Positions 1 through 64,000 of a DNA stretch of 64,000 bases are shown here, one piece after another. Position numbers and translations under genes: made by a program. The notes under the pieces are model-generated. The model worked only from the letters and a program-made list of their open reading frames with translations, had not been told where the DNA came from and made no database searches. Position 1 is the first letter of the stretch, and each line of letters opens with the position of its first letter. The stretch is taken from NCBI RefSeq assembly GCF_900129795.1, contig NZ_FQWW01000001.1, positions 930,001 through 994,000 on the forward strand, written 5' to 3'. The stretch is from Flavobacterium sp. CF108. GTDB taxonomy: Bacteria; Bacteroidota; Bacteroidia; Flavobacteriales; Flavobacteriaceae.

Positions 1-367
1 TTTCCATTTTGTCAATTTTACCTCCAGACTCAAAAGTATATTGAGCACTATAATCTTTAGAGATTCCTTTAGGTAAAAAAAGTAATTTGTTATTTTTTCC
101 TAAGCTTACTTGTTTGGGCTTTTTCTCTATTGCATCTTTAATCTCAAAAGCATCTTTTTCAGGAGCTAAAATCAAAAACTTTGAAAAACGTTTAAAATCG
201 TCTTCAATTAAATCGGAAATTAGACAATATGTATTATGATATCTTCTAAGTTCTCTCGCTTCTATACCAAGCTTTTGAGCTACATTTTGCAACGTGTCTC
301 CTTTTGCTATTTTGTAAATACGAAATTTGCTGTAAAATGATAACTCAGATTCATCTGTATAATACAT
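1..367 (-). CDS. LysM-domain protein of T6SS cluster (3' end outside window)
   Basis: Reading leftward from an ATG at 367, an open frame of 122 codons runs off the left edge, so only the N-terminal part is present. Residues about 15-45 (RIYKIAKGDTLQNVAQKLGI) look like a LysM module, a fold that usually binds peptidoglycan. No signal peptide or membrane segment precedes it, so the visible part looks cytoplasmic. It starts 21 nt after the TssN-like gene stops and shares its orientation, so it is probably the fourth visible gene of the leftward T6SS operon. A structural or adaptor role in the secretion machine is an inference from position only. The LysM call is fairly safe; the function is unknown. 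Confidence 0.65.
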   Translation of the reverse strand, partial: MYYTDESELSFYSKFRIYKIAKGDTLQNVAQKLGIEARELRRYHNTYCLISDLIEDDFKRFSKFLILAPEKDAFEIKDAIEKKPKQVSLGKNNKLLFLPKGISKDYSAQYTFESGGKIDKME

Positions 368-388
368 TCTTGAATAATTTAATTTGTC

Positions 389-1360
389 TTAAACTTGTTG
401 TTCTTTTGTAGCTGCTTTTTTTATCTGAGGCTGATAAGTAAAAGCTTCATCTTCTGGATTATTTTCTTTATCTGACTTAAGAACTTCTTCTTTTTGCCTT
501 TTACAAATAATAACCGAATTCTCAGTTATACCATTCATTCCCAAAGTATAATCTGCATCTACATATTTTGTGCTTTCGTACCATTTTGTTTGTAAAAAAA
601 ATACCCAATTGTAGTTTTCTCCATTGCGGTCTAAATCAATTCTATTTTCTGGATATTGTGTATTGTAACCTGTAATTGTATTATAAAACAGGGGGGCAAA
701 ATCAATCCTTACCGGACCTTTAGATCTAATGGTTATAAAATCTTTACTATCTTCATGTCTCTGAATTAGTAATGTTATTAATAAAAGGTCTTTCATTTCT
801 ACCTCTTCAATTTCAGGAAAAGGATTTTCGCCTTTCGGAATTCTCCACGTAACGTATTCTCGAGGTGGTATCTTCATCATGTATTCAAAAATGGCATAAA
901 CTCCAGTAGGAATTATAAAAACAATAAAATGAGAATACATTATAAATACGAGGTCTATTCCGTTTAATGCTGTATAAATTATAGCAAACAAAACGCTTGA
1001 ATACAACACAACCAAAAGCGAAAACAGCAGTTCTATACCAATACTTTTAACCTGGAATTCCTGAAAATGCCAGCGATAAAGCCAGACATGCAATACTCCA
1101 AACAGTAAAGAGGCTATTTGATAAAACATAAACTCATCTGAGAGTTCGTTGAATAATTTATTGTACCCCAAAAAAGCTACTAATGCATAAATAAGGGCAA
1201 AGGAAAAAACATAGATGTAAAATCCTTTTTTATAAGTTGATGCAAAATTTTTTACTTTATCACTAAGCAATAAAGTAAGTATACCGCAAAGTGCTATAAT
1301 TACAACTAAAAATACGATGAGTCTTACATCAATAAGTGCTAATAAATGCTTTTTAACCAT
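389..1360 (-). CDS. tssN: T6SSiii membrane protein, TssN family
   Basis: The 323-residue protein has about five N-terminal transmembrane helices (roughly residues 10-32, 46-66, 80-96, 107-131 and 136-160). A soluble C-terminal domain of about 160 residues follows, with segments such as YVTWRIPKGENPFPEIEEVE. This layout matches what I know of TssN, one of the components confined to Bacteroidota type VI secretion systems (T6SSiii), thought to belong to the inner-membrane part of the machine. The gene begins 2 nt after the upstream TssG-like gene ends and is followed 21 nt later by the LysM gene, so the three look co-transcribed. The start is an ATG. Family assignment comes from recalled sequence character and context, not a search. 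Confidence 0.7.
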   Translation of the reverse strand: MVKKHLLALIDVRLIVFLVVIIALCGILTLLLSDKVKNFASTYKKGFYIYVFSFALIYALVAFLGYNKLFNELSDEFMFYQIASLLFGVLHVWLYRWHFQEFQVKSIGIELLFSLLVVLYSSVLFAIIYTALNGIDLVFIMYSHFIVFIIPTGVYAIFEYMMKIPPREYVTWRIPKGENPFPEIEEVEMKDLLLITLLIQRHEDSKDFITIRSKGPVRIDFAPLFYNTITGYNTQYPENRIDLDRNGENYNWVFFLQTKWYESTKYVDADYTLGMNGITENSVIICKRQKEEVLKSDKENNPEDEAFTYQPQIKKAATKEQQV

Positions 1361-1362
1361 TT

Positions 1363-2313
1363 TTAAATTCGTGTTGTAAACCCTAACACAGGTTGTTTAT
1401 TAAAATTAAATTCTTCTGTTTCCTGATTCATTATTAAAACTGTTTTTGGCTCTACTTCCATCGGAAAAAAGTGTTCATAAAAACAATCTATAAATCGTTT
1501 TATCTGCCCGTTATGTATATAATTTTCAAATGAATTATTCTTTATTGGGCCAATTTCAATTGTTAGGTTCATCGAATAATCCATGTATTTATTTCCGCAG
1601 ATAAAATCGACACCTAATCTGTTTTCTCCTAAATTAATTTGTTCTCTTTCTTCACTGTATTCTTTTGAAGTTGTGACTTTATAGATAACTTTTTCTTCAA
1701 TAATACTGGCTAAACAACGACAGGACAAATCAATATCTCCTACAATTTTATAGGTGTAAGGCAAAAGCTGAATGAATTTTGAAACCAAAACTGCCGGATA
1801 ATTGTGTGACAAACCCCAAAAATCATAGAAAAAATCTAATGGTATACTTCCATTTAGTTTATATAAAAAATCTCGCTCAACGCTTTCAATTTTTGTTCGA
1901 TAGTGGAAAATTTCATTCTCAAAAGGATTAAAAAAGTTCCGTGCTTCATTTTCTTGTTTTTTCTGATGCTTGTGCTCTTTAATCATCTGATTAACGGACT
2001 TATCAGCATTGTTTTCATTTATGCTATGAACAAATCCTTCCGGCAGAGAATCATACATACTGTCTCTTGACAAAAGGAGCGTAACATAATCTTGTCTGAT
2101 ATAATTGTCATCCTGAATTACAGCTCCTAAAACATCACTTCTAAAAGCTCTTGAAAACTGTCCCTGATTTGAAACCGAAATTTCATCACTCGAAATTTCA
2201 TGGTTCTCTATAAGTTCATTGGCAATAATTTCTGCCCGAATATCATAAGGAATACTTTCAATTTCCTGGATTAAATTTTCAAGATCTTTTTTATTTTTTT
2301 CTTGTGTCTTCAT
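1363..2313 (-). CDS. T6SSiii baseplate-like protein (TssG-type, tentative)
   Basis: This 316-residue soluble protein has no signal peptide or membrane helix. It contains LLSRDSMYDSLPEGFVHS around residues 85-102 and an aromatic-rich segment (RNFFNPFENEIFHYR) around 125-140. In TssG baseplate proteins a segment near the substrate-facing loop, followed by a second aromatic stretch, has a comparable arrangement. With its place in a T6SSiii operon directly before tssN, this makes a baseplate wedge subunit the best guess. TssF-type or another baseplate role cannot be excluded. Its first 23 nt overlap the end of the upstream lipoprotein gene, implying translational coupling. The N-terminal 30 residues are lysine and glutamate rich. 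Confidence 0.5.
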   Translation of the reverse strand: MKTQEKNKKDLENLIQEIESIPYDIRAEIIANELIENHEISSDEISVSNQGQFSRAFRSDVLGAVIQDDNYIRQDYVTLLLSRDSMYDSLPEGFVHSINENNADKSVNQMIKEHKHQKKQENEARNFFNPFENEIFHYRTKIESVERDFLYKLNGSIPLDFFYDFWGLSHNYPAVLVSKFIQLLPYTYKIVGDIDLSCRCLASIIEEKVIYKVTTSKEYSEEREQINLGENRLGVDFICGNKYMDYSMNLTIEIGPIKNNSFENYIHNGQIKRFIDCFYEHFFPMEVEPKTVLIMNQETEEFNFNKQPVLGFTTRI

Positions 2314-2929
2314 TTATTCGCCCTGCTCCTATGTAACGTAATTGAAAATACTCATCATTAAAATTGTAAATTCCTAATCCTTTATCTGTACAGGCCAAAA
2401 TCCTGTCATTATGCAGGTACAGAGCCACATCAGAAATTGGATGATCTTTATCATATCTAAAAAAAACTAAATCTCCCTCGGTTAAAAATGTGCGTCCGGT
2501 AAAAACCTGAATTGATTTCGATTTCCACATTCCGGCAGGATCTTTAGGCAGTGTTACTTTATATACATCACTATATAAGGACTGTAAAAAATAAGAGCAG
2601 TCTATTCCCGTTTTAGAAAAACTCTTTTCTTTATAAGGAGTATTGATCCATGGATCGAAATACGAGTAAAGTTTATAATTTCTAATCTTACTTGGCATTA
2701 CAGCCAATACAATTGAATATTTCTCTTTTAGATACAAAACTTCATCGCTTAAGTTTTCAGAATTATCATTTACAATGGTTTTATTTTTTAAGCCGGTTTC
2801 TTCCATTTCTGCCTGCTTTTTTAACAAGTCAAGTGAATAATCATATTTAAATGGAATTTGTGCGATGTACTTTTTACTGCTGCATCCAAAACATATAATG
2901 ATAAATAACACAACAAATAGCTGCTTCAT
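2291..2929 (-). CDS. NlpC/P60-fold lipoprotein of T6SS cluster, catalytic His missing
   Basis: The 212-residue product begins with a lipoprotein signal peptide ending in CFGCSS, so Cys16 is the likely lipidated residue. Residues about 90-205 align with NlpC/P60 endopeptidases such as Spr/MepS: TGIDCSYFLQSLY carries the nucleophile position (Cys111), and EGDLVFFR and RYIGAGRI are typical later landmarks. However, the catalytic histidine of the usual HVGIY motif is Asp167 (SDVALY), and the second His of the VHAS motif is Cys180 (ILACT). The fold therefore seems kept while the triad is incomplete. It is the first gene of the leftward T6SS operon. A peptidoglycan-binding or anchoring role, possibly as a T6SSiii lipoprotein component, is inferred. 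Confidence 0.7.
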   Translation of the reverse strand: MKQLFVVLFIIICFGCSSKKYIAQIPFKYDYSLDLLKKQAEMEETGLKNKTIVNDNSENLSDEVLYLKEKYSIVLAVMPSKIRNYKLYSYFDPWINTPYKEKSFSKTGIDCSYFLQSLYSDVYKVTLPKDPAGMWKSKSIQVFTGRTFLTEGDLVFFRYDKDHPISDVALYLHNDRILACTDKGLGIYNFNDEYFQLRYIGAGRINEDTRKK

Positions 2930-3118
2930 AAAATTTTAATATTGATCGATATTTATAAAATAAAAACCTGATTTATTCATTTTGAGGCTTTAAACCAGGA
3001 TTTGATATTGAAGTGGTATTATCTCATTCTTAATACTAAGTAAGTATATATCTACAAATATATAATAATTATTTAAAATTTTATAAGATTTTACATATAA
3101 TATTAAATTAAATAAACT

Positions 3119-3126
3119 TATTTTTG
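3119..3126 (+). promoter_or_regulatory. -7 promoter element for PKD-clpV operon
   Basis: TATTTTTG fits the Bacteroidota -7 consensus TAnnTTTG. It lies 23 nt before the ATG at 3150. It also argues against the GTG at 3126 as a start, because that codon would sit inside the promoter. No clear TTG -33 element is visible. Confidence 0.5.
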
Positions 3127-3149
3127 TGGCTATTACATATACAAGCAAA

Positions 3150-4202
3150 ATGAACATTAAAAAAATAGACATCAGGATCGTATTTTTTTTCAGTATTCTT
3201 TTACTGATTGGAATTATTTCATTTCTAATACAGTTTTTTAAACATGTAGACTGCGATGATGTAAAATATTATATATTATCAGACCATTCTCAAAGTGAGG
3301 AACCCATTGAGTTTTACGACAAAACGCACAATGCTAAATCATGGAAATGGGATTTTGGGGACGGATCAATGATGGATACCAGAAGACATACTTTTCATAC
3401 CTATAAAGAGCCGGGAAAATATATCGTAACGCTTACTATAAACGGAGAATGCGTTCATACCCGTGAACTTATCTTAAAGGACAAATATTTACTGGACAAA
3501 CTGGGAACTCCCAAAATTATTACTTCAAAAATTATTACTGTTGGCCAGCCTACTTATTTCAATTCAATATCACGAGATGCAAAAACCTGGGAATGGGCAT
3601 TTGGCGAAGGCAGAGGAATTATCGAAACATCATCAAATCCTGTTTATACATTTTTAACTCCGGGAGAAAAAACAATAACTCTTGTTATTAATGGAGATTT
3701 TAGCCGCGTTGCTAAAAAAATTATTTATGTACATCCGAGAGTAATAAAAAAAACAAATCCGTTGGATGTCACCTCTTACGTTTACGAAAAAAACGCAGAA
3801 TCATTTAGTCTGCCACGAGGCTCTGTAAAAAAAGATCCTCTCGAAGACATGCTGCAATATGTTCCTGTGGCTCCAAAAAATAAAACACAAAAAGACAGTA
3901 TTGCACCTATTAAAAAAGCACCAAAAATATCTGAAGATCAATTTGAAATTCTATTAAATAAAGTAGCAGAAGGAAGTAAAGTAAAAGATGATTTTACAGA
4001 GTTCTTATGTGATGATCTTGATATTCCTGTTGTAAAAAATGATAAAGAATTAATCACTTTTTCGCAATTATGCGCTTCTTTAAAAGGAAAGAAAATAAAA
4101 ATAGAATCAATTCGTCTTAATAAAGACAAACAAAACAACTGCATTAAAGGAATGAATATTAACTATAAAGTTAAAAAGTACCTGATATGGCATAAAGATT
4201 AA
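3150..4202 (+). CDS. membrane-anchored protein with two PKD domains, T6SS-associated
   Basis: The chosen ATG at 3150 gives 350 residues. An earlier GTG at 3126 overlaps a promoter-like box. One transmembrane helix (FFFSILLLIGIISFLIQFF, about residues 12-31) anchors a periplasmic region. Two PKD-like beta-sandwich modules follow, at about 50-120 (SWKWDFGDGS) and 135-200 (WEWAFGEGR), then a lysine- and proline-rich linker and a small C-terminal domain. PKD modules normally mediate protein or carbohydrate contacts. The gene ends 5 nt before the clpV start, so the two are co-transcribed, divergently from the other T6SS arm. A T6SSiii envelope-component role is inferred from context; I cannot assign a Tss letter with confidence. 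Confidence 0.7.
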   Translation: MNIKKIDIRIVFFFSILLLIGIISFLIQFFKHVDCDDVKYYILSDHSQSEEPIEFYDKTHNAKSWKWDFGDGSMMDTRRHTFHTYKEPGKYIVTLTINGECVHTRELILKDKYLLDKLGTPKIITSKIITVGQPTYFNSISRDAKTWEWAFGEGRGIIETSSNPVYTFLTPGEKTITLVINGDFSRVAKKIIYVHPRVIKKTNPLDVTSYVYEKNAESFSLPRGSVKKDPLEDMLQYVPVAPKNKTQKDSIAPIKKAPKISEDQFEILLNKVAEGSKVKDDFTEFLCDDLDIPVVKNDKELITFSQLCASLKGKKIKIESIRLNKDKQNNCIKGMNINYKVKKYLIWHKD

Positions 4203-4207
4203 ATGAT

Positions 4208-6673
4208 ATGGAAGAAGAAAAAAATATTTTTAGTGTAGAATTGTTAACGGCTCTTGAGATTGCTAAAAAAATTGCTAAAAACAATTTGAATAAATACTAT
4301 TCTGCATCTCATTTATTAAAAGCCATTTTAAATCGCGATTTATCGTTGTTAAAACGTCTCGAAACTATGAGTAAAGATGTTTATTATCTTGATGAATGGG
4401 CAGAGGTGCGAATGGAAGATGAACCTAAAAACACCAATGTTCTCGATGCAGAACCCAGTGATTTAATTGATGAAATTATCAAGGAAGCAGATTCAGTAAG
4501 AATTGCATTAAATGAGGATGAAATAAGTCTATATGCTATTCTTGTCGCAATAAGTTCTCCCGGCGTAGGTTTTAGTTTTGATCAAATGAAAACCTATCCG
4601 ATTTCCAGAAATGAACTTTTGGAAAATGAAATTATTACATCGACCGAAATTGTTAGTTCTAAAAAAGAAATTAAAAAAGGTTTTTTAAGCAAATATTCTA
4701 TTCATAAGAATGTAATCAAGAAACCAAATAAAATAACTGCTATAGGTCGTGAAGCAGAACTTAATGCGATAAAAGAAATTTTATGCCGTTTCTCAAAACC
4801 TAATGTCTTATTAATTGGTGACAGAGGCATTGGAAAAACAATTTTAATCGATACACTAGTTCAAAATGTAATTGATAATCAAGTTCCTGATACTTTAAAC
4901 AAAACTCAGCTCTTTGAACTGGATTTATCTTCTTTAATTGCAGGTGCATCTTATAAAGGTGAAATTGAAGATCGTTTAAAAAATTGCATTCAGGAGTTGC
5001 AGCAGTTTCCAAAAGCTATTCTTATCATTGAAGAAATTCATACTTTATTAGATAAAAACGGAGGAGATTCTGGTATTTCAAATGTCTTGAAAGCAGAATT
5101 AGCAAAAGGATTAAATATTATTGCTACCTCAACAATTGACGAATATTCTAAAAGAATTGAAAAAGAACAAAGTCTTTCTGGAATGTTTGAAATTTTAAAA
5201 TTGGAAGAATCTAATGATGAGACTTTGTTTCGAATGATTCGAGAATCGATTAAATCTTATCAGGAACATCATAAAATACAAATTGACGACGAAACCATTT
5301 CTGAATCTATTCGATTATCAAGAAGATATTTAAAAGAAAAAAGTCTTCCGGAATCAGCCATTAATCTTATCGATCATACGATGTCGGTTTTAAAAACTTC
5401 GGGAGAAACTTTTCTTAATGAAAAACAATCAATCACAGCTAAATTAGATTTATTAAAGAAGAACGAAAATAATTTATCTGAAATTCAATTACTAAAAGAA
5501 TACAATTGGTTTTTGATTGATTTAGTAAATAAGACAACATTCTTAATGGATGTTGAGGAACAAAACGAAAACAAAACTTTTGAAACCTCAGCATCAATTG
5601 TAGATTATATCGAAAATTTAATTACTATTCTTGAAAAGAAAGCACTTGATAAACGATCTCACATCGAAGCTTTTGATTTGTCTTTAATTATCGCTAAAAA
5701 AACCGGAATTCCGGCAGGAAAATTAAAGGAAGAAGAAAAACAAAAATTAAATAATATTGAAGAAGTTTTAAGCCAAAGAGTGATTGGACAGGATCATTGT
5801 ATTGCGACAGTTACAGGATCAATTTTAGAATCCAGATCAGGATTAAGCAAAGCTGGGCAGCCTATTGCTTCTTTCTTTTTTCTTGGGCCAACAGGAACCG
5901 GAAAAACAGAATTAGCCAAAAGTTTGGCTGAATTTCTTTTTCAGGATGAAAATGCTATTATCAGATTTGATATGTCTGAATTTAAAGAAGAACATTCTGC
6001 AGCCTTACTTTATGGTGCACCTCCAGGATATGTTGGTTATGAAGAAGGTGGATTGCTGGTAAATAAAATGAGGCAAAAACCGTATTCGATTGTTTTATTT
6101 GACGAAATTGAAAAAGCACATCCTTCTGTTTTTGACGTTTTTCTTCAAATTATGGACGAAGGAAAACTTCATGATCGTTTAGGTAAAGAAGGTGATTTCT
6201 CGAATGCTATTATACTTTTTACCTCAAATATTGGGGCTGATCATATTGTGACTACATTCAATAATGGGGAAATTCCAACGTCAACTTCTTTAATGGAAAT
6301 TATGGGGAATTATTTCCGACCTGAATTTTTAGGAAGATTAACAGAGATTGTACCTTTTGCGCCTATCAGTAAAGAAAATGCATTGAAGATATTTGAAATT
6401 CATCTCAAAAAAGAGTTCATGGATTTATTGAAAAACATCAATATTAAAGTTGAAATTCCTATGGAAACCAAGCTTTATCTTGCCGAAAGCGGATATAATG
6501 CTAAATATGGAGCTAGACCAATAAAAAGCATTATTAGAAGTCATTTAAGAAGACCTTTGGCTAAAAAGATAATTTCCGGAGAAGTGAAAGATGGTGATAC
6601 TATTTCTGTTAGCATTGAAAATAATGAAGTCAAATGGAATAAAGAAGAAATTCTTTCACCTGTTGAAAATTAA
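4208..6673 (+). CDS. tssH: T6SS sheath-disassembly ATPase ClpV/TssH
   Basis: This is an 821-residue Clp/Hsp100 protein. An N-terminal Clp repeat domain (about 1-145) precedes AAA+ module 1, with Walker A GDRGIGKT near residue 205 and Walker B LIIEEIHTLL near 270, where the usual first Asp is Glu. AAA+ module 2 has Walker A GPTGTGKT near 560 and Walker B VLFDEIEKAH near 630. The middle region between modules is short compared with ClpB, and the protein is smaller than typical ClpB (about 860). In T6SS, ClpV extracts contracted TssB/TssC sheath so the parts can be reused. Context (PKD protein 5 nt upstream, TssN nearby) supports ClpV rather than the housekeeping disaggregase ClpB. Confidence 0.9.
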   Translation: MEEEKNIFSVELLTALEIAKKIAKNNLNKYYSASHLLKAILNRDLSLLKRLETMSKDVYYLDEWAEVRMEDEPKNTNVLDAEPSDLIDEIIKEADSVRIALNEDEISLYAILVAISSPGVGFSFDQMKTYPISRNELLENEIITSTEIVSSKKEIKKGFLSKYSIHKNVIKKPNKITAIGREAELNAIKEILCRFSKPNVLLIGDRGIGKTILIDTLVQNVIDNQVPDTLNKTQLFELDLSSLIAGASYKGEIEDRLKNCIQELQQFPKAILIIEEIHTLLDKNGGDSGISNVLKAELAKGLNIIATSTIDEYSKRIEKEQSLSGMFEILKLEESNDETLFRMIRESIKSYQEHHKIQIDDETISESIRLSRRYLKEKSLPESAINLIDHTMSVLKTSGETFLNEKQSITAKLDLLKKNENNLSEIQLLKEYNWFLIDLVNKTTFLMDVEEQNENKTFETSASIVDYIENLITILEKKALDKRSHIEAFDLSLIIAKKTGIPAGKLKEEEKQKLNNIEEVLSQRVIGQDHCIATVTGSILESRSGLSKAGQPIASFFFLGPTGTGKTELAKSLAEFLFQDENAIIRFDMSEFKEEHSAALLYGAPPGYVGYEEGGLLVNKMRQKPYSIVLFDEIEKAHPSVFDVFLQIMDEGKLHDRLGKEGDFSNAIILFTSNIGADHIVTTFNNGEIPTSTSLMEIMGNYFRPEFLGRLTEIVPFAPISKENALKIFEIHLKKEFMDLLKNINIKVEIPMETKLYLAESGYNAKYGARPIKSIIRSHLRRPLAKKIISGEVKDGDTISVSIENNEVKWNKEEILSPVEN

Positions 6674-6686
6674 ATTAGTAAACATA

Positions 6687-6721
6687 AAAAAACGCTAAGA
6701 AATCAATTCTTAGCGTTTTCT
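6687..6721. terminator. bidirectional intrinsic terminator, clpV / parC
   Basis: An 11-bp perfect stem (AACGCTAAGAA / TTCTTAGCGTT, 6691-6701 and 6707-6717) with a short loop has A-runs on one side and T-runs on the other. It lies between two convergent genes and could end both transcripts. Confidence 0.85.
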
Positions 6722-6726
6722 ATTTT

Positions 6727-9447
6727 TTAGTCTAAAACCAAACCTATCTGGCCGTCGTCATCTAATTCTGTTTCTACAGGATCATCTTCTGATACTTCTG
6801 GTTTTTCAGGAATTTCTTCGACTGGCTCTTCGTAAGGAAGCGGGTCTAATAAATTAACCTGTTTTAGCTTATCTGTAGTTAATTGATTTCCTAAGGCTTT
6901 GAAACCTTTTACAGCTATAAAGTCCTCAACATCAATATGTAAATCTTCTTTTTGAACTCCTTTTACTTTCGCAAAAACCAATTGTGCTACCGGACGATAA
7001 TCTGTTGAGACAATTTCTAATTGCGAATTTGGATGGTCTGTAATAAAACTTTCTTCTTTACCTTCGTTTTCAACAAGGAAACGTTTTAAGAAATAACGCT
7101 CTTTTTCTCCATCATAATAAATAGCCGAAATAGGCTTTTTAGGTTTCCATTTTTCCAAAATAATCATATCTTCCTCAAAATGAGTCGACAATTCTGGAAT
7201 AATGACTTTTAATTTACCTGTCTGGCTTATAACTAAGATTTTATCGCTTGGTTTAAATTCACCTAACAATTCACCTCTTGCATCAACATTTAAACGTTTT
7301 ACGGTATCATCAAACCAAACTTTTCTTGGCAGTAAAGTCGATATTCCTTTTTCTTTTAATTCAATTTTCTTGATTGGATATTTCGTTACCAAATTTCCTT
7401 TTGAGGCACGTCCTTTAATAGCCAGTTTAGCAAAATCAATATCGAATTTCAATTTTTTGATTGTTCCTACCTGACGTAATAATATGGTAACAACCTCTGC
7501 TTCTCCGTTTGGATTATGTGAAAAATAAACAACCTGCGAACCATTTGTTCCGTTTGTTAAATCATAAGCTTTATCACGTGTTACTCCCGTAACATTAAAA
7601 CGTTTTATATATGAAGGGCCTGATTTACCGTCACGGTACATCATATTATAAATCGTTCGTTTATCACTCTTATCAAAAACAGCAATGTGTATAATATCTT
7701 TTCCGATAAATGTTTTTGCATCGACTTTTGTAATCATCATTTTACCGTCGCGTAAAAACACAATTACATCATCAATGTCAGAACAATCGGCTACGTATTC
7801 GTCCTTCTTTAAACTGGTTCCTACGAAACCTTCTTCTCGGTTTACAAATAGTTTTGTATTACGCAAAACTACTTTTGTAGCTTCAACATTATCAAAAACA
7901 CGAAGTTCAGTCTGACGTTCACGGCCTTTTCCGTATTTCTCTTTTAATTTGGTGAAATAGGCAATCGCAAAATCTGTTAAATGCTCCAGATTATGCTCTA
8001 CTTCTTTCATTTCGTCTTCTAACTTCGCGATAAAATCATCAGCTTTATCAGAGTCAAAACGAGTAATACGAATCATTGGTATTTGAGTCAAACGTTGTAA
8101 ATCATCATCGTTAATTTCTCTAACGAATGATTTTTTGAAAGGCTCAAAACGGTCGTATAAATATTTATAAAGTGATTCTCTGTCAGAATACAATTTGAAA
8201 TCAATGTACATTTCTTCACGAATGAAGATTTTCTCCAAAGTAGAAAAATGCCATTTATTTTTTAATTCTTCTAACTGAATCTCTAATTCCTGACGAAGTA
8301 AATCAACTGTTCTGTGTGTTGAAATTTTCAACATTTCAGAAACTCCAATAAACAATGGTTTGTTGTCTTCAATAACGCATCCTAAAGGCGCAACAGAGGT
8401 TTCACAGGCTGTAAAAGCAAACAAAGCATCGATTGTTTTATCCGGTGAAACGCCCGGAAAAAGGTGAATTAAAATCTCAACATCCGCAGCGGTATTGTCT
8501 TCAATTTTCTTTATTTTGATTTTACCTTTATCATTGGCTTTCAAAATACTATCAATTAAAGTCGATGTGTTGGTAGAAAACGGAATTTGTGTAATCACCA
8601 AAGTATTTTTATCTAATTGCGAAATTTTAGCACGCACACGCACACGTCCGCCGCGAAATCCATCATTATAATTGGAAACATCGGCAATACCTGCGGTCAT
8701 AAAATCAGGATATAGCGTAAAGGCTTTTCCTTTTAAAATTTTAATCGAAGCATCAATTAATTCATTGAAATTATGAGGCAAAACTTTTGTCGAAAGTCCA
8801 ACTGCAATACCTTCTGCTCCCTGTGCCAAAAGCAATGGGAATTTTACCGGAAGATTGTTTGGCTCTGCACGACGTCCGTCATACGAAACACCCCAGTCTG
8901 TAATTTTTGGAGAATACAAAACCTCCAAAGCAAATTTAGATAAACGTGCCTCAATATAACGCGAAGCTGCTGCTCCATCGCCCGTTAAGATATTTCCCCA
9001 GTTTCCCTGGCAGTCAATTAATAAATCTTTCTGACCAATTTGTACCATGGCGTCACCAATACTTGCATCTCCGTGTGGGTGATACTGCATGGTGTGACCT
9101 ACAACATTGGCAACTTTATTATAACGACCATCATCCAGCTCTTTTAAAGAGTGCATGATACGACGCTGAACAGGTTTAAATCCGTCCTCGATAGCAGGAA
9201 CTGCACGTTCTAGAATTACATATGAAGCATAATCCAAAAACCAGTCTTTGTACATTCCCGTTACTTTGGTAATAACGTCTTCTCCTTCTTCTTCTTGATT
9301 TTCGTAAAAATGCTGTCCTTCAAAATGTTTAGCATCTACGTTGATAATCTCATCGTCATCTCCATCCTGATTGTCATCCGTCAGGTTTTCGTCTTGATTA
9401 TTTTCGTCGTCGTTTGGAATTATGTTATCGTCTTCTTCGTCTTTCAT
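6727..9447 (-). CDS. parC: DNA topoisomerase IV subunit A
   Basis: This 906-residue type IIA topoisomerase A subunit cuts and passes duplex DNA together with ParE. An unusually acidic N-terminal extension of about 70 residues precedes the winged-helix/tower core (ASYVILERAVPAIEDGFKPV). The catalytic tyrosine is in AAASRYIEARLS, near residue 163. The C-terminal region carries beta-pinwheel-like repeats but no canonical GyrA box (QRRGGKG); the nearest stretch is GRASKGN, which favours topoisomerase IV over gyrase. At the position of the quinolone-relevant Ser (HPHGDS in E. coli) this protein has Ala (HPHGDASIGDAM). It lies downstream of parE in the same orientation with one lipoprotein gene between. 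Confidence 0.88.
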   Translation of the reverse strand: MKDEEDDNIIPNDDENNQDENLTDDNQDGDDDEIINVDAKHFEGQHFYENQEEEGEDVITKVTGMYKDWFLDYASYVILERAVPAIEDGFKPVQRRIMHSLKELDDGRYNKVANVVGHTMQYHPHGDASIGDAMVQIGQKDLLIDCQGNWGNILTGDGAAASRYIEARLSKFALEVLYSPKITDWGVSYDGRRAEPNNLPVKFPLLLAQGAEGIAVGLSTKVLPHNFNELIDASIKILKGKAFTLYPDFMTAGIADVSNYNDGFRGGRVRVRAKISQLDKNTLVITQIPFSTNTSTLIDSILKANDKGKIKIKKIEDNTAADVEILIHLFPGVSPDKTIDALFAFTACETSVAPLGCVIEDNKPLFIGVSEMLKISTHRTVDLLRQELEIQLEELKNKWHFSTLEKIFIREEMYIDFKLYSDRESLYKYLYDRFEPFKKSFVREINDDDLQRLTQIPMIRITRFDSDKADDFIAKLEDEMKEVEHNLEHLTDFAIAYFTKLKEKYGKGRERQTELRVFDNVEATKVVLRNTKLFVNREEGFVGTSLKKDEYVADCSDIDDVIVFLRDGKMMITKVDAKTFIGKDIIHIAVFDKSDKRTIYNMMYRDGKSGPSYIKRFNVTGVTRDKAYDLTNGTNGSQVVYFSHNPNGEAEVVTILLRQVGTIKKLKFDIDFAKLAIKGRASKGNLVTKYPIKKIELKEKGISTLLPRKVWFDDTVKRLNVDARGELLGEFKPSDKILVISQTGKLKVIIPELSTHFEEDMIILEKWKPKKPISAIYYDGEKERYFLKRFLVENEGKEESFITDHPNSQLEIVSTDYRPVAQLVFAKVKGVQKEDLHIDVEDFIAVKGFKALGNQLTTDKLKQVNLLDPLPYEEPVEEIPEKPEVSEDDPVETELDDDGQIGLVLD

Positions 9448-9490
9448 TTTATATGCTGAATTATTTCAGTATTTTATTTAATGCTATAAT

Positions 9491-10093
9491 CTAGTATCCT
9501 TTTTTTCTTAAAATATCATATTCCTTTTGCTCATCATCATAATCAATGAAAAGCTTAATTCCGAATTTTTTAAATAAATCGCCCATTTCGTACAAGCAAT
9601 ATTTTTGAAATCCATCAATATTAGCTGAATTTCTAGAACCGTTACAACTTATACAAAACTCATTATAAGCAACAATTCTGTTTTTATTATCTCTAAATAA
9701 AATCATGTGTCTTGGTCTATAACAAGCAGCAGAAATTTCTTCAGGAACACAAGTATCACAAACTACCAAATTTAAAAGTTCTTTTTCTTGGATTTTATTT
9801 AAAATAACTCTCTCTTGTATCATGGTACTATCAAAAGTTAATTTATAATTATCCACTAATACTTTTCGAAATGGCTGTTCTCCTTTATACTTTACTGTAT
9901 CCCACATTATTCTATCATAGTAAGACACCAGTTCAATTTTTGAAAAGTTCTTTAACGGAAAATCTCTTTTATTAATTACTTTGCTTACTGATTTTACAAT
10001 CGGAATTCCCTCAGGTTCTTTCGGTGTCTTCGGTTTTTCATTTTTACAAGAAACTAAGGCCAAAGCAGTAATCAATAAAAATATTTTCCTCAT
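9491..10093 (-). CDS. cysteine-rich lipoprotein between parE and parC
   Basis: The 200-residue protein starts with a lipoprotein signal (LLITALALVSCKNE, lipid Cys near residue 16). The mature part contains two CxxC pairs (CDTC and CISC, about 42 residues apart) plus further Cys in AACYRP, which suggests a metal site or disulfides. I recognise no known family. It sits 22 nt after parE and 43 nt before parC on the same strand, so it appears inserted in the topoisomerase IV operon although it must act in the envelope. No functional link to topoisomerase is evident. Confidence 0.75.
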   Translation of the reverse strand: MRKIFLLITALALVSCKNEKPKTPKEPEGIPIVKSVSKVINKRDFPLKNFSKIELVSYYDRIMWDTVKYKGEQPFRKVLVDNYKLTFDSTMIQERVILNKIQEKELLNLVVCDTCVPEEISAACYRPRHMILFRDNKNRIVAYNEFCISCNGSRNSANIDGFQKYCLYEMGDLFKKFGIKLFIDYDDEQKEYDILRKKGY

Positions 10094-10115
10094 TTAGTAA
10101 ATCTTTGAGTTATTT

Positions 10116-11984
10116 CTAAACCTCCTCAAGCTCATCAATCTCCACCTTCAAATTCTTGATAATAAACTCTTGTCTGTCTGGTGTATTTTTACCCATATAG
10201 AAAGATAATAACTGCTCAATCGAAGTATGTTTATCCATCATAACCGGATCAAGGCGGATTGTGTCTCCAATAAAGTTTTTGAACTCATCTGGAGAAATCT
10301 CTCCTAAACCTTTAAATCGGGTGATTTCTGGTTTTGGTTTTAGTTTCTCGATCGCGTCTTTTCTTTCTTCTTCAGAATAACAATAAATTGTTTCTTTTTT
10401 ATTTCGAACCCTGAAAAGAGGAGTTTGTAATATATACAAATGTCCTTCTTTGATTAATTCTGGGAAAAACTGAAGGAAAAACGTGATCAACAACAAACGA
10501 ATGTGCATTCCGTCGACATCGGCATCGGTTGCGATTACGATGTTGTTGTAACGTAATTTTTCTAAACCGTCTTCAATATCAAGTGCAGCCTGCAATAGAT
10601 TGAATTCTTCATTTTCATACACAATTTTTTTAGTCATTCCGTATGAGTTCAAAGGCTTACCACGCAAACTGAAAACCGCTTGTGTATTTACGTCACGCGA
10701 CTTTGTAATCGATCCGGAAGCCGAATCTCCCTCGGTAATAAAAAGCGTACTTTCTAAGTTTCTTGGGTTTTTAGTATCTGGAAGATGCGCACGGCAGTCT
10801 CTTAATTTTTTATTGTGAAGATTCGCTTTTTTAGCACGATCTGTCGCCAGTTTTCTAATTCCTGATAATTCTTTTCTTTCTCGTTCTGCCTGAAGAATTT
10901 TGCGTAACAAAGCATCTGCAGTCGGAGGATTTTTATGGAGGTAATTATCTAATTTGGTTTTGATAAAATCGTTTACGAAAGTACGAACAGAAACTGCTGG
11001 CGTTCCATCATCAGAACCCATATCTGTAGAACCTAATTTTGTTTTGGTCTGAGACTCAAAAACCGGTTCCATAACTTTAATACTAATCGCACTCACAATC
11101 GATTTTCTAACATCTGATGCTTCGAAATTCTTATTGTAAAACTCACGAATCGTTTTTACAACCGCTTCACGATACGCCGCTAAGTGCGTTCCTCCCTGTG
11201 TTGTATTCTGACCATTGACAAAAGAGTGATATTCTTCGCTATATTGCGTTTTACTATGTGTTAACGCAACTTCGATATCATGATCTTTTAAATGGATAAT
11301 TGGATATTCTAAATCATCTTCGCTGATTGTTTCTTCTAATAAATCACGAAGTCCGTTTTCTGAGTAATATTTTTCTCCGTTGAAAATAATCGTCAAACCA
11401 TTGTTTAAGTAACAATAGTTTTTAACCATTTTGATAACGTATTCTAAACGGAATTTATAATTTTTGAAAATCGTTTCGTCTGGCGTAAAAGTTACTTTGG
11501 TTCCTTTTCGCTTTGTGGTTTCGATTATGTCTTCTTCAAGAACTAAATTTCCGGCAGAAAACTCTGCTCCTTTTTGTTTATCATCACGAACAGATTCTAC
11601 ACGAAAATAATTTGAAAGTGCATTTACCGCTTTTGTTCCGACACCGTTCAAACCTACCGATTTCTGGAAAGCTTTAGAATCGTACTTTCCACCCGTATTC
11701 ATTTTCGAAACTACATCGACTACTTTTCCTAACGGAATTCCACGTCCGTAATCACGAACAGAAACCGTTTTATCTTTAATCGTTACCTCAATAGTTTTTC
11801 CTGAGCCCATTACGAACTCATCGATACAGTTATCTAAAACCTCTTTTAAAAGAATATAAATACCATCATCCGGCGAAGATCCGTCTCCCAACTTCCCGAT
11901 ATACATTCCGGGACGCATACGGATATGTTCTTTCCAATCGAGTGATCGAATATTATCTTCGGTATATTGATTTTGCTCTAGCAT
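10116..11984 (-). CDS. parE: DNA topoisomerase IV subunit B
   Basis: The ATG at 11984 gives 622 residues; the longer frame back to 12026 would use TTG and adds residues unlike the family. The N-terminal GHKL ATPase has [12 protein letters not shown] (catalytic Glu, Mg-binding Asn), VRDYGRGIP and [14 protein letters not shown]. The TOPRIM domain shows [12 protein letters not shown] and [10 protein letters not shown], and the C-terminus has [13 protein letters not shown]. These are the hallmarks of type IIA B subunits, and the length is typical of ParE/GyrB without extra inserts. It is the first gene of the parE - lipoprotein - parC group. Pairing with a subunit that lacks the GyrA box supports ParE over GyrB. 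Confidence 0.88.
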
Positions 11985-12146
11985 AAAGTGAATTGGATTT
12001 TTGGCTAATGTACCATTTATCGGCAAAAAATGAAAGCGTATTTATTTTTTGTTACGAATAATAACAGGTTTTAAATCTATTTAAATTGATTTTAAAATAA
12101 TACGACCGTTAAAAATATAAAAAATCAGCTATGAAACAAAAAAATA

Positions 12147-13322
12147 CTATTTGATTCCGAGTACTTCTTTTGCCAAAGCAATCATTTCGGGCGTTCCCGT
12201 ATTTTTGTTTTTTTCGTCAGAAAGTTTGACTACACCCTGCCAATGTGTATTATCTGGTTTTGTATCGGTTAATTTTATCACCATATTCATCGCTGGAAGT
12301 CCAACATCATTGGTGAAATTTGTTCCAATTCCGAATGACATTTTAATTTTATCCTGACAGAAATCGACTATCGTTTTTACTTTTTCAAAATTTAAGGAAT
12401 CTGAAAAAACAATAGCTTTCGATTTTGGATCAATTCCCATTTTAGTATAATGTCCAATTACTTTTTTGGCAAATTCAATTGGATCTCCGCTGTCATGCCG
12501 AACGCCGTCAAAAAGTTTGGAATATTTTTTATCAAATTGATTGAAAAATATTTCTGTGGTGTAAGTGTCTGTTAAGGCAATTCCGAGATCTCCGCCGTAA
12601 ACTTGTGTCCAATGTTCCAGACTTATAGAATTGGCCATTTTAAAGCCGTATTGCGCAGCATGAAACATAAACCATTCGTGTGCATGCGTACCTAACGGAC
12701 GTTTGTTATTAACCATTGCAAAATGTACATTGCTGGTTCCTATAAAACTTTGTCCGCCAAAAGTTCCTAAAGTTTCGTTTACCAAGTTATGGACATCATA
12801 AGAATGGCGGCGTCTTGTGCCGAATTCTAAAATAGAAACGCCTAGTTTATTGTAATTATCGATTTTATCTTTCGTGAGATTTTTAATGGCTTCATCATTT
12901 AAACGGATTAAATGATTTGATTTATAAAAAAGTTCCGAAATCAGAGCCATCAATGGAACTTCCCATAAAATAGTCCGATACCAAAAACCTTCAACTGTAA
13001 CTTTAATTTCTGAACCTTCCTGACTAATCTGTACTTCTGACGGATCGAAACTATATCCCTGTAAAAAATCTAAATAAGTTGGATCAAGATAAGGGCAGTA
13101 ATGTGACAGATAATGTTTTTCTTCTTTGGTTAAACGAAGATCTGCCAATGCATCTACAGAACGACGGAGTAAATCTGCAAAACCAGCCGGAAATTTATGT
13201 TTTCCTCGATTGATAAATGCGTATCGAACCTTTGCCTTTGGAAAAAGCCTTATTACAGCATGCTGCATTGTAAATTTATAGAAATCATTGTCTAAAATCG
13301 ATTTCAAAAAAGTTGTCTCCAT
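12147..13322 (-). CDS. pncB: nicotinate phosphoribosyltransferase
   Basis: This 391-residue enzyme converts nicotinate and PRPP to nicotinate mononucleotide in the NAD salvage (Preiss-Handler) pathway, coupled to ATP use. Diagnostic stretches are NDFYKFTMQHAVI at the N-terminus, FGTRRRHSYD, GTHAHEWFMFHAAQYGF with the phosphorylatable His near residue 214, ALTDTYTTEIFF and FDGVRHDSGDP. Length fits bacterial PncB. It appears to be a single gene: a 33-bp palindrome lies just upstream of its ATG, and 160 nt separate it from parE. Confidence 0.93.
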   Translation of the reverse strand: METTFLKSILDNDFYKFTMQHAVIRLFPKAKVRYAFINRGKHKFPAGFADLLRRSVDALADLRLTKEEKHYLSHYCPYLDPTYLDFLQGYSFDPSEVQISQEGSEIKVTVEGFWYRTILWEVPLMALISELFYKSNHLIRLNDEAIKNLTKDKIDNYNKLGVSILEFGTRRRHSYDVHNLVNETLGTFGGQSFIGTSNVHFAMVNNKRPLGTHAHEWFMFHAAQYGFKMANSISLEHWTQVYGGDLGIALTDTYTTEIFFNQFDKKYSKLFDGVRHDSGDPIEFAKKVIGHYTKMGIDPKSKAIVFSDSLNFEKVKTIVDFCQDKIKMSFGIGTNFTNDVGLPAMNMVIKLTDTKPDNTHWQGVVKLSDEKNKNTGTPEMIALAKEVLGIK

Positions 13323-13337
13323 ATCGCATTAATTCAA

Positions 13338-13370
13338 TTCCTGAATTGCTAAGATACGGCAATTCAGGAA
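13338..13370. promoter_or_regulatory. 33-bp perfect palindrome upstream of pncB
   Basis: TTCCTGAATTGC, a 9-nt spacer and GCAATTCAGGAA form a perfect 12-bp inverted repeat ending 15 nt before the pncB ATG. On the minus strand the spacer contains TATCTTAG, one base off the TAnnTTTG -7 element. There is no T-run as expected for a terminator. It could be an operator over the pncB promoter, or a terminator for the gene pair upstream. Confidence 0.45.
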
Positions 13371-13403
13371 AAGAAGAAAATCTCCCGATAAACAATATGG
13401 TCT

Positions 13404-14384
13404 TTATTTTGGAATAACTTTAAAAGAAACAATACTATTTGTGTCTACAAAAATTGTAATGTATTCGCCAATATTATTATCGTAGGGAATTTGAAATTCT
13501 AAACCACCTCTTTTTTCTTTTGCGTTTTTAATCAAAACGGGCTGATTCCTTTTGTTTAAATAAAAAACCTGATCAGACTTTTTCACATTTTTAATTTCAA
13601 CATCAATTTTATCTCCATATTTAGCTTCAATAATTCCAGTAGTTGGAGATTTAATTTTAAAATCATTCTCGATTGTTTTGTTGTAAATTAAAGGTCCGTT
13701 AAGAAAAGCATCTTTATCTAATCTATCACCTAAATAAGAACCTGAATCAGGGAAATGTTTAGCGAAAAAATAATCCGGATCTGTATCAAAGTAAACCGAT
13801 GAAAAATCATTTACCATTCTGCCTTTGCTATTATCAAAATAACCCTGTCCCCAAGTCACATCAATCAAACGCCATTTTCTGTCAATTAAAACAATATTCC
13901 ATGCATGATTTGAAGAAGTAGTTTTTCGGCCGATATCTCTTAATGAAATTTTAGAATCTCCTCTTATTATCTCAGATCTCAAGCCTGTTAATTCTGCTAA
14001 ATGTTGATACAAAGCAGTAAATCCTTCGCAGACTGCTTTTTTAGAACTAAAGGCTTTTTGCCATAATCTGTCATTCAGTTCTTTGATTTTGCGTTGTTTT
14101 TCGGCTTCAGTTGAATAACTAAATCCCTGCGTTCTCTGCGGATTCAAAAAAGCATTGTAATCATACTTTATATTGAACGCAATCCAGCTATAAATGGCTC
14201 TCGCTTTATCTCCATCAGATTTAAAATCTTCCTGAATTCGTTCTGCTAATTTTTCTGCCGTATTAAAATTTTTAGGATATTTTAATACGATTTTATCAAC
14301 CTCATTATATTTCTGTGCAAATGTTGAACAAACAAAAATGATATTCAACAAAAGGAATATAAAACCAAACTTTCTTGTATTCAT
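13404..14384 (-). CDS. secreted transglutaminase-like cysteine protease fold protein
   Basis: The 326-residue protein has a Sec signal peptide (LLNIIFVCSTFAQ). A transglutaminase-like domain follows, with a full catalytic triad: Cys119 in KKAVCEGFTALY, His160 in SSNHAWNIV and Asp175 in WRLIDVTWG. A C-terminal beta-rich region of about 100 residues follows. Such bacterial proteins act in the periplasm or outside as peptidases or cross-linkers; the substrate cannot be told. It starts 3 nt after the FMN reductase gene ends, so the two are probably co-transcribed. Confidence 0.82.
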   Translation of the reverse strand: MNTRKFGFIFLLLNIIFVCSTFAQKYNEVDKIVLKYPKNFNTAEKLAERIQEDFKSDGDKARAIYSWIAFNIKYDYNAFLNPQRTQGFSYSTEAEKQRKIKELNDRLWQKAFSSKKAVCEGFTALYQHLAELTGLRSEIIRGDSKISLRDIGRKTTSSNHAWNIVLIDRKWRLIDVTWGQGYFDNSKGRMVNDFSSVYFDTDPDYFFAKHFPDSGSYLGDRLDKDAFLNGPLIYNKTIENDFKIKSPTTGIIEAKYGDKIDVEIKNVKKSDQVFYLNKRNQPVLIKNAKEKRGGLEFQIPYDNNIGEYITIFVDTNSIVSFKVIPK

Positions 14385-14387
14385 GTA

Positions 14388-14912
14388 TTAAAAACTTGAT
14401 TTTATGATGTTTTTCAATTCCTGATCTAGTTCAGGGTTTGAAATTTTATTTTGTTCTAAATCGAAATTAGCATTGAAAGAAGGTAAAGAAAATGATCCCT
14501 TAATTTCGCCGCCATAACGTGGAAAAAGATTTTGAGCGATTCCTAAAACAGATGCTCCTCCTCTTCCGCCCGGAGATGTTGCCAATAATAACATGGGAAT
14601 ATGCTGAAAAACATCTTTCTCAATTCGGGAACTCCAGTCGAAAACATTTTTGAAAGCAGCAGAATAGTTTCCGTTATTTTCTGCCATTGAAACAACCAAG
14701 ATATCAGCTTCTTTAAGTTTATTTAAAAAAGCTTTTGCAATTTCATGCTGACCAATTTCTTTTTCGAGATCAACACTAAAAAGAGGCATGGCATAATCGT
14801 TTAAATCTAAAACCTCAACTTGGGCATTTTCAAACAAATTTGCTGCATAAGCCGCTAAACGTTTGTTGATCGATTGACGGCTGTTACTTCCTCCAAAGGC
14901 TATTATTTTCAT
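14388..14912 (-). CDS. NADPH-dependent FMN reductase family protein
   Basis: The 174-residue flavodoxin-fold protein opens with IIAFGGSNSRQSINKRLA, the phosphate-binding loop for FMN. It also carries MAENNGNYSAAFKNVFDW, equivalent to the PEYN-type flavin-contacting loop of the family. It is cytoplasmic and likely reduces flavin, quinone or azo substrates using NAD(P)H; the natural substrate is unknown. It is the first gene of a tight two-gene unit with the transglutaminase-like protein. Confidence 0.85.
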   Translation of the reverse strand: MKIIAFGGSNSRQSINKRLAAYAANLFENAQVEVLDLNDYAMPLFSVDLEKEIGQHEIAKAFLNKLKEADILVVSMAENNGNYSAAFKNVFDWSSRIEKDVFQHIPMLLLATSPGGRGGASVLGIAQNLFPRYGGEIKGSFSLPSFNANFDLEQNKISNPELDQELKNIIKSSF

Positions 14913-15022
14913 ATTGTGGTATTTATATATAATTTGATGTTTTCAAAAATTAAGCCATAAAAGTCATATTGTTTTATTTTAATAAAAACTTAATAGTATG
15001 ACTTTTATAGCTAAAATAAACT

Positions 15023-15940
15023 TTATACGTTTTCAATCTCAAAAATCTCTTTTTTTATTTCTACCGAATAATCATTTGGAGAAATCTGCCCGCCAAAGGA
15101 TTTTGCATATACTTTGGTAAATTCTGCACCAAAATACAATATAATCGCCGAATAATAAACCCAGACCAATATAATAACAACTGAACCTGCGGCCCCGTAA
15201 ACACTGGCAATGGTAGAATTTCCCAAATAAAGTCCAATAGCAAACTTACCTATCATAAATAAAATTGCAGTACACGATGCGCCAATAAATGCATCTTTCC
15301 ATTTAATAATTCCGTCAGGCAAAGTTCTAAATATAATGGCGAACAATAATGTAATACTCGCAAAAACGATAACTAAATTTATTATATAAAAAAAGTAAAC
15401 GGTGCTGTCTGGAAAATACAACTTCAAACGCGCATTTAGAACATCAAGAGTGGCATTGAGCATTAAACTGACCAGCATTAAAAATCCAACCGAAGCAATC
15501 ATAGAAAAGGACATGATCCTGTTTTGAATAAACTTTTTTAAGCCTTTATTGGGTTTAGCGCGCAATCCCCAGATATAATTGATAGAACTCTGAATTTCTG
15601 CAAAAACTCCCGAAGCCCCAATTAAAAGCATCACAACACCAAAAACGGTTACAAAAACATTACTGTCTGATAATTGTACATTTTTTATAGCTTCCTGAAT
15701 CTGTACCGCTGCATTGTTCCCAACCAATCTGTTTATTTGTCCATATAATTGTCCGGTTACGGCTTCTTCTCCAAAAAAGAATCCGCAGATTGTGATAATA
15801 ATGATTAATAAAGGTGGTAATGCAAATATGGTATAATAGGATAATGCTGCGCTTAATTTGATGGCATTATCATCGTTAAATTCTGTAAATGTATTTTTTA
15901 GCAAATACCATGATTTCGAAAAAATATTTTGATTTTTCAT
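15023..15940 (-). CDS. YihY/BrkB family inner-membrane protein
   Basis: The ATG at 15940 gives 305 residues. A longer frame from a TTG at 15976 would place a -7 promoter box inside the coding region. The protein has about six transmembrane helices and the family signature near the N-terminus (DDNAIKLSAALSYYTIFALP). Later landmarks include GASGVFAEIQSSINYIWGL and AAGSVVIILVWVYYSAIILY. Members were once called ribonuclease BN or virulence factor BrkB, but no activity is established for this type. It seems to be transcribed alone. Confidence 0.85.
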   Translation of the reverse strand: MKNQNIFSKSWYLLKNTFTEFNDDNAIKLSAALSYYTIFALPPLLIIIITICGFFFGEEAVTGQLYGQINRLVGNNAAVQIQEAIKNVQLSDSNVFVTVFGVVMLLIGASGVFAEIQSSINYIWGLRAKPNKGLKKFIQNRIMSFSMIASVGFLMLVSLMLNATLDVLNARLKLYFPDSTVYFFYIINLVIVFASITLLFAIIFRTLPDGIIKWKDAFIGASCTAILFMIGKFAIGLYLGNSTIASVYGAAGSVVIILVWVYYSAIILYFGAEFTKVYAKSFGGQISPNDYSVEIKKEIFEIENV

Positions 15941-15963
15941 TTGCTGATTTTTTGATATTCTCT

Positions 15964-15971
15964 CAAATTTA
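15964..15971 (-). promoter_or_regulatory. -7 promoter element of YihY-family gene
   Basis: Read on the minus strand this is TAAATTTG, a perfect TAnnTTTG match 23 nt before the ATG at 15940. It decides the start choice. No TTG at the expected -33 distance is obvious. Confidence 0.5.
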
Positions 15972-16030
15972 CGCAATAATGAAAAATTTTGGATTCTTGA
16001 TTTTTAAGCAGATTTTATATTTTTTCCATG

Positions 16031-16705
16031 TTAATTAGAAAGCTTTTTATATTCCTGATCGTATCCAAGTTTTTTAATTTTTAATATTTTTTTGAATTCA
16101 CTTCTTGTGGGTTTGATCAAATAAGAAAGAGAATCCAATTCTTTTGCTTTTATTTTTGTAACGGAGTCTACCTTTTTCAAATCTTCCAGTAAATAGATAC
16201 TCTTGATTTTGAGTACATTTTTTTCTAATGACATCATTTCTATTTTCCAAAAAACAGAATCTCTTGTACTTAAAACTAACTGTCCATTAATACGTTTTAG
16301 TTTTTGATTGTAGGACAATCTGAATAATGTATCTGTATTTTTTCGTGACAATTCTATTGAGTCACCTATTTTAAGTATATCAAATTTATCTTTAGTATCC
16401 TTAGTAATTAATTTTCCATCAATAAGATTATATTCAGATTTTAAAGAATCCATTTCTTTTCTGTGAACTCTGAATTTATAATAATACTCTCTAAACATTC
16501 CATTATCATCAATTCTTAAAAAAGTTGAATCTGGACTCGTATATAATCCTTTAAATTTAGAAGGAAAGCTATTTAACTCCGAATCATTAATTGGTTGTGG
16601 ATTTTCAAAATAAAAAGAGATACATCCAACGCAAACTGCTGCATCAGCTTTTTTGCAGGAACTCATTACAATTATTAAAGCAAAAATTAAAATTACCTTT
16701 TTCAT
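16031..16705 (-). CDS. hypothetical lipoprotein
   Basis: The 224-residue product begins with a lipoprotein signal peptide (LIFALIIVMSSCKK). The mature part has a CVGC pair near its start and is otherwise rich in Lys, Asp and Ser with predicted beta structure. I recognise no family. It follows the DUF2459 gene by 8 nt on the same strand, so the two are likely co-expressed, pointing to an envelope role of unknown kind. Confidence 0.7.
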   Translation of the reverse strand: MKKVILIFALIIVMSSCKKADAAVCVGCISFYFENPQPINDSELNSFPSKFKGLYTSPDSTFLRIDDNGMFREYYYKFRVHRKEMDSLKSEYNLIDGKLITKDTKDKFDILKIGDSIELSRKNTDTLFRLSYNQKLKRINGQLVLSTRDSVFWKIEMMSLEKNVLKIKSIYLLEDLKKVDSVTKIKAKELDSLSYLIKPTRSEFKKILKIKKLGYDQEYKKLSN

Positions 16706-16713
16706 ATCCAGTT

Positions 16714-17391
16714 TTATTTATAATGACAAAAAATCCCTTTATCATAAACTGTCCACAAACTTGCTTTTTGGTTTGCCGCTTTTAAAGCATTGTTTGCCCA
16801 AGTATTACACGTATAAAAAAGACTGTAACTTCCTTTTGCTTCATAAAAAGCATCTTTTTTTCCGTAGCTGTGACCTTCTATCCATTCCGGATGAATTGGA
16901 TCGCTGAAACTATCTGAAATATAATTAACCAGACTTTGATAATTTTCTTTTGAAATCAAAATGCGTTTGCAATCCTCACCTTCTCTCAATTGTTTAAAAA
17001 ATGTAGTATGCATTGCCGATGAACTGATTCCGAATGCGGCTTTGCAGGCTGTACTTGCTTTTAAGTCTGACCACTCCGGCGTATCAAGATAAAAACCTTT
17101 ATCGCCCCAGCCAAAAGCAATGAAATTCATTAAGGAATCTTTTGATTGGGTTTGGTTAAACTGAATTTCGTTTCGCCAATCTTTGATTTCATTTTTTACA
17201 GGAACGACAATATCAGTATGAACGCCGTTTGAAAGAATATAAATTGGAACGGCATTTTGCTCTTCAACCTGTACGACATCTGAATTAACGGTAATTTTAG
17301 AGATCAGATAAACGGATACTACATAAAGGACAAGAAAACTAAAGATTCCGAAAAGTGTCCATTTTAAAATTTTGAAAGTTTTTTTTAGCAT
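16714..17391 (-). CDS. DUF2459 / TIGR02117 family membrane-anchored protein
   Basis: This is a 225-residue protein with one N-terminal membrane helix (about residues 10-32). The domain includes PIYILSNGVHTDIVVPV, FIAFGWGDKGFYLDTPEW and a C-terminal YTCNTWANNALKAA. These match my recollection of DUF2459 (TIGR02117, once noted near urease genes). The conserved His-Thr-Asp and Cys-Asn pattern resembles a papain-like fold, but no activity is known. It is upstream of, and 8 nt from, the lipoprotein gene. Confidence 0.78.
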   Translation of the reverse strand: MLKKTFKILKWTLFGIFSFLVLYVVSVYLISKITVNSDVVQVEEQNAVPIYILSNGVHTDIVVPVKNEIKDWRNEIQFNQTQSKDSLMNFIAFGWGDKGFYLDTPEWSDLKASTACKAAFGISSSAMHTTFFKQLREGEDCKRILISKENYQSLVNYISDSFSDPIHPEWIEGHSYGKKDAFYEAKGSYSLFYTCNTWANNALKAANQKASLWTVYDKGIFCHYK

Positions 17392-17540
17392 TTTGATTGG
17401 CTTATTTTAGATTAGTAATTGGTAATTTTTCTGTAACCAATTTTTGAGCCAAAAAATTTCTGTGCTGTAAATGGCACACGGATTTTACGGGTTCGCTTTC
17501 GCGAAAGCGCGGGTTTAAACGGATTTTTTTATTCTCATTT

Positions 17541-17631
17541 TTGTTAGGCTGAGCGAAGTCGAAGCCCACGCAAAGATTAGCAATACTATATGGAGCTTCT
17601 TACGTGGGCTTCGACTTCGCTCAGCCTGACA
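17541..17631. repeat. REP-like inverted repeat, family A copy 1
   Basis: Arms AGGCTGAGCGAAGTCGAAGC and its complement flank a loop of about 32 nt, forming a long hairpin. Two related copies lie at 21779-21864 and 31076-31144. This fills the 341-bp gap between the DUF2459 gene and ychF together with a terminator. A further short palindrome, GCTTTCGCGAAAGC, lies near 17495-17508. Confidence 0.85.
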
Positions 17632-17657
17632 GTAGTGAACTCAAGTTTTTTAAACAT

Positions 17658-17690
17658 AAAAAAACTGCTGAATTTCTCCAGCAGTTTTAG
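17658..17690 (-). terminator. intrinsic terminator after ychF
   Basis: A stem of AAAACTGCTG and CAGCAGTTTT with an 8-nt loop is followed on the minus strand by a T-run. It lies 43 nt beyond the ychF stop codon. Confidence 0.85.
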
Positions 17691-17732
17691 TCTATTCTCT
17701 ATAATCTTTATTCTATTCTCTAGAAAAAAAGA

Positions 17733-18827
17733 TTAAACGTTAAAACGGAAATGCATTACATCACCATCTTTTACAACATATTCTTTTCCTTCAACTTTAA
17801 ATTTTCCAGCTTCTTTTGCTTTTGCTTCAGAACCGTATTGAACGTAATCTTCGTATGAAATAACTTCGGCACGAATGAAACCTTTTTCAAAATCGGTATG
17901 GATAACTCCTGCTGCTTGCGGCGCAGTAGCTCCAATATTGATTGTCCATGCACGAACTTCTTTTACACCAGCTGTAAAATAAGTCTGTTGTTTTAATAGT
18001 TTATAAGCTGCACGAATTAAAACTGACGCTCCCGGCTCTGTTAATCCCATATCTTCAAGGAAAACCTGACGCTCTTCATAGCTTTCTAATTCTGTAATAT
18101 CGGCTTCTGCTCCTACAGAAAGAATGATAACTTCAGCATCTTCATCTTTTATTAATTCACGAACCTGATCAACATATTTGTTTCCGTTTACAGCAGAACC
18201 TTCGTCAACATTACAAACGTATAAAACCGGTTTTGCAGTAATTAATTGGAAACCTTCCATTAAAACCTCTTCGTCATTATTTTGAGGAATAATTGTTCTT
18301 GCAGATTTTGCTTGTAAAAGAGCTTCTCTAATTCTGTTTAGTAAAGCTTCCTCAACTTGTGCTTCTTTATTTCCTGTTTTAGCAGCACGTTTTACTTTTT
18401 CTAAACGTTTATCGATTGTTTCTAAGTCTTTTAATTGTAACTCGATATCAATCGTTTCTTTATCACGAATTGGGTTTACGTTTCCGTCAACGTGAACAAT
18501 ATTATCATTATCAAAACAACGCAAAACGTGAATGATAGCATTACATTCTCTAATGTTTCCTAAAAACTGGTTTCCAAGACCTTCACCTTTACTTGCCCCT
18601 TTTACCAAACCTGCAATATCTACGATATCTACAGTTGCCATTTGTACACGTTCTGGTTTTACTAATTCTTCTAATTTGTTGATTCTCGGATCCGGAACGT
18701 TTACAACACCAATATTAGGTTCGATTGTACAAAACGGAAAGTTCGCACTCTGCGCTTTTGCATTAGATAAACAATTAAATAATGTTGATTTTCCAACATT
18801 TGGTAATCCTACAATTCCTGCTTTCAT
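17733..18827 (-). CDS. ychF: ribosome-binding ATPase YchF
   Basis: This 364-residue Obg-family P-loop protein has G1 GLPNVGKST at residues 7-15 and a G3-like DIAGLVKGASKGEGLGNQFL stretch. The NVDE sequence in place of NKxD is the hallmark of YchF's preference for ATP over GTP. The C-terminus carries a TGS domain ending HFRFNV. YchF binds the ribosome and is linked to stress and redox responses. Length is exactly that of the family. It is monocistronic, with its own terminator. Confidence 0.95.
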   Translation of the reverse strand: MKAGIVGLPNVGKSTLFNCLSNAKAQSANFPFCTIEPNIGVVNVPDPRINKLEELVKPERVQMATVDIVDIAGLVKGASKGEGLGNQFLGNIRECNAIIHVLRCFDNDNIVHVDGNVNPIRDKETIDIELQLKDLETIDKRLEKVKRAAKTGNKEAQVEEALLNRIREALLQAKSARTIIPQNNDEEVLMEGFQLITAKPVLYVCNVDEGSAVNGNKYVDQVRELIKDEDAEVIILSVGAEADITELESYEERQVFLEDMGLTEPGASVLIRAAYKLLKQQTYFTAGVKEVRAWTINIGATAPQAAGVIHTDFEKGFIRAEVISYEDYVQYGSEAKAKEAGKFKVEGKEYVVKDGDVMHFRFNV

Positions 18828-18961
18828 CTGTTGTTTCTATTTATTTTATTGGGCTTTGAGCTTATCAAAGTCCCACCATTAACTCTCTATTTTAATGGAT
18901 TATGATTTACGTGTTTGTTTTTCTTTCTGCCAAAATGATATTTTTTGGCTTTAAAATTTTG

Positions 18962-18969
18962 CAAATATA
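18962..18969 (-). promoter_or_regulatory. candidate -7 element upstream of ychF
   Basis: The minus strand reads TATATTTG, matching TAnnTTTG. It is about 135 nt before the ychF start, implying a fairly long leader. No convincing -33 TTG is seen. Confidence 0.35.
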
Positions 18970-19121
18970 AGATTTAATACCTCGTGAGCGAAGTAAAAAT
19001 GTGCATTAATATAATTTTAGGGTAATTCTTAAAAATTTTTAAACTTATTATTAAGTTTTTGTTAAAAAATATTACTTTTATAAAAGTAATCAACAAAAAA
19101 CCAAACAAAAAACCAACAACC

Positions 19122-21755
19122 ATGAAAAAGATTGCATTATTTTTATTACTGCTGAATTCAGCGTTTCTTTTTGCTCAAAAAGAAGTCTCGGGCGTCGTTA
19201 AGGACAAAACCGGAACACCGCTTCCCGGTGTTAATATTGTAGAAAAAGGAACTTCAAATGGTGTTTCTACTGATTTTGAAGGTGGTTACAAAATCAAAGT
19301 TAAAGAAGGTGCTACATTAGTTTTTAGTTATGTAGGCTTTGCAACTGTTGAAAAATCAGCTTCGGGGGATAAAGTCGACGTTTATTTAGATGAGAGCGGC
19401 GGTCAGGTTTTGAGCGATGTAGTCGTTACGGGTTCCAGAAGTACTAAACGAACCGTTGTAAATTCTGCCGTTCCTATTGATGTTATTAATGTAAAAGATG
19501 TTACAACGCAAAGTGGTAAAATTGAAATCAATCAGTTATTGCAATACGTTGCCCCGTCTTTTAATGCCAATAAACAATCTGGGTCTGATGGTGCTGACCA
19601 CGTCGATCCTGCTTCTTTAAGAGGTATGGGCCCTGACCAGACTTTGGTTTTAATTAACGGAAAAAGAAGACATCAATCGTCTTTAATTAATTTATTTGGA
19701 ACAAGAGGACGTGGAAATACGGGAACTGACTTAAATGCAATTCCGGCAGCTTCTATTAAAAGAATTGAAATTTTACGTGACGGTGCTTCGGCGCAATACG
19801 GTTCTGATGCCATTGCCGGAGTTATTAATATTATTACAAATGATAACGTAAACGAACTTACGGGATCTGTAACTTATGGTGTTTTTAATACGCATGCAAA
19901 AGGAGATTTCCTTCCCGGAACGCCAAATACAAAAGGTTACCGTTTAGATAAAAACGGAAATGGAAATTCATATGGAAAAGATCAGGATTTTGACGGAGGT
20001 TCTGTAAGAGTCGCCGCTAATTATGGTGTTGCATTAGGAACTAAAGGCGGCTATGCAAACTTTACAGGTGAGTTTTTAAATAAAAACAAAACTTTAAGAC
20101 CTGCTTATGATTTTAGAAAAGGTTTTGGTGATGCCGAAATGCAAGGTGTGAATTTATTTGCCAATTTTGCCGTTCCAATTGCTGATAAAACGGAATTTTA
20201 TGCTTTTGGAGGAAGTAATTTTAGAGATACAGATGCGTATGCTTTTACCAGAAATGATGGTGAAAGAGTTGTAGAATCTGTTTATCCGGGAGGTTATACG
20301 CCTAGAATTACATCAAAAATTAATGATAATTCGATCGCTGCGGGAATTAAGACTGAATCTGGCGGAGGATGGAAATTTGATTTGAGTAATACTTTCGGAA
20401 AAAATAAATTTCAATATGATATTAAAGGAACTATAAATGCTTCTCTTGAAGAAAAATCTCCACACGAGTTTGACGCTGGAGGACATAGTTTGCTCCAAAA
20501 TACAACAAATTTTGATATTTCTAAAAACTATGACAGTGTTCTTAAGGGGTTCAATATTGCTTTTGGAACTGAATTTAGAGTAGAAAAATTTGAAATTTTT
20601 GCAGGAGAAGAAGGTTCTTATACTACGTATGATACTAATGGAGTGCCAATTACGGATCCAACAACTCAAAGTGCCCCAATTGATCCTATTTCAGGGAATC
20701 CAAGACCGGGAAGTTCTCAAGGTTTTCCAGGTTACAGCCCTGCAAATGAAGTTAACGAAAGCCGCACCAACTTCTCTTTGTATGCTGATGGAGAGTTAGA
20801 CGTAACTAAAGCTTTTATGGTAAACACAGCTGTTCGTTTTGAAAATTACAGCGATTTTGGAAGTACCGTAAACGGAAAATTAGCTTCGAGATTAAAGCTT
20901 GGTGATCATTTTAATTTAAGAGGATCTGTTAGTACTGGTTTCCGTGCGCCTTCTTTAGCTCAAATTTATTACAACTTACGTTTTACAAACTTTAATGCAA
21001 GCGGAGCAACGGAGGTTTTACTGGCACCAAATGACAGCGAAATTACAAGAGCTTTTGGAATTGGTAAATTAAATGAAGAAAAGGCCGTAAATGCTTCATT
21101 AGGTTTCACAGCTTCTTTTGGAGATTTTACTGCAACAGTTGACGGTTATTATATTAAGGTAAAAGATCGTATTGTTCTTACCGGATATTTTGATGCAAGT
21201 GCTTTAAATCTTGGTGTTTCTGAAGCGCAGTTTTTTGCTAACGGAGTTGATACAAGTACTCATGGTCTTGATTTGGTTTTATCATGGAAAAAAACGTATA
21301 ATTTTGGAACTTTTGGAGCAACATTAGTTGGAAACATCAACGATATGAAAATTGACAAAGTTAAAAATGGCGATTTAGACGAAGCTACTTTCTTTGGAAA
21401 ACGTGAAAAAGCCTTTTTACTTGCTTCTGCACCAGACAATAAATTTGGTTTAAACTTAAATTATTCAAAAAGTAAGTTTGATGCAGGTTTAGCTTTTACT
21501 CGTTTCAGCAAAGTGGTTTTGGTTGATTATGCTGATGAAGATGATGTTTACAACCCAAGATTAGTTACCGATTTAACTGTAGGTTATCAAGTTACTAAAA
21601 GCTTAAAATTAAGCCTTGGAAGCAATAACTTGTTTAATGTTTATCCAACAAAACAAGACGAACAAGGAAACACAGAAGCCGGTGGATATTGGGATGCTGT
21701 ACAAATGGGTTTCAGCGGAGCTTATTACTACGCAAGACTTGGATTTAATTTCTAA
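19122..21755 (+). CDS. TonB-dependent receptor with carboxypeptidase-regulatory-like domain
   Basis: The ATG at 19122 (MKKIALFLLLLNSAFLFAQK) gives a proper signal peptide and 877 residues; the frame extends upstream only through a non-ATG codon. After the signal comes an N-terminal carboxypeptidase D regulatory-like domain (VSGVVKDKTGTPLPGVNI, about 22-100). A plug domain (VVTGSRSTKRTVVNSAVPID, with DGASAQYGSDAIAGVINI) and a 22-strand-type barrel ending YYYARLGFNF follow. It imports an unknown substrate across the outer membrane using TonB energy. No SusD partner is adjacent, so it is not a classical SusC. A REP-like repeat and a terminator follow. Confidence 0.92.
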   Translation: MKKIALFLLLLNSAFLFAQKEVSGVVKDKTGTPLPGVNIVEKGTSNGVSTDFEGGYKIKVKEGATLVFSYVGFATVEKSASGDKVDVYLDESGGQVLSDVVVTGSRSTKRTVVNSAVPIDVINVKDVTTQSGKIEINQLLQYVAPSFNANKQSGSDGADHVDPASLRGMGPDQTLVLINGKRRHQSSLINLFGTRGRGNTGTDLNAIPAASIKRIEILRDGASAQYGSDAIAGVINIITNDNVNELTGSVTYGVFNTHAKGDFLPGTPNTKGYRLDKNGNGNSYGKDQDFDGGSVRVAANYGVALGTKGGYANFTGEFLNKNKTLRPAYDFRKGFGDAEMQGVNLFANFAVPIADKTEFYAFGGSNFRDTDAYAFTRNDGERVVESVYPGGYTPRITSKINDNSIAAGIKTESGGGWKFDLSNTFGKNKFQYDIKGTINASLEEKSPHEFDAGGHSLLQNTTNFDISKNYDSVLKGFNIAFGTEFRVEKFEIFAGEEGSYTTYDTNGVPITDPTTQSAPIDPISGNPRPGSSQGFPGYSPANEVNESRTNFSLYADGELDVTKAFMVNTAVRFENYSDFGSTVNGKLASRLKLGDHFNLRGSVSTGFRAPSLAQIYYNLRFTNFNASGATEVLLAPNDSEITRAFGIGKLNEEKAVNASLGFTASFGDFTATVDGYYIKVKDRIVLTGYFDASALNLGVSEAQFFANGVDTSTHGLDLVLSWKKTYNFGTFGATLVGNINDMKIDKVKNGDLDEATFFGKREKAFLLASAPDNKFGLNLNYSKSKFDAGLAFTRFSKVVLVDYADEDDVYNPRLVTDLTVGYQVTKSLKLSLGSNNLFNVYPTKQDEQGNTEAGGYWDAVQMGFSGAYYYARLGFNF

Positions 21756-21778
21756 TCAAACTTATCAAGACTAGATAT

Positions 21779-21864
21779 GTCATCCTGAGTGAAGTCGAAG
21801 GACACGTCCAGATTTAACGAAAGTTATATAACAAAAAAGGGCTTCGACTTCGCTCAGCCTGACA
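21779..21864. repeat. REP-like inverted repeat, family A copy 2
   Basis: The left arm TGTCATCCTGAGTGAAGTCG is a diverged form and the right arm CTTCGACTTCGCTCAGCCTG matches copy 1. It lies directly downstream of the TonB receptor gene, before its terminator. Confidence 0.8.
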
Positions 21865-21877
21865 ATACTAAAAACAA

Positions 21878-21909
21878 AAAATCCTGAACAATAGTTCAGG
21901 ATTTTTTTA
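21878..21909. terminator. bidirectional terminator
   Basis: ATCCTGAAC, loop AATA and GTTCAGGAT form a 9-bp stem with flanking A and T runs, between two convergent genes. Confidence 0.85.
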
Positions 21910-21942
21910 TACTAATAAAAACAAGCTGTAAAATAGCTATTC

Positions 21943-21984
21943 ACTTATAATTCATAACTTATAATTCATAACTTATAATTCATA
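21943..21984. repeat. 14-bp tandem repeat, three units
   Basis: ACTTATAATTCATA occurs three times without mismatch, and the first bases of a fourth unit follow. A similar word recurs near 37863-37893. Its role is unknown. Confidence 0.9.
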
Positions 21985-21993
21985 ACTAGCTTC

Positions 21994-23151
21994 TCACAAT
22001 TTATAATCCAAAGAAGCAATAATCGCTTTTTCTTCATCAGTTGCAACGAAACCTGAAATATCCCAGTAATTGGTCAGAATTTTATTTCTTTTATTAAAAA
22101 GTGATTTCTCTTTAAAAACATCACTTTCTTTATACGTAAAATTTTGTCTGTTGAAATTTGTCGTAATAAAACTATTGCGAACCTGAATTTTCTTTACCTG
22201 ATCTTTCAAAATAAGACTATAAGCTATTTCTTCATTTGAACTCAATAAATAATAATTCTCGCCGTCTACCCTATAATCAACATTTATAAATGATCTTGTA
22301 ATATTTTTAGAGTTCTCTTCGGTTTTCTCTTCAATTTTATCAAGATTCTGCGGCGTAATATCAATTTTAAATTCAATAATTAGTTTCTTTTCAGGATCAT
22401 AAACAATCTCAAAATTATCAATAGCTTCTTTCGCTTTATCCAGAGGCGTAATATACATTACATAATAATCTTTATTTTTAGCATGCCCTCGTATAATAAA
22501 ATCGTATTCCTTTTTTGCTTTAGGATCTAAAAGCGGATCAAAATATTTAAAATCATTATAATTTTTCATGATATTATTCAAATCATAACCTCTTAAATCT
22601 GCACTTACATCTGTTTCCAGCAAGCCATAAGATCTGTTTTGTTCTACCAAAAGTGTTGTCGAAGGACTTCCTGAAAATTGAAAATTAACCAATCCGTCAT
22701 TAAAATAAGAATATTTGTTATCCAGCATAAAAAACTCCCTTACATAAACTTTTAGTCTGTAAGAGGATGCCAGTTTTTTTGATGAATTATCTACAAGTTT
22801 TTGAAGTACTTTTTGTGGAGACTGCTTAGAAAGAACAACTTCATCTAGTTTGTTGTTATTACTTTTTAGATAAACAATAAATTTTTGATCTCCGTTTAAA
22901 GATGTCCAGCGTACCGTCAGAGTTTCATAATTGGTTTCTGAAACCTGTACATTAGAACCGCCGGTAAGCATAAAAGTTACTTTACCTTCTTTATTGCTAG
23001 ATAATATTTGTTTTGTTTTTAGAATAACAACTGTGGCATTTTCAATAGGAAGCTGTGTTTCTATATCTTTTACTACAATAGAATATTGTTCTTCCTGCGA
23101 AAAAACTGTCAAACTAAATAAAACAAAAAATAAAAGTATGAATTTCCTCAT
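21994..23151 (-). CDS. secreted carboxypeptidase-regulatory-like domain protein
   Basis: The 385-residue protein has a Sec signal peptide (FILLFFVLFSLTVFSQE). A short beta-sandwich module like carboxypeptidase regulatory domains follows (about 25-95: SIVVKDIETQLPIENATVVI). A beta-rich C-terminal region of about 280 residues makes up the rest. Such proteins are common in the Bacteroidota envelope and resemble the periplasmic part of TonB-receptor-associated proteins, but no reaction can be assigned. It is monocistronic and convergent with the TonB receptor. Confidence 0.7.
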   Translation of the reverse strand: MRKFILLFFVLFSLTVFSQEEQYSIVVKDIETQLPIENATVVILKTKQILSSNKEGKVTFMLTGGSNVQVSETNYETLTVRWTSLNGDQKFIVYLKSNNNKLDEVVLSKQSPQKVLQKLVDNSSKKLASSYRLKVYVREFFMLDNKYSYFNDGLVNFQFSGSPSTTLLVEQNRSYGLLETDVSADLRGYDLNNIMKNYNDFKYFDPLLDPKAKKEYDFIIRGHAKNKDYYVMYITPLDKAKEAIDNFEIVYDPEKKLIIEFKIDITPQNLDKIEEKTEENSKNITRSFINVDYRVDGENYYLLSSNEEIAYSLILKDQVKKIQVRNSFITTNFNRQNFTYKESDVFKEKSLFNKRNKILTNYWDISGFVATDEEKAIIASLDYKL

Positions 23152-23262
23152 ATGCTTATTGAATTTTCATCTAAAGTATTAAATTTTTATTAAAAAAATA
23201 AGCGCTAAAATATAAAATATTACAAACCAACGCAATAAGTTTTTAAGATTCCGAATAAAGCA

Positions 23263-23296
23263 AAAAAAATCCCGAGTTTAGGCTCGGGATTTTTTT
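23263..23296 (-). terminator. intrinsic terminator after ferredoxin gene
   Basis: The stem AAAAAAATCCCGAG / CTCGGGATTTTTTT with loop TTTAGG lies 20 nt past the ferredoxin stop codon. Confidence 0.9.
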
Positions 23297-23315
23297 ATAT
23301 CTATATCAATAAAGA

Positions 23316-23669
23316 TTATTCATCGCCATGTAAAAACGCTTGTCTGTTCAACAAGGTTTCTTCATCTTCTACGTGATTATCATCTGGTACGCAGCAATCA
23401 ACAGGACAAACAGCAGCACATTGAGGTTCATCATGAAAACCTTTACACTCTGTACATTTTCCGGGAACGATATAATAAATTTCATCAGAAATTGGAGTTT
23501 GCGCATCATCAGCATCAACCTCAGTTCCGTCAGGTAAAATTACAGTTCCTTTTAGGCTTGTTCCGTCTTTATATCTCCAATCATCTGCTCCTTCATATAT
23601 TGCTGTATTTGGGCATTCTGGTTCGCAAGCCCCACAGTTTATGCATTCGTCAGTTATAATTATTGCCAT
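23316..23669 (-). CDS. 2[4Fe-4S] ferredoxin
   Basis: The 117-residue protein has [12 protein letters not shown] near the N-terminus and [18 protein letters not shown] near residues 73-90, giving two four-cysteine clusters. A 40-50 residue insertion separates them, and an acidic tail follows. It should act as a low-potential one-electron carrier in the cytoplasm. It is divergent from an acyl-CoA reductase gene. I recall the same pairing in other Bacteroidota, which suggests but does not prove a link. Confidence 0.9.
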
Positions 23670-23683
23670 CTTTTTATTTTTCT

Positions 23684-23773
23684 TAAAGTTAAAAGTCTAA
23701 AGTCTTAAAGTAAAATAAAGTACATCAAAGACATTTCTCCCTTTTGACTTTAAGACTTTTGACTTTCGACTTA
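23684..23773. repeat. imperfect inverted repeat in divergent promoter region
   Basis: The left arm AAAGTCTAAAGTCTTAAAGT (about 23692-23711) pairs with the right arm ACTTTAAGACTTTTGACTTT (about 23748-23767). It sits between divergent genes, so it cannot be a simple terminator for either, and its right arm overlaps the -33 element of the acyl-CoA reductase promoter. Confidence 0.7.
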
Positions 23774-23789
23774 ATTATGCTTATTTTTG
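23759..23789 (+). promoter_or_regulatory. promoter of acyl-CoA reductase gene
   Basis: TTG at 23759-23761 and TATTTTTG at 23782-23789 are separated by 20 nt. This fits the Bacteroidota primary sigma consensus (TTG, about 19 nt, TAnnTTTG). The ATG follows at 23828. Confidence 0.6.
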
Positions 23790-23827
23790 TGCAAAATTAC
23801 AATCAAAACAATTCATAAACAAACATT

Positions 23828-24901
23828 ATGACATTAGAAACAAAAAAAAGTATTTTTGTTGAATTAGGAAAATTTCTAAGTCAGTTTTCAGAAGAGCATT
23901 CTGTACAGAAATCTGACGTTTTATATAATGATATCTTTTTTGATGATTTCGAAAAACTAATCCATTTATCACAATCTCATAATGGATGGTACACTCCGGA
24001 ACAAGTATATTTTGCAATAAAATCGTGGGCAGATGCATTAACAGAAGAAAACCTAAACAAATGGATTTCTCAATATTCGTCTGAATTCGCTCAGGACAAT
24101 AAAAAAGAAAAAACAGTTGCTTTGATCCTGGCCGGAAATATTCCGCTTGTTGGTTTTCATGATTTTCTATCTGTTTTAATTACCGGAAATAAAGCATTAA
24201 TAAAAACATCCTCAAACGATCAGCATTTACTGCCATTTTTGGCGAAGTATTTAATTGCTGTTGATGAAAATTTAAAAGATAAAATCACTTTCGTGGATGG
24301 AAAACTGGAAAATTTTGATACCGTAATCGCCACTGGAAGCAATAATACAGCTCGTTATTTTGAATATTATTTTAAGGATAAACCTTCCATCATTCGAAAA
24401 AACAGAAATTCGGCTGCCGTTTTAAACGGAAAAGAAACACACGAAGAATTAGAAGCTCTTGGCGAAGATATTTTTAGGTATTTTGGTTTAGGATGCCGAA
24501 ATGTATCTAAACTTTTTGTTCCGAAAGGCTATTCATTTGATGCTTTTTTTCAGGCCATTTTTAAATATCAGGACGTAATTCATTACGAAAAATACGCTAA
24601 TAATTACGATTACAATAAAGCTGTTTTCTTAATGAGTAATTTCAAATTATTAGATAACGGATTTTTGACTTTAAAAGAAGATTCGAGCTACGCCTCGCCT
24701 ATTTCGAGCGTTTTCTATGAATATTACGAAAACCTTGAAGATTTAAAATCGCGTCTGGAAACCGATGCAGAGCAAATTCAATGCATTGTAAGCAGCGATT
24801 TAATAGAAAATAGTGTTGCATTTGGTCAAACCCAAAATCCTCAATTGTGGGATTATGCAGATAACGTTGATACTATAACGTTTTTGTTAACAACAAAGTA
24901 A
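23828..24901 (+). CDS. acyl-CoA reductase (LuxC family)
   Basis: This 357-residue protein has an aldehyde-dehydrogenase-like fold. It includes ILAGNIPLVGFHDFLSVLI, IKTSSNDQHLLPFL, SIIRKNRNSAAVLNG and the probable catalytic Cys223 in YFGLGCRNVSK. LuxC-type enzymes reduce acyl-CoA or acyl-enzyme to aldehyde with NADPH. The native substrate here is unknown, and no luciferase genes are nearby. It precedes serC by about 90 nt on the same strand and is divergent from a ferredoxin. Confidence 0.85.
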   Translation: MTLETKKSIFVELGKFLSQFSEEHSVQKSDVLYNDIFFDDFEKLIHLSQSHNGWYTPEQVYFAIKSWADALTEENLNKWISQYSSEFAQDNKKEKTVALILAGNIPLVGFHDFLSVLITGNKALIKTSSNDQHLLPFLAKYLIAVDENLKDKITFVDGKLENFDTVIATGSNNTARYFEYYFKDKPSIIRKNRNSAAVLNGKETHEELEALGEDIFRYFGLGCRNVSKLFVPKGYSFDAFFQAIFKYQDVIHYEKYANNYDYNKAVFLMSNFKLLDNGFLTLKEDSSYASPISSVFYEYYENLEDLKSRLETDAEQIQCIVSSDLIENSVAFGQTQNPQLWDYADNVDTITFLLTTK

Positions 24902-24993
24902 AAAAATGTTTAATTATTTCGAATTATTTATCGCTTTTTCAGCTCCTATTGCCGAAATTTGCGTTTTTAAAATTTCGACTATTAACAACAACC

Positions 24994-26064
24994 ATGAAAA
25001 AACACAACTACAGCGCAGGACCAAGTATTTTACCTCAGGAAGTTTTTGAGAAGGCATCAAAAGCAATTTTAAATTTTAATGATTCAGGATTATCAATTCT
25101 TGAAATCTCGCACCGAAGCAAAGATTTTGTTGCTGTTATGGATGAAGCGCGTTCGCTGGCTTTAGAATTATTAGGACTTCAGGGAAAAGGATATCAGGCT
25201 TTGTTTTTACAAGGTGGTGCAAGTACTGCATTCTTGATGGCTCCTTATAACTTATTGAAAGAAAACGGAAAAGCAGCTTATTTAGATTCTGGAACGTGGG
25301 CAACTGCGGCTATTAAAGAAGCAAAACTTTTTGGAGAAACTATTGTTGTAGCTTCTTCAAAAGATGATAATTATACACATATTCCAAAAGGTTACGAAAT
25401 ACCAGCCGATGCTGATTATTTTCACTGTACAAGTAACAATACCATCTTTGGAACTCAAATGCAGGAATTCCCGTCAACTAACATTCCGGTAGTTTGCGAC
25501 ATGAGTTCTGATATTTTTTCTCGTCAATTAGATTTCTCTAAATTTGACTTAATCTATGCTGGAGCTCAAAAAAATATGGGACCTGCAGGAACTACTCTTG
25601 TGGTAGTTAAAGAAGAAATTTTAGGTAAAAACGGAAGAACAATTCCTAGCATGTTAGATTATGCTAAACATATCAAAGCAGAAAGTATGTACAATACACC
25701 GCCTGTTTTTTCTGTATATGTTTCATTATTAACGTTACAATGGATTAAAGAAAAAGGCGGAATCGCTGCTGTTGAAAAATTAAACAACGCAAAAGCAGAT
25801 TTACTTTATGCTGAAATCGACAGAAACCCATTATTTAAAGGTGCTGCTGCAGTAGAAGACCGTTCTAAAATGAACGTGACTTTCTTACTAAACAACCCGG
25901 ACCATACAGAAACTTTTGACGCTTTATGGAAAGCTGCAAATATTTCTGGATTGCCAGGACACCGTTCTGTAGGTGGTTACAGAGCTTCTATTTACAACGC
26001 TATGCCTATCGAAAGTGTTCAGGTTTTAGTTGATGTAATGAAAGCACTTGAGTCTAAAGTTTAA
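24994..26064 (+). CDS. serC: 3-phosphoserine/phosphohydroxythreonine transaminase
   Basis: The ATG at 24994 (MKKHNYSAGPSILP) gives 356 residues, the usual SerC size; the longer frame starts at a TTG. It is a PLP fold-type I aminotransferase with YAGAQKNMGPAG holding the PLP lysine near residue 193, LQGGASTAFLMAPYN and GLPGHRSVGGYRASIYN. It converts 3-phosphohydroxypyruvate to phosphoserine in serine synthesis and also serves pyridoxine synthesis. serA follows in the same direction after a 140-nt gap containing an inverted repeat. Confidence 0.95.
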   Translation: MKKHNYSAGPSILPQEVFEKASKAILNFNDSGLSILEISHRSKDFVAVMDEARSLALELLGLQGKGYQALFLQGGASTAFLMAPYNLLKENGKAAYLDSGTWATAAIKEAKLFGETIVVASSKDDNYTHIPKGYEIPADADYFHCTSNNTIFGTQMQEFPSTNIPVVCDMSSDIFSRQLDFSKFDLIYAGAQKNMGPAGTTLVVVKEEILGKNGRTIPSMLDYAKHIKAESMYNTPPVFSVYVSLLTLQWIKEKGGIAAVEKLNNAKADLLYAEIDRNPLFKGAAAVEDRSKMNVTFLLNNPDHTETFDALWKAANISGLPGHRSVGGYRASIYNAMPIESVQVLVDVMKALESKV

Positions 26065-26071
26065 TCTTTTT

Positions 26072-26190
26072 TTCGGTTAATCGTTAATTTGTTTAACTGT
26101 TTAATCGTCAAAAAATCCTTGCTTTAAAATATCAAAAAAGAAAAATAATAGATTGGTTCATCGATTAAACGATTAAACGATTAACCAAAT
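26072..26190. repeat. inverted repeat between serC and serA
   Basis: The left arm CGGTTAATCGTTAATTTG and the right arm, built of three GATTAAACGATTAAACGATT-type units, are complementary over much of their length. It separates two genes of one pathway, so it may attenuate or punctuate rather than fully terminate. Confidence 0.65.
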
Positions 26191-26206
26191 AAACAACATA
26201 CCCAAA

Positions 26207-27157
26207 ATGAAAGTATTAGCAAATGACGGAATTTCTAAAAGTGGAATTCTAGCCTTAGAAAAAGGCGGATTTGAAGTTATAACTACAAAAGTAGCTCAGG
26301 AACAAGTAGCTAACTTTATCAATGAAAATAATGTAAGTGTAATTTTAGTACGCAGTGCAACTAAAGTTCGTAAAGATATTATCGATGCTTGTCCTGGTAT
26401 CAAAATCATCGGTCGCGGTGGTGTTGGTATGGATAATATCGATGTTGATTATGCTAAAAGCAAAGGGATTCATGTAATTAATACTCCAGCTTCATCATCA
26501 GAATCTGTTGCTGAATTGGTATTTGGACACTTATTTTCTGGTGTTCGTTTCTTACATGACTCAAACAGAAATATGCCACTTGAAGGAGATTCAAACTTTG
26601 ACGGTTTGAAAAAAGCATACGCAAACGGAGTTGAATTAAGAGGAAAAACGCTTGGAATTGTTGGTATTGGTCGTATCGGACAAGCTACAGCAAAAATGGC
26701 TCTTGGTTTAGGAATGAAAGTTATCGCTGCAGATAGTTTCATCCCACAGGTAGATGTAAAAGTTGAATTTTTCGACGGACAATCTATCACAACTACAATT
26801 GTTTCTCAATCATTAGAATCTTTATTTAAAGAGTCTGATTTCATTACATTACACGTTCCTGCTCAGGATGGTTATATCATTGGAGAAAAAGAATTTGAGC
26901 TTTTAAAAGACGGAGTTGGAATCGTAAACTGTGCTCGTGGCGGAGTTATTGATGAAGTAGCTTTAGTAAAAGCTTTAGACTCAGGAAAAGTTGCTTTTGC
27001 AGGTTTAGACGTTTTTGAAAGCGAACCAAAACCAGAAATGACAATTTTAATGCACCCTAAAATTTCATTAACGCCGCACATTGGAGCTGCAACTGGAGAA
27101 GCACAAGACAGAATTGGTACAGAATTAGCTTCACAAATTATTACTTTGTTAAGCTAG
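26207..27157 (+). CDS. serA: D-3-phosphoglycerate dehydrogenase (short form)
   Basis: This is a 316-residue D-2-hydroxyacid dehydrogenase. The NAD site is GIVGIGRIGQ at about residues 149-158, and the catalytic residues are Arg in NCARGGVIDE, Glu in FESEPKP and His in TPHIGAATGE. It has no C-terminal ACT regulatory domain, so it is the short, serine-insensitive kind. Lying just after serC, it most likely oxidises 3-phosphoglycerate to 3-phosphohydroxypyruvate, the first step of serine synthesis. Other 2-hydroxyacids are possible from sequence alone. Confidence 0.9.
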   Translation: MKVLANDGISKSGILALEKGGFEVITTKVAQEQVANFINENNVSVILVRSATKVRKDIIDACPGIKIIGRGGVGMDNIDVDYAKSKGIHVINTPASSSESVAELVFGHLFSGVRFLHDSNRNMPLEGDSNFDGLKKAYANGVELRGKTLGIVGIGRIGQATAKMALGLGMKVIAADSFIPQVDVKVEFFDGQSITTTIVSQSLESLFKESDFITLHVPAQDGYIIGEKEFELLKDGVGIVNCARGGVIDEVALVKALDSGKVAFAGLDVFESEPKPEMTILMHPKISLTPHIGAATGEAQDRIGTELASQIITLLS

Positions 27158-27182
27158 TAATTAAAAAATAGATTATCTTTAG

Positions 27183-27222
27183 AGGTATTTACTACTTATT
27201 TGTAGTAAATACCTTTCTTTTT
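27183..27222 (+). terminator. intrinsic terminator after serA
   Basis: A perfect 13-bp stem (AGGTATTTACTAC / GTAGTAAATACCT, loop TTATTT) is followed by TTCTTTTTTT. Confidence 0.93.
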
Positions 27223-27260
27223 TTATTAATTTTGGTGTATAATTTAAACCCTTAAATATT

Positions 27261-27824
27261 ATGTTTGAACAATTAACCCAATTAGTACAGCAATACGGAG
27301 GCGATGCTGTTGTAAACAACGCCGCTGTCCCAAATGAGCATAACGAAGCCGTAATAAGCGAAACCAGTAATTCTATTTTTGATGGTTTAAAAAAAATAGC
27401 TTCAGAAGGCGGAGGTGAACAACTAGCTAGTTTATTCAACGGAAATTCCCCTATAGACAACTCAAATCCAGTCGTACAGCAAATTTCGCAGCAATTGTCT
27501 GGAAGTTTAGGCGAAAAATTTGGTTTAAGCAGTGCTGATTCTTCTGGCGTAGCTTCAAACTTAATTCCGCAGATTTTAGGTTCATTAGTAAATAAAGCAA
27601 AAGATCCAAATGACAGCAGTTTTCAGATTTCTGACATCATCAATTCAATCTCAGGAAACAGCGGACAAGCATCTGGAATCATGGATACCATTTCAAAATA
27701 TGGAACTCAATTTGGCCTTGACCAAAACAACGACGGAAAACTAGATGTCGCCGATGTACTTGTAGTTACCAAAAGCAAAGGCGGTATCGCCGGGTTTATT
27801 GGGAAATTATTTGGAAGCAAGTAA
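27261..27824 (+). CDS. DUF937 family protein with EF-hand-like loop
   Basis: The 187-residue protein has no signal peptide. Its middle (about 35-140) resembles DUF937: helical, Gly, Ser and Asn rich, with LIPQILGSLVNKAKDP. Residues 154-165 (DQNNDGKLDVAD) place acidic or polar residues at positions 1, 3, 5, 9 and 12 of an EF-hand loop, so calcium binding is plausible. The tail GGIAGFIGKLFGSK is glycine rich. No function is established for the family. It has its own terminator. Confidence 0.7.
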   Translation: MFEQLTQLVQQYGGDAVVNNAAVPNEHNEAVISETSNSIFDGLKKIASEGGGEQLASLFNGNSPIDNSNPVVQQISQQLSGSLGEKFGLSSADSSGVASNLIPQILGSLVNKAKDPNDSSFQISDIINSISGNSGQASGIMDTISKYGTQFGLDQNNDGKLDVADVLVVTKSKGGIAGFIGKLFGSK

Positions 27825-27831
27825 ATAAGAT

Positions 27832-27957
27832 ACAAAGGTTCAAAGTAACAAAGGCTTTTAAAAACAAATTCTAAAAACTGATTGCAGAATTGTAATCAGT
27901 TTTTATTTTATAAACACAAAGTTAAACCTCTGTCCCTTTGTCACTTTGAACCTTTGT
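27832..27957. repeat. nested inverted repeat with embedded terminator
   Basis: The outer arms ACAAAGGTTCAAAGTAACAA and their near-complement (27935-27957) enclose an inner hairpin AAAAACTGATT / AATCAGTTTTT (27873-27904). The inner hairpin looks like the terminator of the DUF937 gene. Confidence 0.8.
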
Positions 27958-27982
27958 CCCTTTAAAAAAAATTCGTAACTTT

Positions 27983-28426
27983 ATGGTTATGAAAAAGTGT
28001 ATTTCCATATTGATCATATTATTGACAATAATTGCTTGTTCTACAGCTTCGCAGAACATTGCGAGTGCAGATAATACTGCTTCAAACAAAAAACTAAACG
28101 ATACCGTTAGAATTGCAAACGATTCTCTGGAATACGAAGTAATAATTATAGATAACGGTTTTAGTACCTGGCTTCAATCAAGAGCTTATCCACGAAATTA
28201 TCATTCATTAGAATATCTTGAAAATAAAAATAACTTGTATGTAACCGAGTGGAACAGCCGCGTTTTACAGCCACAGCGCTATAGTCCTAACTTATATGAA
28301 ATGTCAATTAACTATCGTCCTGACATTCATTACGGATACGAAGTAAACTATCTAATTTACAATTACATGATTTATTTTCAAAATACTTACAAACAAAAAC
28401 TTTGGGGGTATGTTCCTTCAAGATAA
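27983..28426 (+). CDS. DUF6146 family lipoprotein
   Basis: The 147-residue protein starts with a lipoprotein signal (ILIILLTIIACSTAS). The mature domain is rich in aromatic residues and includes DNGFSTWLQSRAYPRNYHS and YEVNYLIYNYMIYFQNTYKQ, which I recall from DUF6146, a small Bacteroidota family. A second ATG two codons downstream (27989) could also be the start. The function is unknown. The DUF6787 gene follows 30 nt later but has its own -7 box. Confidence 0.75.
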   Translation: MVMKKCISILIILLTIIACSTASQNIASADNTASNKKLNDTVRIANDSLEYEVIIIDNGFSTWLQSRAYPRNYHSLEYLENKNNLYVTEWNSRVLQPQRYSPNLYEMSINYRPDIHYGYEVNYLIYNYMIYFQNTYKQKLWGYVPSR

Positions 28427-28430
28427 TTAC

Positions 28431-28438
28431 TATATTTG
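28431..28438 (+). promoter_or_regulatory. -7 element for DUF6787 gene
   Basis: TATATTTG matches TAnnTTTG and ends 18 nt before the ATG at 28457, predicting a very short leader. Confidence 0.4.
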
Positions 28439-28456
28439 TAATCATTACAAATAGCA

Positions 28457-28759
28457 ATGAATAAACTAAAAGAACGCTGGGGAATTACCTCAAATTTACA
28501 AGCCATTATAATACTTACCGTTTTTGCCATCACAGGATCGGCTTCTGCCTGGCTGTCTAAACCATTTTGCGTTTGGCTGGGAATCACCAAAGAAGATTTT
28601 GGAGGCTGGTTTACCTTAATTCGACTGCTTATAATTTTCCCTATTTATCAGGTTTTGTTGGTCGCAATAGGAACCGTGTTTGGGCAGTTTAAATTCTTTT
28701 GGAACTTCGAAAAGAAAATGCTCAAAAATATGGGATTAGGATTTTTATTCAAAAACTAA
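28457..28759 (+). CDS. DUF6787 family small membrane protein
   Basis: The 100-residue protein has two predicted membrane helices (about 15-35 and 48-72). The N-terminus KLKERWGITSNLQAIIIL and the segment GSASAWLSKPFCVWLGI recall DUF6787 proteins of Bacteroidota. The function is unknown. It ends 2 nt from the end of the convergent gene on the other strand. Confidence 0.75.
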   Translation: MNKLKERWGITSNLQAIIILTVFAITGSASAWLSKPFCVWLGITKEDFGGWFTLIRLLIIFPIYQVLLVAIGTVFGQFKFFWNFEKKMLKNMGLGFLFKN

Positions 28760-28761
28760 AT

Positions 28762-29058
28762 TTATTCTCTTACTCTCTCACTGGAAAAGAAATAAGTATA
28801 AATCCAGGTCAATGTAAAAGAAGGAATGATATCCGTAAACGGAATTACTTCTTCAATAAAAGTTAAAACACTGGCTACTTTTCCAACTCTGCCTTTATAC
28901 ATTCTGGTCATAATTATAGCCGCGATTGGCGCCCAAATTACATCTGAAAATTCGCCAAGAAGCGGAATCGAAAAAGAAATCATACCAATTCCGTCCAAAA
29001 TTAAGCCAATAATTAATTTTGACATTCTATTGTCATCTACAACTTTTAGATCTTGCAT
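28762..29058 (-). CDS. hypothetical small membrane protein
   Basis: The 98-residue product has predicted hydrophobic helices around residues 14-48 and 66-92, with a positively charged turn (MTRMYKGRVGK). I do not recognise the family for certain. The amino acid pattern and the ATG start look coding, and the antisense frame looks poorer. It is convergent with the DUF6787 gene. Confidence 0.6.
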   Translation of the reverse strand: MQDLKVVDDNRMSKLIIGLILDGIGMISFSIPLLGEFSDVIWAPIAAIIMTRMYKGRVGKVASVLTFIEEVIPFTDIIPSFTLTWIYTYFFSSERVRE

Positions 29059-29282
29059 TTTAAGTTTGATTTGAGTTTGTTCCGAAATTAAAAATAATTC
29101 ATCAAATTCATTTTATTTGAATATTAAATTTAATTTCAAAATTTCCATATCAAGAAACGAGCCGATTTTTAAATTTTAGATTTTAGAATGCAGATTTTAG
29201 ATTTTTTGGAATTTGGAATTTAAGATATTGGAATTTGATTCTAACCATAATCTTCGTTTCTTTGTAAAAACAGTTTCACTAA

Positions 29283-30161
29283 ATGATACACGCAAAAAAC
29301 ATACATAAATTCTACGACAAACTTGAAGTTTTAAAGGGAGTTGATTTACATATTAAGAAAGGCGAAATTGTTTCGATTGTTGGAGCTTCCGGAGCCGGAA
29401 AAACAACTTTACTGCAAATTTTGGGAACTTTAGACACACCCGAAAGAAACTCAGCATCATCATTAAGCATTAATGGTAAAAATATTTTGAGACTGCAGGA
29501 TATTGAAAATGACAATTCAAAAGAAGAAAAAACATTTAAAATCGTCACTTGGTCTGGTGTAATTTACATTATAATTTTGGTTGTTTATTTATTATTTTTC
29601 AGAACAAAAATCTTGGATGAAACATTAAGGTTAGTAACCCTTGGCGTCTTATTTTTACCAATAGTTTCCATGTTTGTGTACTACAACAGATATTTCAAAA
29701 AGAAAAGCAAGCAAGACAAAATACTATCAGAATTTAGAAATTTAAATCTCGGTTTTATTTTCCAGTTTCACCAATTATTACCAGAATTCACAGCTTTAGA
29801 AAATGTGTGTATTCCTGCTTTTATGGCCAATAAGCCAAAAGCACAAACCGAAAAAGAAGCTAAAAAAATACTGGAATATCTAGGTTTATCGCATAGAATT
29901 CATCACAAACCAAGCGAACTTTCGGGCGGAGAACAGCAGCGCGTTGCTGTTGCAAGAGCCTTAATCAACAAACCCGATGTGATTTTTGCCGATGAACCGT
30001 CTGGAAATCTTGACACTCATTCTGCCGAAAATTTGCATCAATTGTTTTTCAAGCTTCGTGACGAATTCGGGCAGACTTTTGTAATTGTAACCCACAACGA
30101 AGAATTAGCCAATATGGCCGACAGAAAATTAGTTATGGTCGACGGTCAGATTAGTAATTAG
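29283..30161 (+). CDS. LolD-like ABC ATPase with transmembrane insertion
   Basis: This is a 292-residue ABC ATPase. Walker A GASGAGKT is at 34-41, the Q-loop at Q161 in [12 protein letters not shown], the signature LSGGEQQR at 213-220, Walker B VIFADEP at 233-239 and the switch His at 271. Outside one region it reads like LolD, the ATPase of the lipoprotein-releasing LolCDE complex. Between about residues 77 and 148, where LolD has only a few residues, there are about 70 extra ones. They hold two strongly hydrophobic segments (about 88-106 and 116-134) and basic flanks (RYFKKKSK). The frame is intact. LolC/LolE-type permeases are not adjacent. The ABC call is secure; the insertion is highly unusual. 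Confidence 0.88.
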
Positions 30162-30264
30162 GAGCTAATCCTGCTGTCCGCTGTATTCCCGATAAACAAA
30201 AACTACGGCTAAAAAGCCTTGTTTTTCTAAATCGGGAGATGCCGCTCCCATCAGGGCTAGGGCA
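30162..30264. repeat. intergenic repeat element, family B
   Basis: The segment runs from GGAGCTAATCCTGCTGTCCG to ATGCCGCTCCCATCAGGGCT. It contains an inner inverted repeat (CCCGATAAACAAAAAC against GTTTTTCTAAATCGGG) and an AAGCC/GGCTT core. I recall near-identical intergenic blocks in other Flavobacterium genomes. It directly follows the ABC gene stop. Confidence 0.6.
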
Positions 30265-30293
30265 CTCGAACAAACAAGAACATTTCATTTCAA

Positions 30294-31058
30294 ATGAATC
30301 AAAAAGAACTCAAAGAATTTCTCGACGAGAAAGTCATTCAATATAACAATCAGGATTTTATCGAAAGTGATCCTGTGCAGATTCCGCATTTGTTTTCTCA
30401 AAAAGAAGATATCGAAATTGCAGGATTCTTAAGCGCATCAATCGCTTGGGGAAATCGTAAAATGATTATCAAGAATTCGCATAAAATGATGGAATTAATG
30501 GGCAATACACCTTACGATTTCGTTATGTCACATTCTGAAGATAATTTAGCGGATTTAGAAAATTTCGTTCACCGAACTTTCAACGGAAAAGATTTCGGTG
30601 GATTTATTAAAGGCTTACAACACATTTACAAAAACCACAACGGACTCGAAGCGGTTTTTGCTAAAAATCAGGAAAAAGACAGTCTGCAGAAAAGTATAAG
30701 TGAATTCAAAAAGATATTTTTCGAAATCGATCATTTACCGCGAACTCAAAAACACATTTCAGACCCGCTGAATAATTCTGCCGCAAAACGCATCAACATG
30801 TATTTACGCTGGATGATTCGCCAAGACACAAAAGGCGTCGATTTAGGAATCTGGAAAACAATTTCTCCTTCTGCATTATCATGTCCGCTTGATGTTCACT
30901 CAGGAAATGTTGCCCGCAAACTAGGAATTCTTTCGCGAAAGCAAAATGATGCAAAAGCTTTACTGGAATTAGATACACAACTCCGCAAAATGGACGCTGC
31001 AGATCCTGTAAAATACGATTTTGCTTTGTTTGGTTTGGGAGTTTTTGAAGGATTTTAG
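30294..31058 (+). CDS. TIGR02757 family protein
   Basis: The 254-residue soluble protein includes EDIEIAGFLSASIAWGNR, HRTFNGKDFGGFIKGLQHIY, RINMYLRWMIRQDTKGVD and CPLDVHSGNVARKLGIL. These match my memory of TIGR02757, a conserved Bacteroidota family with no known activity. The conserved basic and His residues and helical character faintly resemble HhH-type DNA glycosylases, which is speculative. It stands alone between two repeat elements. Confidence 0.82.
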   Translation: MNQKELKEFLDEKVIQYNNQDFIESDPVQIPHLFSQKEDIEIAGFLSASIAWGNRKMIIKNSHKMMELMGNTPYDFVMSHSEDNLADLENFVHRTFNGKDFGGFIKGLQHIYKNHNGLEAVFAKNQEKDSLQKSISEFKKIFFEIDHLPRTQKHISDPLNNSAAKRINMYLRWMIRQDTKGVDLGIWKTISPSALSCPLDVHSGNVARKLGILSRKQNDAKALLELDTQLRKMDAADPVKYDFALFGLGVFEGF

Positions 31059-31075
31059 AATTTAAAGTTATTAAG

Positions 31076-31144
31076 TGTCAGGCTGAGCGAAGTCGAAGCC
31101 CATGCCCCAATTGGTACGTCCCTTCGACTTCGCTCAGGGTGACA
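31076..31144. repeat. REP-like inverted repeat, family A copy 3
   Basis: Arms TGTCAGGCTGAGCGAAGTCG and CTTCGACTTCGCTCAGGGTG enclose a short loop of about 20 nt. It is the most compact of the three family A copies. Confidence 0.85.
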
Positions 31145-31191
31145 ATTCAGTATCAAAAAAACAAAATCAACAAAAAACCATCATTTTAACG

Positions 31192-31199
31192 TACATTTG
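31192..31199 (+). promoter_or_regulatory. -7 element of DEAD-box helicase gene
   Basis: TACATTTG matches TAnnTTTG only 11 nt before the ATG at 31211. This predicts an almost leaderless mRNA, or use of the second ATG at 31217. Confidence 0.45.
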
Positions 31200-31210
31200 C
31201 ACAAAATTTA

Positions 31211-32569
31211 ATGCAAATGAGCACTTTCGAAAAATTCAATCTCCCAAAATCATTACAAAAAGCTGTTGACGAATTAGGCTTTGTTACGCCTACTCCTATT
31301 CAGGAAAAATCTTTCTCTGTAATCATGTCTGGACGCGATATGATGGGAATTGCGCAAACCGGAACCGGTAAAACATTTGCCTATTTACTGCCTCTTTTAA
31401 AACTTTATAAGTTTACCAATACCAATACACCAAAAATTGTTGTACTTGTTCCAACCCGTGAATTAGTTGTTCAGGTTGTTGAAGAAGTCGAGAAATTAAC
31501 CACATACATGTCGGTTAAAACATTAGGTATTTATGGAGGTGTAAACATCAATACACAAAAAAAAGCCGTTTACGAAGGTGTTGATATTTTAGTTGGAACT
31601 CCAGGCCGTACAATGGATTTAGCCCTTGACGCTGTTGTTCGTTTTGATGAAACTCAAAAATTAGTAATCGACGAATTTGACGAAATGCTGAATCTTGGTT
31701 TCAGACCACAGCTGACTTCACTTTTAGCGATGATGAAAACCAAACGTCAAAATATATTATTCTCTGCAACAATGACAGATGAAGTTGATAATATATTAAA
31801 TGATTATTTTGATTTCCCTGAAGAAGTTACGCTTGCAGCATCAGGAACTCCGCTTGAAAAAATCACTCAGATTACATACAACGTTCCAAACTTCAATACA
31901 AAAGTAAATCTGCTAAAACATTTATTGCAAAACGACGAAAGCATGGATCGTGTTTTGGTTTTCGTAAATAATAAAAAGATTTCAGATATGCTGCACACAC
32001 GCATTGAAGAAGATTTTGAAGGTCAATTTGGTGTAATTCACTCAAATAAATCTCAAAACTACCGTTTGAGTACAATGGCAGAATTTCAGGAAGGAAATCT
32101 TCGTGGTTTAATCACAACCGATATTATGGCGAGAGGTTTGGATATTTCTAATATCTCGCACGTAATTAACTTCGAACTTCCGGAAGAACCAGAATTATAC
32201 ATGCACAGAATTGGTCGTACCGGACGTGCAGATGCAACTGGAACAGCCATTAGTTTTGTAACTCCTAGAGAAGAGAAATTTAAAATTGAAGTCGAAGTTT
32301 TAATGAATCAGGAACTTGATATTACTGATTTCCCTGAAGAAGTTGAAGTCTCAACAAAATTAATCGAGCCTGAAAAAGACAAACAGCCTATTAAGTTTTT
32401 AATGAAAAAAGTAAAACTCGAAGGAGACGGAGCTTTTCATGAAAAATCTAAAAAGAATAAAAAGGTCAATTTAGGAGGTCCTTCAAAAACAAAAAAGAAA
32501 ACCCACGGTTCTGTCAATCGAAATATGTTGAAAACGAGAGATAAGAAGAGGAAAGACAACGATAAATAA
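31211..32569 (+). CDS. DEAD-box RNA helicase
   Basis: This is a 452-residue superfamily 2 helicase. In order it has the Q motif (FVTPTPIQ), motif I AQTGTGKT at about 48-55, Ia PTRELVVQ, Ib TPGR, motif II as VIDEFDEML (DEFD rather than DEAD, near residue 156), motif III SAT, motif V IMARGLDIS and motif VI HRIGRTGRA. A basic C-terminal tail of about 50 residues probably binds RNA. It likely remodels RNA in ribosome assembly or mRNA decay, possibly in cold adaptation. It is monocistronic with a strong terminator. Confidence 0.92.
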   Translation: MQMSTFEKFNLPKSLQKAVDELGFVTPTPIQEKSFSVIMSGRDMMGIAQTGTGKTFAYLLPLLKLYKFTNTNTPKIVVLVPTRELVVQVVEEVEKLTTYMSVKTLGIYGGVNINTQKKAVYEGVDILVGTPGRTMDLALDAVVRFDETQKLVIDEFDEMLNLGFRPQLTSLLAMMKTKRQNILFSATMTDEVDNILNDYFDFPEEVTLAASGTPLEKITQITYNVPNFNTKVNLLKHLLQNDESMDRVLVFVNNKKISDMLHTRIEEDFEGQFGVIHSNKSQNYRLSTMAEFQEGNLRGLITTDIMARGLDISNISHVINFELPEEPELYMHRIGRTGRADATGTAISFVTPREEKFKIEVEVLMNQELDITDFPEEVEVSTKLIEPEKDKQPIKFLMKKVKLEGDGAFHEKSKKNKKVNLGGPSKTKKKTHGSVNRNMLKTRDKKRKDNDK

Positions 32570-32639
32570 AAATTCCAATAAAAAAAATCCAAATTCCAAC
32601 TTGCAAAATTGGGATTTGGATTTTTTTTATTGGAATTTT
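32569..32639. terminator. long hairpin terminator between helicase and lactonase genes
   Basis: Arms of about 31 nt (AATTCCAATAAAAAAAATCC and its complement GGATTTTTTTTATTGGAATT) are almost perfectly paired around an 8-9 nt loop. T- and A-runs are on both sides, suiting the convergent genes. The vocabulary resembles other intergenic hairpins in the window. Confidence 0.88.
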
Positions 32640-32645
32640 CTAAAT

Positions 32646-33758
32646 TTAAATTTTCGTAAAAACCAAACCTACAGGCGAACACAACTGAATTCTTTTTCCA
32701 GTGTCTGTAATTTTTCCGGTTGCGATATCTCTTTTAAAAATAACGATGTCATTTGTATATTGATGACCAACTAAAAGGTAATTTCCTGTTGGATCAATAG
32801 AAAAATCTCTTGGGCCTTTTCCTAAAGTGCTTTGCTGCTCTACTAATTCTATACTTCCGTTTTTAAGGATTTTATATACTGAAACAGCATTGGCATCTAC
32901 ACGATCAGAAACATATAAAAAGTTTCCGTCAGGTGAGATTTTTATGGCTGCTGCTCCCGTTCCGCCTTTAAAGCCTTTTGGTAAAATGCTCGTTTCGGCA
33001 ATTACTTTTAAACTTCCGGTTTTATCGTAGCTAAAAGTTGTCAGCGTACCATCTAATTCCTGAACTAAATAAACAAATTTTCCGTCTTTGCTAAAAGTTA
33101 AATGTCTTGGGCCGCTTCCCGGTTTAACATCAACACTTCCTTTTAAAGTCAGAATTTCATTTTTAGACGCAGGATTGTATTTGTAAATAAAGACTTTATC
33201 TAAACCTAAATCATTAGAAAGCACAAACTTTTTATCTGGAGAAAAAACAACCATATGCACGTGCGCTTTTTCCTGACGTGCCGCATTTGGCCCTTTTCCT
33301 TCGTGCTGAATCAATTGCTGTACTTCAGAAATACTTCCGTCAGTATTTTTTTTATAAACTACTATATTTCCGCCAGAATAATTGGCTACAATTACATTTT
33401 TATCATCATTTATTAAGTGACAAGGATCTGCTCCCAACGCATCATTTTTATTCAAAAAATTAATTTTTCCTGATGGAGAATCATATCCAAATGCACTTAC
33501 CGTACTTTGGGTTCCGTTTTCGTTTACTGCATAAATAAATTTATTATCTGCCGAAACCGATAAATAACTCGGACTCACTACATTTTCTGAAGAGTTTTTA
33601 AGTTTAAACTCACCCGAATTTGCATCAAATTCATATACATAAATTCCGTTACTCTGGCATGTATTGGTGTAAGTTCCAACCAACAGGTTAAATTTATTTT
33701 GAGCTTTTGCAGTAGTAAATGCCAAAGCTGAAAATAATACTAGATATATTTTTTTCAT
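32646..33758 (-). CDS. secreted beta-propeller lactonase family protein
   Basis: The 370-residue protein has a Sec signal peptide (LVLFSALAFTTAKAQ). Repeated blades follow, with motifs such as YLSVSADNKFIYAVNE, HMVVFSPDKKFVLSND, HLTFSKDGKFVYLV and IKISPDGNFLYVSDR. It belongs to the lactonase (YbhE/Pgl-like) seven-bladed propeller family. Cytoplasmic members hydrolyse 6-phosphogluconolactone. The exported form here makes a different lactone or sugar-derived substrate more likely, so I do not call it pgl. Confidence 0.85.
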   Translation of the reverse strand: MKKIYLVLFSALAFTTAKAQNKFNLLVGTYTNTCQSNGIYVYEFDANSGEFKLKNSSENVVSPSYLSVSADNKFIYAVNENGTQSTVSAFGYDSPSGKINFLNKNDALGADPCHLINDDKNVIVANYSGGNIVVYKKNTDGSISEVQQLIQHEGKGPNAARQEKAHVHMVVFSPDKKFVLSNDLGLDKVFIYKYNPASKNEILTLKGSVDVKPGSGPRHLTFSKDGKFVYLVQELDGTLTTFSYDKTGSLKVIAETSILPKGFKGGTGAAAIKISPDGNFLYVSDRVDANAVSVYKILKNGSIELVEQQSTLGKGPRDFSIDPTGNYLLVGHQYTNDIVIFKRDIATGKITDTGKRIQLCSPVGLVFTKI

Positions 33759-33854
33759 AGTTTGTTTTTTTTGAATACGCTAAAATACACAATAATATCT
33801 TTTAGATCATTACAAATAAAACTAGAAAAGTTACATTTATTAAAAAGGATTTTC

Positions 33855-33932
33855 ACCATATAAGTAATATAAGTTCATTTTAGAACACTTAAATATTTTT
33901 TACTTATAATCTCTTACATGAACTTATATGGT
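33855..33932. repeat. bulged inverted repeat upstream of BatA gene
   Basis: ATGAACTTATATGGT (33918-33932) is complementary to ACCATATAAG plus TTCAT (33855-33878), with a 9-nt bulge in the left arm. It lies between divergent genes. Confidence 0.65.
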
Positions 33933-33948
33933 TCAACCAAAAAATTTG

Positions 33949-33956
33949 TATTTTTG
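33949..33956 (+). promoter_or_regulatory. -7 element of BatA/VWA gene
   Basis: TATTTTTG matches TAnnTTTG, 49 nt before the ATG at 34006. Confidence 0.45.
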
Positions 33957-34005
33957 ACCAGCATCTTCGCGAAAAATAAAAGTAGCGAAGTAAATCGAAG
34001 CCAGA

Positions 34006-35934
34006 ATGCACTTTAAACATCCCGAAATTCTATACTTTCTTTTTTTATTGATTGTTCCAATTTTGGTTCACTTATTTCAATTACGAAGATTTAAAACTTC
34101 TTATTTTACCAATGTTCGTTTCCTAAAAGAACTGGCAATTCAGACTCGTAAAAGCTCAAAAATCAAAAAACGATTATTACTTGCCACTCGTCTTTTGTTG
34201 CTTACGTGCGCTATTATTGCATTTGCGCAGCCTTTTTTTGAAGCCAAAGACAGCAAGAATGCTTCAAACGAAATGTATATTATTTTAGACAATTCGTTTA
34301 GTATGCAGGCAAAAGGCAAAAAAGGAGAATTGCTAAAACGTGCCGTTCAGGAATTACTGGAAAACACGCCCGAAACAGCTCAATTTTCATTGCTGACAAA
34401 CACAGAAAATTACTGGAATACAGATATCAAGTCAGTTAAAAGCTCGTTACAAAATCTAAATTACAGCGCAACTCCATTTGAACTTTCGTCGATTATGGCA
34501 AAAGTAAAAGCGCATAAATCGGCACATAAAAAAGATATTGTCATTATTTCTGATGCTGTTGGTTTAACTGAAAATGATATTAAAAACATTGATTCTGAAG
34601 AAAAACCCTATTTCATAATTCCAGAAGCGGAACAAAAAAATAACGTTTCAATTGACAGCGTTTATATCAATCAGACTTTAGAGAATTTCTACGAAATAAG
34701 TGTAAACTTATCAGGCTACGGAGAAGATTTTAAACCCATTTCGACTGCTTTGTACAATCAAAATAAACTGATTGCCAAAACAATTATCAATTTTGATGCG
34801 AAGAAAAAGAAAATCAACTTCACAATTCCAAAAGAAGCTTTTCATGGATATGTTTCTATTGAAGACAATGGTTTAACGTATGATAATAAATTGTTTTTCA
34901 GTATTTCTAAAAACAAAAAAACAAATGTAATCAGCATTGGTGAACCTGAAAAAAGTAATTTCCTATCGAGAATTTACACTTCTGCCGAATTCAATTATAA
35001 CAATTACTCTATCAGTTCTTTAGATTATAATAGTTTAGAAAAACAAAATACCATAATCTTAAATGAATTAGTTGAAATTCCACAGGCTTTACAAACGACT
35101 TTAAAAGCGTTTGTTTCTAAAGGCGGCAATTTAGTTGTGATTCCTTCTGAAAAAAGTTCTATTTCCAATTTAAATTCCTTTTTAGGGAATTTTGGAAAAA
35201 TTCAGTTTAATACTCTTAAAACAGAAAGTAAACTCATTACCAAAATCAATTTCGATCATCCGTTATTTTCGGGAGTTTTTGAAAATAAAATCACGAATTT
35301 TCAGTATCCAAAAACAAACAGTTCATTTGATATTTCAAGTCCATACCCAGCGGTTTTATCTTATGAAGATCAAAGTACATTTGTAACGGCAATTCAAAAT
35401 CCTACGGCTGGAATTACTGTATTTTCGGCACCAATAAATACAGCAAATTCGAACTTTCAGCAATCACCTTTAATTGTTCCGTTGTTTTATAAAATGGCGC
35501 AGAACAATCAAAAAACGGGTATAAATGCTTTAACGATTGGAAATAATCAACCTTATTTTGTTGATGTTTTGCTGACGAAAGATGCAATTCTGGAAGTAAA
35601 AGGAATAGAAGATTCATTTATTCCGATTCAGCAGATTTTGAATAATAAAGTCAAATTAACGTTCAATGATTTCCCGGAAACAGCTGGAAATTACAGTATT
35701 TTTGACAAAAAAGAATGGGTTGAGAATTTGAGTTTCAATTACAAAAGAACCGAAAGCGATTTGAGTCAGATAAACACAAATGTAGTTTCTGATTTTAAAA
35801 CCGCCGATACGATTTCGACCATTTTTAACACCTTACAAACTGAGCGAACTGACAGCCAAATTTGGAAATGGTTTGTTATCTTTGCACTGTTATTTTTAGC
35901 ATTAGAAATGGCAATTATAAAATTCGTGAAATGA
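34006..35934 (+). CDS. BatA-domain membrane protein with VWA domain
   Basis: The 642-residue protein begins with a BatA N-terminal domain (FKHPEILYFLFLLIVPILVH) and a second helix at about 58-76. A periplasmic von Willebrand A-type domain follows, with an intact MIDAS start D95-N-S-F-S99. A long beta-rich region and a final membrane helix (WFVIFALLFLALEMAIIKF) close it. Bat-type proteins are linked to aerotolerance and envelope maintenance in Bacteroidota, but this stand-alone form has no assigned role. No MoxR or other Bat genes are adjacent. Confidence 0.82.
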   Translation: MHFKHPEILYFLFLLIVPILVHLFQLRRFKTSYFTNVRFLKELAIQTRKSSKIKKRLLLATRLLLLTCAIIAFAQPFFEAKDSKNASNEMYIILDNSFSMQAKGKKGELLKRAVQELLENTPETAQFSLLTNTENYWNTDIKSVKSSLQNLNYSATPFELSSIMAKVKAHKSAHKKDIVIISDAVGLTENDIKNIDSEEKPYFIIPEAEQKNNVSIDSVYINQTLENFYEISVNLSGYGEDFKPISTALYNQNKLIAKTIINFDAKKKKINFTIPKEAFHGYVSIEDNGLTYDNKLFFSISKNKKTNVISIGEPEKSNFLSRIYTSAEFNYNNYSISSLDYNSLEKQNTIILNELVEIPQALQTTLKAFVSKGGNLVVIPSEKSSISNLNSFLGNFGKIQFNTLKTESKLITKINFDHPLFSGVFENKITNFQYPKTNSSFDISSPYPAVLSYEDQSTFVTAIQNPTAGITVFSAPINTANSNFQQSPLIVPLFYKMAQNNQKTGINALTIGNNQPYFVDVLLTKDAILEVKGIEDSFIPIQQILNNKVKLTFNDFPETAGNYSIFDKKEWVENLSFNYKRTESDLSQINTNVVSDFKTADTISTIFNTLQTERTDSQIWKWFVIFALLFLALEMAIIKFVK

Positions 35935-35942
35935 TTTTTTTC

Positions 35943-36044
35943 ACCATTAAGGCATTAAGATTATTAAGTTTTTCCTTTATGAACTTACTTTTAATGGTTA
36001 GGAAATTAAGTTTCTCTTCTTTATTAACTTAATTTCTTAATGGT
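35943..36044. repeat. inverted repeat between BatA and dihydroorotase-like genes
   Basis: ACCATTAAGGCATTAAG and CTTAATTTCTTAATGGT are complementary with small gaps. A third related word, TTAATGGTTAGGAAATTAAG, lies inside the loop and can pair alternatively, so two mutually exclusive hairpins are possible. Confidence 0.65.
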
Positions 36045-36088
36045 AGAAAACAAAAACATTTAATGTTTGATAAATAAATATCTAAAAT

Positions 36089-37339
36089 ATGAAAATAATC
36101 ATCAAAAGCGCCAAAATTATCGACTCAAAAAGTCCGTTTCATAACCAGACCGTTGATCTTTTAATTGCAGATGGTTTAATTGAAAAAATAGGAGTTTCTC
36201 TTCCAAACGATGACGCAGAAGTAGTAAGATTCGATAATCTTCATGTTTCTCAAGGCTGGTTTGACAGCAGTGTTTCTCTTGGAGAACCAGGTTACGAAGA
36301 CAGAGAAACTATTGCAAACGGATTAAATGTTGCAGCAAAAAGCGGCTTTACAGCGATTGCTTTACAACCCAACTCCTTCCCGATTATTGACAATCAATCT
36401 CAAGTCAATTTTGTAAAAAATAAAGCAAATGGTTTTGCTACAGAAATTTTCCCAATTGGTGCTTTAACAAAAGCCAGCGAAGGAAAAGATATGGCTGAAC
36501 TTTACGACATGAAAAAAGCCGGAGCAATTGCTTTTGGAGATTATAACAGAAGTATTGACAATGCTAATTTGCTAAAAATTGCATTGCAATATGTTCAGGA
36601 TTTTGATGGTTTGGTTATCACTTATTCGCAAGATCCAAATCTAAAAGGAAACGGAGTTGCTAATGAAGGAATCGTTTCTACAAGATTAGGTTTGAAAGGA
36701 ATTCCAAATCTAGCCGAAGAACTTCAAATTTCGAGAAACTTATTTTTATTGGAATATACAGGTGGAAAACTTCATATCCCGACAATTTCTACAGCAAAAT
36801 CGGTTGAATTAATTAGAGAAGCTAAAGCAAAAGGTTTAAACGTAACGACAAGTGTTTCTGTACATCATTTGGTTTTAACCGATGAAAAACTAGACGGTTT
36901 TGACACGCGTTTTAAAGTGACGCCGCCATTACGAACCGAAGTTGACAGACAGGCTTTACTAAACGGAATTGCCGACGGAACTATCGATACGATTACATCA
37001 GACCATAATCCGATTGATATTGAATTCAAGAAAATGGAATTTGATACTGCTAAAAATGGGACTATTGGTCTTGAAAGTGCTTTTGGAGCATTATTAACGG
37101 TTTTACCGCTAGAAACTGTGGTTGCAAAACTAACTTCAGGAAGAACTGTTTTTGGTCTTGAAAACAATACAATTGAAGAAGGTGCTAAAGCTAACTTTAC
37201 TTTCTTTACTCCAGAAGGAAAATCGACTTTTACGAAAGAAAATATTCTTTCAAAATCTAAAAATTCTGCTTTCTTAGGAACTGAGCTTAAAGGTTCTGTG
37301 TACGGAATTTTAAATCAAAATCAACTTGTTACAAAATAA
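36089..37339 (+). CDS. dihydroorotase homologue lacking metal ligands
   Basis: The 416-residue amidohydrolase-fold protein is clearly dihydroorotase-like (FRVTPPLR-type segment RFKVTPPLRTEVDRQALL, TSDHNPIDIEFK, GTIGLESAFGALLTVL). The HxH metal motif that should read DLHVHFREPG is instead D59-S-S-V-S-LGEPG, so both His are Ser. The later His of the CHVST segment is Thr (LHIPTIST). It should therefore be unable to hold the binuclear zinc centre. Such PyrC-prime proteins can act as structural partners of aspartate transcarbamoylase in some bacteria. A pyrimidine role by complex formation is inferred. A membrane-protein gene follows by 4 nt. Confidence 0.85.
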   Translation: MKIIIKSAKIIDSKSPFHNQTVDLLIADGLIEKIGVSLPNDDAEVVRFDNLHVSQGWFDSSVSLGEPGYEDRETIANGLNVAAKSGFTAIALQPNSFPIIDNQSQVNFVKNKANGFATEIFPIGALTKASEGKDMAELYDMKKAGAIAFGDYNRSIDNANLLKIALQYVQDFDGLVITYSQDPNLKGNGVANEGIVSTRLGLKGIPNLAEELQISRNLFLLEYTGGKLHIPTISTAKSVELIREAKAKGLNVTTSVSVHHLVLTDEKLDGFDTRFKVTPPLRTEVDRQALLNGIADGTIDTITSDHNPIDIEFKKMEFDTAKNGTIGLESAFGALLTVLPLETVVAKLTSGRTVFGLENNTIEEGAKANFTFFTPEGKSTFTKENILSKSKNSAFLGTELKGSVYGILNQNQLVTK

Positions 37340-37343
37340 TACA

Positions 37344-37670
37344 ATGAACAATACAATCGAAGAAGGAAAATCAATTGCCATTACGAGTTATATCTTAATT
37401 ATTGGCGTTTTGATTGCAATGTCTATGAATTCTGAAAACAAAAACAGTTTTGCGTCTTTTCATATTCGTCAGTCCGCAGGATTATCGATTACTTTTATTT
37501 CCTTAGCCTTAATCATTAGCCCTTTTGACAGTTATTTAATTACTTTTCCGATGTGGATTTGTATGTCAGTATTATGGACTTATGGAATTTTTAGCGCAAT
37601 ACAAGGTCAAACAAGACCAATGCCTTTAGTTGGCGGTTTATATCAGAAATTGCTAAAATCTATAGGATAA
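37344..37670 (+). CDS. small multi-pass membrane protein (DUF4870/Tic20-like)
   Basis: The ATG at 37344 gives 108 residues; the frame upstream begins at a TTG inside the previous gene. Three to four predicted helices are visible (about 13-30, 43-62, 66-90), with FASFHIRQSAGLSITFISLA between, as in the DUF4870/Tic20-like group of small membrane proteins. The function is unknown. It starts 4 nt after the dihydroorotase-like gene, suggesting an operon. Confidence 0.7.
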   Translation: MNNTIEEGKSIAITSYILIIGVLIAMSMNSENKNSFASFHIRQSAGLSITFISLALIISPFDSYLITFPMWICMSVLWTYGIFSAIQGQTRPMPLVGGLYQKLLKSIG

Positions 37671-37734
37671 AAGAAAATTCGAAATTTTGAAATTCCAAAA
37701 AAGAAATCCGTTGAATCAGCGTTTTCGCTTTAGC

Positions 37735-37811
37735 GAATCTGTTTTATCAGCGTATAAATTTTGAACACGGATGGCGCAGATTTGCAAGCAAAAACGCAGA
37801 TAAAACAGATT
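37735..37811. repeat. inverted repeat between membrane protein and esterase genes
   Basis: AATCTGTTTTATCAGCGT and ACGCAGATAAAACAGATT are nearly perfect complements. The loop includes CACGGATGGCGCAGATTTGC, a word related to the CACGGATTTTACGG at 17471. A weaker CTTTGTCAAAGTTTGAATCT hairpin follows near 37831. Confidence 0.7.
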
Positions 37812-37898
37812 TTTTATTATCTAATCGCTTTGTCAAAGTTTGAATCTTTCACAAAGTTTAAAATTTATAATTCACAACTTACAATTCACAATTAAAAA

Positions 37899-38543
37899 AT
37901 GAATCTATCTTTAGAATATAAAATACAAGAGCCAAAAGTAATTTTAGATAAAAATCCGTTACTACTTTTATTACACGGCTACGGCAGCAACGAAGCAGAT
38001 TTGTTTTCTTTTGCTTCTGAACTTCCTGATAATTATTATATCATTTCAGCCAGAGCGCCTTATGATTTGCAATATGGAGCTTATGCCTGGTACGCAATCA
38101 ATTTTGATGCAGATCAGAATAAATTTTCAGATAACGAACAAGCTAAAACTTCAAGAGATGTAATTGCTTCTTTCATTGATGAATTAATTGCTAATTATCC
38201 TATTGATGCAAACAATGTAACTTTAATTGGTTTTAGCCAGGGCTCAATTTTAAGCTATTCTGCTGCGCTTTCGTATCCTGAAAAAATTCAAAGAGTTGTG
38301 GCAATGAGTGGTTATTTTAATGAAGAAATCATCAAAAAAGGTTTCGAGAAAAACGACTTTAAAAACTTAAAAATATTCGCTTCTCACGGAACTGTAGATC
38401 AAGTTATTCCAATTGAATGGGCGAGAAAAACGCCTGCAATTTTAGAAAAACTAAATATTCCGGTTACTTATAAAGAATATCCTGTTGGTCATGGTGTTGC
38501 ACCACAGAATTTCTTTGATTTTAAGAATTGGCTGGCTTTGTAA
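37899..38543 (+). CDS. phospholipase/carboxylesterase family alpha/beta hydrolase
   Basis: This 214-residue cytoplasmic serine hydrolase has the oxyanion region LLLLHGYGSNEADL, nucleophile Ser113 in GFSQGS, acid Asp167 in HGTVDQVIP and His198 in PVGHGV. This is the intact triad of the YpfH/acyl-protein-thioesterase group. It hydrolyses carboxylic esters; the physiological substrate is unknown. A nested inverted repeat with terminator character follows. Confidence 0.88.
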   Translation: MNLSLEYKIQEPKVILDKNPLLLLLHGYGSNEADLFSFASELPDNYYIISARAPYDLQYGAYAWYAINFDADQNKFSDNEQAKTSRDVIASFIDELIANYPIDANNVTLIGFSQGSILSYSAALSYPEKIQRVVAMSGYFNEEIIKKGFEKNDFKNLKIFASHGTVDQVIPIEWARKTPAILEKLNIPVTYKEYPVGHGVAPQNFFDFKNWLAL

Positions 38544-38549
38544 GTTTTC

Positions 38550-38673
38550 AGTATTCAGTTTTTTAGTGCTCAGTTGCAGTTTACAGCTAGAACTTTGTCA
38601 AAGTTCGAAACTTTGACAAAGTTTTTTTGATTGCGCAAATCACTGAACACTAAAAAACTGAACACTGAATACT
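38550..38673. repeat. nested inverted repeat after esterase gene
   Basis: The outer arms AGTATTCAGTTTTTTAGTG (38550-38568) and CACTGAATACT-type sequence (38641-38673) enclose an inner palindrome AACTTTGTCAAAGTT (38591-38605) paired with AACTTTGACAAAGTT (38609-38623). The inner part, followed by T-runs, can serve as a terminator. Confidence 0.8.
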
Positions 38674-38677
38674 AAAA

Positions 38678-39103
38678 TTATTCTCCTGTATATATAATCT
38701 TTCCGGCTTTTTTCAAAACATATCCTTTCCAGGGAATTAATTGATAGTCGTCTTTATTCCAAGAATCTCCTTCTGATTTTCTTTCTAAAATGATGGATTC
38801 TTTTTGAGTGTCCAAGAAAAGTTCAGCTTTGTTTCCATCAAAAATTACGTAAGCAGCGGTTGTATACGTTTTACCTGTTTCTTCTGTATGTGATAGTTTT
38901 GTTCCTTCAAAAATTCGGATACATTCTTTTTTAAGCGTTGACCAAGTGTAACCTGCAGAACCTTTACATCCGTGTGCATCAGAGTCTCCTCCCACTAGTT
39001 TCTTTTCCTGCGGTTCTTTAACGGTTGTGTTTTCCTGTGAAACTTTTTTTGCACAAGAAAATGTCGCAGCTGTAATAATCGTAAACAAAAACATCTTTTT
39101 CAT
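38678..39103 (-). CDS. hypothetical lipoprotein
   Basis: The 141-residue protein has a lipoprotein signal (FTIITAATFSCAKK). The mature part has a cysteine-containing segment GCKGSAGYTWSTLKKECIR, followed by a C-terminal beta-rich domain ending IIYTGE. The GxSAGYxW...CIR pattern recurs in small secreted proteins of many bacteria, but I know no function. It lies downstream of another envelope-protein gene on the same strand, separated by a terminator-like hairpin. Confidence 0.7.
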   Translation of the reverse strand: MKKMFLFTIITAATFSCAKKVSQENTTVKEPQEKKLVGGDSDAHGCKGSAGYTWSTLKKECIRIFEGTKLSHTEETGKTYTTAAYVIFDGNKAELFLDTQKESIILERKSEGDSWNKDDYQLIPWKGYVLKKAGKIIYTGE

Positions 39104-39130
39104 AATCCTATTTATTTAATAATGGCTCAA

Positions 39131-39158
39131 AAAAAATAGGATTAAAAAATCCTATTTT
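39131..39158 (-). terminator. terminator overlapping a gene end
   Basis: AAAAATAGGATT and AATCCTATTTTT form a hairpin with loop AAAA whose upstream arm includes the last codons and stop of the gene ending at 39152. Confidence 0.75.
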
Positions 39159-39655
39159 TGATATAACCAAGTTTGATTTACTTCAAAGGTAATATTATCA
39201 TTGTTATCAACAAAATATTTTAACAAGACTTCTCCCCATAATTCACCATTGCTGTAATCTGCAATGATCCAGCGGTGGTTTAAAATTTTTACTTTATTGA
39301 TGATAAATTTATTTGGCCCTATTTGATCTTGTCCTGTATATGGATTTCCTTTTGGGTTTGCATTAAAATCTAAAAGTTTCTCTGTTACAACCGGAATTAG
39401 TTTTTCAAATAAAATTACTTTTCCTCCAGAAGCACTGTTATCAAAATAGTTTTGTGCATTTTCATTGTGTTCTAAAGAAAAATAATCCGCATCGGCTAAT
39501 TTAGCTGACACTAAATTGATACTGTCTCTTAGCTTTTTAGTTGTTTTTTCATATCTTTCTTCACCAAATTTCACTTCTCGGCTGTAAAACATATAAGTAA
39601 AAACATTCATTAATATCGCAAGGATAAAAAGGTAAAGCATTAAGGATTTTTTCAT
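39152..39655 (-). CDS. hypothetical single-pass membrane protein
   Basis: The 167-residue protein has one N-terminal membrane helix (LMLYLFILAILMNVFTYMFY) and a predicted periplasmic domain. A helical first half is followed by a beta-rich second half (KVKILNHRWIIADYSNGELW). I recognise no catalytic motif. It begins 12 nt after the stop of the metallohydrolase gene, so the two may be co-transcribed. Confidence 0.65.
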   Translation of the reverse strand: MKKSLMLYLFILAILMNVFTYMFYSREVKFGEERYEKTTKKLRDSINLVSAKLADADYFSLEHNENAQNYFDNSASGGKVILFEKLIPVVTEKLLDFNANPKGNPYTGQDQIGPNKFIINKVKILNHRWIIADYSNGELWGEVLLKYFVDNNDNITFEVNQTWLYQK

Positions 39656-39667
39656 TTTGTGGTATAA

Positions 39668-40432
39668 TTAAATTGTAATTTCTAAATTATCATAGGCCAG
39701 ATAAACATTTTCAGGAAGTTGTTTCTGTACTTCTTCATGAAAACCTAAAACATGGCTAATGTGTGTTAAATAAGCTTTTTCAGGTTTTACCAGATTGATA
39801 AAATCAAGTGCTTCCTGCAAATTAAAGTGTGTATCGTGCGGTTCAACACGCAGGGCATTTACAACCAAAACTTTTAAACCTTTAAGTTTATCAACTTCAG
39901 CTGGTTCGATTGTTTTTACATCGGTTAAATAAGCAAAATCATCGATTCTATATCCAAAAACCTGTAAATCACCGTGCATAACGTTTATTGGAATTGCGAT
40001 TTTATCTCCAGCCGCAAAAGGCTCGTTGTTTTTGACTTCAATTGTTTTTACGCTTGGAGCACCCGGATATTTATTTACGGTTTCAAAAACATAATCAAAA
40101 CGTCGGCGTAAATTATCAAGTACGCGTTTATGTCCGTAAATTGGAATTTCTCCTTGTCTGAAATTATACGGACGAATATCATCTAAACCGGCAGTATGAT
40201 CTGCATGTTCGTGTGTAAACAAAATGGCGTCGAGTTTACGGCATCCGCAGGAAAGCAACTGCTGTCTAAAATCGGGGCCGCAATCGATTACAAATGAATG
40301 CTCGTCCCATGTAATCCAAATAGAAACGCGGAGCCTTTTATCCTTAGCATCAGTGCTTTTACAAACGGGATGATCGATTCCGATAATCGGAATGCCTTGA
40401 GAAGTACCAGTACCTAAAAAATAGACCTTCAA
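39668..40432 (-). CDS. PhnP-like MBL-fold metallohydrolase, TTG start
   Basis: This 254-residue metallo-beta-lactamase-fold protein has FLGTGTSQGIP at the N-terminus, the metal motif H74-E-H76-A-D78-H79 and later His in THISHVLGFHEE. It resembles the PhnP/RNase Z-like phosphodiesterase branch. No ATG precedes the conserved start, and a stop codon lies three codons upstream, so translation must begin at the TTG at 40432. The substrate is probably a cyclic or linear phosphodiester; this is inferred from family. Confidence 0.85.
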   Translation of the reverse strand: MKVYFLGTGTSQGIPIIGIDHPVCKSTDAKDKRLRVSIWITWDEHSFVIDCGPDFRQQLLSCGCRKLDAILFTHEHADHTAGLDDIRPYNFRQGEIPIYGHKRVLDNLRRRFDYVFETVNKYPGAPSVKTIEVKNNEPFAAGDKIAIPINVMHGDLQVFGYRIDDFAYLTDVKTIEPAEVDKLKGLKVLVVNALRVEPHDTHFNLQEALDFINLVKPEKAYLTHISHVLGFHEEVQKQLPENVYLAYDNLEITI

Positions 40433-40492
40433 TTGAACTTAATTTTTTTACAAAAATAGGATTATTTCTCTTTCATTAGAACCCTAATTTAC

Positions 40493-40500
40493 TAACTTTG
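40493..40500 (+). promoter_or_regulatory. -7 element upstream of 486-residue conserved gene
   Basis: TAACTTTG matches TAnnTTTG and ends 22 nt before the ATG at 40523. Confidence 0.45.
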
Positions 40501-40522
40501 TAACAAATCTATTTAAAATAAA

Positions 40523-41983
40523 ATGGGTACAGAAATAAAACTCAAAGGTGACAAGGTCATCGAACAGATTCCTTCTATAAAAGACAAAGCTTTACGCATT
40601 AATTTAAACGAGAATATTTACGGAACATTTGCTGAAATTGGCGCTGGACAAGAGACAGTTAGACATTTTTTCAGATCCGGAGGTTCTTCAGGAACTATTG
40701 CAAAAGCGATGTCGGCTTATGACAAAGATTTTAGTGATGCTGTTTACGGGATTGAAAGTGACGGAAGATATGTTACCGAAAACAGACTTAAAAAAATGCT
40801 TACGTTTGAAGGAGAATTGATCGAAGAACGTTTGAGCAGAGAAAAACACCCAAATAAACTTTTCTTCAGCTATGCTAATACAGTAGCAACCATAGATTTT
40901 GCCAAACAGTTTAAAGGACACGGCTGGGTTGGAATTCGATACCAGATTGAACCAGACGAGGCATATAACGAAATTATACTTCATATTCGTTTTAAAGAAA
41001 CTGATGCCAGATTACAACAAGAAACACTCGGGATTTTAGGTGTAAATTTAATTTACGGTGCTTTCTATAAATATAATGACCCAAAACGTTTACTGCGTTA
41101 TTTATACGATCACTTAGATAAGGATCAATTAGAGATCGATACGATCAATTTTTCGGGACCTCGTTTTGCTGATGTTGACAATCGTTTGATGAGTTTACAG
41201 CTAGTTAAAAACGGAATGACGGATGCCGTAATGTTTAATCCGGAAGGAAAGAATGTTTTACCGGCAGCTGTTTTATACAAAAAGAACCTTCTTGCTTTTA
41301 GAGGAAGTTTCCGTCCGGTTACAAATGTGAATCTTGACATGTATGAGAAATCATTGAAAATGTTTCTCGAAGAAAATAAAGTAGAAAAAGACAATACATT
41401 AGTGGTTTTTGAAATTACACTTTCGAATTTACGTTCGGATGGTGAGATTGATGAGCGTGATTTTATGGACAGAGCCGAATTACTTTGTTCGCTTGGCCAA
41501 ACGGTTATGATTTCAAATTTCCAGGAATATTATAAAGTTGTGGAGTATTTTTCTAATTATACCAAAGCCCGTATGGGATTAGCAATGGGCGTAAATAACC
41601 TTGTTGATATTTTTGATGAGAAATACTACCGTCATTTAAGTGGTGGAATTTTGGAGGCTTTCGGAAAATTATTCTACCGTGACATGAAAGTATTCTTATA
41701 TCCAATGTTAGGTGATAATGGCGAAGTTATTACTTCTGACAACCTGAAAGTTCATCCTAGAATGAAAGAATTGTACAAATTCTTTAAATTCAACGGTAAA
41801 GTTGTTGACATTAAAGATTATAACCCGAACATATTAAATGTTTTCTCTCGTGAAGTACTAAAAATGATTGGACAAGGAAAAACCGGCTGGGAACCAATGC
41901 TTCCATCTGGTGTTGCAGAGATTATAAAAGAACATCATCTTTTTGGATATCATCCGCAGAAAGAACTAGAGCAAAAAGCTTAA
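40523..41983 (+). CDS. conserved cytoplasmic protein of unknown function
   Basis: The 486-residue soluble protein has no signal peptide or membrane helix. Recognisable landmarks are NENIYGTFAEIGAGQETVRH, FFRSGGSSGTIAKAMSAYDK, VGIRYQIEPDEAYNEIILHI and MGVNNLVDIFDEKYY. I recall close homologues in Bacteroidota, often mislabelled TonB-dependent receptor, which the lack of export signal and barrel rules out. The FAEIGAGQE stretch resembles a Rossmann-like glycine loop, but I cannot name a cofactor or reaction. It is monocistronic with a promoter box and terminator. Confidence 0.8.
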   Translation: MGTEIKLKGDKVIEQIPSIKDKALRINLNENIYGTFAEIGAGQETVRHFFRSGGSSGTIAKAMSAYDKDFSDAVYGIESDGRYVTENRLKKMLTFEGELIEERLSREKHPNKLFFSYANTVATIDFAKQFKGHGWVGIRYQIEPDEAYNEIILHIRFKETDARLQQETLGILGVNLIYGAFYKYNDPKRLLRYLYDHLDKDQLEIDTINFSGPRFADVDNRLMSLQLVKNGMTDAVMFNPEGKNVLPAAVLYKKNLLAFRGSFRPVTNVNLDMYEKSLKMFLEENKVEKDNTLVVFEITLSNLRSDGEIDERDFMDRAELLCSLGQTVMISNFQEYYKVVEYFSNYTKARMGLAMGVNNLVDIFDEKYYRHLSGGILEAFGKLFYRDMKVFLYPMLGDNGEVITSDNLKVHPRMKELYKFFKFNGKVVDIKDYNPNILNVFSREVLKMIGQGKTGWEPMLPSGVAEIIKEHHLFGYHPQKELEQKA

Positions 41984-41987
41984 ATAT

Positions 41988-42012
41988 AAAAGTCTCTTAA
42001 TTTGGGACTTTT
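41988..42012 (+). terminator. intrinsic terminator after 486-residue gene
   Basis: AAAAGTCTC and GGGACTTTT pair with one wobble and are followed by a T-run. Confidence 0.8.
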
Positions 42013-42016
42013 TTTT

Positions 42017-42261
42017 GTTTCAGGTTGCTATGCGTGTAATTTTAACGCAAAGCACACTAAGTTTTTTTTACGCAAAGTGCGCTAAGGTTTTTTATATAGA
42101 TGGCATTTACAATGCATAAAGTTCGCAAAGCTTTGTGTCGATCAAGCTTTGCGAACTTTACTTTTTTTTATAAAAAACTTACATATAAAACCTTAGCGTA
42201 CTTTGCGTTAAAATCACACGCCACGATTACAACATGAAACTTGAAACCTCAAACCTGAAAC
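42017..42261. repeat. three-level nested inverted repeat
   Basis: Outer arms GTTTCAGGTT (42017-42026) and AACCTGAAAC (42252-42261). Middle arms GCGTGTAATTTTAACGCAAAG (42032-42052) with CGCAAAGTGCGCTAAGG (42071-42087), against CCTTAGCGTACTTTGCG and the rest of 42186-42221. Inner palindrome AAAGTTCGCAAAGCTT (42118-42133) against AAGCTTTGCGAACTTT (42144-42159). This accounts for almost all of the 284-bp gap between two convergent genes. Confidence 0.85.
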
Positions 42262-42267
42262 AAAATT

Positions 42268-42720
42268 TTACTTCAAAATCTGTGCTGTGTGTTCTTTTGT
42301 TTTTACATTTTCGATTACTTCTTCGATAATTCCTTTTTCGTTGATTACGAAAGTTGTTCTGTGGATTCCGTCGTATTCTCTTCCCATGAACTTTTTTGGT
42401 CCCCAAACACCAAAAGCATTTATTACTGATTTGTCTTCATCGGCTAATAATGGAAATGGTAATTCGTATTTTTCTTTGAATTTGGTTTGCGCCTTTTGAC
42501 TATCAGCACTTACGCCAAGAAGTTCGTAATTATTAGCTTGGAAACGATGAAAATTGTCTCTTAAATCACAAGCTTCGGCTGTACAGCCCGGCGTGCTTGC
42601 TTTTGGATAAAAGAAAACTACTAATTTTTTTCCGGCATAATCTGCCAGTTTATGTGTTTTTCCGTCCTGATCTGTTCCTGAAAAGTTTGGTGCTTTATCT
42701 CCGGCTTTTAATGTTGTCAT
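42268..42720 (-). CDS. bcp: thioredoxin-dependent thiol peroxidase (Bcp/PrxQ)
   Basis: This is a 150-residue peroxiredoxin of the BCP/PrxQ class. FFYPKASTPGCTAEACDLRD holds peroxidatic Cys46 and resolving Cys51, the one-turn spacing typical of this class. It detoxifies hydrogen and organic peroxides at the expense of thioredoxin in the cytoplasm. Length is typical. Its promoter region overlaps that of the divergent nth gene. Confidence 0.95.
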   Translation of the reverse strand: MTTLKAGDKAPNFSGTDQDGKTHKLADYAGKKLVVFFYPKASTPGCTAEACDLRDNFHRFQANNYELLGVSADSQKAQTKFKEKYELPFPLLADEDKSVINAFGVWGPKKFMGREYDGIHRTTFVINEKGIIEEVIENVKTKEHTAQILK

Positions 42721-42765
42721 ATCTTTTTATTTTAGATTTCAGATTGTTGATTTAGATTTAAAACA

Positions 42766-42773
42766 AAGATAGC
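42766..42773 (-). promoter_or_regulatory. -7 element of bcp
   Basis: The minus strand reads TATCTTTG, matching TAnnTTTG, 45 nt before the bcp ATG. A plus-strand TATTTTTA near 42792 may serve nth. Confidence 0.45.
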
Positions 42774-42817
42774 TTATAAGTTATAAATCGCTATTTTTAC
42801 ACTTTAAAATTACAGAA

Positions 42818-43474
42818 ATGAATAAAGAAGCTCGCGTACAATTTGTTATAAATACGTTAAAAGAACTCTACCCTACTATACCTGTCCCGCTTGATCACAA
42901 AGACCCATATACTTTATTAATTGCTGTTTTACTTTCGGCACAATGTACAGATGTCCGAGTGAATCAGATTACGCCTTTATTATTTGCAAAAGCAGATAAC
43001 CCGTATGATATGGTGAAGATGTCTGTGGAAGAAATTAAGGAAATTATTCGTCCGTGTGGTTTATCTCCAATGAAATCTAAGGGAATTCATGGTTTATCTG
43101 AAATTTTAATCGAAAAATATAACGGTGAAGTTCCGCAGAGTTTTGAAGCTCTTGAATCTTTACCTGCTGTTGGTCATAAAACGGCAAGTGTTGTTATGTC
43201 TCAGGCTTTTGGGGTTCCGGCTTTTCCGGTTGATACGCATATTCACAGACTGATGTACAGATGGAATCTTTCGAATGGGAAAAATGTTGTTCAGACTGAA
43301 AAGGATGCTAAAAGATTATTTCCGAGAGACACATGGAACGATCTGCATTTACAGATTATTTGGTACGGACGTGAATATTCTCCTGCTCGTGGCTGGAGTT
43401 TAGAGAAAGACATTATTACGAGAACTATTGGTAAAAAATCTATTATAGAAGAAGCTGCTAAAAAGAAAGTTTAG
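42818..43474 (+). CDS. nth: endonuclease III-like DNA glycosylase lacking the 4Fe-4S motif
   Basis: The 218-residue HhH-GPD DNA glycosylase has LLSAQCTDVRVNQ, the helix-hairpin-helix LESLPAVGHKTASVV with catalytic Lys121 and catalytic Asp139 in FPVDTHIHRL. It should remove oxidised pyrimidines and nick the abasic site in base excision repair. In E. coli Nth four C-terminal Cys (C-x6-C-x2-C-x5-C) bind a 4Fe-4S cluster. Here the corresponding region (WYGREYSPARGWSLEKDI) has none, and no Cys occurs after residue 80. The terminator hairpin overlaps its last codons. Confidence 0.9.
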   Translation: MNKEARVQFVINTLKELYPTIPVPLDHKDPYTLLIAVLLSAQCTDVRVNQITPLLFAKADNPYDMVKMSVEEIKEIIRPCGLSPMKSKGIHGLSEILIEKYNGEVPQSFEALESLPAVGHKTASVVMSQAFGVPAFPVDTHIHRLMYRWNLSNGKNVVQTEKDAKRLFPRDTWNDLHLQIIWYGREYSPARGWSLEKDIITRTIGKKSIIEEAAKKKV

Positions 43475-43482
43475 CAGCTTCT
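43450..43482 (+). terminator. terminator embedded in nth 3' end
   Basis: AGAAGCTGCTAAA and TTTAGCAGCTTCT form a perfect 13-bp stem (loop AAGAAAG) that spans the last nth codons and stop, followed by TTTTTT. Confidence 0.88.
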
Positions 43483-43490
43483 TTTTTATT

Positions 43491-44555
43491 TTACATACTG
43501 CTTTTTAAAGCATTATATTCATTTGTCATATCAAGTGATCGATATACTCCTAAAAGTGTTTTTGTAGCTTCTGGATTTTTTGGCTCGATAATAAGTGCTT
43601 GCTTTAGATACGGAATTGCGCTGCGGGCAATATCATCTTTTTTAGCGTTTAACTTATCATATTTTTGCATTTCAGCTGGTGAAGTTCCTAAAGAAGCTAT
43701 TTCATCAGCTAAATCTTTTTTGACTTGTAGTTTTAAATACGCCATATTTATATAGGCATCCAGGTAATTAGGATTAAGTTCTAAGACATAATTATAAACT
43801 GCTTCGGCTTTAGGATAATCTCTTTTCTCCAAATAAGCGTAAGCTAAATTATTATTAACCTCTATTTTTTTTGAAGGAACTAACTCATTTCTTGGTTTTT
43901 CATAAAATCCTTGTTCTATAGCTGATTCTCTAGCTTTTGTAGAAACAAAAAAATCTTCTTCTTTTGTTTTCTTGTTTGTAGCATAATACATCATTCTCTT
44001 TCCGGAAAAATTTATCTTCTTTAAGATTTCATAATATTTTACTGCCGACTCGTAATCCTTGCCATTTATAGAAGATGCCGCAGCGTTATATAAGTTCAAT
44101 GTATCTTTTTTATCAAACAAATAAACTTTATAACTTTTCTCTGCACTCTCTTTGAATTTTCCAGCATTAAAATCGGTCATTGCACCATTAACAAGAGTAG
44201 ATTTCATAGCTTTTAAAGCTGCATTTGCTTTAACTGTAAATTTAAACTTTCCTGATTCGTTTTCGTACAAAAAGACATCCTGATAAGCTTGTGAGGCCAA
44301 CGTAAAATTATTAGCTGCATCTATATTTTTTCCTGCTAAATCTTTATATACATTTCCTTTTAAAAAATAATAATCTGATTTAACTTCATCTGATGCATTT
44401 AGAATAAGATATTCTGTTTTGTTTAAAATCGCCAATGCTTCCTCGCTTTTTCCTTTATCGTATAAAGACTGCGCTTCTTTTATTTGATCATTTTGAGCAA
44501 ATGCTGCGACATTTATCAATAGCAGCATTGATAACATCTTTAGGTTCGTTTTCAT
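43491..44555 (-). CDS. secreted TPR-repeat protein
   Basis: The 354-residue protein has a Sec signal peptide (MLSMLLLINVAAFAQ). Helical tetratricopeptide-like repeats follow, for example EAQSLYDKGKSEEALAIL (about 27-45), NNLAYAYLEKRDYPKAEAVY and LDAYINMAYLKLQVKKDL, with PYLKQALIIEPKNPEATKTL near the end. TPR arrays mediate protein contacts, here in the periplasm; no partner is evident. It lies alone, convergent with nth. A near-consensus -7 box (CATCTTTG on the minus strand) lies around 44613-44620. Confidence 0.82.
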   Translation of the reverse strand: MKTNLKMLSMLLLINVAAFAQNDQIKEAQSLYDKGKSEEALAILNKTEYLILNASDEVKSDYYFLKGNVYKDLAGKNIDAANNFTLASQAYQDVFLYENESGKFKFTVKANAALKAMKSTLVNGAMTDFNAGKFKESAEKSYKVYLFDKKDTLNLYNAAASSINGKDYESAVKYYEILKKINFSGKRMMYYATNKKTKEEDFFVSTKARESAIEQGFYEKPRNELVPSKKIEVNNNLAYAYLEKRDYPKAEAVYNYVLELNPNYLDAYINMAYLKLQVKKDLADEIASLGTSPAEMQKYDKLNAKKDDIARSAIPYLKQALIIEPKNPEATKTLLGVYRSLDMTNEYNALKSSM

Positions 44556-45086
44556 ATTTCGGTTGGTTTTTGGTTGTTAAAAATAGATTTAGGTTTTTTG
44601 AATGAATTTTGCCGCAAAGATGATAGTTTAGCACTTCAGCCTGCGTTTAAATGAAAAGTTAAGATTTAGAGATTAAAATTGATTACCTTAAGTCTCTAAA
44701 TTTAATTTCTCAAAAAATCAAACTTCTTAGTAAATGACTAAGGGGTATAACAAACAAAACGAAATAAGGTAGTGTAGTTTTTCTTCATAGGTTTTTGGTT
44801 ATTGGTTGGACAAATTAGGGTGATTGAAATGTTTTAATACGAAAAATTCTTATGTTTTTATGAAATAATAGTTATTTTTTAACTAAAATAAAATTAATTA
44901 TTGAATAAAGAAATATTTTGACTAAAAATATTAAATTTTAACAAAAACATAATTTTAAACCCAAATTACATTTCAAAATAATTTAAGTGAAAACGAAGAA
45001 ATATAATAAGTGATTGTAAAGTCAAAAGTGAAAAAAAACACATCAGAATGTATCTCAACTGAGTAAAATTTAGATTTAAGGCCATA
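44556..45086. other. AT-rich intergenic region without recognised gene
   Basis: Beyond the leader of the TPR gene I see no convincing ORF, RNA or repeat here. The stretch 44830-45060 is extremely AT-rich. Confidence 0.6.
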
Positions 45087-45125
45087 AAAAAAACTCACTA
45101 CCTGTATTTGCATACAAATAGTGAG
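45087..45125 (-). terminator. terminator of sigma factor - small ORF unit
   Basis: Minus strand: CTCACTA, extended by TGTAT/ATACA pairing, against TAGTGAG, followed by TTTTTTTT. It lies about 70 nt past the stop of the 47-residue ORF. Confidence 0.88.
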
Positions 45126-45191
45126 CTTTCAACCAAAACGACCATCTGGTTTTTCTTTCGAAATAAACATCCGACTAAAGCAGCGGGCTGT

Positions 45192-45335
45192 TTAATTAGC
45201 TATAATCTCAAAATTTTTATCTTCAATTTTCACAACTGTTAAGGCTTGTGAATAACTTAGTAAAAAAGAAATTACTTCTTTTTTAGGTTTCAAATCTTTA
45301 GAAGCTAACGCTTTTTTTGAGTAAATTTTCGCCAT
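45192..45335 (-). CDS. 47-residue basic protein downstream of ECF sigma factor
   Basis: A complete ATG-to-TAA frame of 47 codons begins MAKIYSKKALASKDLKPKK and ends KNFEIIAN. The N-terminal half is lysine rich and the C-terminal half (EVISFLLSYSQALTVVKIED) is amphipathic and helical. It starts 50 nt after the sigma factor stop on the same strand, and a strong terminator follows it, so both are likely on one mRNA. I recall similar short proteins in this position in Flavobacterium, but none with a function. The A-rich start context and lack of overlap with other frames support coding. Confidence 0.7.
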   Translation of the reverse strand: MAKIYSKKALASKDLKPKKEVISFLLSYSQALTVVKIEDKNFEIIAN

Positions 45336-45385
45336 ACTATGTAAATGTTTTATAATAGTATAACGGGCTAATATTCAAAATAGTA

Positions 45386-45970
45386 TTAGTTGGTTAAAAT
45401 AATTTGATGTTTGTCAATTATTTTTCTCAAATTCATAAGCGCATAACGCATTCTTCCCAATGCTGTATTGATGCTTACATCTGTTAATTCTGATATTTCT
45501 TTGAAACTCATATCTTGATACATTCTCATAACCAACACTTCTTTCTGATCTTCAGGAAGTTCTTCGATTAACCTTTTTAAGTCAACCTCAACCTGATCTA
45601 CGATCATTCTGCTTTCGATGTTTAATGAATCGTCAGACATGATGGAGAAGATTGAAAACTCTTCGGTTTCTCTGTACATTGGCATTTTTTTGGTTTTGCG
45701 AAAGTGATCCACAATTAAGTTGTGTGAAATACGCATTACCCAAGGAAGAAATTTACCTTCTTCGTTATAGGAATTACTTTTTAAAGTTTTGATTACTTTA
45801 ATAAAAGTATCTTGAAAAATATCATTTGAAATATCTCTATCAGCAATCTTAGAATATATAAATCCATATATTTTAGATTCGTGCCTTTTTATTAATGTTG
45901 CAAGAGCAGCTTCACTGCCTTCAACATAATTTTTCACTAATAGAGCGTCTGGAATTTGCAGATCAGCCAT
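45386..45970 (-). CDS. ECF-type RNA polymerase sigma factor
   Basis: This is a 194-residue sigma-70 family protein with only regions 2 and 4. Region 2 spans about 20-95 (FQDTFIKVIKTLKS, PWVMRISHNLIVDHFRK). Region 4 spans about 130-190 (LPEDQKEVLVMRMYQDMSFK, then an HTH with VSINTALGRMRYALMNLR). It would redirect RNA polymerase to a specific promoter set. No anti-sigma gene of the usual FecR or transmembrane kind is adjacent. Instead a 47-residue ORF follows. A promoter lies about 100 nt upstream. Confidence 0.9.
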   Translation of the reverse strand: MADLQIPDALLVKNYVEGSEAALATLIKRHESKIYGFIYSKIADRDISNDIFQDTFIKVIKTLKSNSYNEEGKFLPWVMRISHNLIVDHFRKTKKMPMYRETEEFSIFSIMSDDSLNIESRMIVDQVEVDLKRLIEELPEDQKEVLVMRMYQDMSFKEISELTDVSINTALGRMRYALMNLRKIIDKHQIILTN

Positions 45971-46070
45971 AATACTACTTTTTTAGTTTTAATAATTTGG
46001 AGTAATTTTTCTAAAAAGTAATTTTATTTTATAGGCGTGATCTTTTTTGAGTTATGTTAATTATTGTGAC

Positions 46071-46102
46071 CAAATTTAACAAATATTTATTTTAAAAAGC
46101 AA
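46071..46102 (-). promoter_or_regulatory. promoter of ECF sigma factor gene
   Basis: On the minus strand TTG (46102-46100) and TAAATTTG (46078-46071) are 21 nt apart, close to the Bacteroidota housekeeping consensus. This predicts a leader of about 95 nt. The remaining 45971-46282 gap shows nothing else clear. Confidence 0.5.
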
Positions 46103-46282
46103 ACAAAAACAATAATAATTAACATTAAATCGTTAAGTTTTTTGCTGCAGAGGCCGTTTTTGATAAAAAAAGTTAAAAAAACGCTGTTAAAAATGATTTA
46201 AAAAACAAATGTAAATAACTTACAACTAAATATTTAAGCTATTTACACCTGCTTTTTGGCTGCTATTTAATTCTATATTTTT

Positions 46283-47041
46283 TTATTGATAAACACGTAC
46301 GTAATCGACGTAATATTTTTGAGGAAGAACAGAATCATCTACTTCAGGCCCCCCAAAATTACCTCCAATGGCTAAATTTACGATAATATAAAATGGTTTA
46401 TCAAAGGGCCATGTATCTTCATTTTTAACTACGGGATTGAAGGTATACACTAAAGTCGAATCAACAAAAAATTCGATTTTATCTTTATCCCATTCAATTG
46501 CATATACGTGATAACCTTCTTCAATATTTGGAAATTCGGTTCTTTTGGTGTTGATAGTGTTTCCGTGGCTGTCTTGCGTATGGAGGGTTGTATAAACCAT
46601 GTGCGGATCTCTTCCTATATATTCTAAAATATCAATTTCTCCTGTTTTTGGCCATTTAACTTCATCAATATTAGCGCCTAACATCCAGAAAGCCGGCCAT
46701 AAACCGTGTCCGATAGGTAGTTTTGCCCTAGCTTCGATTCGGCCGTATTTAAACTGTTTTTTTCCTTTGGTTGTAATTTTTGTCGAAGTATATTTTTCAC
46801 CTTCTTTTCTGGCTTCTATAACTAAATTTCCATCTTTGAATTCGTGGTTCGTTTTAGTATAAATTTGTCTTTCATTGTTTCCGTAACCGCACAAATTTGG
46901 ACAGCCGTCGCCGAGTTCAAAATTCCAGACTTTTTCATTTAATTTTTTAGTATTGAAATTTTCTTCCCAGACCAATTTCCTCTTTGTTTCCTGCGCATAC
47001 GAAAAGCTGCAGATTAACAATAGTAAAACTATTTTATTCAT
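46283..47041 (-). CDS. GH16 beta-glucanase (compact, secreted)
   Basis: The 252-residue glycoside hydrolase family 16 enzyme has a short signal peptide (IVLLLLICSFSYAQE). The domain opens with KLVWEENFNTKKLNEKVWNF and carries the catalytic E-x-D-x-x-E in GEIDILEYIG near residues 133-142. GHGLWPAFWMLG and a C-terminal VDYVRVYQ also match. It is probably an endo-acting beta-1,3-glucanase (laminarinase-type) cleaving glucan outside the inner membrane. It is the last gene of the glucan locus, about 70 nt after the larger GH16 gene. Confidence 0.9.
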   Translation of the reverse strand: MNKIVLLLLICSFSYAQETKRKLVWEENFNTKKLNEKVWNFELGDGCPNLCGYGNNERQIYTKTNHEFKDGNLVIEARKEGEKYTSTKITTKGKKQFKYGRIEARAKLPIGHGLWPAFWMLGANIDEVKWPKTGEIDILEYIGRDPHMVYTTLHTQDSHGNTINTKRTEFPNIEEGYHVYAIEWDKDKIEFFVDSTLVYTFNPVVKNEDTWPFDKPFYIIVNLAIGGNFGGPEVDDSVLPQKYYVDYVRVYQ

Positions 47042-47113
47042 AGCATAATTTTAAAATTAAGAAGGCCAGCCGAAACTGACCTTCTCCTAATTACTAATTA
47101 ATTAACTTATATT

Positions 47114-48772
47114 CTATTGATAAATTCTCACGTAATCAATCTCCATAGAAGACTGAGTGAAAGCACCATCAATATTACCGCCTAGATTACCTCCCATTGC
47201 TACATTTAAAATCAAGAAAAAGTCGCTGTTAAAAGGTAATGAACCATCGTTTGGAACTGAATGAAGTAAATCGTCGTCTACATAAGTTTTTACTGATGCA
47301 GGGCTCCAGATTACTTTATAAACATGAAATTCTGTTGAAACGTTAGCGTATGTTTTAGAACTTGTAACCCCATTTCCGCCTGAATGTCCAGGATAATGAA
47401 GTGTACTAAGGATCACATTTTGATTATTACCCACATGCTCCATAATATCTATTTCTCCGCAGGCCGGCCAAGGACTAGAAGCATAATTTTGTCCAAGCAT
47501 CCAGATTGCAGGCCATGTTCCTGCACCGCTTGGTAGTTTCGCTTTAACCTCAACTTTTCCGTATGTAAAAGCAAATTTAGCGTCGGTTTTTAATCTTGCC
47601 GATGAATAATCTGCACCGCCAGAAGCTTCTTTTTTAGCTGTAATAACCAGATTACCTCCTTGTACTTTTACGTTTGTTGCTGCGTTTGTATAATTTTGTT
47701 TTTCATTATTTCCCCAGCCGTTATCTCCTCTTCCTAAATCATAATTCCATTTTGCTGCATCTGGAGCTCCATCTGTATTAAACTCATCTGACCAAACCAG
47801 ATTTGTATAATCTGTTGTTGGGTTTTGAGTTGGTTTTGTAGTCGTAAAAATATGATACCATGCTAATGCAGGGTTTCCTCCCATTACGGCTCTAACAACC
47901 ATTCTGTTTGCTGTGATTGACAAGATTTCATAAGAACTTTGACCAATATAGTAACCCATAAATCCACCATCAGAGAAGTTCAACATTGTTCCTCTTGTTT
48001 GTGTTGCATGGTTTGGATTTTTAGTCACAACAGATTCTGACGGACTTAATGAAACTGTTTTAACACCGCTTGTATTATAAGTTAAACAAGCATCATCTGG
48101 TCCACTTCCTCCTCCTACGCTTGCAAAAGCTGCGTTAAAGAATGTTGCTCCGCCGTTATTTAATTCAAATTTCAATTGATCTCCGTCTTTTGAGAAAGTC
48201 AATTCGTTTTCGTATAAACAGCTGCTTGTTGGTGAACCTGCTTTTTCAAACGGTCCTGCCATATAGTAATTTGCATAATAGTTTTTAGTTGCATCGGCAT
48301 CGTTTTGACCAACTCCTAAATGTCCAGCTTCTGAAGCTGACCAATACCATTTTTTAGATGTACCGCCGGTTAAGAATGTTACAGCTTCGTCATCGCTAAA
48401 GTTACTTAATACCGTAACCTCAAGTGTTATGTTTGATGCTATACCGCCTCTTCCGTTTGCAATCACAGTAATTGTGTAGGTATTTACGCCTGTTTTTGTG
48501 AAACGTTTTGTAAAAATACCGCTTGGCGAATTTTCGGATGTGCCATCGCTAAAAACATATTTAAATGAAACGGCATTATCTGCTTTTGCAGTCAATTTTA
48601 CCGTTCCTGATCCGTCTCCGTTTGGAGCATCAGCAGTTTTTCCTATAATTTCAGCTGTTACCTGAATATTAGAGGGCGCCGCTAAATCGCCAAAAGCATA
48701 ATCGTCTTTTTGACAACTTATTGCTAACAGCAGAGCAAAAAGTAATACGAAGTATTTATTATATTTTTTCAT
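47114..48772 (-). CDS. surface GH16 beta-glucanase with N-terminal PKD-like region
   Basis: The ATG at 48772 (MKKYNKYFVLLFALLLAISC) gives a lipoprotein signal and 552 residues; an ATG ten codons earlier would spoil the signal. Residues about 30-125 form a PKD-like module. A domain of about 180 residues follows, with conserved WYWSASEAGHLGVGQND, often seen before GH16 in such loci. The C-terminal 240 residues are GH16 with catalytic GEIDIMEHVG near 440 and AGTWPAIWMLGQNY. It probably sits on the cell surface and makes the first cuts in beta-1,3-glucan for SusCD. Confidence 0.9.
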   Translation of the reverse strand: MKKYNKYFVLLFALLLAISCQKDDYAFGDLAAPSNIQVTAEIIGKTADAPNGDGSGTVKLTAKADNAVSFKYVFSDGTSENSPSGIFTKRFTKTGVNTYTITVIANGRGGIASNITLEVTVLSNFSDDEAVTFLTGGTSKKWYWSASEAGHLGVGQNDADATKNYYANYYMAGPFEKAGSPTSSCLYENELTFSKDGDQLKFELNNGGATFFNAAFASVGGGSGPDDACLTYNTSGVKTVSLSPSESVVTKNPNHATQTRGTMLNFSDGGFMGYYIGQSSYEILSITANRMVVRAVMGGNPALAWYHIFTTTKPTQNPTTDYTNLVWSDEFNTDGAPDAAKWNYDLGRGDNGWGNNEKQNYTNAATNVKVQGGNLVITAKKEASGGADYSSARLKTDAKFAFTYGKVEVKAKLPSGAGTWPAIWMLGQNYASSPWPACGEIDIMEHVGNNQNVILSTLHYPGHSGGNGVTSSKTYANVSTEFHVYKVIWSPASVKTYVDDDLLHSVPNDGSLPFNSDFFLILNVAMGGNLGGNIDGAFTQSSMEIDYVRIYQ

Positions 48773-48828
48773 TTTGTTATTTTTTATAAAATGTAAACTC
48801 ATTTTAATTTCGTTGATAAAATCTGCTC

Positions 48829-50436
48829 TTATTTATGGAAATAAACGTTATCAATATAAATGGTATGACTTCCGCTTGGGTTTCCTGAATAAATAAGCTG
48901 TGCAATATGAGCTCTGGTTGTTAATCCTGTAAAATCACTTAAAGGGATATCCAGACTCACCCATTGTCCTTGTGCCGGAGCGGTAAATTTAAGTTCGTGT
49001 TCTTTATCATCTCCTCCTCCATTGTAAACTCCATTGGCTCCAAAATCAACTAATTTAATTCTGAATTCTGTATAATCTGAAGACCAAACATCTACATGAA
49101 AATGTGTCATTGCAGTCGCATCAATTGTTGCAACTGGCTCAATACCCACAAAATTTAAATCTGAGTATTTTTTAACTGCATTTCCTGCAACAGCTGTTTC
49201 TTCTAATATTGCTGCTGACCAATCTGTACGCCAGGTTTGAACTGCAATATTTGTATACACATCACTAAATAATGAAATAACATTTGCTGCCGGTACAGTT
49301 GGGGTTGGTGCTGCTGTACTTAATGTTTCAACGTCTTTATAGAAATAAATATTATCAATAAATACAGTGCCTCCAGCCCAAGGAGTTCCTACAAATTTCA
49401 ATTGGAAAATATCTGCTACCGTTAATCCCTGACTTGTAAATGCCGAGATTGGAATATCAATACTTGTCCATTGATTTGCTGTAAGGTCTTTTACAACTGG
49501 TTTTTCTCCATTTGTTTTACTAATTAATGAAGTTTCGATTTTTTGTAAATCTGCTGTCCAAACATCCATGTGAATGTAATCCATGCCCGAAACGTCAACT
49601 GTAACATTATCTGCTAAAGCAATTCCCTGGTAGCTTAATTTGATATAGTTCAACATTTTGTCGCCATTCAAATCAAATTCTGCCCAGCTGCTTCCTTGTC
49701 CTGCTTGTCCCCAATCTGGGAAATAGTTTGTTCCGGCAACATTAGTGTATTTAGAACCGTAAATAGAAATTACATTTCCGGCTGCTCTGTTTGGAGGCGT
49801 TGGTGCCGAAGTTGTTGGGTTAAGAACTAATTTTGCTTCAAACTCCTGAGATTTTTCAGTTGTTTTAATTGCAGCACTTTTTGAAACCACACGAATTGTG
49901 TAAACTCCAGCTTGCTGATATGTATACGAAACTGATTCTCCGTTATTTGCTGTAAGCGGATCTGGTTTTCCTGCTTCTCCAAAATAAACATCGTAAAACA
50001 ATGCAAAATCTGCTGTTGCTTTTACGGTTACTTTTTTAGAAACCGATAAATCATTTGTTATTACCACTACTAAATTTTCCGGAGCTTTAAACGAAACTAA
50101 AACCTCTTGTGTTACTTCGGTTTTTTTTCCTGTAATTCCCATTGCAATAATTTTGCTTTGGTAAGTTCCTTCTTTATAAACGTGTGTTACGGTTCCTCCA
50201 GAAGGAAAATAATCAGATTCTGGCGATCCGTCTCCGTAATTTATTTTGTATTGTGTTACTCCTTCTCCTTTTGGTAAAAAAGTTACTTTACCGGAGTTAT
50301 CCTGAGTTACAGTGGTCAGAGCAGATATGTTTTCGGGTGCGCTAACACCTTCTAAATCAATATTGCTGTCATCGCTTGAACAGCTAAAGAATAGCGCTAA
50401 AACGACAAGACTTAATATATAATGTAATTTTTTCAT
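48829..50436 (-). CDS. surface glycan-binding lipoprotein with duplicated C-terminal domain
   Basis: The 535-residue lipoprotein (signal VVLALFFSCSSDD) sits directly after SusD, where SusE/SusF-like surface glycan-binding proteins are found. Two Ig/PKD-like modules (about 30-205, with YKINYGDGSPESDYFPSGG) precede two tandem domains of about 155 residues. These begin NVISIYGSKYTNV (near 218) and NVISLFSDVYTNI (near 385) and end VFIDNIYFYKD and IYIDNVYFHK. The pair looks like an internal duplication of a carbohydrate-binding beta-sandwich. Glucan capture is inferred from context. Confidence 0.78.
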   Translation of the reverse strand: MKKLHYILSLVVLALFFSCSSDDSNIDLEGVSAPENISALTTVTQDNSGKVTFLPKGEGVTQYKINYGDGSPESDYFPSGGTVTHVYKEGTYQSKIIAMGITGKKTEVTQEVLVSFKAPENLVVVITNDLSVSKKVTVKATADFALFYDVYFGEAGKPDPLTANNGESVSYTYQQAGVYTIRVVSKSAAIKTTEKSQEFEAKLVLNPTTSAPTPPNRAAGNVISIYGSKYTNVAGTNYFPDWGQAGQGSSWAEFDLNGDKMLNYIKLSYQGIALADNVTVDVSGMDYIHMDVWTADLQKIETSLISKTNGEKPVVKDLTANQWTSIDIPISAFTSQGLTVADIFQLKFVGTPWAGGTVFIDNIYFYKDVETLSTAAPTPTVPAANVISLFSDVYTNIAVQTWRTDWSAAILEETAVAGNAVKKYSDLNFVGIEPVATIDATAMTHFHVDVWSSDYTEFRIKLVDFGANGVYNGGGDDKEHELKFTAPAQGQWVSLDIPLSDFTGLTTRAHIAQLIYSGNPSGSHTIYIDNVYFHK

Positions 50437-50448
50437 AATAGTATTTTT

Positions 50449-51948
50449 TTAATATCCAGGATTTTGCGACCAGTTACCGTTTGCGAATTGAATTTCTTCT
50501 ATTGGAAGTGGAAATAGTTCGTTTTTGTTTGCCGAAAATCCAGGGATTGTTCCAACAGCTTTACCAGTTCTTACTAAATCAAAGAAACGATGTCCTTCTC
50601 CAAAAAGTTCTACTCTTCTTTCTGCCCAGATAAAATCTGTAAGGGCAGCTCCAGAAGCCGTTACATTATGGTTATTATCTCCAAAAGCACGGGCTCTAAC
50701 AAGGTTTAAATATGTTCTTGCTTTTCCGTCATCAATTGCGCCTCTGTTGTAAGCTTCTGCAGCCATTAAAAGAACGTCTGCATAACGAATTGATCTATAA
50801 TTATTTGGATTTGTTAAATTCAAATCTCCCTGTGCATTTGAACTTCTTTTTCTTGGAATATATTTTCTATTGAAGAAACCTGTGTCTTCATTTCCTTTTC
50901 CGTAGCTAACTCCTTTTCCATTATCATAATTAGCATTTGCAGCAGCAAAAGCAGCGATGTCTAAAATAGCTACATCTTTACGTCTGTCTCCTACTTCAAA
51001 AGCATCTGCACCTTCCTGAGTTGGTACATTAAAACTAAATCCTGAAGAGAAAAGAGGTCCTGAAAAATTTCTAACGCCGCTAAAACCTACCGCTACGTTA
51101 CCTTCACTACATTGTAAACATCCAAATCCGGCACCTTCAGTATCTGTGTATTGTACTTCAAAAACAGATTCTGCTCCGTTTTCTCCGTCCATTTCAAATA
51201 TTGAATTATAATCTGTTACTAAAGAATATTTTCCTGAAGTAATTACAGATTCTAGTACCGTTGCTGCCTGTGTAAATTTATTTTGATATAAGTATGCTTT
51301 TCCCAATAATGCCTGAGCAGCAGTTTTAGTTGCACGGCCTTTTTGAGATGCATTTGGTGCTAAATTAGCCGATGCGAAAATTAAATCAGCTTCAATTGAA
51401 GCATACACTTCCTGAACTGATGAACGCGGTATCGTTTTTTCATCTCCAATTTTAAATCTCGCATCGCCTTTCATTGGTATGCCACCAAACCATTTTACTA
51501 ATTCAAACTGGTAATATGCTCTAAGAAAACGCGCTTCGGCAATAACTTGAGTTTTCTCTGGAAAATCTGTTTTATCTTGAAATTCAAGAATATAATTGGC
51601 TCTTTGAACTCCTGCAAACATCCAGTTCCAGATATCTCTTAAATTGCTGTTTACCGGCGTTTGGATCATATCATCAATTTGCTGAAACCCAATAACGTCT
51701 GTAGGGCTTTCTCCTCCACATAAAGTATTATCTGAAGCAATTTCTCCTAATAATACATTTACATAAGAAGCCTGAAGCAAATCGTAAGCTGCAATCAAAG
51801 CCTGATCGTAATCTGCTTTTGAATTAAAATAGTTTTCAGAATCGATAGAATATTCTGGTTTAGGATCTACAAACTCATCCGAACATGAAATACTTATGGT
51901 CGAAAACAGAGCAAGAGTTATAACGGTTGTAAAGAAATATTTTTTCAT
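50449..51948 (-). CDS. SusD/RagB family glycan-binding lipoprotein
   Basis: The 499-residue lipoprotein has the signal TLALFSTISISCSDEF. SusD hallmarks are NYFNSKADYDQALIAAYD, ARFLRAYYQFELVKWFGGIP, the TPR-like helices around 200-240, RSIRYADVLLMAAEAYNRG and the C-terminal GEGHRFFDLVRTGKA. It forms the lid over the adjacent SusC barrel and delivers oligosaccharides into it. It begins 11 nt after the susC stop and precedes the glycan-binding protein gene by 12 nt. Confidence 0.95.
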   Translation of the reverse strand: MKKYFFTTVITLALFSTISISCSDEFVDPKPEYSIDSENYFNSKADYDQALIAAYDLLQASYVNVLLGEIASDNTLCGGESPTDVIGFQQIDDMIQTPVNSNLRDIWNWMFAGVQRANYILEFQDKTDFPEKTQVIAEARFLRAYYQFELVKWFGGIPMKGDARFKIGDEKTIPRSSVQEVYASIEADLIFASANLAPNASQKGRATKTAAQALLGKAYLYQNKFTQAATVLESVITSGKYSLVTDYNSIFEMDGENGAESVFEVQYTDTEGAGFGCLQCSEGNVAVGFSGVRNFSGPLFSSGFSFNVPTQEGADAFEVGDRRKDVAILDIAAFAAANANYDNGKGVSYGKGNEDTGFFNRKYIPRKRSSNAQGDLNLTNPNNYRSIRYADVLLMAAEAYNRGAIDDGKARTYLNLVRARAFGDNNHNVTASGAALTDFIWAERRVELFGEGHRFFDLVRTGKAVGTIPGFSANKNELFPLPIEEIQFANGNWSQNPGY

Positions 51949-51959
51949 TTTAATTGAAA

Positions 51960-54900
51960 TTAAAAATTAATGTTTAGCCCCATTAAATAGGTTCTTGGAA
52001 TTGGGTAGAATCCGTAATCGATTCCTCCGCCAATTGGTGCGCCACTTGAAGCTCCCGGATCAAAACCTTTGTATTTAGTAAAGGTGTATAGGTTATTTAC
52101 TCCTGCATAAAGTCTTAATTTTGTGATTCCTGCTTTTTGAGCAACACTTGGATTAAGAGAATATCCTAACTGAACATTCTGAATTCTGAAGTATGAAGCA
52201 TCTTCAACAAAATAGCTGGAAAGTACATTGTTTGATGTTGCACCGGTTGTAACTCTTGGTGTAGAGTTTGTAGAACCTTCGCCTGTCCATCTGTCTAAAA
52301 CATAATTTAAACGATTAGCATCAGAAAGTGTTCTTTCGTAGTTACGAATCATATCGTTTCCAATTGAAGCAAAAGTAAAAACTGCAAAATCTAAGTTTTT
52401 ATAGTTTAATTGAAGATTGAATCCCATTGTTGCATCCGGAATTGGGTCTCCAATGTTAGTTTTATCTTTTGTATCAATTACACCGTCTCCATTTACATCA
52501 ACATAACGAAGATCTCCAGGTGCAGCATTTGCTCCTAAAGCCAATTGTGATGGATGAGCATCCACTTCGGCTTGATTTTGGAAAATTCCATCTGTTTTAT
52601 ATCCGTAAAAATATCCTAATGGTTTTCCTATTTCCATACGAGCAGCCAGCGGCTGTCCTACTCCAAAATTACCATTTTCAATAAATCCTGTTCCGTTGTT
52701 TACTTCCAGAACTTCGTTTTTAAGGAAAGTAACATTGTAACCTACACTAAATGAAAATGAATCTGAAAATTTGTCTTTATAGTCGATCGCAAATTCAAAA
52801 CCTTTATTTCTAACAGATCCTGCATTTAAAGTTGGAGCACTTGCGCCCGGCGCACCCGTACCTGTAATTCCTGAAACCGGAATATTTTGAATCAATAAAT
52901 CTTTTCTGGTATCGATGAAATAATCGGCAACGATGAAAACTTTATCATTTAAAACTTTTAAATCTAAACCAACATCAAATTTTTCTGCTTCTTCCCATTT
53001 CAAATCCGGGTTTGGAACTTGTCCTCCTGCCGTTCCATTAACTAAAGAACCATCAAAAACATACGTTGCTTCTCCATTTAAAAGTCCTAAATAACCATAA
53101 TTCGGGATTTGGTCATTTCCTAACGTTCCGTAACTAGCTCTTAACTTTATAAAACTAATTGCTTTTGGCTGTCCGAAGAATTCTTCTTCAGAAATTACCC
53201 AACCACCTGTAACTGATGGAAAGTATCCTACTTTATTTCCTGGCCCAAATTTGGTAGAAGAATCACGACGGATCATCCCAGACAATAAATATTTCTTTTT
53301 GTAATCATACTGCAGTCTTCCAAAATAAGACAATCTTCTTTGATCGTAAACATATGAGCTGTTTGTCAACGTTTCTGAAACTCCTTTTGTTAAAGAAATA
53401 TCTGCAAATTCCCAAGAGTTATTTGGTACATCAAAACCAGTTGCAGTGAGTCCGTTACCCCATTCTTTAAAAATAGTAGTACCAATTGTTCCTGTAATAT
53501 TGTGAGATTCTCCAATTTGTGTAGTGTAATTACCAAAAAGGTCAAATGAATAGTTGTTATCATTTACAGCTCCCTGAGTTACAGAACTTCTTTGAACGTC
53601 AAATACTTTTCCGCCATAACTGATTTGTTTTGCAAAAGTTTTTGATTCGCTGTTTGAAGTATTAAAACCTATTGAACTTGAAAGTGTAAATCCTTTGAAA
53701 ATTTTATAATCTAAACCAAAGTTTCCGTTCAGTTTTTTATAATTGTAGTCATTATAAGTATTGGCAATCTGCGCAAGCGGATTTATAATTTCATTACCTA
53801 AACCTGTTGTACTTGGCACTAAAGCAAATTGGCCATTTGCATCATAAGGTTTTAATGTTGCAGGAACGTTAAGTGCATTAAACAATACAGAACCCAATCC
53901 GTTTTCGTTTAACGTTCTTCTTGTAAAATAAGTGTAAATAACGTTTGTTCTCAATTTGAATTTATCGCTTAAATCAGCACTCAAACCAAGTCTTGCTGTA
54001 TTTCTTAAGAAACCAGATTTGTCTCCTCCTACAATTCCTTCCTGATCTAAGTGAGACCCACTAATAGAATACGTGATTTTATCAGAACCTCCGGTAATCG
54101 TTAAATCATTATTGATGATAGGTGCTCCTTTTTGAAAAACTTCTTTCTGCCAGTCTGTACCTGATCCTAAACCAGAAACATTTGGATAAGGAAGCGGTCG
54201 TCCTCCATTTGCATAACTTTCATTTAATAAAAGTGCATATTCAGTAGCGTTTAGAGTTGGTAATTTTCTAGATGTTTCCTGAAATCCTGCATAACTGTTA
54301 AATGAAACTTTTGTTTTAGTATTTTTTTTACCCATTTTGGTTGTTACCAAAATGATTCCGTTTGCACCAATTGTTCCGTAGATAGCAGCCTGGGCATCTT
54401 TTAAAACGGTAATGGTTTCTATATCATTCGGATTCAAAAGTCCAAAATCTCCCACATAACCGTCGATAATAGCAGTTGGTGCATTTTGTCCATTTGTAGC
54501 GATACCACGAATACGAATATCCAGCGGCGCTCCCGGCGCTCCTGACTGCGTCGTTACGTTTACACCAGAAATTGTTCCCTGTAAAGCCTGTTCAATACGA
54601 GTAGGTTTTAAAACATCGAGTGTTTTACTGTCAACAACAGACACAGCTCCGGTAACTTCTCTTTTTTTCTGGCTGCCGTAACCAATAACAACGACTTCAT
54701 CAAGCGATTTTGCATCGTCGGCCATTTTTACAGCCATCTTAGTTCCAGAAACTACAACTTCTTGGGTTCTGTAGCCTATATAACTGAAAACAACTGAAGA
54801 TCCTTTTGGAACTCCGGTTAATTTAAAAGATCCGTCAAAATCTGTGGTTGTGCTTTGAGACGAACTTTTAACTTTTACATTAACGCCAGGCAATGCTAAG

Positions 54901-54998
54901 CCTGAGCCATCTACTACCGTTCCGGTTACATCAATAGATTGCGCAAAGGCAAATGATGTACACAGTGATAGTACAATTAGTAATAATTTAGATTTCAT
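51960..54998 (-). CDS. SusC/RagA family TonB-linked outer membrane transporter
   Basis: This is a 1012-residue SusC-type receptor: signal peptide (LLLIVLSLCTSFAFAQ), carboxypeptidase regulatory-like domain (VTGTVVDGSGLALPGVNVKV), SusC signature DEVVVIGYGSQKKREVTGAV, plug (IRIRGIATNGQNAPTAIIDG) and a long barrel ending YPIPRTYLMGLNINF. It imports oligosaccharides, here probably beta-glucan fragments, with SusD. It is the first structural gene of the locus and lies 241 nt from the start of the neighbouring regulator's coding end; both run leftward. Confidence 0.95.
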   Translation of the reverse strand: MKSKLLLIVLSLCTSFAFAQSIDVTGTVVDGSGLALPGVNVKVKSSSQSTTTDFDGSFKLTGVPKGSSVVFSYIGYRTQEVVVSGTKMAVKMADDAKSLDEVVVIGYGSQKKREVTGAVSVVDSKTLDVLKPTRIEQALQGTISGVNVTTQSGAPGAPLDIRIRGIATNGQNAPTAIIDGYVGDFGLLNPNDIETITVLKDAQAAIYGTIGANGIILVTTKMGKKNTKTKVSFNSYAGFQETSRKLPTLNATEYALLLNESYANGGRPLPYPNVSGLGSGTDWQKEVFQKGAPIINNDLTITGGSDKITYSISGSHLDQEGIVGGDKSGFLRNTARLGLSADLSDKFKLRTNVIYTYFTRRTLNENGLGSVLFNALNVPATLKPYDANGQFALVPSTTGLGNEIINPLAQIANTYNDYNYKKLNGNFGLDYKIFKGFTLSSSIGFNTSNSESKTFAKQISYGGKVFDVQRSSVTQGAVNDNNYSFDLFGNYTTQIGESHNITGTIGTTIFKEWGNGLTATGFDVPNNSWEFADISLTKGVSETLTNSSYVYDQRRLSYFGRLQYDYKKKYLLSGMIRRDSSTKFGPGNKVGYFPSVTGGWVISEEEFFGQPKAISFIKLRASYGTLGNDQIPNYGYLGLLNGEATYVFDGSLVNGTAGGQVPNPDLKWEEAEKFDVGLDLKVLNDKVFIVADYFIDTRKDLLIQNIPVSGITGTGAPGASAPTLNAGSVRNKGFEFAIDYKDKFSDSFSFSVGYNVTFLKNEVLEVNNGTGFIENGNFGVGQPLAARMEIGKPLGYFYGYKTDGIFQNQAEVDAHPSQLALGANAAPGDLRYVDVNGDGVIDTKDKTNIGDPIPDATMGFNLQLNYKNLDFAVFTFASIGNDMIRNYERTLSDANRLNYVLDRWTGEGSTNSTPRVTTGATSNNVLSSYFVEDASYFRIQNVQLGYSLNPSVAQKAGITKLRLYAGVNNLYTFTKYKGFDPGASSGAPIGGGIDYGFYPIPRTYLMGLNINF

Positions 54999-55239
54999 AA
55001 TTAGTTAGTTTTTATTGAAAGTTAAATTTATCTGTTCCCTTTATGAAAACGATAAAATTAACCTCAACAAAAAACATACATCATAAAAAAATCTAGTCTT
55101 AATTCAGGATATCATAAAATAAACCGCCGTATAACTATAATTTATGAATGTTAATTTTCTTAACATTTCCACTGCAATTTCCCAACAAAAGCATAATGTT
55201 GTGGTAATGTATAGTTTTTTTAAACGATTTTTAGAATTC

Positions 55240-58041
55240 CTATACAGCAAGAATATATTCTACTAAACCGATTTCGTGCTGCAAATCCATTTTCTTACGC
55301 AAACGATACCTTTTTATCTCAACACTTCGAACTGAAATATTAAACATGGGAGCTATTTCCTTTGATGAAAGATTCAATCTCAAGTAAGCGCATAAACGAA
55401 GATCATTTGGCGTTAAGGCCGGATGCATTTGTTTTATTCTTTTTAGGAAATCTTTATCGGCACTATCAAAAGCTTCTTTAAAAATTTTCCAGGAATCTTC
55501 CTCTGTAATGTTTTTATTAATGGTACTAATTACAGATTTGATATTTGAACTGTCATTTTGAGATGTTTTCTTTAAATCTTCTTTAATAAAAGCCAGCAAT
55601 TCGTTTTTACTATTTAAACTCATTGTCGAAACCGCCAGTTCACGGTTTTTATTATCAACGTCCTGCGAAAGCTGTTCATTTCGAAGCTTCATTAACTGCT
55701 GTTCGTTTTCTAGTTCCTGAATCTCCAGTAAAAGGTTATTTTCTTCAATCAGTTTTTCTTTTTGCTTTTGATAATAATTTCGATATGCTTTATTAATAAA
55801 GTATGCCATTGCCAAAATCAAAAGGAAATAAACAAAACAAGCTAAATTGGTCAAATACCAAGGTTTTAAAACTACAAATGTATATACAGCCGTGTTTTGC
55901 AAAATTGTATTGGCATATTTTGCCCTGACTCTAAAGGTGTATTTTCCCGGCGAAAGGTTTTTAAAATTTATTGTCGCCTTTGTACTCCACTCGCTCCAGT
56001 CGTCCTGAAAGCCTTCTAATAAATATTGATATTCAGAGTTGATGTATTTATTGTATTCCGGAACGGTATAATTAAGCGTAATGTTATTTTCATCAGAATC
56101 AAAACTGCCTTCACTTTGAATGCCGACATTTTTAAACGTTTCGTTTTGTTTGTTTATCAATATATCAGTAATAAAAACATCGTAATTTTTAAAACTTAAA
56201 TCGTCGATATTTAAGGTATAATAACCATCTGTTGTACCAATTAAATAAGTTGATTTTGAAATTTGGGTAATATTTTCATATCCTAACATCGAATTTGTTA
56301 AAGAGGAAGGAATAGGAATTATATTTTGCTTTAATTGATTGCTCAATTTACTGGCAGAAAAATAATGAATGTAGTTTTTAGAAAACAACCAGATTTTATT
56401 CGAATGATCTACAATTAATTTACCCGATGTATATTCGTCTTTTTCAAAAATCGAACTTAATACGGTATCTTTTTCAAACTGTCTTGTTTTAGGATTTAAT
56501 TTGAAAATCCCGCCTTTGTAGGCATAATAAATTGAATTATTAAAAGTGGTCAAACTGGCGCTGATTCCTTTTTCCGGCGATTTGTAGGTATAAAAATCAT
56601 GTGTTTTTAAAAGCGTTTTATCGAGTTTTAGTCTAAAAATTCCTTTGTATTCGTGACTTATGTAAACATCCAGATTCTTTGTAATTTCAAAATATCGCGA
56701 TGAATAATCAAAACCCTGAATTTTGTTTTTAAAAACCCACTGATTGTTTACTTTCTCTAAAACCGAAAGTCCGTAATAATTCCCTTGAATTAATTGATTT
56801 TTATTTATTGGAGAAGGTTCAAACTTCCAGGTTCCTGAACCCGAAAATATACTTCTTGCCGAATCATTTGTAACTATAAAAGTTCCCGAATCGTGTCCGC
56901 AAAAAAGTGTATTATCATATGTAAACAGTGACCAAACCTGCCCTTTTGTTCCGTTTATAAATTTGAATTCAGTATTACTCTGCGTTCGTTTACAAAACAA
57001 TCCCTGATTTGTTCCAATGTAAAGCATTCCGTTAAAAACTGCCGATGCATAAACGGTTCCTAAAACGCCCGTATCGTCTGTAAAACTGTGTACCGGTGAT
57101 TGAATATTGATGCAGTTAATTCCGTTATCTAATCCAACCCATAAATTTTGATCTTTATCTTCAAAAAGTGATAAAGCCGTATTATTACTTAAACCTTTAC
57201 TCTGCGTAAGATGATATTTTAGTTTTCCGCTATTTGATAAAATAAAAACTCCGTTTGAAACCGTTCCCAAAGCAAAACTGCCATCCTGAAGACGCTGACT
57301 GCTGTAAACAAAACTTGATTTTAACTCTGCATCTACATCTGTAGCAACTCTCGTTAGAGAATTCCCTGTCAGTTTATAAATCCCATCCAGCTGCGTTTGA
57401 ATAAGCAAACCATCATCTGTCGTAAAAACATTCGCAATTGTAAATTTCTTTAGAGTTGCATTATCTGAAACTAATTTTGCTCTTCCACTTTCAATTTCAA
57501 AAAGTCCTTCTTTAATAGTTTGAAAATAAATAGCATTTTTTGCCGAAAATGACTTTATAACACCATTTTTGGGGGCGATGATATTAAATTTTCTGTTTTT
57601 AGTATCATAGATATAAATTCTGTTTAAGGATTGAAACAGAATCCATTCATCGTATTTTAAGATATTCCAAAACTGTTCATCATCTAAAATTTCACTTTTA
57701 ATTTTATCGCTGAGAGATGTGTATTTTAGTTTGCCGTTTTCGTTTCTGGTCCAATAACCAAAATTCATATAACTGCCTGTATATACTTTATTTCCAATCA
57801 CTTTTACAGATCGGATAATAGTTTCATTTGGTCCCGGATACAATTGCCAACTCGTTCCGTTATATTCTAAAAGTCCATCGTTATTAGCAAAATACAAATA
57901 ATTTTCATCGTCCTGCGAAATCATCCAGCTCTGATTTCCGGCTCCATAAACAGATGAAGAATATTTAACAATTGGCGGAAGTTCCTGCGCAAAAAGCAAG
58001 AAATTCATCAAAAATAATAAGGTCGTTAGTTTAGTTTTCAA
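55240..58041 (-). CDS. membrane-spanning propeller/Y_Y_Y/HTH transcriptional regulator
   Basis: The 933-residue protein starts at a TTG: a stop codon lies three codons upstream, and the first ATG would remove most of the signal peptide (TTLLFLMNFLLFAQE). The periplasmic part has two-component-regulator propeller repeats (to about 620, such as LWVGLDNGINCINI) and a Y_Y_Y domain (about 650-725). A transmembrane helix lies at about 728-750, a coiled coil at 760-815, and a C-terminal LuxR-like HTH at about 870-925 (LSSKEIAPMFNISVRSVEIK). It lacks the histidine kinase and receiver domains of hybrid two-component systems. It likely senses glucan fragments and activates the adjacent sus genes directly. 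Confidence 0.88.
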   Translation of the reverse strand: MKTKLTTLLFLMNFLLFAQELPPIVKYSSSVYGAGNQSWMISQDDENYLYFANNDGLLEYNGTSWQLYPGPNETIIRSVKVIGNKVYTGSYMNFGYWTRNENGKLKYTSLSDKIKSEILDDEQFWNILKYDEWILFQSLNRIYIYDTKNRKFNIIAPKNGVIKSFSAKNAIYFQTIKEGLFEIESGRAKLVSDNATLKKFTIANVFTTDDGLLIQTQLDGIYKLTGNSLTRVATDVDAELKSSFVYSSQRLQDGSFALGTVSNGVFILSNSGKLKYHLTQSKGLSNNTALSLFEDKDQNLWVGLDNGINCINIQSPVHSFTDDTGVLGTVYASAVFNGMLYIGTNQGLFCKRTQSNTEFKFINGTKGQVWSLFTYDNTLFCGHDSGTFIVTNDSARSIFSGSGTWKFEPSPINKNQLIQGNYYGLSVLEKVNNQWVFKNKIQGFDYSSRYFEITKNLDVYISHEYKGIFRLKLDKTLLKTHDFYTYKSPEKGISASLTTFNNSIYYAYKGGIFKLNPKTRQFEKDTVLSSIFEKDEYTSGKLIVDHSNKIWLFSKNYIHYFSASKLSNQLKQNIIPIPSSLTNSMLGYENITQISKSTYLIGTTDGYYTLNIDDLSFKNYDVFITDILINKQNETFKNVGIQSEGSFDSDENNITLNYTVPEYNKYINSEYQYLLEGFQDDWSEWSTKATINFKNLSPGKYTFRVRAKYANTILQNTAVYTFVVLKPWYLTNLACFVYFLLILAMAYFINKAYRNYYQKQKEKLIEENNLLLEIQELENEQQLMKLRNEQLSQDVDNKNRELAVSTMSLNSKNELLAFIKEDLKKTSQNDSSNIKSVISTINKNITEEDSWKIFKEAFDSADKDFLKRIKQMHPALTPNDLRLCAYLRLNLSSKEIAPMFNISVRSVEIKRYRLRKKMDLQHEIGLVEYILAV

Positions 58042-58186
58042 ATTTGGTCAGGATATTAAATAATACTAAAACAGTTCTAAAATAGCACATTTTAGAGTGA
58101 AACAATAATTTTTAGTAAAATAAAATCTTTACAAATAACCCGTGATTTTAGCTACGCGAAAACAATTATCATAATATGTCACGCTC

Positions 58187-58487
58187 CAGCGGTTGAAACC
58201 GCTGGCAATGTTTCCTAACAATTTCTCAAAAATAATCAAACATAGCCCGTGGTTTCAACCACGGGAAACCGATTGTGATGATATGCCTTGTGTCACAGCG
58301 GTTGAAACCGCTGGCAATGTTTCCTAACAATTCCGCAAACATATTCAAATATAGCCTGTGGTTTCAACCACGGGAAACAGATCGAGATAATATACTTTGC
58401 ATCCCAGCGGTTGAAACCGCTGGCAATGTTTCCTAACAATTTCTCAAAAATAATCAAACATAGCCCGTGGTTTCAACCACGGGAAAC
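58187..58487. repeat. three tandem copies of a 109-bp double-hairpin unit
   Basis: Each unit has a palindrome CAGCGGTTGAAACCGCTG, a linker of about 40 nt and a second palindrome CCCGTGGTTTCAACCACGGG. Unit starts at 58187, 58296 and 58405 give an exact 109-nt period. A decayed half unit (CCCGTGATTTTAGCTACGCG) lies at about 58139-58158. This fills most of the 595-bp gap between the regulator and uvrA. Confidence 0.95.
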
Positions 58488-58610
58488 GTATTGTAATGAG
58501 ATAAGCTTATATTACCAATAGTTCAAATACCTTCTTTAATCAAAACCAAACATGGTAATTCTGTTAAGATTTGGAACAATATCCTTAACAAAACTCTATT
58601 CAAAATTGAT

Positions 58611-58618
58611 TACTTTTG
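58611..58618 (+). promoter_or_regulatory. -7 element of uvrA
   Basis: TACTTTTG matches TAnnTTTG and ends 18 nt before the ATG at 58637. Confidence 0.45.
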
Positions 58619-58636
58619 TAAAAATTGACTTTTTTT

Positions 58637-61432
58637 ATGCAAATTGATCTTTCTACACTCGACCCAAAGCAAAATATTATAATAAAAGGCGCACAAGTAC
58701 ATAACTTAAAAAATGTAGATGTTGCCATTCCGAGAAACAAACTTGTAGTAATTACGGGACTTTCTGGATCAGGGAAATCAAGTTTAGCTTTTGATACTTT
58801 ATATGCCGAAGGACAGCGCCGTTATGTTGAGAGTTTATCATCATACGCACGTCAGTTTTTGGGACGTTTAGATAAACCGAAAGTAGAATACATAAAAGGT
58901 ATTGCGCCTGCAATTGCAATTGAGCAGAAAGTAAATACAACAAATGCTCGTTCGACTGTTGGAACTTCTACAGAAATCTACGATTATATTAAACTTTTAT
59001 TCGCCCGAATTGGAAGAACCTATTCTCCGGTTTCTGGACAGGAAGTCAAAAAAAATACGGTTACAGATGTTGTTTCTGATGTAAAAACACTCGAAATCGA
59101 CAGCCGTTGGCTTTTGCTTGCTCCAATTCATTTAGAAGAAGGCCGTTTGCTTGAAGACAAACTTAAAGTACTTTTACAGCAAGGTTTTGCCCGTATTTTA
59201 GTCGATAACGAAATGGTTCGTTTAGATGAATTTACACCAACAGAACTGCATAAACTGGATAATAAAGACATTTTATTAATTATTGACCGTATTGTGGTTA
59301 AAGAGGAAGAAGAGTTTTACAATCGTCTTTCTGATGCTGTACAAACTGCTTTTTTTGAAGGAAAAGGAATTTGCTATCTTCAGGAAGTGGGTTCAGAAAA
59401 AAGATTTTCTTATTCTAACAATTTCGAATTAGACGGAATTACATTTTTAGAACCAAACGTACATTTGTTCAGTTTTAATAATCCGTACGGAGCGTGTCCG
59501 GTTTGTGAAGGTTACGGAAATATTATCGGGATTGATACTGATTTGGTTGTGCCCAATACTTCATTATCCGTTTTTCAAAGTGCCATTTACCCGTGGCGCG
59601 GCGAAAGTATGAGCTGGTATAAAGATGAATTGGTAAAACATGCTTATAAATTCGATTTTCCAATTCACAAACCTTATTTTGAACTTTCAGAAGATCAAAA
59701 AGATCTAATCTGGAAAGGAAATCAATATTTCCAGGGTCTAAATGATTTCTTTAAAGAACTTGAAGAAAAAAATTATAAAATACAAAATCGTGTGATGCTT
59801 TCGCGTTACCGGGGAAAAACAAAATGCCACGCCTGCCGTGGAAAACGTTTACGCGAAGAAGCTTCATATGTAAAAATCAACGGGAAAACGGTTTCAGATT
59901 TAGTAGATCTTCCAATTAGACATTTGGTTACTTTCTTTAAAAATATTGAACTGAATGTTTACGAACAACAAATTGCCAAACGTTTGATGGTTGAAATCAA
60001 TAATCGTTTATCATTTTTAACAGAAGTTGGTTTAGATTACCTAACATTAAACCGAAATTCGGCTACACTTTCTGGAGGAGAATCGCAGCGTATTAATCTT
60101 GCTACTTCATTAGGAAGCAGTTTGGTTGGTTCGATGTATATTCTGGACGAACCAAGTATTGGTCTTCACCCAAAAGATTCAGAACGATTGATTAAGGTTT
60201 TACTTTCTCTTCGTGATTTAGGAAATACGGTTATCGTAGTAGAACACGACGAAGATATCATGAAAGCTGCCGATATGATTATTGATATTGGCCCAGAAGC
60301 TGGAACTTTTGGAGGAAATTTGGTTGCGCAGGGAACTTATGCAGAGATTTTAAAATCCGATTCTCTTACTTCAAAATACTTGAACGGCGATTTAGAAATT
60401 TCGGTTCCAAAGAAAAGACGAAAATTCAAAAATCATATTGATATTATTGGTGCCAGAGAAAATAACCTTAAAAACATTAATGTTACTTTTCCTTTGGACG
60501 TTTTAACGGTTGTAACAGGAGTTTCAGGAAGTGGAAAAAGTACACTGATTAAGAAAATTTTATTTCCTGCTATGCAGAAAAAACTGGAGAATGCTGCCGA
60601 GAAAGCAGGACAATTCAGTGAAATTTCAGGTTCTTTTTCTCAGATCAAACATATTGAATATGTAGATCAAAATCCAATTGGAAGAAGTTCAAGATCAAAT
60701 CCAGTAACGTATATTAAAGCGTATGATGATATTCGTGATTTGTATGCAAAAGAAAAATTATCAAAAATAAGAGGCTATCAGGCTAAACATTTTTCTTTTA
60801 ATGTTGATGGAGGCCGCTGCGAAACTTGTAAAGGAGAAGGTTCTATAAACGTTGAAATGGTCTTTATGGCCGATGTTTCGCTGCCTTGTGAAACCTGCGG
60901 CGGAAAAAGATTTAAAAAAGAGATTCTTGAAGTCGCTTTTGATAATCAAAACATCAACGATATTCTAACCATGACAATTGATGATGCAATTGCTTTCTTC
61001 GAAAAAAATAAGCAGTCTAAAATCACTCAAAAATTGCAGCCTCTGCAAGATGTTGGTTTAGGATATGTTCAATTAGGACAATCGTCTTCTACTCTTTCGG
61101 GTGGTGAGGCGCAGCGTATTAAGTTAGCTTCATTTTTAGTAAAAGGAGCAACAAAAGATAAAGCTCTGTTTGTTTTTGATGAGCCTACAACGGGACTGCA
61201 TTTTCATGACATTAAAAAATTACTAGCTTCTTTTGATGCCTTAATCGAAAAAGGACATTCGATAATTGTAATTGAACACAATTTAGATTTAATAAAATGC
61301 GCCGACTGGATTATTGATTTAGGTCCTGAAGGCGGTGAAAATGGAGGACATTTATTAGCCACAGGAACGCCGGAAGATGTTGTTAAAATAAAAGAATCGG
61401 TTACGGGAATTTATTTAAAAGATAAATTATAA
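58637..61432 (+). CDS. uvrA: excinuclease ABC subunit A
   Basis: The ATG at 58637 gives 931 residues; the frame upstream opens at a TTG. UvrA has two ABC modules: Walker [10 protein letters not shown] near 41-49 and GVSGSGKST near 635, signatures LSGGESQR and LSGGEAQR, and two Walker B DEP motifs. The zinc-finger segments are CPVCEGYG with CHACRGKR, and CETCKGEG with CETCGGKR. It finds bulky DNA lesions and loads UvrB in nucleotide excision repair. Length is typical. It is monocistronic, between a repeat block and a terminator. Confidence 0.97.
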
Positions 61433-61453
61433 ACGGAACTATTATAAAAAAAG

Positions 61454-61496
61454 TTAGCCCTAAATTACAATCTTAATGAATGTGATTTAGGGCTAA
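61454..61496. terminator. hairpin terminator after uvrA
   Basis: TTAGCCCTAAAT and ATTTAGGGCTAA form a perfect 12-bp stem with a 19-nt loop between convergent genes. Confidence 0.8.
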
Positions 61497-61517
61497 ACTA
61501 TTTTAGACTGAAATATT

Positions 61518-61817
61518 TTATGCTACTAAGCATTTTTCTTCAAAAGGAAAGCCATCTTCGTCAATGGCAACTAATACCTTTTTTTGTTTGGAAGCCTCGA
61601 ATGTTAGATATAGCCAAGCAAATGACCATAATCCGAGGGTTAAACAAAAAATCATGAAATTTAAACTGTGGTTAACTACTTTTCCTCCTTTAGAAAGAAC
61701 CGCAAAAAGTAATTCATCATTTCTCTCTTCTAGTGTAAATCCATTATGAACTTTGTTCGATATCATATTGGAAAACACCTGTACACTTTGTTCCTGACTT
61801 AGCTTATTGCTTTTCAT
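61518..61817 (-). CDS. hypothetical small membrane protein
   Basis: The 99-residue protein has a soluble N-terminal half (KLSQEQSVQVFSNMISNKVH) and one or two closely spaced hydrophobic segments at about 50-70 (LNFMIFCLTLGLWSFAWLYL). A short acidic C-terminus (VAIDEDGFPFEEKCLVA) follows. I recognise no family. ATG start and residue usage look coding. It is convergent with uvrA. Confidence 0.6.
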   Translation of the reverse strand: MKSNKLSQEQSVQVFSNMISNKVHNGFTLEERNDELLFAVLSKGGKVVNHSLNFMIFCLTLGLWSFAWLYLTFEASKQKKVLVAIDEDGFPFEEKCLVA

Positions 61818-62142
61818 AATCGTTTGTTGGGTTTGTCTGCATGTGATACTTAAATTTAATAATTTTGGATAGCTATTTAATTTAAAAAAAACATTAAGAC
61901 ACCACTTTTACTGGCCTTATGTAAATATTTCTCATACTGTCAATGAAAGAGATGTAATAAAAATCTACATAAAATTAATCGTAATAAATTGAAAAACAAA
62001 ATAATTTGAGCGAATTTTTTAAGATTTCCTTCACATTTTCAAGATGTTATATAAAAAAGTGGCTTTTGTTTTGGATAATGAAAAAATTGCACCCTTAAAT
62101 AATGAACTTAGGAATTCAGCGATATAGGAATAATAAAAATTC
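61818..62142. other. AT-rich intergenic region
   Basis: No supported gene, RNA or repeat is seen. A 27-codon ATG frame at 62044-62127 is too short and featureless to call. Confidence 0.55.
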
Positions 62143-63612
62143 TTAAATTTTTATTCCGATCCTTTTTAGAATATTATCAATAACCTTATTAATATCCGGA
62201 GAGATATTAAATTTATAATTTAGGTAAACATATAAAATTGTTACCAAAATTGATTTTAAGGCAATGCTAATAAGCTGGTAAAATGGAAATTCCCAAAAAT
62301 AGAAAACAAGAAACAATACGAACGTCAGCAGCATTGAAGAAAGCGTTTCTTTTGTAAAGGGATATAAATGAAGTTTCTTGACAACAAAAAGCAGTTTAGC
62401 CAAACTGTATAATGTGATAGACAATAAAGTGGCAAAAGCTGATCCGAAAATTCCAAAAATTGGGATGAAGATCATATTTAAAACTACAGTCAACACTACC
62501 AGCATTAATCCTAAATACAATACCATTCGGTAATATTTAGTATTGAAAATGATAGCGTTATTGTTTCCTAAAATCAAATCGAAATATTTAGACAAACCAA
62601 TCATAAATACAACTGCGATACCTCCGCTGTATTCTTTTGGAACCAATTCATACAATTGATTAATATTTACAAATATGCAAAGCATCACAAAACCTCCAAC
62701 CATTTGTAAATTTATTGAGGTTTTTTTATAAAGTAAATTCAATTCGTCATGTTTGTTCTCGTGCATTAATTTTGCCGTAATTGGATATACAATTTGATGC
62801 ATCGCCCGACTCGGAACTGAAATTACCAAAGCAATATAGGTAGCAACAGAATAGAAGGCAATATTTTCAATCTGCATATATTGATTTAATATCATTTTAT
62901 CACCATCCAAAAGCAGGTTGGCAACACTTCCAGATAAAATAATATAAAAAGTATATACTAATATGTCTTTTGTATTTGTTGGTATTGTAAACTGAAAAGT
63001 TGGTTTCTGAATACTAAATGCATATAGCATGGTTATCAGGAATGCCAAAAAATACAAAATTGCTGTTGCGTACACAAAACCTTCTACGCTAAGCCAATTG
63101 TAGTAAACACCTATTAATAGAAATAATGAAAATAATCGTAAGCCTACTTCCTTAACAAAGTTTCCAAAAACAGAATGCATATTTACCCGCAGCCAAGCAT
63201 AAAAAATTTCAAAATATGCCATAGACAACCCTATAAATGGTATCAACCAGATGTAACTTTTTACAATCGCATTCTTTTTTGACAAAAAGAACAGGATCTC
63301 ATCGTAAAAAACAAGCCCAATCAATAAGAGTGGAATTATTAATAGCAGAGGGAACAAAACTGTAAAGGATAAAAAACGGGATTTTTCTTCTTCAGTTTGA
63401 TATTGTGAATAAAATTTAACCAGAGTGTTTTGCATTCCTATTGCAAATAAAGGCATAATCACATTAGCACAAGACGTCACATAATTAGTTAAACCATAAA
63501 AAGTTGCGCCTAAAAAAACAGGATATAAATAGAGTGTATTAATGGCTCCAATTCCAAAGCCAATGTAGGTTATTATAGTGTTTTTAAAAGACTGGTTTAA
63601 GACAATACCCAT
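62143..63612 (-). CDS. polysaccharide flippase (Wzx/MATE-like)
   Basis: The 489-residue integral membrane protein has about 14 predicted helices and the layout of oligosaccharide flippases of the MOP superfamily. The N-terminus is TIITYIGFGIGAINTLYLYP and a conserved loop reads LLLDGDKMILNQYMQIENIA. Such proteins flip lipid-linked sugar repeat units across the inner membrane for O-antigen, capsule or exopolysaccharide. The partial glycosyltransferase gene directly upstream suggests the start of a surface-polysaccharide cluster to the right of the window. Confidence 0.87.
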   Translation of the reverse strand: MGIVLNQSFKNTIITYIGFGIGAINTLYLYPVFLGATFYGLTNYVTSCANVIMPLFAIGMQNTLVKFYSQYQTEEEKSRFLSFTVLFPLLLIIPLLLIGLVFYDEILFFLSKKNAIVKSYIWLIPFIGLSMAYFEIFYAWLRVNMHSVFGNFVKEVGLRLFSLFLLIGVYYNWLSVEGFVYATAILYFLAFLITMLYAFSIQKPTFQFTIPTNTKDILVYTFYIILSGSVANLLLDGDKMILNQYMQIENIAFYSVATYIALVISVPSRAMHQIVYPITAKLMHENKHDELNLLYKKTSINLQMVGGFVMLCIFVNINQLYELVPKEYSGGIAVVFMIGLSKYFDLILGNNNAIIFNTKYYRMVLYLGLMLVVLTVVLNMIFIPIFGIFGSAFATLLSITLYSLAKLLFVVKKLHLYPFTKETLSSMLLTFVLFLVFYFWEFPFYQLISIALKSILVTILYVYLNYKFNISPDINKVIDNILKRIGIKI

Positions 63613-63690
63613 TTTTTGATTGCAGAGTTTAGATTGTAGAGTTTAGATTTTTGATTTTCTGCTCTCTTTTATTTTTTTGAAATTGTTATT

Positions 63691-64000
63691 TTAATTTATC
63701 AATTGTACTAATTGCTTAGTCAGGTTTTTTCGTGAATATTGCTGTAAACCAACACCGTTAGCTTGTAATTTTCCTTCTAAAAATTGATTATAAAAGTCCA
63801 AAATTACACTTTTTAGCTTCGCTTTTTCTGAATAATTAAAAAATACGCCTGTATTGGTTTCTTTTATAATATCGGCAAAATCAGAACCTTGTGGTCCAAT
63901 AGCAATAATTGGACGATTTGAGACCATATATTCAAACAATTTCCCTGGAATAATACTTTTAGTATCTTCAGAGTTTATTTCGATTAAAAGTAAAACCTGA
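63691..64000 (-). CDS. glycosyltransferase, C-terminal part (cut by window edge)
   Basis: An open frame enters from the right edge and ends at 63691, giving the last 103 residues. PGKLFEYMVSNRPIIAIGP followed by GSDFADIIKETNTGVFF is the nucleotide-sugar-binding region of GT-B glycosyltransferases (GT4-like). A TTG inside KLFEYM is not the start: the conserved PGK precedes it in frame. It is followed by the flippase gene 78 nt later on the same strand, consistent with a surface-polysaccharide cluster. The acceptor and sugar cannot be deduced. Confidence 0.82.
   Translation of the reverse strand, partial: QVLLLIEINSEDTKSIIPGKLFEYMVSNRPIIAIGPQGSDFADIIKETNTGVFFNYSEKAKLKSVILDFYNQFLEGKLQANGVGLQQYSRKNLTKQLVQLIN

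Follow-up and report, generated by a model that had tools for sequence, protein, structure and literature searches.

A predicted membrane hairpin inside the ATPase domain of a LolD-like protein of Flavobacterium

LolD is regarded as a soluble motor that contacts the membrane through LolC and LolE. The LolD-like ABC ATPase encoded in the analysed window (64,000 nucleotides of a contig of Flavobacterium sp. CF108) carries, inside its nucleotide-binding domain (NBD), a 72-residue insert that is very probably a membrane hairpin. Membrane anchoring is the best-supported reading of this segment because it combines conserved hydrophobicity, a basic stalk, a fixed length and a predicted hairpin on an intact NBD. 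On balance, the hairpin seems to anchor or stabilise LolD at the transporter, beside the probable partners LolC and LolE. The insert is carried by about one in eight of the sampled Flavobacterium species, F. johnsoniae included.

The gene and the inserted segment

All five ABC motifs that the initial annotation had reported as intact in a single frame are present in the translation of 29283-30161 (Table 1). The 292-residue protein contains an ABC nucleotide-binding domain (Pfam ABC_tran, 104.3 bits against a cut-off of 25), and LolD (TIGR02211) ranks first among 189 NCBIfam families (249.4 bits). This score is below the equivalog cut-off of 307.75 bits, and the protein is therefore termed LolD-like. 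Two orthologues from the same genus that lack the insert, for which LolD is also the first-ranked family, score 268.7 and 270.7 bits, likewise below the cut-off, so that the insert is not responsible for most of the shortfall. Exactly one close LolD match (E <= 1e-60) is found in 383 of 398 genomes of the genus and none in 15; a LolD match is present in all 333 genomes that are >= 90% complete and <= 5% contaminated. The second-best match in the same genome shows 43% identity over residues 144-290. The gene is a single-copy LolD-like ABC ATPase of the genus Flavobacterium, and the protein is likely the ATP-binding subunit of a lipoprotein-export pump.

Table 1. Features of the lolD-like gene and of its insert (residues of the protein and positions in the window)
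Feature	Residues	Positions	Strand	Basis
lolD-like gene, ABC ATPase with internal insert		29283..30161	+	single open frame, 292 aa
Walker A	34-42	29382..29408	+	direct reading of translation
72-residue insert	~74-145	29502..29717	+	comparison with uninserted orthologues; edges +/- a few residues
N-terminal linker of insert, predicted cytoplasmic	74-86	29502..29540	+	pN/pS 0.16; model helix starts at 79
First hydrophobic segment, predicted TM1	87-106	29541..29600	+	Kyte-Doolittle; model helix 79-109
Turn, probably periplasmic	107-116	29601..29630	+	charge counts; helix break 110-112 in model
Second hydrophobic segment, predicted TM2, with invariant P126	117-135	29631..29687	+	Kyte-Doolittle, conservation; model helix 113-155
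Basic stalk, overlapping start of native helix	136-149	29688..29729	+	pN/pS 0.09; helix continuous to 155
Q161 of Q-loop	161	29763..29765	+	translation; strand 156-160 precedes Q161 in model
ABC signature LSGGE	213-217	29919..29933	+	direct reading of translation
Walker B VIFADEP	233-239	29979..29999	+	direct reading of translation
Switch histidine H271	271	30093..30095	+	direct reading of translation

The approximately 70 extra residues with two hydrophobic segments and a basic flank that had been noted initially correspond to the 72-residue insert, which, as indicated by comparison with the uninserted orthologues of the same genus, is located between the beta-subdomain and the Q-loop strand. 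The original placement at residues 77-148 is three residues off the best one. In uninserted lolD genes (L012-L153), the loop between DKP and L.ING, which adjoins the insertion site, differs by up to 11 residues.

Among 67 distinct 292-residue proteins, the 19-residue Kyte-Doolittle maxima of the two segments have medians of 2.37 and 2.08. Both maxima exceed 1.6 in 66 of the 67 (the lowest printed value is 1.60), the best window elsewhere in LolD reaches 1.33, and the maxima of the insert are in the range of the LolC/E-like segments of the same genome (1.71-3.0). These windows, together with the helices of the structure model, represent conserved hydrophobic helices of membrane-spanning length. 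In the same proteins, the turn (residues 107-116) contains one to three K/R and one to four D/E, and residues 135-147 hold five to seven K/R.

Purifying selection acts on the insert and is strongest in the basic stalk. Across 44 close pairs from 31 sequences, pN/pS is 0.285 in the insert vs 0.066 in the remainder, and identity between members drops to 43% in the insert and to 85% in the flanks. Resolved by region, for 172 close pairs among the 67 distinct proteins, pN/pS is 0.16 in the linker, 0.29 in TM1, 0.26 in the turn, 0.46 in TM2 and 0.09 in the stalk, compared with 0.05-0.06 in the NBD. Eight residues (Y95, P126, Y137, K141, S142, D145, L148 and S149) are invariant in all 67 proteins. 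The helical moment of conservation reveals no conserved face in TM1 (p 0.35) and has a p of 0.05 in TM2. These patterns of pN/pS and hydrophobicity show that the sequence of the membrane segments drifts whereas their hydrophobicity and length hardly do, and that the basic stalk is almost frozen.

Structure model and placement at the transporter

The AlphaFold2 model of the 292-residue protein (mean pLDDT 89.8) combines an intact LolD fold, with the NBD superposing on Aquifex aeolicus LolD (2pcj) at 1.0 A over 216 residues, and an added two-helix hairpin (helices 79-109 and 113-155, with a break at 110-112). The second helix extends unbroken from the hydrophobic segment via the basic stalk into the native helix that precedes the Q-loop strand. 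The model is a monomer without a membrane, so the direction of the hairpin and the distances are indirect estimates. LolD of A. aeolicus (2pcj) and of Escherichia coli (7arh, 7v8i and 9rlc) contains no membrane segment, whereas the Flavobacterium form has 72 additional residues with two hydrophobic helices. The NBDs of the type VII relatives FtsE and MacB are likewise chains without a hairpin; MacB carries its membrane part as a fusion to the NBD rather than as an insertion within it. In SMC/Rad50-type ABC ATPase domains, the inserts are coiled coils, not two hydrophobic helices. No description of a LolD with membrane helices was found in a search of titles and beginnings of abstracts, the scope of which took in few subscription papers and preprints.

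In alignments, residue 147 of the protein corresponds to residue 80 in E. coli LolD (7arh), and residue 155 to residue 82 in FtsE (6z4w). Extrapolated beyond the aligned stretch, the FtsE offset would place the insert at the loop of FtsE residues 63-72 and at the beginning of region R2 (71-79). According to PMC7468199, R2 and the Q-loop region shape the cavity for the FtsX coupling helix, and the loop equivalent to FtsE 63-72 bears an insertion in HisP. The latter is also an extra element inside an ABC ATPase domain, but is a beta-hairpin, not two hydrophobic helices. PMC8333309 describes three elements of LolC and LolE that LolD engages: the coupling helix, the elbow helix and the C-terminal sequence. 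Given these homologous positions, the hairpin would rise beside the permease. Both its ends would be cytoplasmic, and it would border the groove into which the coupling helix of the permease fits, with two membrane helices gained per LolD and four per LolCDE. Such an arrangement would act on how LolD is assembled, retained or mechanically coupled, not on the substrate path. More tentatively, an ABC ATPase domain might here have been made an integral membrane subunit from within, with a rigid helix leading from the Q-loop side to the bilayer, so that an F. johnsoniae-type LolCDE would possess four extra membrane helices and, in addition to the coupling helices, another mechanical path.

Distribution and history of the insert

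The same insertion recurs at the same site across many Flavobacterium species. Clear matches are present in 47 of the 398 sampled genomes of the genus (E <= 8.5e-20, 77-78 of 78 positions, frames of 292-352 residues). At E <= 0.01, some match is found in 65 of these genomes, 18 of which have only weak matches (E 2e-4 to 0.01), most of them stop-containing or outside LolD-sized frames. A collection of named genomes contains 59 insert loci: 55 in Flavobacterium (MAGs included), three in 'Flavobacteriaceae bacterium' and one in [Flexibacter] sp.; the named carriers include F. johnsoniae, F. hydatis, F. pectinovorum, F. aquidurense, F. frigidimaris, F. chilense and F. panici. Among 97 insert-bearing loci, which include some genomes more than once, the protein consists of 292 residues in 95, 291 in one and 295 in one. 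In the protein database, the insert region retrieves 52 proteins, all with ABC_tran, of which 49 are 292 residues long and three are shorter. Three records (P0009, P0011 and P0015) are unusual: one insert-bearing record is named BtuD, and two, of 225 and 273 residues, lack the usual N-terminus. A long frame in one genome (G016) was considered as an independent insert and rejected, the extra length being an upstream extension. No insert outside the genus was found among 395 genomes of the order (nine matches, including the CF108 genome itself, all in the same genus). In 395 genomes of the phylum, there are 10 matches, seven in the same genus and three weak and partial ones, which span 40-44 residues (E 4e-4 to 1e-3) of frames that are 666-739 residues long and belong to another family.

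The lolD core tree, built after removal of the insert from 116 distinct rows (69 with the insert, 42 without and five outgroup sequences), requires only one gain and one loss, and the branch that unites the 69 insert rows with the uninserted G223 has a support of 98/94. G223 (locus L127) lies within the insert clade and its loop is of the uninserted type. The region around the site (core nucleotides 150-240) is 80% identical to uninserted and 71% to insert-bearing alleles, whereas three other stretches of this lolD are closest to insert-bearing alleles. This mosaic makes the loss resemble a replacement by recombination, and G223 is likely a natural reversal of the insertion.

The other genes give a different picture, in trees with many unresolved backbone forks. 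For 30 genomes, rpoB alone requires six changes of the insert state and rpoB+lolC+lolE five; under the latter, a single clade of insert carriers is rejected (AU p 1.1e-4) with or without G223. One insert carrier (G004) and one genome without the insert (G197) are paired with 100/100 support by both rpoB and rpoB+lolC+lolE. A purely vertical history is therefore rejected, although recombination in rpoB or lolC/E themselves may contribute to the conflict with the lolD tree. The neighbourhood is the same in both allele classes: 57 of 59 loci with the insert and 26 of 27 without it have the small upstream ORF, and 56 of 59 and 25 of 27, respectively, have the downstream gene, some absences being cuts in loci that vary in length. 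The shared gene order combined with the tree conflict is best explained by exchange of lolD alleles at one locus. It is likely, judging from these comparisons, that alleles with and without the insert have been exchanged and that the hairpin has at times been dispensable. Such exchange implies that largely the same LolC/E probably serve LolD with and without the insert.

Partners, competing explanations and origin

Two LolC/E-like permeases, of 411 and 399 residues, are encoded on other contigs of the CF108 genome. Both are full-length matches to TIGR02212 (lolCE; 179.6 and 163 bits, below the cut-off of 362.45). Orthologues of both are present in all 30 chosen genomes, 17 with and 13 without the insert, with matches spanning 410-411 and 398-401 residues irrespective of the insert. 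In the single-contig genomes G158 (with insert) and G334 (without), lolD is far from both permease genes, so that insert carriers are not alone in lacking a permease gene next to lolD. The suggestion of the initial annotation that the insert compensates for an absent adjacent LolC/E gene is contradicted by these data. LolC/E columns show little association with the insert: an uncorrected p < 0.01 is reached by 6 of the 184 variable columns in one permease and by 2 of the 198 in the other, compared with 0 of 67 in RpoB.

The strongest competitor of the anchor is the possibility, which appears rather unlikely, that the hairpin is indeed inserted into the membrane but useless, a one-time in-frame insertion into a tolerant loop whose shape is kept only to spare LolD. 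The apparent loss in G223 with the exchange of alleles, the small number of associated LolC/E columns and the different insertion in the equivalent loop of HisP (PMC7468199) are compatible with this explanation. The apparent recombinational loss, the rejection of a single insert clade and the scarce LolC/E association may also count directly against an anchor, as may the proline in TM2 and the status of this segment as the fastest evolving one. However, constraint on the stalk almost reaches that on the NBD, the eight invariant residues go beyond the demands of bare hydrophobicity, and there is a single loss on a lolD tree with 69 insert-bearing rows.

The initial annotation had also proposed that the ATPase anchors itself or carries a mini-permease. 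The hydrophobicity, the stalk and the model favour the former, which seems the better founded, and the latter is without support. It is quite improbable that the hairpin mainly serves as a docking site or substrate-path element for lipoproteins or another envelope protein: there are two helices and the invariant Y95 and P126 are inside the hydrophobic segments, but two helices are few for a path, all 30 genomes compared encode full-length LolC/E-like permeases, and the membrane segments, with no conserved face in TM1, are the least conserved parts of the insert. Still less credible are the alternatives that the helical hairpin is soluble and packs against the domain, or that the segment is removed before the protein works. 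Both model helices exceed the hydrophobic stretches, which implies that part of each is soluble; nevertheless, two windows of membrane-like hydrophobicity recur in the 67 proteins and the NBD superposes on LolD undistorted. An RNA-level or intein-like element is rejected given that no Rfam match falls on the insert and selection acts on the protein. A sequencing error, chimera or annotation artefact, which had been named as a potential refutation, is contradicted to the point of being negligible by the recurrence of the insert in 47 of 398 genomes and 59 named loci, with an open frame in 97 of 97 loci and a neighbourhood shared with uninserted lolD.

If the hairpin is a true anchor, one small insertion before the Q-loop can make an ABC motor a membrane protein. 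The change would then sit in the lipoprotein pathway of F. johnsoniae that serves gliding and type IX secretion, both of which rely on outer-membrane lipoproteins (PMC11885536). The main text of that paper, which concerns F. johnsoniae LolA and LolB, mentions LolCDE three times and LolD by name nowhere. The role of the hairpin can be tested directly with natural alleles that have it or lack it and that species have apparently exchanged.

To find a free-standing donor of the hairpin, the insert by itself was searched against proteins; of two candidates one matched, a LolD-like fragment that is truncated and lies on a contig of 979 bases. With the insert profile, lolD is the sole match in its own genome (E <= 0.001; 14 of 47 candidates scored). 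Pfam DUF3149 is detected in 20 of 24 inserts (best E 1.9e-6); in the one tabulated insert, the match covers 17 residues and is below the cut-off. The best hit of a PDB profile search is a bile-acid-transporter-family protein (E 0.012). No direct repeats flanking the insert were found, and an 18-nt inverted pair (72%; 29472-29489 and 29717-29734) that brackets it is indistinguishable from chance. Immediately upstream of lolD, there is an ORF for a hydrophobic protein of 98 residues (28762-29058, minus strand). Rfam yields two matches in 29200-30300, both off the insert: a sub-threshold SNORD10 and a downstream Flavo-1 RNA (RF01705; 30163-30262, minus strand; 45.7 bits, with a gathering score of 42), which begins two bases past the lolD stop on the opposite strand.
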